Positions 1-64,000 of a stretch of DNA of 64,000 nucleotides are shown in pieces. A program made the position numbers and the translations under genes. Within the stretch, counting starts at the first letter, position 1. Each line of letters opens with the position of its first letter. Source of the stretch: Physcia stellaris (lineage: Eukaryota > Ascomycota > Lecanoromycetes > Caliciales > Physciaceae); assembly GCA_018902385.1 (NCBI GenBank), contig JABSSW010000023.1:496001-560000 (forward strand), in the 5' to 3' direction. The notes under the pieces were generated by a model. It did no database searches. It saw only the letters and a list, made by a program, of their open reading frames with translations, and was not told the DNA's origin.

Positions 1-448
1 GCAACCTTCACGCATGCCTGTCTAGCTCAAACGTTATGCATCAGCCAACAATGTCACATATCCTCCGCAATCCGGCTTCCCAACAAGGATGGCTCTTATT
101 CGCTTTAATAATCAACTCGTCGTTAATTGCACGGCATCCCTCGAGTAACCAGCACGTGCATCACATGCATCGCACAGCGCTTTACAAAGCTCTCACTCTG
201 CTGGCGCCCCAACTTTGCAGCTGCCATCCTGAGTATAGGGGACGCTGATCACCCTCTTCTGCTGGATCGCAGCTACCCGGGAAAGGCAGTGATTCAGTAT
301 TTGTCGAAGATCACAATTCCGTCATTCGGGCACTAAGCTCATGGAGAACACGGGTTTACTGCTACTCTTGTGTACATACTTATCTGTGTGTCTGTGTTGC
401 CCTGGATACAAGCTGGCGTCTTGACCTGGAGTTAGGCCAGTACACTTC
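1..448. other. Intergenic, upstream of protease gene
   Basis: I see no supportable gene here. The short open frames lack family similarity. The right-hand part is the upstream region of the aspartic protease gene. Confidence 0.5.
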
Positions 449-456
449 TATAAGAG
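449..456 (+). promoter_or_regulatory. Putative TATA box of the protease gene
   Basis: TATAAGAG lies 168 bp before the protease ATG, followed by a pyrimidine-rich stretch and then four 19-bp repeats. Position and sequence fit a fungal core promoter; the transcription start is not known. Confidence 0.45.
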
Positions 457-502
457 GTCTCCCCGCCCCTCTCTTGAAGGCTACATCTTCATTCACTCTA
501 CA

Positions 503-578
503 CAAGCTCTATTGATTAAGACAAGCTCTATTGTTTAAGACAAGCCCTATTGATCACGAAAAGCTCTATTGATTACGA
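503..578 (+). repeat. Four tandem 19-bp repeats in the protease leader
   Basis: Four head-to-tail copies of a 19-bp unit (first copy caagctctattgattaaga) start at 503, 522, 541 and 560. Later copies carry one to a few substitutions. The array ends about 38 bp before the protease start codon and lies downstream of the putative TATA box, so it is probably transcribed as 5' untranslated leader. Confidence 0.85.
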
Positions 579-616
579 CACTTTCTCCCCGGCAACCTCC
601 AGGACTACTCATCAAG

Positions 617-1804
617 ATGCGTCTCATTGAGCAACTTACTGTCGCTTCGACGCTCGTCTCCCTTGCTTCCAGTTCTCCGGTCGAGAAGCGCAAAGAGGCT
701 TTCTCGGTCCACCAGACCGTCCCCAAGCCGTTCATCAAATCCGGGCCGGCCGCTGTCGCCGCCGTCTACAAAAAGTACGGTGCAACAGCACCTGCAGATG
801 TCCTCGCTGCTGCTGCCGCCAACGACGGCACCGTGACAACTACTCCAGAACAGTATGACTCCGAGTACTTGACTCCTGTTACCATTGGAGGCCAGACTGT
901 AATGTTGGATTTCGACACCGGTTCTTCTGACCTTTGGGTTTTCTCGTCCGAGCTGCCGGCAGCATCTTCCTCGGGTCATTCCATCTACAACCCGGCAAGG
1001 TCCAGCACTTCCAAACTACTATCTGGCTACACATGGAGCATTTCCTACGGAGACGGTAGTGGTGCGAGCGGCAATGTTTACACTGATACCGTCAAAGTCG
1101 GTGCAACCACAGTCACGGGCCAGGCGGTGGAGCTTGCCCAAACAATCAGTGCTCAATTCCAGCAAGACACCGATAACGATGGCCTGCTAGGCCTTGCGTT
1201 TGATAGTCTTAACACGGTTAAGCCCGTGAAGCAGAAGACATTCTTCAGCAACGCGAAGTCTTCTCTGAGTGCACCACTCTTCACCGTGAACTTGAAAAAG
1301 GGCGCACCAGGAACGTATGACTTCGGTTACATCGACGCCTCCAAGTACACTGGTGCCATTACCTACGTCAACGTCAACACCGCAAATGGCTTCTGGGAAT
1401 TTACATCCAACGGCTATGCTGTAGGCGCTGGTGCTTTCACATCTGCATCCATTGATTCTATTGCCGATACTGGGACGTCTCTCCTCTACCTTCCCTCCAC
1501 CGTCGTCTCTGCGTACTACGCCAAGGTCTCCGGCGCCAGTTATAATAGCAACCAGGGTGGTTACACGTTCCCTTGCTCCGCAACTCTTCCCAGCATTACG
1601 CTAGGTATCGGATCCTACCGAGCTGTAGTACCTGGCCGCTATATCACTTACGCACCAGTCAGCAGCACCACCTGCTTCGGCGGTATCCAGAGAAACACAG
1701 GCATTGGCTTCAGCATCTTTGGCGACATCTTCCTCAAATCGCAGTTTGTCGTCTTCAACGGTGCAGCTACCCCGCAGCTCGGATTTGCTGCCAAGCCCAC
1801 ATAA
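617..1804 (+). CDS. Secreted pepsin-like aspartic protease (A1 family)
   Basis: A 395-residue intronless A1 aspartic endopeptidase of the aspergillopepsin/endothiapepsin type, expected to act outside the cell at acidic pH. The ATG at 617 was chosen because it begins a signal peptide (about residues 1-20); the frame is open 48 bp further upstream but has no other ATG. A Kex2-type Lys-Arg at 24-25 lies in the propeptide (to about residue 75). The first catalytic motif is [11 protein letters not shown] (Asp100), the flap tyrosine is in SISYGDGSG (Tyr144), and the second motif is [11 protein letters not shown] (Asp284). One Cys pair near the C-terminus is typical. No GPI signal is seen, so the enzyme is probably released. 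Many relatives have introns; this copy has none. A tandem 19-bp repeat lies in the leader. Confidence 0.96.
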
Positions 1805-3154
1805 GCAATGGTAGGGTAGGAGGCAATGGCGAGGATCGAGTGGAGCGGGAAATACAAGGGTCATGGCATGGTTAGGCGTGTGGTTGAGTGGGTGTCGAGG
1901 TTGCCATTGATGCATGTCATTTGCGAAACATTGGAGTAGCATTAATACATCACCTGTACTACTGACTCATCACACGTCTCAGTCCCTCTCTGTGATCGCA
2001 AATGCTGGGGTATCAAGTCTCCTTTATTTGTCCCCGACTCCCTGTCTCGTGCGTCCTCCGTGCAATTAAGCTTATCGGCTACCCGCCTGCCTAAGGAAGT
2101 TAGCCGCATCATGCAAGCCACCGAGTTCAGGCATATCAAAGTACTAGTGTCCCGGCCATGTTGTCTATAATGTGATCATTGTGCTTGTTTGTACTTCGAC
2201 GGCGGGTGCAATAGCCTCATCATCTGTAAACCTTACGTCAGGCATCCAGGCCAGAGATGGAGCCAAAGCTGCTTGTGCGAGTACGAGTGCTCCGTGCTCG
2301 CCTTGGCTTGGGTGTGCTTCCATTAGGAACACTTTGAGCAACGGAACAGTAGTATTTCAAGCTGGTGTCTCTACATGCAACTTCACATCCCCCGTGCACC
2401 TTCACATGACAATCTGCACAATCGTCGAGCGATTGCAACTAGAGGATTGTACATGTGCAATCTGCTGACTAGACTGCCGCCCTTTTTATCTCTTCGCATT
2501 GGTCTAAATCCACTGAGTGATTTCTTAGTAGCGCGCTTCGAATCCGTGCAGTGTTAAGAGCCTCGATTCGTGTGATCGTTTTCCTTGGCCTATGTTACTT
2601 TTGCTAACGTGTCACGTCCTCGACGACTAGCATTATTAGCGGGAGAGATAGTTGCGAGATCAATGCTCCGCTGTGGTAGGTTCGCGAACCTGTTGGATGG
2701 AAGCTCTAGCTGTATGTATGAGTACAATAATGTCATATCGAGTGATTTGTCATCCTTTGACATGCTTGAGACTGTTTGAACGGCTATACCCAGAAGATGT
2801 GTTGGCGCGAAAGCCTCTTAGTGGCATAAGATGTTGACGGTTCCAAGATCCAGTGAATTCGCAGATTTGATCTCACCATTCAAGGTTTGATCGGATGGCG
2901 AGGATTCGACTATAGCTGTAGACTCAATTAGGATGATAAGGATTATGATACGATTGAAGCAATGAAAGGAACTTCAGAGAGACTCAACGGGAACCTCTAA
3001 GATTATGGGACATACACGATTTCGGAGGGTGATAGCTCACCACTTGCGACTGGCATGTACAACAGTCTATGGTCTGCTTTTCGTCGTAGCCAGGGAATGC
3101 CTCTTCCGCCCACCCCAACTCCACGCACCTCATTTGCCAAGGTTTCCTTAGCCT
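1805..3154. other. Intergenic, no gene recognised
   Basis: About 1.35 kb between the convergent protease and YPI1 genes. A 98-codon Cys-rich frame at 2172-2468 has no ATG start and no recognisable family. I see no repeats or RNA genes. Confidence 0.5.
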
Positions 3155-3857
3155 TTACTTCTTCCTTGTCCCACTGTGCCCTATTTTAGCCTTAGGCTGG
3201 CTTTCATAAGCATTCTTCCTCTTCCCTTTTCTCTTTGCTCCGTCTCCATGCCCCCGGCAATCTCCATCATCCACATGCTGGTGGTCATGCCCATGATCCA
3301 TTTTCTCGTCTTTCCCTTTGCCGCCCATTCTCGCTCTCCCGTCATCTCCTCCGCCTCCCTCAGAATCCGAGTCTGAGTCTGACGAGGAGGAATCTGAGTC
3401 GGACTCGGAAGATGATTCGCCAACAGCACGTGGGGTGTGATAGATGCAGCATACTAGAGGTGATTCCCTGTCAGCTAAGAGATCGCCCCCGCAGCCGACA
3501 TCTCATCTCCTCAACTGGGCCTTCCTCACTTCAGTAACGAAGGTTTCGTCGACCATGACTTCCCAAACCAATACCGCTAGTATAGAAATACACGACAAGC
3601 GTACCTTTTGATTTCTTTCTCCCCAAACCCTCGTTATCAACTACGTCCTCCGCCCATCGTATCCTCCTTTCGTCGTCGGCATGAACAGCAGTAGCTCGCA
3701 GGCGCAGTGTTCCTATTGGTATCGCAATATGTGGGTGGGGTGAAGCGGATATTTCGGTTTGTGTTTGTGAGGGTATGGCGGACGATGCAGCCTGTTGGCG
3801 CTGACGCTGATAGTGGTGAGAGGCTGGGAGAGGTGTGCGGGGCGGAGAGCTGGACAT
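3155..3857 (-). CDS. YPI1: Type 1 protein phosphatase inhibitor Ypi1 (PPP1R11-like)
   Basis: Two exons, 3605-3857 and 3155-3453, joined across a 151-bp GT-AG intron (phase 1), give 183 residues. The family core is split by the intron: GTLRLR, then [21 protein letters not shown] in exon 1, then [15 protein letters not shown] at the start of exon 2. This is the conserved Ypi1/inhibitor-3 region that contains the PP1-docking (RVxW-like, here RIRW) motif. The rest of exon 2 is an acidic Ser/Asp run, then a His/Gly/Lys-rich basic tail. Ypi1 binds nuclear PP1 (Glc7) and acts in mitosis and ion homeostasis. The ATG at 3857 is the first in frame. Exon 2 is short and was found by following the CCIYH motif. 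Confidence 0.93.
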
Positions 3858-4760
3858 TGTATTGAGTGTGTGTCGGTCTAGTAATGGATTGACGATCGTA
3901 TTTAACACATACGAAAGAGCAGAGTGAGTGACTGCTCAGAAAATATGGGGGTTTAGAGAAGGGAGCACATCAAAGGATCGTCATTGATGAAGGCGTTTCT
4001 CTGGGAGCGAGGGAGCCAAGATATGCCAAGCATCGGGTTCGGTCAATAGTTCTACCGATGCCGTTTTCCGTTACTCACCATACTCCGTACAGACGTAAGG
4101 TTAACCTGCTTACCCATTGGACCTTTCCTAACACGAATTAGGCATATATGTGGTCGTTAAATTGTTTCAGTTGATTAAGCAACAATAATGTATCGTTTGA
4201 TCAGCTTCCCCAAGCATATAACCTCGCGACTCATAACTATAATTAAATGATGTCCAGCATCTCGTATAACAGTTGGCAAAAACCTACGGCCGAGCCAGGA
4301 AACCGTGCTTTTGAGGCTGGCGACGCACGAATCATCTCCGAGCTTCTGAATGTTCTGACGTTTTCAATCTTGTTTACGGTCTTGAATCCTCAACTACTTG
4401 GGACCCGACCATTTGCCGAGCGCCTAGTGTCGAGGGTTCGGAAGTTTGGATAATGTTGCTTTCTAAAACAGGAACGTGCGATATGAATTACTGAGCAAGC
4501 TTTTGTGTTTTATATATGTATTAAACTGTCTACAAGAACATAACGCCGTACGGAGGTATATAGACGTACTTTCGAAGTCATCTCACAATCTGACCTCAGG
4601 AATGGGTAGGATACATATCAGCGGAAACTGTGGCGTACCGTCCTAGGCTGGAGTTTACAGTGTTTGAAGGGGGTGATGCTCAAATAAGTAGACCTCAAGC
4701 CTATTTTTGCTATAAGATAACCAAATTTTAAGATTGTAAAACGCTATATATCTAATTTCA
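3858..4760. other. Intergenic, no gene recognised
   Basis: About 0.9 kb holding the YPI1 upstream region (left) and the 3' flank of the OPT gene (right). A 68-codon ATG frame at 4247-4453 has no recognisable features, so I did not call it. Confidence 0.45.
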
Positions 4761-7191
4761 CTACAAATGTGGCACCTCTAAACTCGCCAGAAGTAAATTG
4801 ATTATGCTTACCACCCCTTCTCCTAGAATGAGCCCACTCGCAAGTACAATGACTGGCGTTTCTTCTCTCTGCCGGTAACTAGACCAATACCAATTGATCA
4901 ACCCTCCGATAGTCCGTGCAAGTGTAAAAGATGGGACGTTGTACATGCCTAGACCCATGTTAGACGTGATCGGTGAATCCGAGTCGAATCTAGACCTACC
5001 CACGGCAACCGCAATGCCTCCGGGCACCCATCCTATCCAACCTCTGTCTCTACCCCAAATCCTTACTGCTGTCAGGACTATCCAAACGGACCCAATAGCA
5101 AGTGCAAACTGCCACTATTCAATCAATGATCAGCCGATTTCTTAGCAAATAATTTTCACAGGACCCAGATTTGGAGAGCAAGAAGGGTTTTAGAAGATAC
5201 ATACTGCCATATCCGGCAACCCTTGACCCGTGACAAGGCGAGCAGTAAAGATCCACACATAGGCTGTGGGAACTTGGAACAATCCTCCTGGAACCTCGTA
5301 GACACTGGTGTATAGTTTGTAGACAACAGCACTCACTACCGCGCCTGCAGCACTTCCAATCATCTGTCCATAGAATTGAGCATTAGGCGCTGCTCCCATC
5401 AAATGGCCAGTCTTGAGGTCCTGCATCATGTCTCCAGCCTGCAGAGCACCCGACTCAGAAATAGCGCCCGCAAGCAGATTTATGGTAATCGCGTTGGGTG
5501 AGGACGACGGTGTAATGAGAGCGAAGAACAGTTGGGTCAGTTTGGATATTCCGGAAACAGGATTGAGGTCTGTCTCTCCAAGAGCTCGAACGCCCATCAA
5601 GGAAAGCAGCAGGGCGAGAAAGATGGCGAGAAGAATCGAGGCCACAGGGACAAGTTTACCAAATACCACCTTTACTGCCACAACACAGACGATGACAGAA
5701 ATTACAAAGAGTACCGAAATAGTCCGATTTGACACAAGGTGACTTGGTGGAGCATCAGGTTCCTCAAGCTCAGAATGCTTGGATACCGGTTCTATGGGGG
5801 ATATCATTGTATAGGCACCCTTCGAAGCGTTTTCGAGCCTGAATACTGACCTGAAGCCATGGTCCCGAACGTATGCGCGCAGCTGTGACAGATATACCGG
5901 ACCCTGGAAGATCAAAGGCCGTAAGACAAGCCAGCCGAGGCTTACTACCGAATCTGCGAGCATCACTGCTAAGCTAACCCACACAATCCAACCCTTACTA
6001 CCGTGCGTCCAGTCTTCGACTGGAGCCGGAGCCCAGCCTTTGTTCTTCGCGAGAGGGGACAGGACTCCCCACCCAAAGATGGCTCCGAGAAGCATGTGCA
6101 AGGTGGTAGCTGGACCCATGATGATGCCTTGCCCAACATAAGCAGGTGATGGGTTAAGTGTCCAAAGCCAATTTTGGGCTAAAGATAAGCCAAAGATAGG
6201 AATGTTGTGAACTTGCGGTATAAAATACGAGAAGATTGTCTGATATTGTCAGCGCCAGCGTGGGCACACTCTGAGAGTTAGTTGAACCCACGTAGAGCGC
6301 AGAGAGCGCAAAAGCATATATCAATTGCCTAATCTTGGCTTTCCACTCGTCTGCATGGTCATTCCCCATTGCCGAATTAGTAGTCTCTCCGAATAAAGAT
6401 GGGGTCTGTTTGGGACCGGCATTCTTCGGAGGAATCCCTGCGATGTTTGAGGTTGAAGACGTAAGGTCCTGACTACGTCTACTGTAGGTATCTAGGCCAT
6501 TTTCGACCTTACTTAATTGATTCTCTTGCGGCTTGTCATGTAGCACGCCTATCATGAGAGCAGTCGCTGTCCCGCTGGGAAACTTCAGTTTTTCACGGAT
6601 GATGACTTCCCGGCGGAGTGGAACTGCAATGACCATCCCGAAGAAGCACAGACCCAACGCCCACACGATGAGCTGCCAGGTACTCAAGACTATTGGACCA
6701 TTTTCTTCTGTTTTCATAAGAAAGTTCAGCGCAGGCACAACGCCGACAAAGCCGCAACCTAACGGCATTGTGCCGACTGCGCCTGCAACGGTCTGCACCA
6801 GTACGTTCTCTACGGGCGTGAAGGGATAATTGATCCATCTTGCGATGATTTTGAAATAAGCAAAACCGATCAGTGCAGCCGGCATGGCCATGCCGCTTAC
6901 CCATCCAGTTTGTAGGCCAAAATAGGTATTTGAAAAACATATGATGACACCGATGACAAGGCCTACCAGAACCCCCCGGAGGGTGAAGTTCTGCCCTTGG
7001 CTGTTCTGATCATCGAGGAAGCTCTGAGCTTCGCTGCGCCTGCGGGTGTTCTGGAGGAAGGTGGTGCTTTCATTTTCTTCCCCGCTGTCGGCATCTTCAA
7101 GTACAGATTCCTCGTCATTTATATCGTTTCTTTCTTCCACATCACGAGTGGTGGAATTGCCAGAGTGGGTGGATCCTCTGTCAGGTGCCAT
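4761..7191 (-). CDS. OPT-superfamily oligopeptide/metal-chelate transporter
   Basis: Three exons (6292-7191, 5205-6239, 4761-5108; introns 52 and 96 bp, both phase 0) give 760 residues, normal for the OPT family. A hydrophilic acidic N-terminus (about 70 residues) precedes many membrane segments. Conserved stretches include NTYFGLQTGWVSGMAMPAA, then PLGCGFVGVVPALNF, then KLKFPSGTATA, and SYFIPQVHNIPIFG across the first splice. The C-terminal half carries the GDMMQDLKTGHLMGAAP signature of the YSL-like branch. OPT proteins are proton-coupled plasma-membrane or vacuolar importers of small peptides, glutathione or metal chelates; the substrate cannot be told from sequence. The first intron (6240-6291) restores the frame into SYFIPQ, which supports the junction. 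Confidence 0.93.
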
Positions 7192-7700
7192 CTCCGTACG
7201 TGCAGATGATGTGCAAGCTGTTAGTATACAGGTTTATTTTACATGCTGAAGCTTGCAAAAGAGTAGTAAGCGAGGCAAGGTGATATTGCACCACTCGATT
7301 GTCGTCATTCGTCATTCCCTCAATCACGGGATCTCGGCTCGTTCGCTGTAGGCTTGGCGATAAGGGAGCATACGATTAGATTAGCGTCGCCTTGGCTACA
7401 TGTTTTATTACCTGGTGCACTACAGGTTACGGATACGGTACATTATTCAGGAAATGAACGAAGCCGCAAGAGTGAATTCCACACACGACCTTCATTATTC
7501 ACTCAGGTTGAAGATGAGTGCAGATTTCTGGCCATCTATGCTGGTACGTCCAGACATGTCTCCAGCGAAGGTTGCGCTTGTCATTGGATCTTCATCCACA
7601 GAAGTACGTACCATCCGATGTTAAAGGGAACATAATCAGTATCGTTCGTCATAATCTCTAATATTTATGCCACTCACATGCCAGCACTGATGCATGTGAC
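7192..7700. other. Intergenic between OPT and PRMT3-like genes
   Basis: About 0.5 kb: upstream region of the OPT gene and 3' flank of the PRMT3-like gene, both on the minus strand. No gene or repeat recognised. Confidence 0.5.
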
Positions 7701-9520
<1,820 letters not shown>

Positions 9521-9949
9521 AACTCTGGATCTTTTATTGTTGTTATTGCATCAAATTGGGTATCATCAACCAAATGCAACAAACTTTGTGCATGCGAATG
9601 GTGTGTATGATCTGCGGACTCGGTTGTTTGACAAAAGCGTCTGGCCGTCGGGCCTGCATTACCGAGCGGCAGGCTACATTAGCGGCCATGCAACGTGGGG
9701 GCTTCGAGTTTTGGGCAATGAATTGGGGTTCGGATGTTGATCAGGCAGATATTTCATCTGAGTAGTGTTGGCGTCTCAAGACTCTTCATTGAGAGTGTCA
9801 TGACATGCTAAGGGGCTTCGGCGGTATTTTCCCCGTTGGTCACCCCAATGAATTAATAAAGCAGGACTTTATCTGATGGAACCGCTCTACCATTGCGGCT
9901 GTATCTCGGGATTCCGGAGATTTAACGCACCTCAATCGGAAGAGTACAG
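9521..9949. promoter_or_regulatory. Divergent promoter region, PRMT3-like / hymA
   Basis: A 429-bp gap between two head-to-head start codons (9520 minus, 9950 plus), so it must hold both promoters. I see no convincing TATA box or known site. Confidence 0.5.
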
Positions 9950-11279
9950 ATGGCATTCCTATTCCGGAGCAAATCGAAGTCAGATATTGTAAAGCCTACG
10001 AAAGAGTTACTCACCCGGCTATGGCAACCTCCTGTAAATCCGAGGGTAAGCCTCTGTCCCTTTTCCCCTACCTCAGGTGTCTAAGTGCGATAGACCGAGG
10101 AAGAGCTTGCACGGCTACTCGCGCAAATGAAAGTCATACTACAAGGGACGCAAGGTAAGCAGCTATCCGCCGATGGTGTTGATACGAGGCTAAACATCAG
10201 CTGTAGAAACCGAAAGCAGCCCCGAGCAGATTTCACTGCTGATCCAATCGATCATCCAGGAAGACTTCTTATTCTCCCTTGCTAGGAGTATCTATCTGCT
10301 TCCATTCGAATCCCGCAAAGATACTCAATCTATCTTCTCATACGTTCTACGGCACAAATCGCAGCATAATCCTAATGACGACCCACCAGCCTTGAGGCAT
10401 GCGATACAGTCACGTCCAGAAGTTTTCTTAGCGTTATGTCGGGGCTATCAACATAAGGAAAGTGCTATGCCTTGCGGTGTCGTCCTCAGGGAAGCGTTGA
10501 AGCACGAATCCGTCGCGGCAACCATCATGTATGATCAGACAGAGGAGGAAGAGAGGGCTGCCGGACTTGACGAGATAGATTTCGAAGCAAGACAATCTGA
10601 CCGCGGGGTGTTCTGGCACTTCTTTAGTTGGATCGATCGTGGAGCATTCGAAGTCAGCACTGACGCTTTCACCACCTTTAGGGTAAGCCTCATACTACAG
10701 GGTCAAATAGCTGGTATCTCAATAACGGTATTTTAGGAAATTCTCACGAAACACAAACAACTCGTTGCTCAATTCCTAAATATCAATTTCGATATGTTCT
10801 TCGAGAAATACAATAGAGTCTTGATCCAATCCAATTCGTACGTGACCAAGCGGCAGTCGATCAAGCTTCTGGGAGAAATCCTTCTCGATCGGGCCAACTA
10901 TAGTGTCATGACGGAATATGTCGACCGAGGCGAGCATCTGAAGTTGTGCATGAACCTGTTGAAGGATGACAGAAAGATGGTACAGTATGAGGGTTTCCAT
11001 GTCTTCAAGGTGAGCGAATCTTCTTCGAATGGGCTAAACAGGCCTATATCGGTCTCAAATGTAATCGTGTTTGTTTGATCAGACATTGACCATTTCAAGG
11101 TTTTTGTTGCAAATCCTCATAAATCCGCCGCCGTCCAAAAAATACTGGTCAACAATCGTGAGCGGTTGCTGAATTTTCTACCCAAATTTTTGGAGGATAG
11201 AACAGACGATGACCAATTCACAGACGAGAAGAGCTTTCTCATACGGCAGATCGAAACTTTGCCGGCTATGTCGAGGTGA
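9950..11279 (+). CDS. hymA: HymA / Mo25 scaffold protein
   Basis: Five exons (9950-10045, 10094-10154, 10201-10682, 10737-11009, 11100-11279), all with GT-AG introns of 46-90 bp, give 363 residues, the usual Mo25/Hym1 length. The protein starts MAFLFRSKSKSD, typical of the family. Conserved helical-repeat blocks include SRPEVFLALCRGY, FNFDMFFEKYN-like NINFDMFFEKYNRVL, SVMTEYVDRGEHLKLCMN, and VFVANPHKSAAVQKIL. Mo25 proteins are all-alpha armadillo-like scaffolds that bind GCK-type kinases. In fungi Hym1/HymA works in the RAM/MOR network that controls polarity, septation and, in Aspergillus, conidiophore form. The gene is divergent from the PRMT3-like gene. Confidence 0.95.
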
Positions 11280-12181
11280 AACGATTCTACATAATTAAGA
11301 AAGAGATGATTTGAGGGGTGCGCCGAAAGCGTTGGAGGCTTTGATAAATCCGGCAAAGCCAATCCGAGAAGCTAGGCCATTTTTTGGCTCAATGAATCCT
11401 GGTAGCATGGTTGCTGTTTTCAGGCAACGGCGTGCTCAGAATGGTAGGCACGTTTTGTGTCCGTCAACTTCTGCTTTCCTACTCATTCCGATGCATCTTC
11501 ATTCCATCTAAGTACAGTCACTACTTCTCGATGTTCACTATACCCCACCGTGCGTTACTCTCGTTGATTGCATGGGATCACTGGCCGTGACGAAAACGAG
11601 TTCTTCATTCCTATGATCAAGGAACGGGTTGAGTACAAAATAGGATAGAAGCAAGCCATTAGGATATTCTATAGCCTAGCAAGGGTGGCAATCTGAAGGG
11701 TAGCCAGGCTTTCAGATAAGTCATCGCTTACTAGATCTTGATGTACCAAGCTCCCAGTCTAAATAGAAAAAAAATCTTTTAATGCTCCCTGATTGCAGAT
11801 ATACAAGGCGCGCGTAAAGCGCAAAGTCTAGGATATGTTATGTCTCATGGTTGATAGCAGGCTTCGCTGTATCGGCTGGATGTCATAGCGGATCCCTTCT
11901 TGAGGAGTGCGAGCATCATTTACTGCATCCAAAGAGCTAAGGCAGCTATATTCTGCCACTGTGTGGATGACCTTGAATACCTGGATTCTCATTGGCCAAA
12001 GCCTCCCTGCACTTCTCTAGTGCATCTTGAGAAACGTGAATTGCGAAAGTCCATCACATAATCATGCTTCAACCCCGCACAATATACGAGTAGTAGCTAT
12101 ATATGCATTTCAGCCGCTCGCTCGCGCTCGGGTTCTGCTGTTGTTTCTTCAGGCATCGGAAAAATTCCTGAGACTTACACC
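11280..12181. other. Intergenic, no gene recognised
   Basis: About 0.9 kb between hymA and the cytochrome b561 gene. Short AT-rich stretches near 11765-11790; no gene, RNA or repeat that I can support. Confidence 0.45.
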
Positions 12182-13083
12182 ATGTCGTCTCCCTCGACTA
12201 TGCCACAGGTACACCCAGCAGCAGAAGGCAGAGGTGAAGATGAACCATTGCTCGGAAGAGCTGGGGATGCTTCACAGCAAGAAGAGAAGGGCATCCAATT
12301 CAATTTCGTTCTAGGTAGCTCCATATCTCCAGCCTACAAGATATCTAGGTGTTAATATGAACTCAGGCACCGCGATAATTGCTCAAGTTGGCATTTGGAT
12401 CGTTAGTACCCACCACTTACACTCCCTACTGAAGCTTTTGACGAACAGCTCTACAGCTCACAGCAACCGTCTGGGCCAGCGTCTTCACCCATAAGGTGAT
12501 CCTCTTCTCGGCGCATCCTGTAGGCATTCCCCCTATCCGACTTTCTTCATTGCACTCAAAGGTTTTGCTAATTGGACTCTCTCAGCTCCTTAACTCCGCC
12601 GGCATCCTCTTGACTACTCAAGCAATCCTCGTCCTCCAACCGACCCACACGCCTAAGCAAAAACGTACCGGCACTAACATCCACGCCATCCTTAACGGCA
12701 CTTCTGTCCTGACCCTCCTGGCCGGCCTGATCGTAATCGAATACAACAAGATCTCCCACGGAGGCACACATTTCGAGTCCCCGCACGCCATCTTCGGGCT
12801 AATTACCTACATCGTCTTCGCTATCCAGGCCATTGTCGGCATCACGCAGTACTACTTCCCGAGTCTGTACGGTGGGATTGACAATGCAAAGGCCGTCTGG
12901 AAATACCATCGTATGAGTGGTTACGTGTTGCTGGTTTTGAGCTTCGCGACTGTGGCCGCGGCGACGGAAACAGCTTTTGGGAAGAACACGCTGGAGCTGA
13001 AGCTGTGGGCGGTCATCGTGGCGAGTGTGGTTACGTTGATTGGGGTGTTGCCGAGGATTAAGAAACAAAAGCTAGGCCTGTAA
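12182..13083 (+). CDS. Eukaryotic cytochrome b561-domain membrane protein
   Basis: Four exons (12182-12314, 12367-12401, 12457-12519, 12586-13083) give 242 residues. A polar N-terminus of about 45 residues is followed by five or six hydrophobic segments. The b561 histidines that ligate two hemes are visible: SAHPLLNS (formed across the third intron), NIHAILNG, ESPHAIFG and KYHRMSGY. These proteins move electrons across a membrane, usually from ascorbate or a similar donor to ferric iron or monodehydroascorbate; the donor in fungi is less clear. The C-terminus ends in a Lys-rich tail (IKKQKLGL). The third intron (66 bp) contains no stop in frame, so a naive reading would include it; removing it creates the conserved HPLLNS motif. 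Confidence 0.9.
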
Positions 13084-13707
13084 AGGAGCAGGACTCTGGG
13101 AAAGACAAATTGGCCTTTCTCTATGAAATGCAATATGGTACAAGATTGCTTAACCTTTGGAGGACATACGGGACAGCATTGCATGGTATTGGTTGAGTTT
13201 CACTCAGGCGATCTTTGACCGGGTCACGGGTCATTTCCATGAACATTTATGATTTTTCAGCGGTTCTCAGCATTCAATCTCTAATTCGATACGGATGTTC
13301 TACTGTACTTATAATCTAGCTCTGCACATCATTGATCAACCGTCGTGCAATATGAATCGATGGACCAGACCAGATCTTTGTGCTGATCTAAATTCTGATA
13401 TCCTCCATCGCAACCATTCAAGCACCCGATGAACAGTCCTTGCTTCCTCTATCGGTAGTATTCTAGAAGCCACAGCTCTACAAATCTATGCCATGCAACC
13501 CTATAACCCAATTGGACCCAGTCAATATTCATTCATTCATAATGTCGTCCTCCAAAATCATTCAAGCTCCCCCAAACTCGGTGTCGAGTTCCAGTATTGT
13601 CTATGACCCGTGCCAGTAAGAAATAATATGTCTATAAAGCCTGGATCTGTCCTTATCATCAACATTCCCATGTCGAAGACACGATTACTATCTGATCACT
13701 GCACTCT
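13084..13707. other. Intergenic between convergent genes
   Basis: About 0.6 kb between the 3' ends of the cytochrome b561 gene (plus) and the FSH1-like gene (minus). Nothing recognisable. Confidence 0.5.
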
Positions 13708-14526
13708 TTAAGTGAGATATGAGATCTCGTCCTCGAATCCAACCGGGGCTTTATCGTCAGGCGTCCATTGTGGCCCGTAGTAAGTCTTGAGGATCGCATT
13801 TGCAAGCTTCTTGGTATCCTCCATACCCCCCTTTCCTAGAGGCAGGTGATGCTCGGTCTGGAACTCCAACACCGTCTTCGGCACTTTCTCTTCACCTTCG
13901 TCGTCCGGATCTGGAAAACACTTCGCCAGCGCCCGACTCTTTTCTAGGACGGGATCTCTCAAACCATGCATATGCACACTCGGCACCTTGATCGCACCCC
14001 AATACCTCGGGTCTGCAGCGCCCTTTCCATATTCATACTTGTCTCCCAGCCCTGTATATCTGCTGTCCACCCCTATGGGCGGGAACCCCGGCACCAAGAA
14101 AACCCCAAATTGGAAATTCACATCTTCTCCAGCTAAACCCCCGCCTGTCCGGCACTGCTCCATCAATATCCCTGCAGCGAGCATTGCCCCTTGCGAAAAC
14201 CCCATGACGCCGACGAAAGGCATGCCATCGCCGTCCTCGATCATAGCTTTTCGTATTGCAGTGCGTACCCGTGCGACATCATCGCCTTCATTGACGGGCG
14301 TCCAGCGATAGTATGGACCTGCGGACTCGAACACCGGGAGGACACCCATACCTGGAGGGCAGGGGAAAGGGGCGTTGACGTAGACGAGGTGGAAGTGTGA
14401 CCGGAGGAGAGAGGCAAGGCGCATGGTTTGAATTTTGAAAATCATGGCGCTGGTACCGCCACCGTGGAGACAGAGGAGACGAGGGAGGCGGGGTGGAGTT
14501 TTGGAAGTAAAATTATCGGCACTCAT
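13708..14526 (-). CDS. FSH1-family serine hydrolase
   Basis: A single-exon gene of 272 residues from the ATG at 14526; the frame is open further upstream but without an ATG. It is an alpha/beta hydrolase of the FSH1/OVCA2 family. It has LCLHGGG near the N-terminus (oxyanion region), the nucleophile elbow GFSQGAML (GxSxG), the acid in HGLRDPVLE and the catalytic His probably in FQTEHHLPLG. The segment YRWTPVNEGDDVARVRTAI is typical of fungal members, some of which are thioesterase-like partners of polyketide synthases. No such cluster lies nearby, so this copy is likely a general cytosolic esterase/thioesterase of unknown substrate. Confidence 0.9.
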   Translation of the reverse strand: MSADNFTSKTPPRLPRLLCLHGGGTSAMIFKIQTMRLASLLRSHFHLVYVNAPFPCPPGMGVLPVFESAGPYYRWTPVNEGDDVARVRTAIRKAMIEDGDGMPFVGVMGFSQGAMLAAGILMEQCRTGGGLAGEDVNFQFGVFLVPGFPPIGVDSRYTGLGDKYEYGKGAADPRYWGAIKVPSVHMHGLRDPVLEKSRALAKCFPDPDDEGEEKVPKTVLEFQTEHHLPLGKGGMEDTKKLANAILKTYYGPQWTPDDKAPVGFEDEISYLT

Positions 14527-15416
14527 CGTGGACGAACTAAATGGTGAAGGTTGTAACGGTAGTGTGAAGTGGAACGGTAACGGAGGAATGTTGGCCTGTG
14601 CAAAACTCCCAAATAAGAGTTTAGGTATCGTTCCAACAACTGGTGACAATAGTACGCAGAGTGTTTTCTCGTCAAAATTCCATAAAGCTAATCATGGCGG
14701 AAGAGAAAGTGGTAGTCGCTAATTTCACTGATCCTTCGGGAGGCACGATGGCCTGACTGATTACTTAATCCTGTTAACGAGCGTCATCGCGAAAGGGATC
14801 CATGGATAGCAGACAAGCAGGAGATTGTCATATTTCTGAGAGTGGAATCAGCCGGTACACTGGGCTTTTGGCAAAAGAAAGTCCCAGGATTTGGAACCTC
14901 ATTCATTTCGGACGCCGAGGGGTCGATCAGCGGAAAGTGTACCCGGGGTCTAATCGTGCTACAACAATCGCGGGGCTTAGTCCCCCATAGGGTACCACCC
15001 GAGCCACCAAAAGATGCCCCTGACACAGCCTAGTAGATATCTCGGGAGGCAGATTTGTTAGGTAACGATCGGGTACGAGTATCTCACCAGGCTCCGCTAG
15101 CAAGATAACAACTTCACGAGATGGACCTGAGAGCTTATGACCCTCACAACAACGATTGCCACTCTGAATATGATGAATACACTCTGAGATGGGTGCTTCT
15201 CGGGCTAATATGTGTTCCCTACCAACGGTCCACTTGGGCAATAATCGTGGGTCAGGACCTCACTAAAACTCGGGGCCTAGTAGAGGGCAGACTTATGGGG
15301 GACGTCGTGATCCGGGTAATTTTCGTTGTCAAAGTGAATGGCTGCTAATAAGTTGCCCATGTCTTTGCTGTTATGCATTTTAGACATATGGACGATTTTT
15401 ATCTCCTTCACTACGG
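14527..15416. other. Intergenic, no intact gene
   Basis: About 0.9 kb between the FSH1-like gene (upstream side) and the 3' end of allantoicase. There are several short overlapping frames of 60-104 codons on both strands, but none has a recognisable domain. It could be decayed sequence; I cannot name a source. Confidence 0.4.
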
Positions 15417-16585
15417 TTAGACCCTAGTTCCAAATACCCGAAACCGTTTGACTCCTCCATCTGGTATCATTGTCATCTTCACATGGGTATAGGTCTTTTC
15501 ATCCCCATTTTTCAGTTTTTCCCGCTTGAATTCGAACTCCTCGTCTGGTCCGACCTTCTCTGCTCCCAAAATCTCTGTCCACATCCCAACCACTGGCTCA
15601 GGTATCTCTTCTCCATCCTGAACATCACACCCCTCGACCTTCACACCTTGCGGAAAATTGCCAATAAAATGCCTCGTATCAAACACGATCTTCCTGGCCT
15701 TCCCTCTAGCACCCAGCCGCACAACCACCCAATCGACATGTCCCTTCCCTCGGCTCCTCTTCGTCTCCCACCCATCTCCCATATCTACACCCCTACCCGG
15801 CAATAGCAGATTTTCCTTCCGGCCAAAATGCTCGTCGCTACAGGCCACCGCAACTCCACCCATAGCCGCAGCACTCAGCTCCACCTCCTCTTCTAAATCC
15901 TCCGGCCACACCGGAACCGCCTCGCCATAGAGCCTAAATCTTGCAATGCCCCCGTCGGGAAACATACACAACCTCACATGCGTGACTTCCACCTCACCGT
16001 CCACCCTCCAAGCATGCCGTCGACTAGGTCCACATTCTCTCCGGCCTAGAACCTCTTTCCACCCCTGGTAACTCTGCGCCTTAACCTTCTCGTCCGCCCC
16101 TTCACCCGCTTCGAAACATCCCTGCACGCTCACCGCCTCCGCATAGTTTCCCGTGAAGAACGCAGTGTCGATTTCTACACCCCGCACGCGCCCGCTCGCT
16201 ACGCCGAGCTTTACAATCACCCAGTCGCAGGAATTAGGGTTATGGCGTCGGCTTTCCCACCCGTCATACCAGGCTCCGGTGGCAATGAAGACGCCAGGGC
16301 GTGAAATAGGGGCACGAGGGTTGAGGAGGTTGGATGCTGGGGCGAAGAATTCATCGGAGGTGGAGAGGATGCGGGAGGAGAGGGAAGCGGAGATAAGATC
16401 TATCGGTTGGGAGTTCGTCAGCGAAGGGCGGTGGGAACAGTGATGAAGAGAGAATTCGAGGGAGGAGGACCGATGCAGGTAGAGCTGAAGGTGGCTGTTA
16501 TGAGGTCGGCGGGGATGGAGTCGGTTGGTGGAGATTGAGGTTGGATATCTTGGATTATCTCGGGGGAGAGTGCTTGGATTTCCAT
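15417..16585 (-). CDS. DAL2: Allantoicase
   Basis: Two exons (16471-16585, 15417-16399; 71-bp intron, phase 1) give 365 residues. Allantoicase (EC 3.5.3.4) hydrolyses allantoate to ureidoglycolate and urea in purine degradation, letting fungi use purines as nitrogen source. Two tandem allantoicase repeats are visible: one with GVFIATGAWYDGWESRRHNP, GVEIDTAFFTGNYAEAVSV and VRLCMFPDGGIARFRLYG, and one with DMGDGWETKRSR, IVFDTRHFIGNFPQGVKV and VKMTMIPDGGVKRFRVFG. The intron donor is the rare GTCCTC; splicing joins STCI to DLISASL, matching the family start. No other purine-catabolism gene is next to it. Confidence 0.95.
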
Positions 16586-17290
16586 TTCTGTTTGGGAGAC
16601 CAATGCCAATAGCTTGGGATGAGCTTGAGTCTTATAGGCAACTGTGGTTGTCTTCGCAGCCGCGAATGGATTTTTTATGCAGCTTGCTTGCCTAAACCCC
16701 GCAAACCCTATTCTAGAACCCTGTCCCAAAACCTTGGATGAAAGACTCCCCAAGTTTTCCGAAATACCTTAAGTAGAGAATTGGAGAGATTGTAAAACTG
16801 TCCAGCACCAAGCAAGGTCTAGCATCTCGTGCCGAAACTTAGCGAACTCATCGCTCAATTTGCCGCTGGTCTCGTTGTCGGCCACAAGCCAAAGTGATTG
16901 GAATGATATCCCAGACACAGAGAAGCCTAACACGGTGCACAAACGCCTGGATAAGGAGCAGCCCACTAGAAATCCTTGAACAAGATTGGCTACTTCCAAT
17001 ATATACAAAACAGCTTCAATCGACCTCCCTCGGCGAAACCACAAGACTGCAAATGGGATATCAAAGCCTAAATCGTACACACGTGATCCAATCACATCTC
17101 CGAAACAATCCAAACATACCAGAATGTACAGTATCCATTGTACCCAGCAGGTATAGACCGCTAAATTGACATCGAGCCCCGCCCAGATTAGAAATTATAA
17201 TATAAAGTATAAGGACATATATCCAGCGTGAAATTAGGTACATAGCACATGAATTACCTGATCCGTGAAAACTTCTCTTGGAAAAGGCAT
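16586..17290. other. Intergenic, allantoicase to SUN gene
   Basis: About 0.7 kb holding the allantoicase upstream region and the 3' flank of the SUN-family gene. A 114-codon minus-strand frame (16769-17113) is hydrophobic in parts but starts without an ATG; not called. Confidence 0.45.
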
Positions 17291-19062
17291 TTAGAGCGCT
17301 ACAGTGGCCACGGCGGCGAGCACAGTCAAAGCCAGGCCTGCCATGGTGACTTGAGTGTTAAACCCTGCCCCAGTAGACTTTGCCGTTTGGTAAGGCAAAG
17401 GCTGTGAGGGGCTGCCGGTCTTATTGCTCGACGAGCTTGAGCTGCTCGGTGAAGCCATAGTCGCGGTGTCGTTCTGGACGAAGACATGAGGCTTATAATG
17501 GAAGCTCAGGGCGGCTGTAGTATACGATGGTGCTATATGATGCGGTGAATGAATCGAGGTTACGGCAACTTCAGAGGCGAACGGCGCTGCACTACTCGCC
17601 ACGGAAAGTGGAGACCAATGCGATGAGCTGACCGCGATCGACGAAGCGACCGATGTGGACAAAGCTGACGGGAAGTACGCGCTGCTTGACGGTGGTGTTG
17701 GTACAGATGACGAAGAGGACGAAGAGGACGATGATATTGAAGCAGACGAAGACGACGGGATTGGTGTTGGTGTCCGTGTCGGAGTAGGTGTGGGTGTGGG
17801 TGTGGGTGTGGGCGTCGGCGTCGGCGTGGGTGTAGGCGTAGGCGTAGGCGTAGGCGTCGGTGTTGGTGTTGGAGTGGGTGTTGGGGTTGACGATGGCGAG
17901 CTGCTTGGTGCTTGCGATGGTGAAGCAACGGACTCTGGCGCTCCACCAGAGGCACCGTTGGAATCGCTGGTTCCCCCTTCGAAAACCACGAAATTTGCCG
18001 TCGTACCCTCTGGCACAGTAACGACGCAAAAGTTTGCGCCCCCTGCGCCGTCCGTGCTGCTACCATCTACCTCATTCACTTTATGTTTATTGGGATCGAT
18101 CGCGCACGGCAGTCCATTGCAGTCACCGTCACAAACAATTTCAACACCCCAGGTCGGCATTTCGTCGCGGAACGGCGTGGCGGGCTCCAGGTAAATTGGG
18201 TTCCATGCCAACTTGACGAACGTTTCGCCAGACTCCACTGTATTGGCACCAGCAACGTACGGGCTCCAGTTGCCGTACGGATTGTCGGATGAGCCCCAGA
18301 CGCAGGCTTCTTCACTTGATATTCCGGGCGGATTGATATAAAAGCTGCCGCAGGGTCAGTCGAGTGACTACAGTCTCTTATGGGTTGGCAATACTTACTG
18401 AGCAGCAGTGCCAGCCCAGTAGCTCGGCCCTGGAACAGCGAGTTGTGCCCAAGTCTCGATATCGGTGGGAATTAGCATGGCCTCATTGCCGGGAAGCACG
18501 GTCTGACAGAAGGCGACGTTTCCTTTTGCCTTGTTCTTGCAGCCAATATTGCCCGTACCATCGACACAATAAGGCTTATTCGGGAATGGTTTTTGGATTT
18601 TACCACTGTTGTCGCAGTAGAGTCCTCCGTTCTACTACTATCAGCGTATTACTTAGCGGAACGACTGGAAGATTCTCATACCATTGACATTGGGTAGGAG
18701 TATGATGTGGCTTTTGGATCCCATTGCGCCATGACTTGTCCTGGGGGACAAGCATAAGGGCAGTAGTGTCCAGGCTCGCAACACTGATCTGGACTCATCG
18801 CCCATCCACCATTACTATCATTGGGGGTCACCGCGACGAGGCCAGCATCGGTTGGGAATTCGCATTGTCCCCCTCTTTTCTCCACCTCTACATCCCTGAG
18901 AGCGACAGCATGCCCAGTTTCCGCCACGGATGAATGGTGGTTCCTGCTGTGACGGTGTCTGTGTTCGAGCGCATTGAGATGTGCGTTCCCATGCTTTGCG
19001 CATGCCACAGCAAACTGGAGCGCGACAATGGCGCAGACTGTGCTGAGAGAATTGACCTTCAT
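17291..19062 (-). CDS. SUN-family (SIM1/UTH1-like) cell-wall protein with TP repeat and GPI-type tail
   Basis: Three exons (18682-19062, 18399-18631, 17291-18344; introns 50 and 54 bp) give 555 residues. A signal peptide (about 1-22) and a His-rich stretch precede a Cys-rich SUN domain: QCCEPGHYCPYACPPGQV, MNGGLYCDNSGKIQKPF, CQTVLPGNEAMLIPT and the WNPIYLEP region. After it comes a run of about 20 Thr-Pro dipeptides, a long Ser-rich linker and a hydrophobic C-terminus (AGLALTVLAAVATVAL), which together look like a wall-spanning stalk and a GPI-attachment signal. SUN proteins act in wall remodelling and septation, and some members bind or cleave beta-1,3-glucan. Both introns restore conserved motifs (SM-NGGLYC and AAH-FYINPPG). 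Confidence 0.92.
17762..17888 (-). repeat. Imperfect hexanucleotide minisatellite encoding Thr-Pro repeats
   Basis: About 20 copies of a 6-bp unit (ACNCCN on the coding strand) within the SUN-family gene. Third positions vary between copies. Because the unit is 6 bp, the other strand also reads open, as Gly-Val repeats. Confidence 0.85.
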
Positions 19063-20138
19063 CTAGCTTTGTTGATGTGTTGATGGCCCGATTCAGCCGG
19101 TGGCAGGAGGGTTTGTTTGTGTATATGTTTCTATGGCGCACTTGGAAGCGGTTCAGTCGATGTTGGTCGGATTTGTTGAGTCGACGTCCACAGCGCAGTG
19201 TTCCTGATTAATGCTTGGGTCGCAAAGCAAAGTGTCTCTTCAGTCAATGGCGTAGGTACTGTATAACGTTTAATCGCTAAGGAATGACTACGGTGAGGTG
19301 TTTGCAAGGAATGTTTTTGCCGCGACAGCAGCTGAAAGGACGACAATAAGGAGCGACGGTGAGGGAGGTGCGGAAGAAGAAAAGGAAGTCGAGGACGGGA
19401 GCGAGGACTGGGGATGCGACCAGAGGCCGGCTCGAGCTCCCTGCGCTTTCTCCCAGCCATACAGTACAAATTAGTGATCGGCCAGGGGTTCATCTCCGCA
19501 AAAGCACCAACAGTCACTAAGAGCGGCTAAATGCAAGGAAAATGAGGCAGGTTGCTCTTCCAATCAAGATGAGCCGGTACCTGACGCTAGTAACCTCCTA
19601 GTTTTAGCTCGGAGGCTAAAGAGAAGCTTGAAAATTGGAATTCCATCATCCAATTGCAAGAAGACTCCTTTGTGACTGTCATGCTTGGACCTCGACCTTT
19701 CGCGATCGAGATCAACACACTGACTCATCTGACTGTCACTGGCGCTCACAGACCAACCCAACCGCAAAATTAGCATCTCCCTACCAACACTCCGTACGTA
19801 TAGCCATCGAGTAAGGGCTGACCATACACAATTGGCCACATTCGCCAGGAACGTTGATCTGGAGAAATGGAATCCTGCCTCCACGCCAAGTATATATCGA
19901 CGGCGTGCCGAGGATAAAGCAGAAAGAGTTGAACAGATCTCGACTCACCGGTAGAATGCCCTTATGCATCGGACACAAGCACTGGACCCGTTGGGATCGT
20001 GCTGCTCAAACCAATCGGCTCAATGATTTTGGTCTTCCCTCAAGTTCATCTGCACTGTGCGATATTGGAAAACCATCGAACCTAGAGTCTTAGAGTGAGC
20101 GACATAACCCATTTCTTCCCCGGTGCTGCCTTGTCAAG
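19063..20138. promoter_or_regulatory. Divergent intergenic region, SUN gene / JmjC gene
   Basis: About 1.1 kb between two head-to-head genes, so it holds both promoters. A 128-codon frame at 19131-19517 (minus) has no recognised domain. Nothing else is supportable. Confidence 0.45.
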
Positions 20139-21584
20139 ATGAATCCAAGCCTCTTAGATCTTCTCACCAGTCACCTTTCCAACGTACTACGGAACCCACT
20201 GTCAACCGACTCGCTTTCAGAGTGCCCAGCATCGGTGCTTTCAATCCTCAGCACCCATCCGGAATCTCTCATACGTCTTGCACGCTCCAAGCTCTATTCC
20301 TGGCCCTATGGCGACGTACCAGCCTGCTGGCGAAGGCTGTTCTCCGATGCTAGTATTGTGCATGCAATTCGCTTAATACAGACGAACATGGAGGCGAATC
20401 AGGCCTCTGTAATAGAAGCCGATAGGCTAAAGAGCGAGGACGAGCAGGCACGGAAAGAAACCCGCTGGGTTCAAGAAGTAGTCAATGTTCTGGACATGGC
20501 AATTATCATGGCCGGCGCAGAAGGCCGCCGCGATATGATCGAATCTATCCTGCAGGCACTCCAGCGACATGTCCAGGACCAGCAAGCGGAGGAGCACGGG
20601 CCGAAACCCAAACGCCGTAAACTTGACTTCTCAATGCGCCGTTTTGATGACCGTTTCCCAACCTGTTGTACCAAGCCTATAGAAACCTCACCGTTCGTAG
20701 AACATCCCATCCCCTCATCGTCTGCCGTTCCGATCATGTTGTTCGAACAACATCTGCAGGCCGGCAAGGGCCCACTAGTCATTAGGGATGCTCTAGAACA
20801 TTGGCCTGCTCTGCACGAGCGGCCGTGGGGTAGCCCTCACTATCTTCTACATAGGACCTTCGGAGGTCGGAGGCTAGTACCTGTAGAGCTGGGCAGAAGC
20901 TACACCGATGAAGGATGGGGGCAGAAAATATTGATGTTCGGAGATTTCATGGAGCAGTTTTTGATGTGCGGTGTTGAGGCATCCGAATACACGACCATCA
21001 GACAAAATCAACACTCAGATGGTGGCTCAAATGGGGCAGTCACGGGAGACGTAGAAAGCTCAGGGAAAGAAACGCCTAAAATCGGCTACCTAGCTCAACA
21101 TGATCTTTTCTCTCAGATCCCATCCCTCCGAAATGACATCTCGATCCCAGACTACTGTTTTGCTGACCCTCCCCAATTCTCCGAACCCATGATGTCAAAC
21201 CAGCAGGCAAATCCGCGCCTCGAAGAGCCCCTTCTGAACGCTTGGTTTGGCCCTGCTGGAACAGTCTCTCCTCTCCACACGGATCCGTATTACAACATAC
21301 TCTGCCAAGTGGTTGGCAAGAAGTATGTTCGGCTTTACAGTCCTGATCAGACCGACAAATTGTATCCTAGAGGTGTCGAAGGCGGCGTCAACATGAGTAA
21401 TACGAGCGAGCTTGATGTGGAGGGGGATAACGATGAGATGAAGAAAGTCTTTCCGCTGTTTCAGCACGCGAAGTATGTTGAGACAGTATTGGAAGAGGGC
21501 CAGTGTCTCTTTATTCCCATTGGTTGGTGGCACTATGTGAGGAGCTTGACTGTGAGTTTCAGTGTCAGCTTCTGGTGGGACTGA
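20139..21584 (+). CDS. JmjC-domain (cupin_8, KDM8/JMJD5-like) dioxygenase
   Basis: An intronless gene of 481 residues from the ATG at 20139. The N-terminal 200 residues are helical, with a basic patch (KPKRRKLD). A C-terminal cupin/JmjC fold follows, with [17 protein letters not shown] at its start. The Fe(II) ligands are visible as [10 protein letters not shown] (His380, Asp382) and GWWHYVRSL (His465). The 2-oxoglutarate lysine is probably in [15 protein letters not shown]5-type enzymes hydroxylate or trim protein side chains; a strict histone demethylase role is not established for fungal members. Its 3' end faces the AlkB-GRF gene, 184 bp away. Confidence 0.9.
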
Positions 21585-21768
21585 GTTTAGAGAGACACAA
21601 ATATGCCGTTCACACTTCCACTTGTTCGCTTACCATTGTCTCTAAGAGCCACCAGCTCATGGTAGCTCTAAGGCGCCTTTACGAAAGGGTTCTCTTTGGA
21701 GGGCAAAGCTACCGTGCTCCTTGAACGACGCTTTAATGACCTGAATAGAGAGAGCAATTCGAAGTAAG

Positions 21769-23657
21769 TCAAAGCTGCCCCAAGATCTCTCGTGGGAAAG
21801 GCTTGCGCATAGCCCAAGGTGGCTCGCCGTTGTCATCGAACTCAGCCCATTGGAAGAAAGAGCACCTAGACCCGTTAACCTATACAAACGACCGAGGAAG
21901 GATGGCATAGCAGTATGACTACCCTTCTTTTCCAGGAGTTAGCCCCACATGGCACATCCACATGTACCGGCCGCGATTTTCTTTCTCTGTTGATCACCTA
22001 GAGTCAGCATCTCCGTCCTCCAGCACATGAAATGAACCCGATGCACAAGGGGGATTTGGGACTTGACTCGCGAACTGACCTAGGGAGAATGGAAGAAGTG
22101 ACTTCGACGATACTTACTTTTTTGAACGCACCGTAGCACAGTTGCTATGCCACACCGACATCGAGGACTGTTGAGGATTTCATAGTTAGCATTGCCATGG
22201 TGGGCTGAGTGTCGGATTGCAAGACATGTGCCTTGAGCAAGTCGCCCTACGGCATGTCTTGCATTTCAAGAACAAGTTTGAGAAAGGAAACATCCTTCCG
22301 AAAAGACTTACGTATAGCTAGGGTGAAAGCTCTCTCTATAGTAGCGATAGGTGACATTAAGGCGTTTGTTCCCAGAAATGGGATGTGGATCGATTGCAGC
22401 TGCAGGGTGGATACTATGCGAACAAATCAACTACAATGGCAGAAGTGTTGACAGAATGCTTACCTATGCTTCCATTCTTCCTGCATCTCTGCATGCATCA
22501 CCAGGAGAGAATTATGAGGTAGGTGGATTGCAATTTGACCCTCGACGTCTGCTCTCTGTAGCCCCTCATCTCCTTTCGACTCACCAGTGTCATCGTCACG
22601 CGCAACAATCTTGCGCACTCTGAATTCGCGAGCTACACCAAGACTCAAGCTTCCAATCACTGCTCGCGGCCCTAGGTAGGTTAACTGGTCACTGTGGTAG
22701 CCAACGCTTTCGGCTCCACCGTTGTAGCAATTCACAAAGGCGGCATTGGGAATCCACGGATCTGGAGACTGGTATTTGAGTTTCTTCCCGTCGGGATAAT
22801 GGTCTTTGATACGCTCAACTATTTGTGCATTGACAGCTGCCTGCACTTTTGAGGATACTGCTCTCATCTGCGGAGTAATTCGACGAACGTCTTCTAGGTA
22901 GCTTCCATTGTAAAGATATTCATGCTTCTGTTTCACTTGCTCTTCGAAGCTTCCCACGTACTATTCATGGAATAAAGTTAGCTTTCTTCTTTCACGAATA
23001 AAATTTGAGCTACGAATCATGCCTCTTGGGCCGGCCGCTCCCTTTGCACGTCTTGTGGTTCCATTAAAGATCTAGAGAAGGAAAAAAGGCTTCGAAAAGA
23101 CGTACAAAGCATGTGCTATGTGGACTCTGTACGACGTTGTCAAAGACCTTGAAACTCTGTCGGCCAAAGGTCGTCGCTTCCCCAAGCAGTTCTATCAACA
23201 ATTCATTCGCTTCAATCGTGGAGAGAAAATTGTGAGTGATAGAGCAAGGCGTGTGAGCCGCAATATCTTCTGGAGCATACAGATGTAGAGTTGCACCTTT
23301 TCGAGTCAGAGCAGCCGGCTGCAATCCTGCAGCCTTTGTTTCGCCTTCTTTCCGCTGGAATGAAGTCAATGATGCCTGAAATCCAATGCTTGATGCGAGC
23401 CTCTTCCGTGGAGAATCTGTAGTTTGAAAATGGAGTAACTCGATAGATCTTTCTAGTGATCCATCGGTCGATATCAAGAAATCTAGTAGTGTTTCCAACC
23501 CGACATGGGGAAATAAGGAAGCCAGTGTGGCAATCTTCATGTCGGTAGAATCGGCATCCCCTTGTACGCTAGCTGTCTGCATCGGACTAAGCTGTTCTCC
23601 TGCCCTATGTAGGGGCTCTTCCATGCAGCGCCGCTTGCGAGACACAAAGGCATCCAT
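21769..23657 (-). CDS. CUE-AlkB-GRF fusion: Fe(II)/2-oxoglutarate DNA/RNA demethylase
   Basis: Six exons (23106-23657, 22464-22960, 22312-22413, 22118-22167, 21986-21923, 21865-21769) give 453 residues. Residues about 40-75 look like a CUE ubiquitin-binding domain (ATLASLFPHVGLETLLDFL). The middle is an ALKBH2/3-type core: FVNCYNGGAESVGYHSDQLT (HxD iron ligands), the second His in LLVMHAEMQEEW, and the RLNVTYR arginines that bind 2-oxoglutarate. The last three exons encode a GRF zinc finger: PRCRCGIATVLRCVQK, RYMWMCHVG and CSFFQWAEFDDNGEPPW. AlkB enzymes reverse N-alkyl base damage; GRF fingers bind single-stranded nucleic acid. The small 3' exons (50 and 64 bp) are placed by phase and motif continuity. 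Likely a nuclear alkylation-repair enzyme. Confidence 0.92.
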
Positions 23658-25127
23658 TGTATTTCAGATCTGGGTGCGGAAGCCTGGACCGTGAAGCACT
23701 CAGGGGTGTTTTTCGGGGGTGCTCAAGCTTTGCCTACATACTGTTAAGCTTAGTTTTATTGGCGGTTAGATATCACGTAGAACTACCTGGACCCCCAGGC
23801 TTTCATGCGATATGCGCAGCGGATACTGAGTCAATAATGGCATTCTTCAATTGTTACAATTCTAGAACAACAACTATAACAAGGTAATAATACTATCTTT
23901 CAGAACCTCCAACAGTTTTGAGCAATCCCGAAAACAGTCCCGGAGCATATTCTATGGGGCAAAACCATTGCATAGTGGAGAAACCAATTTCGACTAAGTC
24001 CCAAGTGCCAAGGGCGTGGACTTGGAAAATTTGCTGGTATAAAGACTCAAACGCTTCTTAGACAAAATAGGAGACTTAGTCAAAACTCATACTGCTTTTC
24101 CTCACTACTAGGTATGCAACAATGATTTTGCCCCATTCTATTACCTCAGGACCAATCAGAATAGCAAAAAGCCGCAGCTGCTCTCGGCGCTAAACCGTCG
24201 AAATAATAGCAAACACACTTAAAGGGTTATCTCTCCTCATCTTGTACTTCACCAGCTTCTGTACAATGATGTCCGACTCGAGCCAATCATAGTCACTCAT
24301 TGAAAAATCACGCTGAGTATACCTCGTTTTAGTTTGACAAAGGTTATTATTGTTCAATCATCCGGTCCTTCAAGTAAATGTCAACGTTGCCAGATGATCT
24401 TACAAGCAATATTAACATCCGCTATATCAAGGCTTCCAGGCAATCGAACTGCATGGGGAGATTGTGACCCATTTTTCATCACCTTGTCATTCATTTACTA
24501 GTGCTTCCTCGACGCTGGTGATGTTTCGCTCTATTGAATTGCATGATGACCTCGCGATCGCTGGCATAAATCCTATTTGTTTTTCGGCAATCATAAACGT
24601 TTGTATTGGTAAAGCTCATAAGTAGCTAAACTTACGCGACTTCATGAGGATGCTTCCAAAAACCAGAGAGGTAGCGTCGTCGATTGAACTCTCATATCAT
24701 ATTTAGTATCGAAATTGATCGAAATCATGTGTCATGATAGAATTCACCACTTCCGATACCTTAGAGCAGAAGTTCGAGACGCCGAAAATTTGAGGAAAGT
24801 AAAACTACAACCTGTCTTCCTCACATCTTGCGAGCTGCAGCAAAGTGTTACGGTCTTTTCAAATGTTGAAACAGTTGTCCGCAACCCTATCGCTGCTTCA
24901 CCAACCCACCCATCTAGTAGCTCGCGCCTTAATTTGTTATCATCCTTCGTCAATCCTGAATTTATCAATCAACCAATCATCCAGAACTAAGAAGCTCCTA
25001 CATTGGTACATCTTCACAACTCTGCAAAGCCCCGAACTACATCCGCGGTCTGATTGATTCTTGTTTTCACGATCACCAGTTCAGATGCTGACGAAGAGCT
25101 CGCTCACCACCTGAACCAAACACAGCG
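23658..25127. other. Intergenic, AlkB-GRF / RBR divergent region
   Basis: About 1.5 kb between head-to-head genes. The sequence is fairly AT-rich with many stops. The 91-codon frame near 24715-24990 does not start with ATG and shows no domain. No gene called. Confidence 0.5.
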
Positions 25128-26252
25128 ATGACTCAGAAAACCTTCCAAGAAGAGTCGGTGGCGCAGAAGGAAATTGCTCTAAAGCCAGAATGCATGTTCT
25201 GTTTGGAAAGAAAGAACGACGAGACTGTCAAAGAATTCCCTTGTGGGGAGAGTGCTTGCCGACAATGCCTTAATGATGCTTTTGATGGAGCAACTCATGA
25301 TGAGTCTCGTTTTCCGGTCCGATGTTCACATAGAGAGATTCTCACCACTGAAGTCAATATGTTTCTCTATCGAGCAGTTTCTGCGGCCTACGAGCAGAAG
25401 GCCCCAGAATATCGCACCAAGAATCGGATATATTGCTTTGATCGCGACTGTGCACATTGGATTCCGCCACATGAGATCATTGGCGAGCGGGCCATTTGCA
25501 CTTCTTGTCGTATGGCGACTTGTACCGTTTGCAAAGATAAGGCTCACGAGGGAGACTGTCCAGACGACCCAGATCGTCACGCCTTCTTGGTAGCTTCTAG
25601 AGAGCGCGGTTACAAACAATGCAATGGATGCATGAGAATGGTAGAGTTGTTCCACGGCTGTAATCACATTGTGTTAGTCAAGTCCTTTCAGTCGAACATG
25701 GTCCATGCTGATTAGTCTAGCTGCTTATGTGGCGCCCAATTTTGCTATAAATGTGGAGGCCAATGGAAGACTTGCGATTGTTCGTTGTGGCAACAGGAGA
25801 ACTTAATCTGGGAACAAGCGCAAGACCGTGAATTTGGGTTCGTTGATGGTGAAGACGAGTTGGATCCTGGTGTGCATCCCGAGCTTGTGGCTCTTCATGG
25901 AGCTCTACACAACCTGAATATGGGACCGCCAGCTGTTCAGCCTCATGGGCTTCCTGTCCAAGTGAGACAGCCAGCAAATGCAGGGCAACCAGAACGCCCA
26001 GCGCCTGCTCTCACCAGAAAGATTCGTATGGAGAATGCAAGGCTTCGACTGATTCGTGCACGCTGGAGAGGCGCTTGCACCCATCAAGAATGGCGCAAAA
26101 CACCTTCTGGACGCAACGACAACACGTGCGAGGGATGTGGTGAAGAACTTCCTAACTTCCTACTTCAATGCGAAGGATGCCATCGACGTGCCTGCGTCAA
26201 ATGCAAAAGAGCTATTCATCAAGCATTTACTCGGCGACTCCGGGATGCATAG
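25128..26252 (+). CDS. RBR-type (RING-IBR-RING) E3 ubiquitin ligase
   Basis: Two exons (25128-25672, 25721-26252; 48-bp intron, phase 2) give 358 residues. RING1 is CMFCLERKNDETVKEFPCGE and following. The IBR domain is YCFDRDCAHWIPPHE to CTVCKDKAHEGDC. RING2 is CNGCMRMVELFHGCNHI-VCLCGAQFCYKCG, formed across the intron. RING2 keeps the Cys after NHI, the position of the catalytic cysteine that accepts ubiquitin from E2 in RBR ligases. The C-terminal third holds another Cys-rich patch (CEGCGEELPNFLLQCEGCHR). Substrate unknown; families like this are expanded in Pezizomycotina. Confidence 0.92.
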
Positions 26253-27073
26253 ACATAAGTCACTCTTTTCAAGTCTACGTCATGCGTCCATCCCCTATCC
26301 ATTATTACTTTACTGAAGCATTTCTGTCGTTCCAGGTCATCAGGCTACCCTATCCGGTTGTTCTCCGGTCTGTTCTTTGACCGGTCTTGCTTCGTAGGAC
26401 GAGCGAAACAGGATGTGTTGCGGATCATCGGATACTGGGTATGCAATGGCTTCCGTGAGCTACGTAAGGCGAACAACGGTGTGATCGGGAGATCTTGCTG
26501 GCACTGTTGCAGAGACTAAAGGGAACCGCCGAATCTTTTCATCATATACGCTTGGTGGCTTCCTCCATTACACTTGAGTATGAAAAGCAGGAATGGTCCG
26601 AACAATTCTTTTCAAAGGACGGGAAACATGATCATGGACGAGAGATCATTGCTGTAGCTGACGCTCTCATAGATAGTGGAAAAAGCCTGCATGACTGACA
26701 AACTCTCGATCAGAGAAAAGCTTTGAGGTCGATGTGATCAGTACTCGGTGATGACATTTCCGTGCAATCCATACATGTACCTGGTACTCATCCACATTCA
26801 TTGTAGCAGTAATACATCCGGTACCTACCTTAAGGTAATGTACTTAGGCTATCCTAGCACTACTCCCGATATGGTGAGGTGAGTTACCTGTGATATCATA
26901 AGGCTTCTTGGATGCCGAGGTCCCTGCTGCTGGCTTTTTGTGTCTCCGTAGGCCATGAGTACGTAAGGTAATAACTTCATCCTTCACCTCTACTATTTAT
27001 GCCTGGTCACCATGATATCGGTACTCGTAAGGCCCCTAAAAAAATTTGAGCGCCAAACGATGCAGCACAAAGG
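26253..27073. other. Intergenic with PEX7 upstream region
   Basis: About 0.8 kb. A 67-codon frame (26495-26698) has no family features. A perfect 12-bp palindrome TACCTTAAGGTA lies at 26826-26837, about 240 bp before the PEX7 start. Confidence 0.5.
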
Positions 27074-28251
27074 ATGCTAGAGTTTCGAACTCAAGGCTTT
27101 AATGGCTATGCTGTGAAATACTCGCCTTTCTTCGATTCTCGAATAGCAGTTGCGTCCTCGGCAAATTTTGGTCTCGTAGGAAATGGAAGGCTTTATATCC
27201 TTGGCCTGACCCCCAAAGGTATAGTCGCTGATAAGTGGTGAGTTTGTTGGCCTACCAAGGCCTTCCGTCTAGCTCACGATTTGCGCAGGTTTGATACCCA
27301 GGACTCACTCTACGACCTGGCCTGGTCGGAAGCCCACGAGAATCAAATCGTGGTGGCTACAGGAGATGGCTCTATCAAGTTATTCGATATAGCGCTGGAC
27401 CAATTCCCTGTCCAATCATGGCAAGAGCACAAGCGGGAGGTGTTTGCCGTTCATTGGAACTTGATCACGAAGGACACCTTCTGCTCGAGCTCATGGGATG
27501 GCACCATCAAAGTCGTAAGCGACCTTACTTGCACTTGGCTGGGATATGTCTGATGGTATCTTGAAAGTGGTCCCCTCAGCGGGAGGAATCCCTCGTGACT
27601 CTCCCTACCCACTCATGTACCTACAGCGCAGCCTTTTCGCCCCACTCGCCATCTCTCCTGTCCTCTGTATCGTCAGACTCTCATTTACGTCTTTTCGACC
27701 TACGCACACCTGCTTCGGTCTCAAATCATCTAACGCTCACAATTCCACTTCACGCCCCCGCTCAAGGGCCCAGCACATTACGCTTCCAGCAAATCCCTGG
27801 TGCGTTACCTCCATCAGAGGGTCTAACCCATGATTGGAACAAGTATCGCTCCCATCTCGTCGCTGCAGCGGGCGTCGACCGCCATATCCGGACTTTCGAC
27901 ATTCGAGCCCCCTCACAAGGTCCGATCAGTGTGTTTGCCGGACATGAATACGCCGTGCGGAAAGTGGCATGGAGTCCTCATCTCAGCGATGTGCTGTTGA
28001 GTGCTAGCTACGATATGACTTGCCGGGTATGGACTGACGGAAACGGATCGAAGGATCAAAGTGGGCAAGTACTTCCTGGTGGCTTTGGCGAAGAGCTAGG
28101 GAGAATGGATCAGCATACCGAATTTGTGATGGGTGTGGATTGGTGTCTTTTCGGCGCAGAAGGCTGGTGCGCTAGCTGTGGATGGGACGAACGTTTGCTC
28201 GTCTGGGATGTTAGAGAGTTTATGGGCGGTGTAAGTCGGGGCCGAGGATGA
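27074..28251 (+). CDS. PEX7: Peroxin 7, PTS2 import receptor (WD40)
   Basis: Three exons (27074-27237, 27289-27514, 27568-28251; introns 51 and 53 bp) give 357 residues, the family length. It starts MLEFRTQGFNGYAVKYSPF, characteristic of Pex7. WD repeats are visible as LYDLAWSEAHENQIVVATGD, then FCSSSWDGTIKVWSP (restored across intron 2), YSAAFSPHSPSLLSSVSSDS, AVRKVAWSPHLSDVLLSASYD and VMGVDWCLFGAEGWCASCGWD. Pex7 binds the N-terminal PTS2 signal of peroxisomal enzymes such as thiolase in the cytosol and delivers them to the docking complex with a Pex20-type co-receptor. Confidence 0.96.
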
Positions 28252-30962
28252 ATCGTAACTACAAATTTCATCGCCAACCCCTCAGAATGAAAGAATTGTG
28301 GTAAGTGAGTGAGATGTATAGGAAAGGGGAAACTGGCTAGAGAATCGACGGCGCGACGAGGCCGTAATTTGCAAGTCAAACATCGGCATACCTATCAATA
28401 TACTGGCAGAATACATGTCAGACAACCTCACACCAAAAGATAATTGGGTACGTGGCGGTCAAAGAGAAGAAATAAATCGAAGCCTATATTCGCCAGCTGC
28501 AAGCTGCTAGATGCCAATCTTGTGTGCAATGCTAGCTGCAAAACCTCATCGGCCCCCGTGGAAAAGGAAACAGAGTCATGATCACACTCGGTATGTACGG
28601 TCAACCAGAAAAAATCCATCATCCATCAGGTCAACATCGCCTATTACAGCAAAGCTCTTGAGGGGTCTGGAAATGCAGTCTTGGCCTGCTCATGTGTCTT
28701 CGACCTAGGGAACTGTCTGCTTACTTCCGCCAATGTCGATATGCAAATCCCAACCAGCACTTGATGAGATGGATGTCTCGAATGATACCAAACTAGGTTT
28801 AGATACCCATCTTCTTGCTACGTGCGATACCAGTTGACGAAGACGACTTCGGACATCGTCTGCTTTTGACCTTTCCAATAAGGATCCCTCAGCAACAATC
28901 TTGTGGTATTGGGGCAATTATAACGGATTTCGTGATCCCGCACGGGGAGTAAACAACAAGTAAGCGAACCTCAAGCCTTGGAGTTGTTCCATGGCATGTC
29001 TCCCTTTTAAACCCACTCAGTTGCGACTTAACGCAGTCGCTCATGAGACTATACTCGCTCTCAGCTGCGTAGGCTTTCACGCTTTTACTCTGAATTGCAC
29101 CTGGGTCCAACGCTAGCAATGTTTAATTTGCATAATTGACTTTTGCTAATCGTGGCATTGAACCTGACCAGCAATATGGAGGGTACTCGGTGTCTGAAAT
29201 TGAACAGCGAAACTAGGCGAGGGCGATTGATTGAAGTGGCGGCCCAAGGCGGCCTACAAGGGAAATGCTCAACTTGGGAATCGTAAGCCTAGAAGGTTGG
29301 AGTAGCTGCCAGCGTAAGGGTGGTTAGGAAGGATCGTTTGTCTAGATAATGACGAAAGCAAGCACGACCACCAGTACTCCAGATTTTTGTCCCCCAAAAC
29401 AACTCAGACCCCATTTGGGGATGTCACTTTCGATTCATGCACGAGCCGCTCTTCATTCTTTGCTTAGAGTCGGAAAATCTGCGCCATCTCATAAATAAAT
29501 AACTTAACATCAAGATATGACATCGAAAACCTACTCACAACGTCAGTCCCGGCGCCTAGATATTCTGGTTCCTCAACATAGCACCATAAGGTGCGCTGTT
29601 TTTGGCGGCATCTTCGGCAGTCTTGTGATTTCATTTTGTGACGGAAAGTGTGAATGCCATTAATTAGGAGCCAGCACAGTAGGTTTGGCTGGACGGCACT
29701 TGAGACCTGGTTTTTGAATACGCCAACTGTTTCTTTGAGCTCTTGGACGGGCTCTGGCTCCTTGTTAGCGCCTCGTTAGAATGTTGCAACAAGGGAAGCG
29801 AGGTCACAAAGAAGTTTTCAGATAGGCGCAGCTAAAGTCTTCTGTGACGTCTGCGATGGCCTTGTTCAGCTCGAAAGGTAAACCGATGAATTTCTTCTTT
29901 GACTTTGGAAGCTTGGATTTGGTGAACCTGAGTAGACATCCCCGCGCTGATGGCATCTCATCTCCAGGAGTCGCAGTATTGAAAGGGCCCTTTCTGTCTT
30001 AGCTGGGAGTGAGAATTTATACTTAAGAAAAAACCTGCCGAGTCTCTTGGATACACTGGCATGCGAACATAACAAAGTATCAGCAGTATCATTGAGCATG
30101 TTTCATTATAGAAATGAAATATACGTTACCAAGGCCTTGCATTTACACCTTTTCAGGGCTCTGTAGACCAAGAAGGACTTACCACAGTGAGCGTTTCTAA
30201 TTGTAATGATCCCCTAATGAACAGTCCGCATTGTTCAGAAGGAAGCCTTTTGACTTTGTCCATGATAAGACTAGTATCCAGATTTCTGGAAACTTGTAGG
30301 CAGGGAGTCATCTGCCGAGCTTTGACGACAATCGCCCACAGAGAGTAATGCGGACCGTGACAGCCCTCGATTGTTTTTACCGAGGAAGAAAGCCATTATG
30401 CTCTTGGAAAAACGGACTTTCTCTCTATGAGAAGTATTAAGTTCGGGATGGGTCCCAGAAATGCGAAGGCTAGAAATTCATTTATTCCCATTCACCTGCC
30501 ATAGAGCGTCGGAATTACTAATATTGACGTCTTGACCATTCATGTTCTAGATTATTGAACACCGATTCAGCCTTGGTCACCTTCACGGTCCAGGCTGCGC
30601 TAGACCGTTCGATCTACATGGTTCAAACAGTATCTTCCTGTATGAACAGCTCGCTTTGGAAAAGTTTCTCGTTGAAACTCCCCCAAAACCTGCTATTGAA
30701 GAGGCAAATTGAGCTGCTGACGTCGCCGAAGTATAACGTATTTAGATGCGAACATGCAGAAGTTGATGGGTTATAGTGTTTAGTGCAACAGCCAATCCGG
30801 ATGCAATGCTTGGTATTTGATCCCTTCAGCTGTTCACACAGTCGCTGTAATTTGATTGTGAACGATAATGCCCGCTACTGTCACGGCACGTGCTGTGACC
30901 CAGCATTATAAGTTTGAGGAGATGCAGCGATTGGTGTTCCTGTTTTTGAACCTCGCTACAAG
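28252..30962. other. Large intergenic region with possible gene relics
   Basis: About 2.7 kb with no intact gene. A minus-strand frame (29866-30099) and a plus-strand stretch near 30545-30720 read like decayed protein-coding sequence. The latter gives IFLYEQLALEKFL followed by a stop, loosely like exostosin-type (GT47) glycosyltransferases. The evidence is too weak to call a gene. Confidence 0.4.
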
Positions 30963-31844
30963 CTAGACATTGTGTTCTGCCTCGCGGATACGTGCCAAAA
31001 TACCATCTACAGCTGCCTGACATATCTCTTGCAATGGCTTGCAAGATACACTGCTGATGGAAATGCTGGCCTTTGGGGCCTTTTGTGCAGCCTGATCGAC
31101 TATTGTACCTAGATGTTCTAGGGACTTAAGGCCCCGTCGACTTTGATACCAGTCCGGACGGGTCTCGAGCAGTCTAAAGTGTACATGCTTTAGCCCTGCA
31201 GGTAGATAAGCGATAGAATCGAGCCAGGTCTGCATGGAAAACTGGGTGCAAATTGCGAGTTCAATGGACGAGAGCTGTTCCAGGTGGATGTCTTCGATGC
31301 GATCCATAAAGGAGAACAGATTATCGGCATAGTTGAAGCGAAAGGTGCGCATATGTAAGAAGACATGGTCATATTCAGCTTTGACCTGCGAAGAAACCAA
31401 GCGAACATTTTCGGCCGATTCGAGGAACAAGCCACGGCGGTCAAATCCAAAATAGAAACTAGACAGTTGAAATGGAGGTCCTAGCGTACGCCCATACTCC
31501 CAAATCCCGTCTAAGCTCTGTGTGTCCTTACACAAAAGTAGATTCTGCCAGATCAGCGTACGAATTTCGCCTGGAAGGTAGAGAAGCGTGCCAAGAGCGG
31601 CATTACGAGCTTTGGCCTCGGAAAACCATTCCCATCTTCTCCGAACGCGGAGAAGTACGTTGTCGGTCAAATTCGGTGGTATGCGGTTCTGATCAAATGG
31701 TAGAGTCATAAGGAAGAGTGGGTCACAGGAAGCAGTATTCAGGAAGCGAGAATAGGTCAGGCTTTTGATTTTGTTTATGAGGGTAATGATATTATTGCAA
31801 AGTTGACGAAGGGAAGCGGCACCGCCTTGAAGGATAAGGTACAT
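30963..31844 (-). CDS. F-box-like (2EXR-type) hypothetical protein
   Basis: A single-exon ATG frame of 293 residues. The segment GTLLYLPGEIRTLIWQNLLL matches the short helical motif at the start of fungal 2EXR/F-box-like proteins (LxxLPxExRxxIW). The following NVRLVSSQVKAEYDHVFLH matches their second conserved block (LLxVSRQVxxE). The C-terminal half has no recognised domain. Such genes are numerous and fast-evolving in Pezizomycotina, and function is unknown; a link to SCF ubiquitin ligases is only suspected. The start could instead be the internal Met of MTLPFDQNRIPP. It is divergent from RPB5, with 245 bp between the start codons. Confidence 0.6.
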   Translation of the reverse strand: MYLILQGGAASLRQLCNNIITLINKIKSLTYSRFLNTASCDPLFLMTLPFDQNRIPPNLTDNVLLRVRRRWEWFSEAKARNAALGTLLYLPGEIRTLIWQNLLLCKDTQSLDGIWEYGRTLGPPFQLSSFYFGFDRRGLFLESAENVRLVSSQVKAEYDHVFLHMRTFRFNYADNLFSFMDRIEDIHLEQLSSIELAICTQFSMQTWLDSIAYLPAGLKHVHFRLLETRPDWYQSRRGLKSLEHLGTIVDQAAQKAPKASISISSVSCKPLQEICQAAVDGILARIREAEHNV

Positions 31845-32089
31845 ATTAGAGTAAGGTAATGGGGTTAAGGTACGTACCCAACTACCTTAATCTTTTGGGT
31901 TTAGCAAAGACCTTAATCTAGCCGAGCTAGCCGACAGGACGCTTCACCGGATGTGAGCTAGCGCTGGCAAGCATAAAGTTCCCTTGTGCTTTGAGCTTTC
32001 AAGTTCGCTCGTGCTTCTCTCAAATATAGTAGTTTCAGTTTGGCGCCTTAGAGTGAAGATCTGCAAGCCTCTGTTGTTTCTCGGACACG

Positions 32090-32904
32090 ATGGCAGATCT
32101 AGAGGAGCAGAAACAACAACAGGATGCTGAGCGAGACGTCGTCAAGCTGTGGCGCGCATGGCGCACCGTCCATGAGATGTGCCAAGACAGAGTATGTGCC
32201 CTCCTGGATTCTTAAGAGGCGTGAAGCTGATTTAGATTTACCAGGGTTACGAACTAACAGACGATGAAGTTCGAATATCTCTTGATGACTTCCGCCGCGA
32301 GTATACCGATCCAAGCGGAGGCCCTGAGTGTGTACTCTAGACTGCTGTGTCCTGCCTCAGCTAATATCCCCCCTTCAGTCGCAAGAAGATGAATTTTTCT
32401 GCCCGCCCTACAACTGCGATGATAGAAAAGCACTCCAACCTGCCTACTACAAAGCAACCTGAACCAGATCCTCCAGCCTGCGGTACGATCTGGGTTGAGT
32501 TTCATCCTGATCAATCCATCGGCGTCAAGCAAATGCGCACCTTTGCGCAACACGTCTCAGAACATCATTTCCACACCGGAATTATAATTACTCAAAACCC
32601 CATCACACCATCCGCGCTTAAGGTCGTCCCCGTTGTACTGCCTTCACTTATAGAGACTTTCCAAGAGCAGGATCTGTTAGTGAACATCACGCATCACGAA
32701 TTGGTTCCAAAGCATGTTCTGCTGAGTGCTGAGGAAAAGAAGACTCTATTAGAACGCTACCGACTTAAAGAGACACAGTTACCGAGGATTCAGACGGGTG
32801 ATCCCGTTGCGAAGTACCTTGGCCTCAGGAGAGGGCAGGTAGTCAAGATTATTCGGAAGAGTGAGACGGCTGGGAGGTACGCAAGTTACCGGTGGTGTCT
32901 ATAG
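32090..32904 (+). CDS. RPB5: RNA polymerase I/II/III common subunit RPB5 (RPABC1)
   Basis: Three exons (32090-32191, 32245-32327, 32379-32904; introns 53 and 51 bp) give 236 residues, slightly longer than yeast (215). The N-terminal jaw domain has [20 protein letters not shown] and [13 protein letters not shown]. The C-terminal assembly domain is well conserved: [19 protein letters not shown], then [20 protein letters not shown], and the end [20 protein letters not shown] followed by RYASYR. RPB5 sits at the downstream-DNA jaw of all three nuclear RNA polymerases, so the gene should be essential and constitutively expressed. Confidence 0.97.
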
Positions 32905-34042
32905 GGGAATTGGAAGATTTGCTAGGGGACGGCAGGACTGCATGCATACGTCTTGGGTTTATGCGGCATTCTGCCCTACTAGCGTGGAGTTCTGGTGGGC
33001 AGGTGTTAGCAGTTCTCCTAGAGGCATTGGCCAGGCATCTGAAGTCCCAATCCGCTTAAATGCTTTTTTCAGGGCCGTGGTGCTTTGCTACCACGATTAT
33101 TCTTGCCCATCAGCTTCACTCTAACATGCAGAAACAATTTAATCAGGACAGGCTGTCGCTATGACCACAGTCTTGTCGCCATCTCCCATTGCTTTGAAAC
33201 TGGGCCATTCGGGGGCGCTTTGTCACCATATTCGCACCTCCATGCAACGGTCACTGACAAGCGCCGTCGAATTCTTCCTCATCCGATCTCTGTAGTAAAA
33301 CGACGTTCATTCTCTTCAAAGAGGCTAAGTGCTATACATAAAAAAAACTGATTTGAATCGCCTTCCCAATGGATTGAATCGAGATTTGCATAGGCCATGC
33401 AACGGGACGAGAAATATCTGCAATAAATGCCGAGATTCGACACCTAAGCTTGTAAGATTACTTCTTTGATCGCAGGTTGAATATTCAAGCCTTCGCTTTC
33501 GAACATCAATTTGCACAACGAAATGTACTGTATGACAAAGGCATCACTCAGTATTACTTAGCAAGCATGCTATCCTCCTGTATTCGAGCTCGTGAGTCCA
33601 ATTCGCAATGCATCGGCATTTTGCTCGACAATGCTCCGTCTCATAATTACGGATACTCATTGTTTGCTAGTACAATGATCCAGATGTATTTTCAAGTGAT
33701 ATATTGAAAGTGTACAAAGTCCGTCACCAAGGGTGTTGACTGGGTATCTCTAGAAAGAATGCCAAAAAGGACACGTTTTAAAAAGGCTCAAACATCTCTC
33801 TCGAGCGGGAAGTTCCTCGCCATAAACGGCACGGCAGATTGAAGCATAAATCGCCCCCTGCGTAATCATGACCATGCCCCGTTACCAAAGCTCCGAAAGC
33901 CCCTCTGCAATCGACAAGCGCAGTCTCCCACAGCACCTGCATAGCGTACAGCGGAAGGATCAAAGCTTGTGAATACCTGTTTCTAGTCTAATAAGCCACC
34001 CGCATCTTGCAGTATCGGTCCACAGCTCCTTAGTGAAATGTT
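32905..34042. other. Intergenic between convergent genes
   Basis: About 1.1 kb between the 3' ends of RPB5 and the rhodopsin-domain gene. Short frames of 61-88 codons only; no domain, RNA or repeat recognised. Confidence 0.5.
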
Positions 34043-35666
34043 TTATTTTGGTGACGAATCAGATCGTAGCGATGCCTTTGATTCTATCGATGGCATGGGC
34101 ATGATCTCATTTCGTGAATGTGGTCGGCTAAAGTTCCGCGTAGTCGGTGCGGGCCGTAATATCACCTGTGGTGGCTGCTGAGGTCGTGAGATTTGTGGTG
34201 ATGATGCAGGAGCCGATAGCAGACCGCCTATGTCCTCGAGTAAAGCGTGACTGCCTCGTCGGGTTTGATGTGTTGATGTTGGTGACAGAGGTTCATGTGT
34301 CATGTGTGGGATCTGTGTTTGGGACACTAATCGAGTCGGAGGGTGATGTGGGTGGGCTGGAGAATAAGGTTCATCAAGAAGGCCGCCCACATCAAAGAAT
34401 GACATGCGGCGTGGTGTAGGCATAGGGATTTCAGTTGGGCTAGGGGTTTTTCCAATCCTTTTTCGGCCGCTTCCAGATCGGTTTCGTCTGATTCTGCAGA
34501 TGGTCGAGACGGGAAATTCCAATTGGTGTTGAGCGCTATCTTTGGCGTTGTATGGGCTTGAGATGCGAGCGGCAGGGCCATTGGTGCTGGCCTTGGAATG
34601 GCCTCGCGGTCGTTTTCCAGATCCGGTCCTAACCGCATCCCAACGTCCCCAACTAGGTCGGCATCGCTGCCCCAGTTCCGTTGCGTTATCGTCCTTGTTC
34701 GTTGCTGAGGTGCTATGTCGAGGCTGCTGGTGCCGCCAGTGCTACCGAACCGGAATCGCTTCTTCTTTTCACCCCTGTCTCTAATAAATGATCCTAGCAC
34801 GACTGCATTAGAGACCGCAGCCGCGGCCAGGATTTCTAGCGAGGCTAGCAAAGAGCGAAATTGCTGGTCTGAGTGACGATCTATGACCCCAATAACCCGA
34901 TAGATTGTAATCGCGACTAATGTAAAGGAGAGACTGAAGAGTAGGACAAGGGAGATTTTGCGTTTGGTGGCCATGGCTGACTTGATAACGATGGGTATCG
35001 GAAAGACGATGAGGATAAGATCGGTGATGACATCGCTAGCACCCATTGTAATTAGTTGTGCGTGGCCTTGACGACATGCGGGCCCGGGATCTGGGATGAG
35101 CTGCCAGTAGCCGTAGAACGGCCGGCATTCGGCAAGAGTCGCGATAATCACCGCAACGAATGTCAAGGCGAGGAACCAACGTATGAATTGAAGACCAATC
35201 TCATATGACTTCTTCCACACCTGACTCGTCAAACGCTTGAGGAATTCGGAAACCGTGAATTTTGCTATCCAGAGGCTATAGCGATATCAGCAATGCGATG
35301 CATCCCGGGGCTGGCTCGAACTTACAAAGCCGCATACATGATCCTCGAAGCCAGTACGAGCTTGCTACCCACCTCTCTATGTTGTCTCTCCAATTGAGTA
35401 AGACCAGTAGTGGCGGTATTGTTCGTGCCCCATAACAAGACCAAGTGCACCAGAGCCATGCGAGCCAGCAGTGGTACGATACTCAAAGCCATGATTTTGT
35501 CTTCTCTGAACAGCTTCTCTGTCCTTACATATCGCCCGGATATGCGCACAATGATGATGGCCAATGCAAAACCGGTACACCACCATGACAACAGAAGGGT
35601 AGGATTGTTTGCGACGGCATTTTTAGCGGGTGGCGGTGTCGAATGCCAGTCTCGGGAAAGAAGCAT
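34043..35666 (-). CDS. Rhodopsin-domain (PTH11-like) fungal integral membrane protein, one apparent frameshift
   Basis: Two exons (35326-35666, 34043-35275; 50-bp intron, phase 2). As written, the main frame stops at 34327. If one base is added at an A5 run of the coding strand (T5 at 34447-34451 or 34459-34463), the frame continues to 34043 and gives 524 residues. That continuation contains the SFFDVGGLL motif conserved at the C-terminus of this family. The N-terminal half has about seven hydrophobic segments and the loop motif AECRPFYGYWQLIPDPGPAC. These proteins carry the fungal rhodopsin domain and resemble PTH11-type receptors. Ligand and function are unknown; no CFEM domain is present. 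The hydrophilic tail is probably cytoplasmic. Confidence 0.88.
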
Positions 35667-36366
35667 TGCTGACGCCCACCGACCTCCGCAGAGGGGTGAG
35701 CGTAGAGGGAGAAAGGTTCAGCAGGTGTATACCAAACACAAGCTTTTTTTGCTGGTCAAGTTTGATCTGCTCGGTGCCATGAAGCGGTGTGAGCTTGGAC
35801 CATGTTGTCAATTATCTCCGCCTAGGACCGAGACTCCAAGGAAAGATAGAGTATAGGTATGGCCAAGTCAAGAAAGCAGGCATGCGGCTTGAAAGGCGAG
35901 ACGATCGTAAGAAAGAGTTGAAGGGAGCTTAGAGCAAGAAGGAAGAAAAGCGAGGTGAGTACCACGCAAGGCATTACCATCGAAGCAAGGACAAGCGGTG
36001 ACGAGGCAAACGATAAGCAAAGCCCGAGTGGCTCATGCTGCTACTGGAAAAGGCCAGACATCGAGGGGAGCTGCAATCTGCACGAATGAAATGCCTCGAC
36101 GAGTCCCTGCCATGCCGCACAGCCTTCACACCACCTTCTCAGCCGACTCACCACTATGAATCGAGCATACTGAGACAGATACGACTCGATATCTGGGGTG
36201 GTCGGGTGTCTGGAAGCATAAGTAGGGGTATCGGAATTTGCTTCAAAAAACCCAGTTTCGCGCATTTCAACAACGTCAACCGGTGGGGGATCGAACGAAA
36301 TTCGTTGTTCAATTCGTCGCGCTAGCTGTTACCAAATCGGATTCGACGGTAAGGTAGAATTCTCGG
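35667..36366. other. Intergenic, left flank of the LINE island
   Basis: About 0.7 kb upstream of the rhodopsin-domain gene with ordinary base composition. The composition changes abruptly just after the 44-bp inverted repeat at 36367. No gene recognised. Confidence 0.5.
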
Positions 36367-36410
36367 GTGCAGAACTCTTGCAATTGCTTGGCACTCGTAG
36401 ATCTTTTTTA
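36367..36410 (+). repeat. Left 44-bp inverted repeat of the AT-rich island
   Basis: Identical over 44 bases to the reverse complement of 42523-42566. It starts gtgcagaactcttgcaattg and keeps normal base composition, including GG. The extreme AT-rich sequence begins within about 10 bases of its inner end. Confidence 0.95.
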
Positions 36411-36956
36411 TCTCAACAGATTCAAGATTCTCAGTCGATGTAACTCGACTTTAACAACATGATTTATTATTCAAACACGTTTGTTCGATAATATGATCGA
36501 TACAAAAATGAAATAGTAAATTTGATATCGAATGACAACGTATTGATCAAGTTGAAAATTTGACATGATTGATTGATTGATTGATTCATTAAACATTCGA
36601 AATCGATTTTAAGAATTCGTTATGCGATTAAAAACAATCGAGTCAATCATTTCTTAAAAAATTCTTGACTCTATACAGAATTATTTGCTTTTGATGTTTT
36701 GTTTTTTTATTCGAGCAAATCATTTCAAACATTTTTATTTTCATGATTTTTTTTCATTTTCACTTTGTACGAAAATTTTCAATTCAATGCATTTTTTTTG
36801 CAATCTCTATTTTTCGTCGTTCGTTACTGAAACTCGTAAATAGTCAATGAATTCGAATTTCTCGATAAGTTTTGTCGTTTTTGTCAAACTGATCGAATTG
36901 ATCAATACGTTCATCAATTTTATTTTTTTTCATTTCGCTTTTTTAATTTCGTCAAT

Positions 36957-39900
36957 TCATAAATTTTTGCGAAATTTTTTCAATTTTTTGCATTCGAAAA
37001 ACACGTGCTTGATCGTCTGTTTGCTACATATGCATGAGCACATGAAATTTTCGATTTGCTTTCTGTTGTATAGAAACGTTCGTAAATTTATTTTGATCGT
37101 GCGAAATTGTATTGTTATGACGCTGAGTTTTTTTGTGAGTTTTTCGTGTAATCGCAATATTGTTTTATTGAATTTCGATGTAATCTTGTACAAATTTTTT
37201 TTTTTTTGCAGTTTTTTCATTTTTGATTTCATTGTTGTTTTATCGATTTATTCATCACGATTTTGACGACGCTTTTCAGCATTTGCACGCTCGTTTGTTG
37301 TGTTTTGTGATCGATGTTCATTTTTTTTTTTTTTTCGTTTTTTCAATTTTCATTTCGTGATCTGTTTGATCGCAACGTTTGTCTGTTTATTGTTCACGAT
37401 ATCGATGTGAATCGAAACTCAATGCAATTTTATTTCAATACATTTGTTTCGCAATTCGTTGATCAATCAAATTATTCATTTCATCAAATACTGATCGAAA
37501 TTGATTTTCGAATTGTGCATCGTTTGAATTGTTGTTTGATTGTCGATGCATATGACGAATTTCGATTTTTTTGCAAATTTCAGAAACGAATGCAATCGCA
37601 TATTCAATGTTAAAACGATGTCATATAATTCAGCAAAATAAATCGTGTATGACGTAATGAATTTCAAATACGTTTTCGTTGTAGTAGATTTCGTTTCTGA
37701 AAATATCGCTGTTGCATTCATTTTGTCGTTAATGTCGCTTTTATTTGTGTATATGTAATTGATCGAATTCGTTGCTAATTGTATTTTGTGATATTTTTTT
37801 GTTTTTTTTTTGTTTTTCATGATACGTGCAATTGACGATGTTCATCATGACGATGCAACAAAAAATAAAATTTTTTTCATATCGTGTGTTTTGATGCTCG
37901 TTTTTTTTTCGAATTTATTTATTAGTTTTTTCAATGAATTGACGCTTTTCGATTTTCTGATGAAACGATCGCGTATAATCGTGTCGTATGTTGAATTTGT
38001 TATCAATTTCATTGCGAACGCATTGATGAATTTGTTCAAACGTAAATGCATGAACATTGAATTGATTTCGATGTTGAACGTTTTTTTCGAAATCATTTTG
38101 TATGTTTTCGTTATGATTTTTTCGATTTGATATTGAACGTTCGTTAATTTTTTCGTTATTTTTTTGTTGTGATTTTTTTTTTCGTCGACGTGTATCACAT
38201 CGAACATGCGTATGTGAATTGTGAAACGAAAATCGTTTGCATCATTTGTTTCATTTTCGAAAATTTAACATTTCATGTAATGTCGTCAAAACTGCGTAAT
38301 GTTTTTATTGATTTCAATGTTTTCGTTTTGTTTTGATTAATTTGTGCTTTTCAATTGAATTTTTCGTTCATTATGACGTTCAAATATTTTATTTTTTTGT
38401 TTGTTTTGACTTTTTGATTGAATTCAGAAAATAATATCGATTCGATGACGTTTGTTTTTTTTTTTCGACTGAAATAAATGAGTTGATATTTGAAAAATGC
38501 AAATTTCATTTCATGTTTCAATGTTCACGATACGCAAACTTTTTCGTGTGTTTTGATTATGATATCGTTGCATTTTTCGAAAATGTGATTTTTCGTCAGC
38601 ATTTCTATATCGTCGACAAATTCGCTCGCTAAAATATCTCTTTTCTTCAAAATTTTCAATAGAAATGCGTTGTAAAAAAAAAAAAAAATCGATGACATAA
38701 ATGAATTTTGTGAAATTTCTATGAATATTTCGAATCATTCGATATCGTATTCGTTCGTTTTCAATATCGTCATTTTATTGAACAGAAAAAAATCAATATA
38801 TCGTATCAATTTCTCGTCTAGACGTTTCATTTTGAAATTGTGTAACAATTTTAAACGCACTATATTATCGAAAACGTTCATCACGTCGAAAAGCATGATC
38901 ACGATTATCAATTTCTTGTTTCATGTCGAATGTATTCGTTTCATCATGTAATGTAATGCGTGTTTCGTAAACACGATTTTTTTGATTTCGAAATGTGTGC
39001 GTGACAACAAATCGTGTTTTTTCGTCAAAAAATTGATTCGTTTGATCAATATGAATTTCATGAACTTGCTTATAGTATTGAATAGAACTATTGATTTGTA
39101 CGAAATCGTCATTGAATAAATATTTTTGTTTGATTTACGTAATGCGATCGTGATCGATTTTCGAAAATATTTCGAACAATAATTTTCGTTCAAATTGACG
39201 TTGTATATACGTTGCAAATGTGATGCGATTATGTCATTTATTCATTTTCATATTTTATTGATTATGTCGTCGTCGTTTGAAATCTTGTTCGAGTTTTGCT
39301 TGATTATGATTTTCGTCATCTCGTGAAATTGTATGTTTTTCAGTTTCAAATTTTGATTGTATGTGATTTTTTGTATGTCGATTAGAACAATCGTAAACGA
39401 CGAAAAAAAAAATTTTTTCAGCAATATGAGTGTTTTTTTGATTGAGTCAATTTCGAACAGCATGAATAAATGATCGTGTAAAGTCGACAGACAAATTTTT
39501 TTTGAAATACGATTTCTTGTTCATTTGCATGTTTTTCACATGTTGTTTGATGTATCACATTTTTTTTCGATTTCTTTTTTGTATTGTGTTTTCATGATTT
39601 TAGAAATTACGTGACTCAAACGATTTTTCATTTTTTTGTACGATTTTCACAGGTTTTCGATTTTGTCGTTGTTTTGATATTTTTTTCTGATCGATTTGAT
39701 CGTTTTCGATGTTTGTTTGCATTTTTCGATGAATTCTGATTTCGCGTAAACATTCGATTTGCTGATCGAAATGATTGTTTCGATGATTGCTTGAATGATT
39801 TTTATCAATTTTTTGATTTGATCGTCGATTTTTTCTGTCTGATTGTTGTACGTGTTGTTGCTGAAAATGAACGTTTCATTATTCGTGATTTTCGTTTGCA

Positions 39901-40544
39901 ATTTTTCGCGTAATATATCGATATTTGTTTTCGTTCAAATTTTTGTGATTTTCGATTCGATCGTTTTCGTTCGCAAATTGAATATCGTTTTAATTGAACG
40001 ATGATTCGAATGATTGTTTATGCTTTCGTCGATGTCGATTTCGATCATACTGTTTCGAAACAACGATATTGCGTATGTGAAATCGATTGTGTTTTCGTTC
40101 GTGTGTTTATTTCATGTAATTAATTTTATTGATGTGATTTTTTTCAATTTATATTTTTTCATCGTGATTATGAATTCGTATGCGTTCGCGTCTGTTTTCA
40201 TATGTGATTTTTTTCAGTTGAAATGATGTAAATTAAAATTTTTCACGACAACGTGTTTTTCGTTGATTTTTTTTTGCATCGCGTTTTTGAGATTGAATAT
40301 CGCGTTGAAATTTTTGCTGTTTTTGCATAAATTATACATGTTGTGAATGTTGATAATTTTGTCGTTCGCGATTTGCATTTTTAACGAAATCAAATTTCTG
40401 TTGTGAAACGTGTGAAAATATTCGATTTTCGTTATTTTTTTGTTGACGAACATGCACATTTTCGTGATTGCATCGAGCATGTACAGTAATTCGAATTGTT
40501 GCGAAAATTTGTTGTTTGTCGTGAATTGAAATGAGTTTTTTCAT
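36957..40544 (-). pseudogene. LINE ORF2 remnant: endonuclease, reverse transcriptase, RNase H, Cys/His tail
   Basis: Broken minus-strand frames in several phases. Endonuclease near 40214-40480 ends KHVVVKNFNLHH, where intact relatives have a GDFN motif. Reverse transcriptase is at 38921-39217 (LFNTISKFMKFILIKR). A post-RT block is at 37845-38207 (MHLRLNKFINAFAMKL), RNase H at 37476-37820, and a Cys/His tail at 36957-37232. Gly and Pro expected in the family are consistently replaced. Stops and frame changes separate the pieces. Confidence 0.88.
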
Positions 40545-41191
40545 GATTTTTGCATGATCAATATATCGAATTTTTCTATGTTTTTTGTTTCGAACAGCGA
40601 TATCATGATTTGAGTTTTCGAATTGTTGACGTTGTATTGTAATATCGATAATATGTCGTTTTTTAACATTTTTTCACTGTTTTGAATTTCGTATTTCGAT
40701 TCGTGACGTCAATTAAAAATGTTCTGATGATCGTGATCGAAAAACTTTTTTTTTTTCAAATTTTTCATATTTTTTTTTGATCGTTGATGTTTTTTTGTTT
40801 TTGATCGATGACGTCGATTTATCGTTTTTTTTATTTCGAAATTTTTGTGAGTTTGAAAACAATTGCGATAACATCATTGATTCGATCGACAAAATCATTT
40901 TCACGTGAAATTTATGTTCGTTTTTTTGCGTTTGTTGATTTCGTCTAAATAAATTTTTTTTTTTTGTGACTTTTCGATGTTTCGTCGTTGTATTTCTTTT
41001 AATTGATTGAATTTTTTCGCAACGATTGTCGTTTCTGAATTTTCGTGAATTGTATTCATCGATTTCGAAATCGTTATCATTTTGTTGACGACGATGTATT
41101 GTTGTTTTTGAATTTCGAATTTCGCTGACGTAATCGAGCGTTGATACATGATTTTTTCGATTTTTTTTTGTTTTTCTTTGCATTTTTTTTT

Positions 41192-42154
41192 TCATGAATT
41201 ATGTGCTTTTTCACATACACAGCATTTGATTTTGTAATTTTTTGCACATTTTTTTTTTTTTGTAACATACGTATTTGCGCAATAATCGCATCGTTTTTCT
41301 TTTGTGCATTGAATTGTATTGTGTTCGTGATGATGACATTTATAACATTGAATAATTTTGCATGTTTTGTTGAACATTGAGCAAGCTTTCAACTTCTTTT
41401 CGATCATGATGTTGTTGTTCAGCATATTGTTATTCATTTTTGAAATAATGATTTCAATAATCAGAAAATGATATTGTTGCATTGTCGTGAATTTGTTTTT
41501 TCAAAACACGTACAAAATTTTCATTTTTCTTAATTTTTTCACGTTTTCGTTTTTTTTTCTGATTTTACGCATCGTCGTTTTTTTATTTTTTGTCGTTGTT
41601 AAATCGAATTTTTTGATTTTTATTTCGCTAATCATGATCGCGTAAATCGAAACGATCGCTTTCGTTTTTTTATCGAGTATCGTCGTTTTTGCATTGTTGT
41701 TTCGCAATTTTTTTGTTTTTTTTGCGTTTATCGCGTGTATCGCGAAATCATCATTCGAAAATTTTTTGATCGCTCGAATATTTTTGATTTGTATGTTTTT
41801 TTTCGTAATGCACGTGTTGATTTCATTGACGATACGTTTGATTTCGTATTGATTCAATTGTTGTTTTTTTTCGTTGTCGTTTAAACGTATTATGATTTCG
41901 ATGTTTTTGTTTGCGATAATTTTGAGCGTTGAAAAAGTCGCAACGACGATTGCTCAATTGCGTGAATTCGTTTTGATCGTGAAAAAAAAAAAAAAATTGA
42001 AAAAAATGATTATTTTTGTAATTTCATGACGAATCATGACATTGTTTTTTTTCATTTTCGCGTGTTCTTTGTTGAACTGAACAATCATTTTGTTTATTGC
42101 GTTCATCATGTTTCTTTGAATGAATGCAAATTGCGTGTTTTCAAAATATGTCAC
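41192..42154 (-). pseudogene. LINE ORF1 (gag-like) remnant with zinc knuckles
   Basis: Minus-strand fragments at 41954-42154, 41501-41857 and 41192-41482. The last has CYKCHHHEHNTIQC (CX2CX4HX4C), then CDYCANTY and a further CCVCEKAHNS block. This is the series of zinc knuckles found at the C-terminus of Tad-type ORF1 proteins. The middle fragment (residues such as FAIHAINAKKTKKLRNN) matches the RNA-binding region before the knuckles. Not functional as written. Confidence 0.8.
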
Positions 42155-42522
42155 GACGATTGTAAATCAATTTTCAATGATTTTTGATGATGATTTTTCT
42201 TTTGCTCGAACGAATTCTCGACATTTTTTGATGTTTTTCAGCAGCATTGTTTTTTGCTCGTGAACGTTTTCGTTCGTTTGATTTAACAACGATCATGTTA
42301 TTTTTTTCATCATTATCAATTGTTCATTGATCGATGCGCAAAAATTCGACGATTCGAATGACGCGTTAATCAGATTAATATCACGTTTCGTTGTTGAGTT
42401 ATTTCAAAAATTTGGTTTGTAACATAAATTGTTTTTTTTTCGAAAATTTGACATGGTCAAATGCCAGACTTTTTTCGTTTCAGGGTTAGGTTTGATATGA
42501 AATCTTGGTGAGGAACTCGGGG

Positions 42523-42566
42523 TAAAAAAGATCTACGAGTGCCAAGCAATTGCAAGAGTTCTGCAC
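42523..42566 (-). repeat. Right 44-bp inverted repeat of the AT-rich island
   Basis: Reverse complement of 36367-36410 with no mismatch. About 110 bp of ordinary sequence (42411-42522) lies between it and the AT-rich part. The outside flanks share only TCGG (36363-36366 and 42568-42571, the second offset by one base), so a target-site duplication is doubtful. Confidence 0.95.
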
Positions 42567-43354
42567 ATCGGAAAACTAGCGCGAGCAGATACCGGCCATT
42601 ACCTTAAGGTACTCATGATTGCATTCCTTCTTTAACATCTGACCTTTCCCGTAATGCGATACACGTGTTAGTGGTCTTTTCAGCGTATCGAATGATTTCT
42701 GAGGAGTACGAGTGCCCGAATTTAGATATCTCGTCCGTACCTACTCACCAAGGACTTAGACCAGTAGGCGTTATTGTTTAATATAGATATGTCGCCTGCT
42801 TAGTGGATGAAAGAAGCGTAAAAGGTGTTTCACATGGGTACCCTCATGATGTTAATAAAGCAAGTCAAGTAATGGCATTCGGCATGGTTCTAATGGTAAG
42901 ATGGGGTTTCCTGATAGTCCAACTGAGCCCAGCTTATAGTAAGAAAGGAAAGTCAAAATACCTTTTACATGCTTTGTCGTCCTGGCTTCCCATAGACTAA
43001 TCGTTATCAAGATCAAATTACAAAACCCCATTCATGCTTTGTACGAACAAGGAAAGTCGTTTCTGCCAAAGAGAAGTCATAAGATAGCACAGCTTGTTGT
43101 CCCGTGTATATGGCAATAATATGACCACAGTCATGTAAAGCACCACGGAGGACAACTACTACCTTTATTTCTCCTCATCCACTGTCGCAACCTTGCGAGA
43201 GCACATTTGAAGTCAGCGTCATTAATGTCATTCTAGAGTCTACCAAAGTACTACTCTGTACAGCTTCAAAAGGACTCAATAAGGATGCAGCGAATAGCTG
43301 TAATTACTCAAGTCATCCGAACCACTTAGATCTGAGGTCCACATGGATCCATGA
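42567..43354. other. Intergenic, right flank of the LINE island
   Basis: About 0.8 kb of ordinary composition. A TACCTTAAGGTA palindrome at 42600-42611 is the same 12-mer seen upstream of PEX7. No gene recognised. Confidence 0.5.
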
Positions 43355-45036
43355 TCAGCCATCATTCAAAAGTCCGACAACCCACTCAGGGATTCGCTCT
43401 ACACCTTCACCCCGGATCGCGCTTACGGGTACCGCGGTAAGTGGTCCTTTCCAGGATGTCTTCTTGCCGCTTGGATGATCGACTGTATTTTCGGCAACCG
43501 CATTCAGATACGCCTGCAGATATGCAAAGTTATTTTGGGTGCCATCGAGATCGGCTTTGGTCGCCACTACGAACCAAGGTTTAGTTGAGATAGGTGCCAT
43601 GCATAATGGCGGAAGCGTTTGCGGCGAAGAGGATCTGATGATGACCCCCCCATGATCCATTGCAATTGCATCCTTTTGTGACGGCTCACTCAACACAGAG
43701 CTGCCGAAGGCTTTCCAATCAACAATTTTGCCGGCGCTGTTGAGATTGGTCTCGGTGTCTTTAGCGATCTCAAACTCGCGAAGCTCCTGCCACAAATTTT
43801 TGAGTGCCTGGACTATGTCCTCAGAACTCAAATCAATCACAAAGGCCAACACCTGAGCTCGCTCCACATGGCGAAGGAAGCCATGCCCCAGCCCACGGTC
43901 CAAGTGAGCATCAGGTACCAAACCGGGGATGTCCGCAACTGAAATTCGTGTCCTGGGCTCTCCCCTTGTGGTGTATGATTTTAGTCGTGGTTTGCCCTTA
44001 TTATCGTCTAAGACCACGGTTCCCATGTTCGGTTGTAAAGTCGTAAAAGCCCAGTTTCCCACCCTCGTTTGGCTTCTACTTAGTGCACGTAAGAGAGTGC
44101 TTTTCCCTGCATTTGGCATTCCAACAAAGCCTACATCCGCAAGTAGCTTGAGCTCCAACTCGAGATTTACGGAAAGGCCGCTGTCGCCCTTGGTGGCGAT
44201 TTTAGGTCGAGGAACGGATTGAGAGACAAAGTGAGGGTTGCCTAGCCCACCCATTGCGCCTGCAGCAAGCAGCATGGGGCTGTCCATGGGTTCCGACAAG
44301 TCTAGGGTGATTGGCGGCTGTGGTTGTGCCATTGTCAAATTTGACTTTCTCGCGCGAGGAAGCGGAGGAATCCCCGAGCTTACGAACTCTGATGGTGTGG
44401 CTGATGGATGTAGAATCCATTTGTCTCTCCTCCAGGTACTTGGAATTGGATCTTCAGCGCCCCTGGGTGTACCAGCTTCAAGCATCCTACTCTCTTCGTC
44501 TTCCACAAGCGGATCGTGTCTTGATAATTCCCTGACCACTGTCCCAACAGGTACTTGGATCAACACGTCGCCGCCACGCTGGCCACCTTTTCCTTTTCCT
44601 TGACCGTTGTGCCCCCTACCCGCTTTGATAGTTCCACGTCGAGCTATTTTGTGCAGACTTGTCTCGCTACTTACAGCTTGGATGTAGATACTTCCTCCAT
44701 TGCCCCCATCACCTCCGTTTGGAGGACCCGCTGCAATGAACTTTTCGCGCAGGAAGGAGACACATCCATTGCCGCCTCCCCCGCAGAGACAGTCAGACTG
44801 CATTTGTCGGCGAAGACAGTTCGACCGTACTCTGCTGGAGGTGGATTTAAGTGTGATGAGGTTACGGGTCGTGCAGGATAAAATCTGTCTTGCGTCGAAG
44901 CGTGCGTAGATTGGTAGTATCGAGGGGAACTTGGCGCTACTGCTGGTCCTAGGAGTTTACGTGGTGCGCCACGGCTAAGTTGTAAACAAGGGTAGAGAAA
45001 AGGCAATGATGTGCCTTGGAAACAGGCCATGGTCAT
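43355..45036 (-). CDS. MTG2: Mitochondrial Obg-family GTPase Mtg2, one apparent frameshift
   Basis: About 560 residues if one base is added in the C5 run at 44778-44782 (G5 on the coding strand). Without it, the N-terminal frame (mitochondrial presequence, then LNPPPAEYGRTVFADKCSLT) is cut off from the Obg fold (GGGGNGCVSFLREKFIAAGP). The GTPase domain has GMPNAGKSTLL (G1), VADIPGLV (G3) and ATKADLD (G4). The Gly-rich Obg fold shows GPPNGGDGGNGGSI and KAGRGHNGQGKGKGGQRGG. Two low-conservation insertions enlarge it relative to bacterial Obg. Mtg2 associates with the mitochondrial large ribosomal subunit and is needed for its assembly. The start is the ATG at 45036 or 45030. It is divergent from the E2-like gene (212 bp). 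Confidence 0.92.
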
Positions 45037-45248
45037 CTACACAGAGAAGCAAGCACCCGAAGCGACTACGAGCATACTAAGTAAGTTCCTGACGAGTGAC
45101 AACCCTCACGGACGCCGAATTAGCGATTATTACATGTAATCTTACAGTATCAATTGTTATCATACTGTAGTTCAGCCGAGGCCTGGAACATGTCACATCC
45201 CCACTCCAAGGTACATGTAGGTAGGTACATTACTATCTTTAAGAGACG

Positions 45249-46403
45249 ATGCATCACATGCACAAAGGGCAGCATCATACGAAGCAGCGCATCCTGCTCG
45301 AATTGTAAATACTTGAGCACTATGTTGTTTCGAAGCGACCAACTTATATCTGATACAGTTCTTCTCTGCAGCATAGCTCTCCCAAGGGTATATATTGCAG
45401 CTTGAAGCCCGGGGATCTTCCGCAATGGTCGTGCGTTCTCTTTGTCCGCAAAGGTTCATTCAATGCAACAGCTTTGCCGATTGAGGCTCACTGTAGTTTT
45501 TCAGGTCCTTATGCCCCGGCTATCCTGCGCTTTGAGATAGCATTCCCGTCCAATTACCCAAATATTCCGCCGGTCATCAGATTTACCAGCGATGTCTTTC
45601 ATCCTCTCGTCGCGCCGCTAACGACCTACACCTGTTCATCCAGCACTCAGAGTAGTGATAAGGTTCATGTTGGCGCTGGCGAGTACCTCCCTCCTGGCGG
45701 ATTCAGCCTCGTGTATGGTTTTCCTCGCTGGTTCGAGAAGCCAGGATCAAGCGTTGCGTCCTCAATGCCTTCTTCCCAAGAATCCAGTGGATTCTCTCAG
45801 CATCAAACACATGCACATGAAACACAAGGGATAGATAAAGAATCGATGGCCTCGACATGTAATGGTAGTGGTGAACAGTCATGCTTTCCCCACGGACGAG
45901 AGGGTGCACATACGCTAAAAACGTGTGCCTCGTTTACGGCTCGTGTCGACATTACAGCTGTCCTTGAATATGTTAAGAAGGCTTTTGATGACGTGGAGCT
46001 GTTAGACAATATTCCTCTTGACTCTGCAGCTAATGCTGGTGCTTGGAAGGCATGGCGAGCCCACAGAAAAGGCGTACTGAATACCTCTACCCAAAGTCGA
46101 GGTTCCCTAGCACCGAGAAATGGCCGAGATCTTCGTGATACCAGTGACAAGGAGATCTCCCTACAAAGACCAAGTCAATCGGAGGACTGGAACTGGGATG
46201 GCGTTTGGCAAGAGCGGGTTCGGAATGCCATCATTGCGAGTAACTCTGAGCTAACGTTGTACGGTGCCTGTGGTGGGGACGATCCAGTAGGGACACAACA
46301 TCGCTTCAGTCGGACGTTCGCTGATACCACACTTAAGATTAGATTTGTTGCGGCTAACGATGAGCTGGTTCAAACGGTCAAAACCAACGCTCTGCTATCA
46401 TAG
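45249..46403 (+). CDS. E2-like (UBC-fold) protein without catalytic Cys, FTS/AKTIP-type candidate
   Basis: Two exons (45249-45304, 45359-46403; 54-bp intron, phase 2) give 366 residues. The UBC fold is visible: KQRILLEFSSLQHSSPKGIY across the splice, SLKPGDLPQWSCVLFVRKG, AILRFEIAFPSNYPNIPPVI and FTSDVFHPLVAPLTTYT. The HPLV.P segment, where active E2s carry HPN and then a catalytic Cys, resembles AKTIP/FTS, the inactive E2 variant in the FTS-Hook-FHIP complex that links dynein to early endosomes. That role is inferred from this motif. A long low-complexity insertion (about residues 95-190) precedes a short C-terminal helical region. The first ATG was chosen; a second lies three codons on. Confidence 0.78.
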
Positions 46404-47085
46404 GTACTTTGACATCAGTGCGAGCACGTAAGATTGGACAGTGAGCTTGCATGTTCCTCCTAGTCTACTCGCCTCAGACAGATTCCATGGCCGACTTCAC
46501 TCATATACTATCATTCTAGCCTCCCGCAAAAATCGACTACATGAATAAAGACCAGCTGGCAGCTCAACTTAAGAAAACCACCGGCTGCAGAGCTACATTC
46601 GTATTACATTCAGATCATACCTTCTAAACGCGGGTAATGTTGGGTGGACAGAGGCCCTACCCGTTTCGGCACTTCTTTGCATCCTGGGCGAGTGAGTGGA
46701 CTTTGCTTGGGCAAAGGAGCCCCATGGTCGTTGCTATTGAGCGCACCTTCAAATTAGTATTATGGTGAAGTCTTGAAAGATCTGGTTGAATGGGTCTCAA
46801 GGTCTAACCGATATGATTTCCTTGAGCCTCTTCTGTACTGGCACCGAATTTGTCATGTGGCACTGCAGTGTGGAAGTGCAAGTGCTCGGTGATTTCCTTT
46901 CGACACCTCAATAAGCATCTCGCTCTTGCCATTTCTGCTCCTTGCTGCTAGTTTTCTCCAAAGCTCTCAGCTCAAAAACATACATTTTTTCTTGTTCCTC
47001 AGCCCTTTACATTTCCTCAAGAAATGCTTTTAGAACAGCATCTTAAGGATTCAGCTTAGAGCATCAACTTACTATAACATCCTTG
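46404..47085. other. Intergenic, no gene recognised
   Basis: About 0.7 kb between the E2-like gene and the small membrane-protein genes. Nothing supportable. Confidence 0.5.
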
Positions 47086-47870
47086 ATGCCAAGGAACAAG
47101 AAGGTTTGGTTCTCTAAGCACTGCAAAACCGTCTTCAATACATACGTCTCGCGGTTCCTCCAGCACTGTAAAGCTCTCCTGGTGTCGTACGTTCCGCCGA
47201 GGCTCCATCAAGTGTATGTGTATGACTTGCTCATACTCATCTGGGGCTTACTCGTCGTTTTATCAACCCTCTGTCTGAGCTTTGGTCGGATTGTCAGATT
47301 ATTGTGGTCGACTTGGCACCTCCTCTGCTGCTGTGTAAAACTTCTCTCGATTGCTGACGGCTTGACGCGTTATTTGCTCTACAAAACAGCCAAAGTGCCT
47401 ATTGCTTACTACGAACGGGCCTACGTAAGTTGAACTGTTCGCATGGTTTAAATCGCGCTTACCCTTCGCAGGTGATACGCAGTAGGTGCCTGGAAGGTGT
47501 CCCTCTCGCAAACATTACAGCATTGGGCGGTCCTCTGTATCCCGCCCTCTATCAGGAAGTACGCGACCAAAAATACTCGGTCCAAGATTGTGAGGTTCTT
47601 GCCGCTCTCGATTTTGCAGCGAGTACGACAGCGATCTGGACTTCGACATTCACTGCAATTACCTCTTTGAATATCAACAGGTGTCTGCCGAGACCCGTTG
47701 ACCAGTCCAGTTGTCTAATAATTGGCTTGGTATCTCCGACACTGATCCTGTTTGTGTTGCGATACATACACTGGTACCATTTTTCGGAAACGAACTTCGT
47801 TAGGTATTTACTCCGATTGCTGCCCGACCCTGTGAATGATCCATTGCGATTCATGGGGTTCGATGTCTGA
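47086..47870 (+). CDS. Hypothetical multi-pass membrane protein
   Basis: Two exons (47086-47424, 47472-47870; 47-bp GTAAGT...CAG intron, phase 0) give 245 residues that I do not recognise. The basic N-terminus (MPRNKKVWF) is followed by a strong hydrophobic stretch near residues 50-90 (LLILIWGLLVVLSTLCL, then LLWSTWHLLCCCVKLL). Another lies at about 205-225 (CLIIGLVSPTLILFVLRYI). The consensus splice sites and the long open second exon support a real gene. Its stop codon overlaps the start of the next small frame by 8 bases (47863-47870). Confidence 0.55.
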
Positions 47871-48120
47871 GAGCACTCCTACAGGCTTCACCGCATTACT
47901 CATCATCTCGCCGTTCGTAGTACTGGCTCTTGTACTCTTCGCAGCCATCAAGTGCGCTAGCAAAGACTCTTGGGATTGGACGTACTTCAGTCCGTGGACA
48001 AGAAGGAAAAAAGTCAACCATCAAGGGATAAGCAGCCGCGATCGAGCAGAAGACGGTAAAAGGAACAACCTGGAGTGTGGCGAGCTCAAAGTCACGCGTG
48101 CTACTTCGGCCAGGACCTAG
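47863..48120 (+). CDS. Small single-pass membrane protein (hypothetical)
   Basis: An 85-residue ATG frame with one clear transmembrane segment (ALLIISPFVVLALVLFAAI) followed by a basic tail (WTRRKKVNHQG). The start overlaps the end of the preceding gene in another frame, unusual for a nuclear gene. It could be a short separate gene, an alternative 3' product of that gene, or chance. Confidence 0.35.
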   Translation: MSESTPTGFTALLIISPFVVLALVLFAAIKCASKDSWDWTYFSPWTRRKKVNHQGISSRDRAEDGKRNNLECGELKVTRATSART

Positions 48121-48327
48121 ATCGTCAGTGCATAAGCATAGGTACGCGTGTCTGGACACATTTACTCTTTCTTTGCTTCTCAATTGAGCTTTGAATGTTT
48201 TACGGGAGCGATCCTCTGAGAGATATGTGTCGTAGCTCCACGTCTACCCGAGAACGGAAATGCTGACTTTCAAAGTACGACTAGCAGCACATAGCACGGC
48301 AAGTATCGCCAAATTCAAACAAGTTTC

Positions 48328-48480
48328 ATGGCGATTAGCCGTTTCCTTGGACTTGTAAGCTACTTTGTGGCCGCTTTCCTGTTCCTTACAGCATTCGTGC
48401 TGTGGGCTCTTTTCAGGCAGTATAGACGGCGCGCGCACGCACGACATCAAGATTTGTATGCTCCTGGACGCACACCGTAG
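48328..48480 (+). CDS. 50-residue single-pass membrane microprotein (hypothetical)
   Basis: A 51-codon ATG frame: a short N-terminus, a hydrophobic segment (YFVAAFLFLTAFVLWALF), then a strongly basic tail (RQYRRRAHARHQD). The N-in/C-basic pattern is that of a small tail-anchored or type III membrane protein. Supported only by composition and by the neighbouring small membrane frames. Confidence 0.3.
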   Translation: MAISRFLGLVSYFVAAFLFLTAFVLWALFRQYRRRAHARHQDLYAPGRTP

Positions 48481-48652
48481 GACGTACACGCACGCGGAGG
48501 CGGAGTGGGCTTAGAAGATTCTGGTCTTGAAGGACGAGCGGCACCGTTTGCTTCATCCAGAAGGCAACTGCCTGGCCAGAGGCTGTATACACACCAGTGT
48601 GTGGATTAAGGCATTCAGGACAGTGACCCTAGCCATTCGCAACTCAAACAAC

Positions 48653-51414
48653 ATGTCCACTAGATGGGAAGCCGACGGCGAGGTTGACGCTCCGCGACCA
48701 TTGCGGATTATGAAGCGGGATCCACCCGCCGCAAGTGGCGAAATGCTTCATGTCTCCAAGCAGCGTCACACGAACCGGAGAGGCGCAAATGATTTGGCTC
48801 TTGGCGACGTTGCTGGTCGTACATTGTCCCACGCGAGCACGCCTCGGCAACGCCTGCAGCAAGCTTCCGAGCCGGACCGACAGTTGTACGAGCCCGCTCG
48901 CTGCAATGCTCGTGCGACCACGACAGGCAGCTTGATTATCCAAGATACAAGTACTTCAACTTCTCCTCGCCATGCTTCTTTGACCGCCTCTGTGGCGGCC
49001 CCGCTCGTGTCACTTCCCCGTCCAAGGGCTGTCACTGCCGGTACAAGCCGCCCCCGCCATCCTCATATCAATATACATGTACCATCTTCCCTGCCAGCTC
49101 GCTTGTTTTCGAGGGTGATGAACGGTGTTGCGGGCAAACATCACTCCAGCAATGCTGCCGTGGAGCGAGAAGCCACAGCCCCGCAAGTCAATGGAAAATT
49201 GGATTTCGACGCGGAACACAAACGTTCACAGCGTTTTATGTCACGGTCGGGAACATCTCCAAGCCTGGAGACGGCTGCAACCTTCGACTACGATCTTGAC
49301 GTAGCGCTTGCCGCTTTCCCAACGCCGCCCAAGTCTACAGTAACATCACCTACAACTGCATCATCCTTTGAGACTTGGCGGACAACCCTCCCAAGCCTGC
49401 GTACTCTCACCGAGCCTATGAATGTCGCTATTCCATCCGCCCAATTGAATGCCATCGCCGACGTCGATAGGCTAGGCGTTGATGGTGGACGATTCGTCCT
49501 GGTCGCTGTAGAAATCGTAGGACGTACCACACTTATCCAAGATGTGCCCGACGAGATGCAATCGACCTTCACAGGACTTGATGTGGCTATTGTCATAGAT
49601 AACTCGTGCGTAGTAAGTCAGGTGGTTTACGTGCGTTATACTGATCGATGTCTAGATTATTTGCATCACCCGCGGCGCTGTTGGCCAACTGCGAAGCCGC
49701 TAGGTTTATAGCTTCACTCCTAGACACCACCACAGACAGGCTCGCTATTCTTTGCACAAAGCCTATCAAGTCGAATGCCAAAGATCTCAATGTAGTATCC
49801 CAGCTGAGTCGTAAGAGTATTCGTACGATCAAATCAACGGTCGACGCCATTATTAATTCAACAGACAAGCCAGAACCTGCTGCTCTGGGAATGGCTATCG
49901 ATCAAGCACTTAAGCTGCTCACGGATCCTGTATGTGAGCAGCCAGATGACGAGCCCGGCGGTGAGGCTTGTGGCCACGTTTTTATTCTTACAGCCAACGC
50001 CGCTGCTGTACCCTCGCTCCTTCTCCATCATGCAAAGATCCAAGTCCATGTAATACAGGCAGGGCCTCTACCATGGAGGGGTTGTTCTGCGACAACATGC
50101 AGTGGCTTCAAGCTCGCTCCGTTATACTCCAGTTCGTTGCAATACATGTCTTTGCAGAAAGATAAAGACAGAGATAGCCTGTTCAACCAGCTGCGTAGTC
50201 TAATCGTCCTCGCTCGTAGAGGCAGACCCTGCGGTCGAGTGATTGATTTGGTCCTGGAGATCGAGGCTGGACAAGAGTGTCGTATTGAGGCGATTATGGG
50301 ACGATTGGAGATTGGCTCACTAAGGCCAGGCGAAGTGATCACGGCATTAGTCAAAGTGAAAGTCGGTACAATCATCGCAAAGGGATACACGCTCTCTCGA
50401 TCGACCTCCTTGACCAATTCAAACAGTCCTACAAAATCAAACGATGTCTTGGATGAGCTTGATGTAATGCTGGGAGCGTCTCCCATACCGATTCTGATCG
50501 CAAAGCTCACCTACAAGCACACGTTGCTATCAGCTTGCACACGTTGTTCCACCATAGCAGCCATAAAGCTAAATCGACCACTACTGCATACAGACGATGA
50601 TATGGTTGTAACCAATACTACCAATCCGGCAGCGGCGGACATGAAGGCAGCGCTGCAAAAAAGACTTGTGGGCTATTTAGCGATCCACCATTCACCGAGA
50701 AAGGCACTTTCGGTACTGCAAGCACACTTTGGCAAGGATGGCCAGGGATCGTGCTGCCCTCAGTATATCAAGCTTGTTACTGAAGAGCTGAGGTATCAGG
50801 CACGTATCATTGAACGATTCGATCTTCCTAGCCCAATCATAGGAAATCTTCCAGTGCTACGTGTTGCCTTGCCCCGGGAACAATTTAGACAAGGTTTATT
50901 CACAACGTCCAACTCCGAGCCTCAAGATCGGCTCACCGGCGTTTCGGACAAGGATGGTAGCACGACTCCTGCCCCACAGACTCAAAGCAGCAACTACAAC
51001 CAAACGCTTATCCAGGGTCAGCCCCCGGCTGGAGTATCCCGATCACTGAGCAAACGGTCAGGTATCAGCGTGTCCTCAGTACGGCAAGCGGGGATCCCGT
51101 TCTTGCCACGTAGAGACAGAGCACCGACTTCGGAAAGTCAAGGCGCTTCTGCGGTTTCGCAGTCCGTCGCTACAACACTCCCCGTGGACGAAGCGCGCTG
51201 GACGTGGGGCGGTATGAGGAAGGTGTACAGAGGTAATCGAGGGCTGACGGAATTAAAGTTGTCCAATTCCAAACGCAGCGAAACAGATGCTCCGAAAGGC
51301 AACTGGATTGGAGATATAGGAACCCATAACAAGAGAAGTGCAGTTACCGATACTGTGGTCAACCTGCAAGCGGCTGTCGGGACTGGAAGGGAGAATGTTG
51401 CGCCTTGGTTGTGA
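48653..51414 (+). CDS. vWA-like domain protein, conserved in Pezizomycotina, function unknown
   Basis: Two exons (48653-49605, 49656-51414; 50-bp intron, donor GTGCGT, phase 2) give 903 residues. The frame is open 126 bp further upstream, but the first ATG is at 48653. The N-terminal 230 residues are low-complexity, Ser/Thr/Arg-rich. The intron interrupts a von Willebrand A-like fold: GLDVAIVIDNS on one side, then LFASPAALLANCEAARFIA, then TTDRLAILCTKP on the other, with HVFILTANAAAVPSLLLHH later. Only part of a MIDAS motif (DxS) is visible, so metal binding is uncertain. The C-terminal 200 residues are disordered and end WTWGGMRKVYRGNRGLTEL. I know no function for this family. Confidence 0.8.
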
Positions 51415-53379
51415 AAAAGCATCCTGCCTTCGGATGGCGTCTGGAAGGGTGTAACAGGCCAATTGTGCGCTTCAATGGTGTTGTTTGTAGTGCTATATAT
51501 GTAGTGCTTCTTACATTCACGTAGCGTCTTTCATCGTTTTTTTGCTTTGGATTCCGATAACGGTAAATGGCAACGCTTATGCTCAAGTACAATAGAAGAT
51601 AGACTATGCAGCTTACTCAAGGATACTTAGACTAAACAATTGGAGCAATCCTAGCCCGCAAAAGACGTTCGCTATCATTGACTAATTTTTCAGCACTGCG
51701 TGCGGTACTTTCTCACCTCTGACCTAGAACAATCCTCGAGGTTTCAGTATGCTGTTTAAGACTTCTCCCAATGGTACGTGTTGAAGAGAAGGGGAGCAGC
51801 AATCATATGATATGAGACGGTGACGTATCGGCGGGCCATCAGCACTCTCGGATAGCGACACCCATTGGCTTTCATCTGTCTGGCCCTCTCTCGTCCATAT
51901 GAGCCAACGAGAAGCCGCAAACCTTGAGTCACAATGATTTGCGGGTCACCACCACCCACAAACCTATCGAGCATGAATGTAAGGTGGTGAAAATTTCCAC
52001 ATATCCCTTACCACCTTATTCCCCAGCATCGGTTCATCTTTGCGACTTTTGAGGTTCCGAGCACTTTCGTGTGAACATCTCATTGACAACGTCAGAACAG
52101 ATCACCGTGGCTCAGACATATCAGAGGCGAGCCACCTATCAGAAGCTTCTGTAAGTATGAATACGAGGCTGAGAGCTCACGGCGAAGGATGATCTGTTAA
52201 TAGCCTGATTACTCGGCATGTAGAGTTGTTTGGCACGCTTCAATGTCTCTTAGACCAGGACTGCTTGAAAGAGGACTTTAGTGGCCGTTGCAGACAATGA
52301 GGGATCCTGATCAATCCGCTGAAGTAAACTGGGTCTGCCGGTGGGAAGCCTGGCCCGGATTGGTGTTTGCAATTGTCAATCAACTTAACAGCCTCTCGGA
52401 AAGAGCTGCCTTGAATTGATGGTTTGGCTACGTGTGAAGATCCAGCGAAAGCGGTATGCTGTCCTCGTAAATTCGGCAGTTCCTGGAGCGGCCGAGCGCA
52501 ACGGCAATGCTAAGATAGTGGCATGTATACTGTTTTCAAAGAGATTTAGCATATCGATGGCTGTCAAGGCCGAACTTTTCCCGCCTCAACCCGACGCCTG
52601 TTGTTGGGTTTCAGCCCAAATTGGTGAATCGTATTGTTCATAACAGCGTAGGAAAGCGCATTGTTATTTGCAGCAAGCAATGAGCAATTCACCGCCTGCT
52701 GCCGGTGAGATGGCGTTCAGCCATGTGTTCTCTTTACCAGTCCATCTGTTGACCTTTCCGAGGTCACCTCCGCCTTGGGAAGTCAAACAGACATTACTTC
52801 TTTATTTGATAGGCATGGATTTTCTGAGGAACAAGCACTACAGCACTGCACCCGCAGCAAAACCCCATTTCATGATGAGACAGTCTCAAGACATTATAGG
52901 ACAACAAGGCGCTCCGGCGAATCGAGAGTCTCGCTGAGGACGATTCATTATCTGACATGAGAATAACCAATGCGGCTAAGTAGTAGTACACTACTGATAA
53001 AGTCAGGGCGTTTTTTGCTTGATCACCTCCGTAGCTAAGCGCGGCCTATGACGTAATCCGACTGTTAGGCGAGTGAGGCTGCTTGGGCTGCATATTTTTG
53101 AGGCACCAGTAGTAGTACGAGTACTCGTAGCTTTAGCTACTCGTAAATCTAATTAATATTGGCCATTGAGTTATGCTACCTCGTACGAGTAGTATGATTG
53201 ACCTCTCTTACCCACTATTCACCTTCAACCCATCATCCAGTCGAGGCGGTGTCGCAGCTCTGCCTGTTACTGTTACCGTTACCTTGTCTATCCGAATCTG
53301 ACCAATCTGCTGCTGAGTCGGCCGTGCCCATCGGCTTGCTTGTGTGCTACATTACCGTGTCATCATCGAGTGCTTTGAC
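51415..53379. other. Intergenic, includes NCL1 upstream region
   Basis: About 2 kb without a recognisable gene. Short frames of 60-96 codons show no domains. At 53105-53200 several CGTACGAG/ACTCGTA elements form nested palindromes about 200 bp before the NCL1 start. Confidence 0.5.
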
Positions 53380-56141
53380 ATGGGCAAAAGAGGTAACAAG
53401 CGGGTTCGTCTGTCTAGCTTTGTTGTTCTGTTCCTCGGGCTAAAGCCTATCTAGTTTCGAGGCGCCCGAGGTGGTGGTGGCCAACGCTCGCAACGCACCG
53501 ACTACGCAGAAGTTCCAAAGCAAAATCCTCTCTTTGAACAATACTACAATGAGCTTGGTATCCTGCAAGAGGACGAGCGCAGCGATTTCTGGAACGCACT
53601 GCGAAGGGAATTGCCAAACAGCTTCCGGTTTACTGGATCTAAAGGGTAGTTGTGCTCTGTACTCGGACAAATCCGAGGCTTTGACTGATGTGTTGGACAG
53701 GCACGCCATTCCAGTTCGGCAACGGCTCAAGGACTATTATGTACCCGAAATTTCGGCCATCGAATATGAGGGGACCAAAGTGGACGCTCCTGTTGCAATA
53801 CCATGGTTTCCGGATCAGCTCGCCTGGCAGATGACCACCCCTAAGAACGTTGTGCGGCGATTTCCTCCTTTTGCGTCATTCCAGAAATTCCTGGTCTCGG
53901 AGACAAGTGTAGGTAACATCAGTAGGCAGGAAGCTGTTAGCATGATCCCGCCTCTCCTTATGGACGTCAGATCAGGAATGACTATTCTGGACATGTGTGC
54001 CGCACCCGGGAGCAAGACTGCTCAATTAATTGAAATGGTTCATGGTGGCGAAGAAGCGCGCATGAGAAAGGTCGTCCAGGTACTGAAGCGTAAAGAAACT
54101 GAAGAGAATAGCTCTGATGGTCACCTGATGGGTCTCAAGCTTTCTGCCCAAGAGCAGGAGGGTGATCTGTCGGACGAGGGGCGAACCACTGGCCTGGTCA
54201 TTGCCAACGACGCCGAATACAAAAGGGCTCATATGCTTATACATCAGGTCAAGCGCCTAAGCTCGCCCAATCTCATAGTCACCAACCACGATGCCACGAT
54301 GTTTCCATCGATCCGATTACCGCTAGATGCGACCGCTCGAGAGGGTCATGCGAACACTAGGTATCTCAAGTTCGACCGCATCCTCGCAGATGTCCCATGT
54401 TCTGGTGACGGTACATGTCGGAAGAATGTCAACGTCTGGAAAGATTGGAATCCTGGAAACGCGCTTGGCCTGTTTTCAACGCAGGTTCGAATTCTAGTGC
54501 GCGCTCTGCAAATGTTGAAAGTGGGAGGTCGAGTAGTATACTCAACTTGCAGCATGAATCCCGTTGAGAACGAAGCTGTTATATCGACTGCCATTGAACG
54601 TTGCGGTGGCCTGGCGGACGTCGAGCTAATAGATAACTCTGATGCCCTTCCGAGGCTTCAAAGACGTTCAGGCCTGAGAAGCTGGAAAGTTATGGACAAG
54701 ACGGGGAAGTCCTGGCAGTCGTGGTCGGAGGTTGAAGAACGTTTGGCCAAAGGCGGCATTGAGGGAATAGAGAGGTTAAGTGAGGGTATGTTCCCACCGG
54801 TAGAAAGGGCAGTACGACTACCGCTAGAGCGATGCATGCGTATATATCCTCATCTTCAAGATACCGGTGGCTTTTTCATCGCTGTCTTAGAGAAACGAAA
54901 GGAGATCCGAGCCCGACCAGAAAGTGAGATGAAGAAGGTCGAAACTAAGCCAGCCATCGTAGCCGCCGTTGACGAGATTTTATCGAAACCAACGAACGGG
55001 ACAGATCCTATTGCCAAAATCGATGCTCTAGATGACATTGCTCCGCCACGCACAAACAGCGATGCGGATGTGCAATCAGCAGCAGCCCGTCAAAATCAGG
55101 ACAACCCTCCTAGCGAGCCTGTGACAGCACAGAAGCGCGAAATCGATGCTGAAGTGGACGCAACAGCGTCCGTCAAACGGCTAAAGACTAAGCAACCAGG
55201 AGATGCAGTGGATGACCCTACGCCACAAGGTACAGCAGATCGACAGATCCACTGGCCTCCTCCCCCGGGTGCACAATTAGAAACCAGTCGTCCAGAAACG
55301 ATGGACATGCCCGAACAGGTGCCACGGAGAGCAAATCAGCAACAATACATCAAGCCCAGGCTTGGTCAGCCGTTCGAAGAGCCATTTAAGTATCTTCCGT
55401 CAGATCATCCGGAGCTTAAGTCCATACAGACCTTTTATCATCTCTCCTCTAATTTCCCTATGGACAGGTTCATGGTGCGCAATGCCACAGGTCATCCTGC
55501 CAAAACAATATACTACACTTCTGCGCTTGCCCGGGGTATCTTGACCGAAAACGAGGGGAAGGGCATGAAGTTCGTGCACTGTGGCATAAAGATGTTCGTA
55601 CGGCAAGATGTACAGAGTGAGGATGTCTGTAAGTGGCGGATCCAGAACGAGGGACTCGCCATACTCGAACATTGGGTCGGTGAGGAGCGAGTTGTGAGGC
55701 TATGGAGTAGGAGAACGCTTCGACATCTTTTAGTGGAGATGTTCCCAAAGGTAGATGGTGAAGGGTGGAAGAATCTAGGTGAGATTGGGGATCGTGTAAG
55801 GGATATCGGCATGGGATGCTGTGTTTTAAGAATAGAGCCTCAAGAGGGGGAGGATCGTTTCGAGTGGGTCAAACCTGATTTCCTTGATGTTTACTGGAGT
55901 CACAAACTGACATCTGGGCAGCGAGCGTATGGTTCTTTCCCTGTGGCGAAGCCTCCATTCACTCAACCTGATGCTGCCAAAAGAAGACCGCAAAGCGATG
56001 TTGCTACGTCTTTACAACGACGAGAGTCCTCTTCTAGACCATTCGAAAGAGAGGTTTAAAACAAAGGCCCTTGAGCCACCAGACGATATTAGTGATGCTG
56101 AAATCGAAGCCGAGGCTGCTGAGAGCCCAACCAGAGGCTAA
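53380..56141 (+). CDS. NCL1: tRNA (cytosine-5-)-methyltransferase Ncl1/Trm4 (NSUN2)
   Basis: Four exons (53380-53403, 53455-53645, 53701-55867, 55926-56141) give 865 residues. The tiny first exon encodes MGKRGNKR, followed by the Arg/Gly segment and QRTDYAEVPK typical of the family. NSUN motifs are FPPFASF, then MCAAPGSKTAQLIEM (SAM binding), ADVPCSGDGTCRKN (Cys of motif IV) and YSTCSMNPVENEAV (catalytic Cys of motif VI). The enzyme methylates C34, C40, C48 and C49 of tRNAs in yeast. The last intron (55868-55925, donor GTCAAA) was inferred because the frame after it reads RMVLSLWRSLHSLNLMLPKE. That matches the conserved C-terminal block of NSUN2; a 41-bp alternative donor at 55885 is possible. 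Residues about 500-590 are a low-complexity insert. Confidence 0.94.
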
Positions 56142-56865
56142 TAATCCCACAGGCAAGTGGTGACATCACTCCGCGCCCCAACGACAATGAAGATGTCGAG
56201 GGAGGTGGGGTGGCGATTGATCCTTTGGCAGAAGAAGGTATCGCGATTAAAGCTGGCGAAAGCAGTAGCGCCTCGGTGGAGAACTATGGTACGAGCATGG
56301 GTGCTAACAACCCTGCAGAGTGAGGAAGCTACGCTTACGACCAAGGCTGTAATGAAGTGTCTTTTCTTCATTACATAGATGCTCTGGTACAGTTTGAGCT
56401 ATTCAAATGACTTGAAGCTGGAGTATTTGGAGAAGGCGAGAAATCTACCTCGATGCCCTCATGCATTGATGCAATGGCCACTATCGTCTAGCAGACCTTG
56501 TTAGCATACAGAAACGGTAGTGCATCAGCCTTGCTAAGAGGATATCTCCTGCGCGTCGAAAAGGGTTACTTGCACTGGTCTTCTGACTACCTACACAGTT
56601 ATTTTCGACAATAATGTTTAGCACGGCTTAGGAAGGTTCCTGGATTGAATGTCAAGGACAAAGGGGGCTTCTTTCACGATTCCTCTACGGCCTTGAAAGC
56701 TTGACGCAGGATTATGGAAATCCCGTTGTGCGCATACACGGTAGATGCTCGGCCAGAAGAACCACAAAAACAACTCCGTCGGTCGAATAGCCCCCCTCCA
56801 ACGCCTGCCATCCACAAAATCCCCAGATCGTGCTATCGGAAACATCATACCGTCATTCACAATTC
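56142..56865. other. Intergenic between convergent genes
   Basis: About 0.7 kb between the 3' ends of NCL1 and the coiled-coil gene. Nothing recognised. Confidence 0.5.
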
Positions 56866-58970
56866 TCAACCTTCGTGCACCCCATCGATCACTCGTCGAA
56901 CTCGCAAGTTGCCTTTCTCATCCCTGTTGCAAATTTCGAAGTCAGCATTGCCAGACTGGGGTAAGCGTTGAGTTGTAAGATAGATGTCGCTCTACGTCTT
57001 AGGTACAGCTCCTGAACAAATCTAGATAAAGAAATGATTGCTCCGAAAAGACCTACCTCAGCAGTAGCAGCTTTCTGGTCTTTGCCCTTGTCAGCGCTAA
57101 TCTTTCTCGCTTTCTGCTTTTCAGCCCACTGCCTTGAAGCAATTCTTCCTCGCTCCGCAGCTTCAGCCCGCGCCGTCTTGGCCGCTTCCTCCTTCTCCTT
57201 CTTCAATCTCTCTAACTCCTCCGTCGCAATCTTGTTTCGCTCAAAAACCTCACGCCCGCGAGCTGTTTGGTGAGCACTCTTGCCGTCACTTGTGACGCGC
57301 TGACTGGCTGCAGATGCTGACAAACGAGACGAAGTCATGGTAGCAAGAGATGGGCCGCGGGTTGTTCGAGTGGAAGTGCCTGTCGCAACACGAGGCGTGC
57401 GTTTGGCGATAGAAAGCGTAGAGAGGCATTTACTATCATCTGCCGCAGCTAATGAAGCCTGCCTCATGTTTGGTGCGCGAATGGTTGGAGCATGGTCCTG
57501 CAGATGGTTGCTCATCGCCGCTTCCTTGGCAAGGCTCATACGAGCTTTACTTGTTGCATTTCCTCTTACCACTGGAGGCTGGCTGAGACGGATTGTTCGT
57601 GCTCTGAACTCTCTTTGTTGTGTCTTGGCGTCAGCTTCTTGCTGTTTGAGACGCCATTCTCGTTGTTCCTTCAGTTTCCGTGCAACTGTGTCCCCAGGTA
57701 GTTCAAAGGTAGATTGTGTAAGTGGCTTTGTGGACTTCACTACTTTTGGTGGGAGTTGGACCTCAGCCTTCTGCTTTCCCCCTCGCCCTCGTTCCTAAGG
57801 CGTTTCTCGCGCTGTTCTTTGAGCTTCTTGGCGACTGCGTCACCCGGGAGTTCGAAGGTTGATCGGGTTGGTGGCTTGTTGGACTTTTTCGGCTGGAATG
57901 GAGCTTTGTGGATTGAACTCACTAGGTTTGGTGCTTTCTTGGATATAGTGCGCTTGGCATCGTATTTCACTTTGGCGGATGCTTCATCGGAATAGGTGCT
58001 ATGCTCTTCGCTTGATCGACTGGCTAGTTTCGAGTTGGGATTGGCTGCTCCAGTATTCTTCATTTTGGGTCTACCACTCTGTGCGACATTTCCTTTGAAA
58101 TTTCTCGCTTTGACGGGCGGTCCCGTATCGCTGATAGTTGGCATAAGCTCACCGATCTTCTCCATTTCCTCTTCGAAAGCGTCTATGGCCTCCACTGAGT
58201 CTTCAATACGTGTGACCATCTTGGCTGGAGACCTCGTAATGATTTCTCCTACAAATGAGTCGTCTTTAGGTCCTTGGTCCTGAATACTTGACCCCTGCTG
58301 ACGTTGTGGCTTCTCCGAGCGCGCAGAACCCTTGTTGTTGGCCGAATCCCCTGATAGATGGACCCCACGAGTCAATGTTTTGGCAGGCATGCACGATCCT
58401 GTGGTATTGACAAACGCGTCTTCCTCTTCATTCTTGTCAGCAAATTGCTTTGTGCCATTTGGTGTGGCGTGTTCGTGTTGTGGTGATATAAGATGCTGAT
58501 TGAGGATCGCATCAAACATTGGTGTTGAAGGGGTGTCAGAGCCTTCGTCTGCTATAACTGCTTGCGGCAAGTCTAGTAGAGGAGTCCTATCAGTCATGTA
58601 AGTCCACTCAAGGCTAAGGATGAAGCCTACCTGAAGGATGGTCGTTCATGAGATCACCACAGGCCTCTTCGACGGCAGGGCTTGTCGTGCTCCGGTCATT
58701 ATCTTCTAAAACTTCTTTTTTTGCAGAACCGTCTACCTTCGTTGTCTTTGCTGTTCTACCCTTTTTCGCCCTTGAAGAGCCTTTCTTCTTTGCCTTGACT
58801 ACTTCGCTCGAAGTATCTCCCTTGCGTGAGTCCTCAAAGACGTTGCCAGCGATTTCTCCTAGAGGATCACGCTTCTTATGCGGTGTTGAAGGTAGAGGGA
58901 CTGAAGCTGCGAAGTCGGAATCTTCTAGCGCCGCATTGGAGCGAAGCGCCGCTCGGGTAACGCGTGGCAT
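56866..58970 (-). CDS. Conserved fungal coiled-coil protein with duplicated FELPGD motif, one apparent frameshift
   Basis: Exons 58631-58970, 57057-58572 and 56866-56955 (introns 58 and 101 bp) give about 648 residues once one base is added in the C5 run at 57778-57782 (G5 on the coding strand). Two copies of a motif flank that site: STFELPGDAVAKKLKEQRE (57806-57862) and STFELPGDTVARKLKEQRE (57657-57713). The N-terminus is basic with PSTPHKKRDPLGEI, which resembles mitotic or chromatin proteins. The C-terminal quarter is a charged coiled coil (REVFERNKIATEELERLKKE, then AEAAERGRIASRQWAEKQ). I recognise the block as conserved in Pezizomycotina but not its function. The last exon is short and less certain. 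Confidence 0.75.
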
Positions 58971-59428
58971 GGCTCTCGACGGTTCGTAGAGGTTTGTAAA
59001 TAACAGCCGTATTTTATTGAAGTTGTTCAACGAAGAATAATCGTCCACAAAAACAAGGTCTATGTACATATCCTAGCGGACCGTTGCCGTGCCGACCAAA
59101 CTACGCGAGAATACGCGCTTTTGGAGATCTTAACCGCGTTTCCCCAGTCCTAGTGTATTTCTTTTAAGAGAAGAAAGGTCGACGTGGGTTAATAGCTAGC
59201 TCAGTCATGACTTGCTCAGGGTCTCTCTGCCCCGAGGAAGTGGGTATTCTTCTGCGGAAGACTGAACGAAATTACAGCTAACTTCTGACAATTTATATGA
59301 TAGTAGGTTCAGTTGATGGGACGGGTGACTGACGCGCACGTGTCAATACCGGCATCAGTCATGGTGATGACAGCTGTGCTCAGTACCCTATATTTTTATG
59401 GCAATTTTTGCAGTAATGGCGACTGGCA
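58971..59428. promoter_or_regulatory. Upstream region with three ACGCG elements
   Basis: The gap between the DAD2 3' end and the start of the coiled-coil gene. Three ACGCG cores (59103-59107, 59113-59117, and 59135-59139 on the minus strand) sit within 37 bp, 133-170 bp before the ATG at 58970. ACGCG is the core of the MCB box bound by MBF at G1/S in yeasts; the role here is inferred. Confidence 0.45.
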
Positions 59429-59954
59429 TTACCCCTCCTCCCTTGCAGTGTCATGCTGCATCTCTATCTCAAATGGTATTCGAACCAGTGTCCGGGGTAG
59501 ATTTATTTCGGTTTTTGGATTTGATAAGCCTTGCTCGCCGGAACCACTTCCATCGTTGTCATTTGACGATGACAGTTTGGCTGAGGTATTTAAGCAGCTT
59601 TCTGCCAAGGTCTGGTGGGGGGTGCTTACATGACGCCATGTTGATCGCTCGTAAAACATTATGCCAATTTGATAAGACGGCAGCTACAGCTAATATACAG
59701 ATTAGTAACACTATTAAGCTGAAATTCAAGGACTCACCCTGTGTTCCGTCGGACAAAGTCGAGAGCTTTTCTTCCAACGTTTGCATCTGCATAGCAAGGC
59801 CAGCACTGAGATCTCTTAGCTGCTTCAGGCCTTCCAGTTCTATTTTCTTTTCATTGATGCGTGCAACAAGCAGCGGAGATTGCGTCGAAGCTTGCGAGCC
59901 ACCTATGGAAGGGTGGCGCAGACTGGATGTCAGTGGGCGACTCTGAGAAGCCAT
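59429..59954 (-). CDS. DAD2: DASH complex subunit Dad2
   Basis: Three exons (59738-59954, 59630-59689, 59429-59580; introns 48 and 49 bp) give 142 residues. The conserved region reads SPLLVARINEKKIELEGLKQ, then LRDLSAGLAMQMQTLEEKL, then AVAAVLSNWHNVLRAINMAS across the first intron. The second intron joins NMAS to a short acidic tail that ends INLPRTLVRIP, as in other filamentous Dad2 proteins. The unspliced frame stays open through the first intron and would give a false extension. Dad2 is a small coiled-coil subunit of the ten-protein DASH/Dam1 ring that couples kinetochores to spindle microtubules. It is head to head with shugoshin. Confidence 0.93.
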
Positions 59955-60296
59955 CTGGGAATTCTATGGACGGAAAGTGGTGTAGATATACGATCCGACC
60001 AACCAAGGGCTATCCTGGGAACGAGGCCACAAACAGTACTCTGTGCCCTCCATCAAATAGAGTATTGTTGTGAGATGGGGGAATTAGAATGACTGAATAT
60101 CATTAATGGACCTAAGGCATCCTCAGGGTCGTCTCGTTCAGGTTAGTCCACTCGGCTATCGATTATAGCGTCTTGGCGATAGACCGCTTTGCAATGTTTA
60201 CTTGTAAACATCGAGCAGATTTACAGGGTACGCAAAGATTGGGAAGATATATCACAGCGATCTTCATGACTATTGCCATCATAATTCAATTTTTAT
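59955..60296. promoter_or_regulatory. Shared divergent promoter, DAD2 / SGO1
   Basis: Only 342 bp separate the start codons of two mitotic genes read outward, so the promoters overlap or are shared. I see no full MCB (ACGCGT) or TATA box here. Confidence 0.6.
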
Positions 60297-62735
60297 ATGG
60301 CGCGACTAAATGAGGTTTCTGCTCCCATAGAGTCAGTCGACGCCCGTGAGCATATACATGTACAATCATGACAACCACTTCTAACAGCCTCTAGTAAAGC
60401 GCCGCTTCGTTCGTCAAAATCGTGAGCTCGCACGGTAAGTTACTGGTATATTCTTTCGCATAATTTCATGACTAATCCACACAAGTATCAACTCGAATCA
60501 GTCCGTCCGTATACGAAACCTCGAAAGTGAGATATCCCGGCTACTGTCAGAGAATATTGCGTTCAGGGAGCGCGTCATCAAGTTAGAATATGCGGTGGAC
60601 AGATTCCCAGGCCAGCCTGCTGTGGATGATGTAGGATCGATACGATCAAAGTTGGAGGCAAAATTGGGCCAGCTGGGTTATCTGGTACAGGAGCTTGGAA
60701 AAGCACATGGTAATCTAAGCATGAGTCGAAAGTCTCGCCGGCAATCTACACCACAAAGGTCCCTGAGGAAGTCTCCCGATCGAATTACTCTCGCGGATAT
60801 CAGTAGGAACCCACAGAATCCTCCTTTACCACCGATCATAGAAGACAAGTTATTTCCAAGACGGACATTAGAGTACGTGTTTAATCTATCGAATTGGAGT
60901 CTTTGTACTGATGCTTATCAGATCCGAGGAGCTACTGGATATCGTTGACAATGCGAAGCACATGGACTCGCCCGAACTTGGTCCTCCACCCACAGCCACT
61001 TTTGATGAAGGAGATCCAATTAAGTATGATATTCTAGATAAGCCAACGGGAGACAAAGCAGCTTTGATTGATGGCGGTAATGTTCGGGACTCATGCAACT
61101 CCAACCCTGAGACAAGAAGAAAGCGTCGGGAGAGCTCGCATCGTATAGACAGCGGCCCATCAGATCCGAGCGACGAATCCCATTACGACCGCGTACGAGC
61201 AGGGAATGCTTTAGTGGTAAAATCACAGCCACTGAAAGTTGGTGCGAAGCGAAAGCTTAACATTCGCGAGGATGGAGAGGGCAACGAGAAAGAGAAAGCG
61301 TCCGAACAGGAGGCTCCCATATTTCATCGCAGAAGGGGCAGTCCCATAGTGGTGGAGAATGAAGCAGAGCTTGGAGAGTGCAGCTCCAGGGATCCTAGAA
61401 TTCTTAGGCTTCCAGAGCCGCAAGCTACCACGAACCACAACGCCTCATCACGGCAAGAAAGGACGAGGCACACCACTTCAAGCTCAGTTTCCAGAGCTCG
61501 CAAAGCTCTCGGACCCAGTAGGTCCACCATACCCCTTATCAGGTGATAAAGTCACTAACAGACACCAAGAAAGTGTCAATACACATCCTGTACAGTCTCC
61601 AACGAAACTAAAAGCGTCCCTCACAAGTGATAAATTTCGAGACGGGCAAGACCAACCAATTAAGAAGCCACTCAATCAAGGCTCTCCAAATGACATCATT
61701 AATACTCCAATCAAGGGAATCACCTCTGGTGAGGAACGCATCTCGACAGTTCAAGAGGTTGCGAAACAACCAGGAATACCAAGCCCACCCATTCCACTAC
61801 CTGTTAACCCTCAATCATCCAAACAGTCTGCGGCTCGTCCACGATTGCTAGACACGCCGCCGCCTCCGGACATGAGTGTCGGCGCTGCTTCGATAAGTGG
61901 ACGAGCGACCCGCCGACCTCGCGGTTCGGTCAGCTACGCAGAACCTAATCTACGCGACAAGATGAGGCGACCTACAAAGGACTTTGTGGATGCCGTAGGC
62001 GCAGATGATCGACTTCAGCTTGTCAAGGCCGAAGAAGTGAAGCGTGTGGGAAGCGATGCTGAGAAAGGCGGGATCAAGACAGTCATTGTAAAGCGGGAGG
62101 ATCCTGGAGAAGATACGGACACGGCATGGAAGAATCTACCGTTATTATGCGATGGTGAGCGCCCGAGCTCTCAAGGGAGTATTGAGCCCCTAAACCCTTC
62201 GAAGACGAAATCCTCGACAAACAGCCAGCTACCCGCCAGCGTAGCAACCGACACGGGCCATTCTGATCATGGGGCTCACCGTAAGGAAGACTTGAAGTCA
62301 TCATCGATTAGCGGATCCACCATTGCCGCTTTAGTGGCCGGGAGTCACAAAGCTCGCAAACGAGAAAGAGACAGCCTGGATGAGACAACGGGAGAGCCCA
62401 AAGAGCTTATCGAGTCCCATACAAGTTCTCCGATTGACCACATGGCTGGCCAAGACTCCTCGGTACCAGCACGGCCTTCAAGGCGGCACTCTAGCGTAGT
62501 GAAAAGGCCTAATCCAAAGTCATTGGGTGCAACAGCAGCAGATTCTGCAGCTAAAGGAGGAGACCAGAAGAGAGAGAACATGCTAAGCTCAATGGTCAAA
62601 GGAGAAGGGCAAGCAGATAATACAATCGAGGCGAGGGGTGTCAAGAGCATTGGTAGGCTCCAGAAGTCAGCACTTGAAATGAATTCGAGCAGAGCCGAGC
62701 GATCGGCCAGCCGTAGGAGGAGTATGATGCTATGA
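60297..62735 (+). CDS. SGO1: Shugoshin, centromeric cohesion protector
   Basis: Five exons (60297-60345, 60395-60434, 60486-60872, 60922-61517, 61570-62735) give 745 residues. The N-terminal coiled coil is assembled across three exons: VRQNRELARINSNQSVRIRN, then LESEISRLLSENIAFRERV. This is the region that binds PP2A-B56 and/or the chromosomal passenger complex. The long middle is disordered. The C-terminal SGO motif, which binds phosphorylated H2A and centromeric chromatin, reads GRATRRPRGSVSYAEPNLRD followed by KMRRPTKDF. Shugoshin protects cohesin at centromeres and helps correct chromosome attachment. The fourth intron (52 bp, CACTAAC branch) joins RKALGP to KSVNTH. Divergent from DAD2. 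Confidence 0.93.
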
Positions 62736-64000
62736 GGTTTGGAGATAGACGCTAGTTGGAAAATTGCCCAGTTCGGGACCATTTCAGGCCGTGCAAACAA
62801 GTTCGGATTCGAGGTAATTGATTCAAACGTACGGAGATACTCCGTATTCATCCCTTGTTCCCTTAAAGTGAACCACATGTACACTTTGTAGGGTGGGTGG
62901 TTTTGAGGTTCGTATTGGAGTTGTTCGCGGGACCCGTTCTTTGAAGAAAGTTTCAAAGGTGGCAAGACTCACTAAACTAACTCGGATCTTACACAATTGA
63001 GTTACCTTGTTAAGTGACATACTTCCTCTGAGGGAAAAAGAGCCGAGGATCTTAAGGGGAGACTGTTTCAGATGAATGCAGTTGAAAGTTGCACCTCGGA
63101 TGGCCCAAGCAGTTAGGAAGTAGCTGCTAGCTAGAGCACACGGGCACCAGGACTGAACTGATCAACTAATGACGACACGATCTTGACTCGGTGAGCTGAT
63201 AGAGTCGCACGCCGCTCCTACTATCTCAGATTGAGCGGAGGTGTCTCCTGACAGGAGATGGCATCAATATATTGTTATTTGACTACTTTGGAATACGGAG
63301 GGTTTCCACCCGCTTCTCGTAGTCCCACGGGAACTCTGAGAATCATGACGCTACGAGTTTCGTCTTATATACCGCAGTCGTCCGCTTTTGCATCCCGCAT
63401 TGGGGCTGGCGGGTGGGGAAAGCGCTCAAGTATACTCAGAGACAGCCCGCCGTCTTTTAAGGAGAGAACGTGCTGTTGCGAGAACTACATACATGTACCC
63501 TATCCACACCACCGCATACGATTACTCCGTCCTGTTATCTTTCCGCGGCTGCAGAGATCACAGTCACCTCCAAAATCTACTATGTTTCAGCGACATGCTG
63601 TGAGAACTCTTGTCCGGCTAACTTGCGCTATTTTTATCGTGATCGAGGATCTCGCCATGACAGCGTGAACACCAGGCCACGGCCCGCTCAGCTCACTCGT
63701 GATCTAAGAGTGGAGACGAAGTAGTGCATATCGAGCCTAGAGATGTTTTAAAGATCCTGCAGCTACCTAGTACCTTAGCATGCCCAAGTTTTTCGCCAAT
63801 CGAACGCTAATAGTTTCTGAGTGAGGACAAGTCGGTCGAAGGAAGCGACAATGAAAAATCCTCCGAACCTGGCCACTTCTTTCGCCATATTATCCATTGA
63901 CGGCCCATGAAAAGCTACTTTTCTCCGTTGGCACTGAAGCAATCGATTACGACACGTTGCGAATTGCAAGTGCTGGCGAAGGCATTACTCGATTCCTCTT
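62736..64000. other. Intergenic to window end
   Basis: About 1.27 kb downstream of shugoshin. Frames of up to 206 codons exist on the minus strand at 62345-62965, but they are antisense to shugoshin. A 136-codon plus frame (63258-63668) shows no domain. No gene called before the window ends. Confidence 0.45.

Follow-up and report, generated by a model that had tools for sequence, protein, structure and literature searches.

Transposon decay in the lichen fungus Physcia stellaris by C-to-T change before pyrimidines, a probable RIP-type process

Many transposon copies of Physcia stellaris have very probably been inactivated by a repeat-directed process of the RIP type, which turns C into T with CpC preferred to CpT, and both far ahead of CpA and CpG. 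The link to an enzyme and the timing of the process are what we infer from sequences. The copies themselves display C-to-T change only, on both strands, governed by the 3' neighbour, graded from copy to copy, limited at repeat ends and common to several classes of transposons. Neighbouring unique DNA and intact copies are ordinary in composition. All comparisons between copies were made within one genome.

The window, the whole stretch of 64,000 nucleotides that was analysed, contains a segment (36411-42410; C+G 28.6%) where a dinucleotide count gives no CC and one GG, at 39652, just as the original prediction had read it by eye (39652-39653). It had expected more than a hundred of each; 500 shufflings of the segment gave 249.8 for the two together (sd 13.6, minimum 212), against one observed. 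CT (102; observed/expected 0.29) and AG (63; 0.26) are depleted, as is TA (279; 0.40), with AT at 739 (1.06), CA at 292 (1.51), TG at 534 (1.21) and CG at 364 (3.0). The sample count at 37441-37560 proved exact, C being followed by A nine times, G seven, T once and C never, and TA occurring 3 times against 20 AT, where about 20 had been given. Before and after the segment the window is ordinary, with observed/expected ratios of 0.97 and 0.92 for CC, 0.97 and 0.90 for GG. Standard RIP indices of the LINE are 0.38 for TpA/ApT and 1.39 for (CpA+TpG)/(ApC+GpT). By the thresholds quoted in PMC7882544 (>1.15 and <=0.75, respectively) it is therefore RIP-negative, CpA not being the main target here.

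Table 1. The decayed LINE and the MITE that it interrupts, in window coordinates
Feature	Position	Strand	Remarks
Decayed LINE (non-LTR retrotransposon) copy	36566..42440	-	Ends common to full-length copies within a few bases; CpC/CpT almost fully converted to TpC/TpT on both strands
Target site duplication, left, 12 bp	36554..36565		Identical 12 bp at 42442-42453; single in the empty site L055
Target site duplication, right, 12 bp	42442..42453		Matches 36554..36565
MITE, left part, interrupted by the LINE, largely outside the decay	36367..36565		36360-36565 compared with the empty-site copy L055
MITE, right part	42442..42566		42442-42574 compared with L055
MITE terminal inverted repeat, left arm, 44 bp	36367..36410		Perfect inverted match to right arm
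MITE terminal inverted repeat, right arm, 44 bp	42523..42566		Perfect inverted match to left arm

All of 36411..42410 had been taken for a decayed LINE. The decay stands, but the LINE is confined to 36566-42440, and the first 155 bp belong to a small inverted-repeat element (MITE) that the incoming LINE split, duplicating 12 bp of target (Table 1). The left part of the MITE (36360-36565) is 98.5% identical to the empty site L055: the two differ at 3 of 206 bp, and at two of these L055 reads CpC where the window has TpC. The right part (42442-42574) is also 98.5% identical, and in both of its 2 mismatches over 133 bp a C or G kept here is lost in L055. Decay spreading from the LINE into the left flank was considered, the 155 bp at 36411-36565 lacking CC and GG, and rejected: these bases are MITE matching the empty site, and they are no evidence of LINE decay because the MITE itself has few CC/GG in all five further copies inspected. 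This family of about 312 bp is mostly spared, though CpC sites are mildly over-represented, with 81 of the 390 differences counted pairwise among six copies; transversions make up 139 of the 390. RIP has a length threshold of a few hundred base pairs.

The element is classed as a LINE by its 12-bp duplication with an empty site and by the open reverse transcriptase frame of a related copy, L060 (PF00078, 8.7e-17). By coordinates, four of the eight endonuclease (PF14529) matches lie inside copies of this family (C16; C2:1117313; C24:169812, below the cut-off; C24:430498). Pfam searches of a 406-aa frame in the C30 copy and of a 160-aa frame in the window itself gave no match. Duplications like the 12 bp of the window LINE were seen by eye at L009, L015 and L028.

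Among 40 genome matches to the LINE, 29 were taken whole or in part, namely the window copy, 20 close copies, six further ones, the C30 copy and L060, and 11 were left out; the copy alignment holds the window copy and 18 fetched copies (19), several covered in part. L016, with its foreign insertion, was kept out of the context alignment, while the six diverged copies (L029, L031-L035) served for composition and comparison with the C30 copy, outside the context counts, L029 including ordinary DNA. From L028 to the 19 other copies, C became T at 1230 of 1283 CpC (95.9%) and 7281 of 8300 CpT (87.7%), against 1130 of 12001 CpA (9.4%) and 340 of 10746 CpG (3.2%), with transversions at 0.1-0.8% against transitions of up to 96%. 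This bears out the original prediction of C-to-T change wherever C precedes a pyrimidine, on either strand (0.784 and 0.777 in five light copies), and speaks against change mainly at CpA. The predicted survival of CpA/TpG and CpG holds for the most part but not wholly: both contexts do undergo transitions, those at CpA reaching 19% in the most decayed copy. With the C30 copy as reference the figures are 95% for CpC, 88% for CpT, 10% for CpA and 7% for CpG (transversions 1.0-1.2%), and from L060 to the window LINE they are 97/97, 268/337, 17/439 and 10/402, in the same order.

Two light copies, L060 and L028, differ at 287 positions, of which 279 are C/T at CpC or CpT (CpY), 2 are at CpA, none at CpG and 6 are C/T beside gaps. 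None is a transversion; the changes were therefore fast relative to ordinary mutation. In the five light copies the 5' base has little effect, either at CpC (ACC.92, CCC.89, GCC.92, TCC.95) or at CpT (ACT.77, GCT.67, TCT.81), and TCA and TCG are mutated at.04 and.02. A strand bias appears in 2 of the 19 copies, strong in L013 (p=4e-14, over about 3.7 kb) and moderate in L011 (p=0.0007).

The decay is confined to the repeat. It builds up within 100-150 bp inwards of the LINE ends, and at the ends it stops, the window outside being ordinary; in the 0-50 bp beyond the ends of the copies, CC+GG has returned to.07-.08 per bp (20 left and 9 right flanks). A CC/GG-free stretch does continue outside L020 (about 210 bp), L022 (at least 817 bp) and L023 (about 900 bp). 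Spread into unique DNA was rejected for L022 and L023, both flanks being other decayed repeats, as indicated by composition and by the 40 and 16 matches listed. The flank of L020 has weak, partly palindromic matches only, at 67-69% over its length.

Unrelated repeat classes, LINE, copia and DDE, share this spectrum. Between an intact copia element of ordinary composition (L042) and a decayed one (L047), change affects 429 of 458 CpC and 321 of 416 CpT, 26 of 479 CpA and 23 of 422 CpG; between the DDE elements L053 and L050 the counts are 41/42, 122/158, 25/304 and 10/297. More diverged pairs show a weaker contrast, as from L044 to L047 (two pieces; CpC 12/18, CpT 79/131, CpA 50/253, CpG 60/244). 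Codons tell the same story: from L042 to L047, 22 of 24 TGG became TGA and the other two TAA, while 15/15 CAA and 11/12 CGA were kept. The change of TGG to TGA predicts an excess of TGA among stops, and the in-frame stops in scored transposon matches are indeed 695 TGA, 137 TAA and 6 TAG (250/33/3 in 150 RVT_1 matches, 401/101/3 in 137 RVT_2 matches, 44/3/0 in 10 DDE_1 matches). Some long repeats escape, since the copia elements L045 and L046, 96.8% identical over 3.2 kb, retain frames of 1257 and 1501 aa and are not decayed.

Could slow chemistry, rather than RIP proper, explain all this? Stable methylation of transposons at CpC and CpT by a DIM-2-like enzyme in heterochromatin, followed by vegetative deamination of 5-methylcytosine, would yield an identical C-to-T-only spectrum, and the genome does carry a DIM-2-like gene (L039). 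A review credits DIM-2 of Neurospora with methylation of every CpN, CpT being preferred (PMC13297926). We nevertheless hold this account to be rather unlikely: it fits poorly with the lack of transversions between L060 and L028, and the strand imbalance of L013 better suits discrete events than slow drift. Heterochromatin spreads, whereas here the decay falls off where the LINE ends, and the MITE around it has stayed close to its empty-site copy. Damage by an APOBEC-like DNA cytidine deaminase or by ultraviolet light, with no methyltransferase-linked pathway, has in its favour that CC is the target context of APOBEC3G, that dipyrimidines are those of UV, and that lichens are sun-exposed. Both agents depend on the 5' base, however, and here TCA and TCG are spared where ACC, GCC, ACT and GCT are hit; UV damage would moreover ignore the transposon ends that this decay respects. 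Rejected on 5' context, such damage is very unlikely.

A family devoid of CC and GG from the start, its copies inheriting the lack, would account for 19 of 20 close copies being CC/GG-poor over their aligned part (the count of the twentieth, L016, is confounded by its foreign insertion). This we reject, giving it virtually no chance: CC and GG are ordinary or intermediate in the less decayed copies C30, L060 and L028 and present in the intact copia L042, unrelated copia and DDE elements decay alike, and LINE copies differ from one another at CpT sites. As for an error of sequencing or assembly at methylated motifs, Nanopore reads were used for the P. stellaris assembly, but so was about 30-fold Illumina coverage, according to its description (PMC7513301). 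Conversion of about 90% of sites, in repeats only, copy-specific and leaving TGA stops derived from TGG, is unlike an error pattern, and makes an artefact extremely unlikely.

The repeat-directed, RIP-type process that we favour would strike C before C first and C before T second, with C before A or G nearly spared. Like its Neurospora counterpart, it may target duplicated DNA during the sexual cycle, through a cytosine methyltransferase of the RID/DIM-2 class that reads the +1 base as a pyrimidine. The search for such enzymes that the original prediction had suggested returned one DIM-2-like gene (L039) and two RID-class genes, L040 and the diverged L038, whose clade has the motif SFSPAQ instead of FFSDAHT (tree of 43 proteins hand-picked from 194 listed, plus L038 and L039). 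Candidates are thus a re-tuned RID (L040), the diverged paralogue (L038) or the DIM-2-like enzyme. We tentatively suggest that a lineage of lichen fungi might have moved its genome defence to a CpC/CpT-specific mutator, by way of the L038-clade paralogue or a re-tuned RID. Duplication of RID as sole explanation is weakened by Phialocephala subalpina, reported to have two RID-like genes and yet RIP of the CpA type (PMC5148876), so that a second RID gene alone does not predict CpY targeting. For RID-class enzymes, catalysis is entered as undetected in vitro in a review table (PMC13297926).

How foreign is this to known systems? Neurospora-type, RID-dependent RIP likewise changes C:G to T:A and nothing else, on both strands, in repeats only and within their ends, with graded saturation, stops in transposons and a RID-class gene (here RID and DIM-2 classes). 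To call the decay non-RIP-like, as was first proposed, was too strong: among the features testable here only the target dinucleotide differs, CpA in Neurospora, CpC and then CpT in Physcia, where neither CpA change (9.4% against 95.9% at CpC) nor TpA/ApT is of the classical type. The test that accompanies RIPCAL, on Tad1 repeats of Neurospora, counted more changes at CpT than at CpA (PMC2621366), and CpT alone is thus not foreign to RIP. Botrytis, Sclerotinia and Magnaporthe, with a RID-class gene, also show CpT-biased RIP, for which a RID motif was suggested (Amselem et al., 2015; PMC4352252); in the table of that paper, however, the CpT species all target CpA as well and no CpC signature is entered, whereas Physcia is CpC-led and nearly spares CpA. 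Other lichen fungi, Endocarpon pusillum (PMC3897900) and Cladonia rangiformis (PMC12542154), are described with AT-rich or RIP-marked repeats, the latter also with RID and DIM-2 homologues. Unlike Physcia, E. pusillum has repeats with classical indices (1.47 and 0.70), while for C. rangiformis RIP was judged from GC content and the accessible text gives no dinucleotide figure. Decay in rusts, Microbotryum and Rhizoctonia is reported as C-to-T and tied to transposons or methylation, but the context stressed there is CpG, the best preserved in Physcia. Table 2 of the Rhizoctonia paper does give CpC changes as the most closely spaced (214 bp, against 370 for CpG); these are heterozygous SNPs spread over genes as well as repeats, unlike the repeat-limited decay of Physcia. 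A literature search for a CpC-led repeat signature found no report; most subscription papers fell outside its scope, and absence is unproven.

Fungal RIP is usually scored by CpA-based indices, and standard tests would miss decay at CpC and CpT. A kingdom-wide screen of 2025 concludes that a preference for CpA is common to RIP-like defences; the 130 species that it gives with strong recent signatures belong to four classes, Lecanoromycetes not among them (PMC12543289). Surveys can thus rate a strongly mutated genome RIP-free. If the suggested move of genome defence to a CpC/CpT-specific mutator is real, a whole class of RIP has gone unnoticed because common indices assume CpA, and natural evolution has produced a cytosine methyltransferase-type enzyme that recognises a pyrimidine on the 3' side. 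A genome with CpC and CpT destroyed but CpA retained shows that target choice can evolve, and Physcia offers a natural experiment on what fixes the +1 specificity of RID-class enzymes. Simple CpY indices separate the LINE from the ordinary DNA of the window: (CC+GG)/(TC+GA) falls from 0.83 to 0.002, and (CT+AG)/(TT+AA) from 0.96 to 0.077.

The loss of CC and GG in this LINE is real. Between positions 36411 and 42410 of the window there is no CC and a single GG, against about 250 in all predicted from composition; 500 shuffles of the 6 kb gave a mean of 249.8 and a minimum of 212, which bears out the near-absence claimed in the original prediction, and its local dinucleotide counts proved exact on recount. 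CT and AG stand at 0.29 and 0.26 of expectation, CA, TG and CG at 1.51, 1.21 and 3.0, with ordinary composition on both sides within the window.

The 6 kb had also been taken for one LINE, and this holds from 36566 onward. The genome searched (44 Mb, 147 contigs; the published Physcia stellaris assembly is summarized as 46.57 Mb in 196 contigs) matches part of the element in 40 places, 20 of which were taken for copy comparison, and the limits of the element were set by the full-length copies among them. We call it a LINE because the reverse transcriptase of a less decayed copy, L060, is still encoded in an open frame (PF00078 match, 8.7e-17) and because target duplications flank the insertions. 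Positions 36411 to 36565, by contrast, are part of a MITE: in L055, an uninterrupted copy, the site is empty, and comparison with it brings out a target duplication of 12 bp; this segment is therefore not LINE. About 18 further MITE copies, at 75-99% identity, lie in the genome; low CC/GG is common to all five others examined.

Features in the window, and methyltransferase genes elsewhere in the genome
Feature	Position	Strand	Size	Basis or remark
Fungal rhodopsin-domain protein gene	34327-35232	-		neighbouring gene
MITE, split by LINE	36367-36565 and 42442-42566		~312 bp	44-bp perfect inverted repeats
LINE	36566-42440	- (coding)		ends from full-length copies; reverse transcriptase in copy L060
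GTP1/OBG-type GTPase gene	43355-44803	-		neighbouring gene
L038, second RID-class methyltransferase, a paralogue	850-2506 (of L038)		514 aa	SFSPAQ replacing FFSDAHT
L039, DIM-2-like methyltransferase				motifs and tree
L040, RID-class methyltransferase				FFSDAHT following PPCQ

Decay is graded across the LINE copies. Many CC and GG are retained in L060, L028 and the C30 copy (GC about 45%); CC and GG are both zero over the aligned part in 7 of the 20 copies compared, and CT goes down to 4 in 2.8 kb at the lowest. Taking L028 as reference for the window copy and 18 others (19 in all, with L016 excluded for its foreign insertion), C-to-T change, in sites-by-copies, reached 1230/1283 at CpC and 7281/8300 at CpT, against 1130/12001 at CpA and 340/10746 at CpG, with transversions at 0.1-0.8%. 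The mutational reading first proposed, C-to-T on both strands where C precedes a pyrimidine, was thus right. With the C30 copy as reference the figures are 95, 88, 10 and 7% for CpC, CpT, CpA and CpG (transversions 1.0-1.2%). Between L060 and L028 the alignment has 287 differing positions, 279 of them C/T at CpC or CpT, the rest being 2 at CpA, 6 beside gaps, none at CpG and no transversion; from L060 to the window, change affects CpC at 97/97, CpT at 268/337, CpA at 17/439 and CpG at 10/402. In the five light copies the 5' base has little effect and the two strands are equally mutated. CpA sites decay late: the most decayed copies reach 19% there, and within saturated pairs roughly half of the differences (194/371 and 68/123) lie at CpA. 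Among 19 copies tested for strand imbalance, L013 is much more heavily decayed on one strand over about 3.7 kb (p=4e-14), as expected of one strand-specific event; a weaker imbalance appears in L011 (p=0.0007).

The decay fades near the ends of the element. Moving inward from the 3' end, the mutated fraction of CpY sites (CpC or CpT) rises from 0.46 at 30-60 bp through 0.67-0.69 at 60-150 bp to 0.91 at 150-250 bp. At the 5' end, 16/27 sites are mutated in the outermost 30 bp but 0/9 in the next 30; the fraction is 0.80 between 60 and 100 bp from the end and lies near 0.9 deeper in the element. Outside the element, the first 50 bp carry CC+GG at a density of.079 in 20 left flanks and.071 in 9 right flanks, compared with.077-.117 farther out. 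The CC/GG-free stretch runs past the copy end in three copies (L020 and L022 on the left, L023 on the right). The flanks L022 7185-8001 and L023 6830-7732 are other decayed high-copy repeats, themselves without CC and GG; that of L020 is a short stretch with weak matches. The L022 and L023 LINE copies sit beside or within those repeats. The interrupted MITE differs from the L055 empty site at 3/206 positions on the left, two of the three being CpC-to-TpC in the window, and at 2/133 on the right, both changes in L055; this short family is mostly spared, with a mild CpC excess (81/390 pairwise differences among six copies).

Other transposon families were compared as well, with ten aligned stretches in all. 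From the intact copia copy L042 (GC 0.52) to the decayed L047, 3.4 kb give CpC 429/458, CpT 321/416, CpA 26/479 and CpG 23/422; from the DDE element L053 to L050 the counts are 41/42, 122/158, 25/304 and 10/297. CpC and CpT still lead in more diverged stretches, with weaker contrast; L044 to L047, two pieces pooled, gives 12/18, 79/131, 50/253 and 60/244. One copia pair, L045 and L046, shows no context bias: the two are undecayed, 96.8% identical over 3.2 kb, with long open frames, and their escape speaks against universal action of the process.

Stop codons separate this decay from repeat-induced point mutation (RIP) of the CpA type, which is expected to leave TAG and TAA, from TGG, CAG and CAA, whereas CpC-type change turns TGG into TGA. 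In the L042 frames, 22 of 24 TGG codons became TGA in L047, 2 TAA and none TAG, while CAA was retained at 15/15 and CGA at 11/12. Stops in RVT_1 matches are TGA 250, TAA 33 and TAG 3 (150 scored of 527 candidates), in 137 RVT_2 matches 401, 101 and 3 (150 scored of 165), and in 10 DDE_1 matches 44, 3 and 0. The best account is a RIP-type defence with inverted target preference, CpC over CpT, and both far over CpA and CpG.

CpA is the main target in most fungi according to RIPCAL, which defines CpC and CpT indices and finds more CpT than CpA changes in Neurospora Tad1 repeats (PMC2621366); a kingdom-wide screen reports a shared CpA preference (PMC12543289), and Endocarpon, another lichen fungus, has classical RIP indices (PMC3897900). 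The signatures listed in the consulted part of a ten-genome study are CpA, CpT and CpG, with CpC absent (PMC4352252). Monilinia shows CpC-to-TpT double changes alongside classical CpA RIP (PMC8959702). In Table 2 for Rhizoctonia, CpC changes are spaced most closely, the authors emphasizing CpG, but they are not restricted to repeats (PMC4014442). CpC-led repeat decay was not found in the consulted portions of literature searched for CpC/CpY repeat targets, and the word RIP is absent from the text of the P. stellaris genome paper (PMC7513301).

The mutation process might be timed to the sexual cycle, and a RID- or DIM-2-class methyltransferase would be a candidate enzyme. A PF00145 profile search of the genome returned three genes, L038, L039 and L040, whose class names, which we take to apply, derive from motifs and the tree rather than from comparison with Neurospora proteins. 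L040 matches a P. stellaris protein at 98% by BLAST, shared exon parts agreeing by eye, with the frame read into an intron. That of L038 is intact after removal of two introns placed by eye; in a tree of 45 sequences it falls in a clade of 16 (support 100/99), mainly unnamed metagenome proteins, Heterodermia included.
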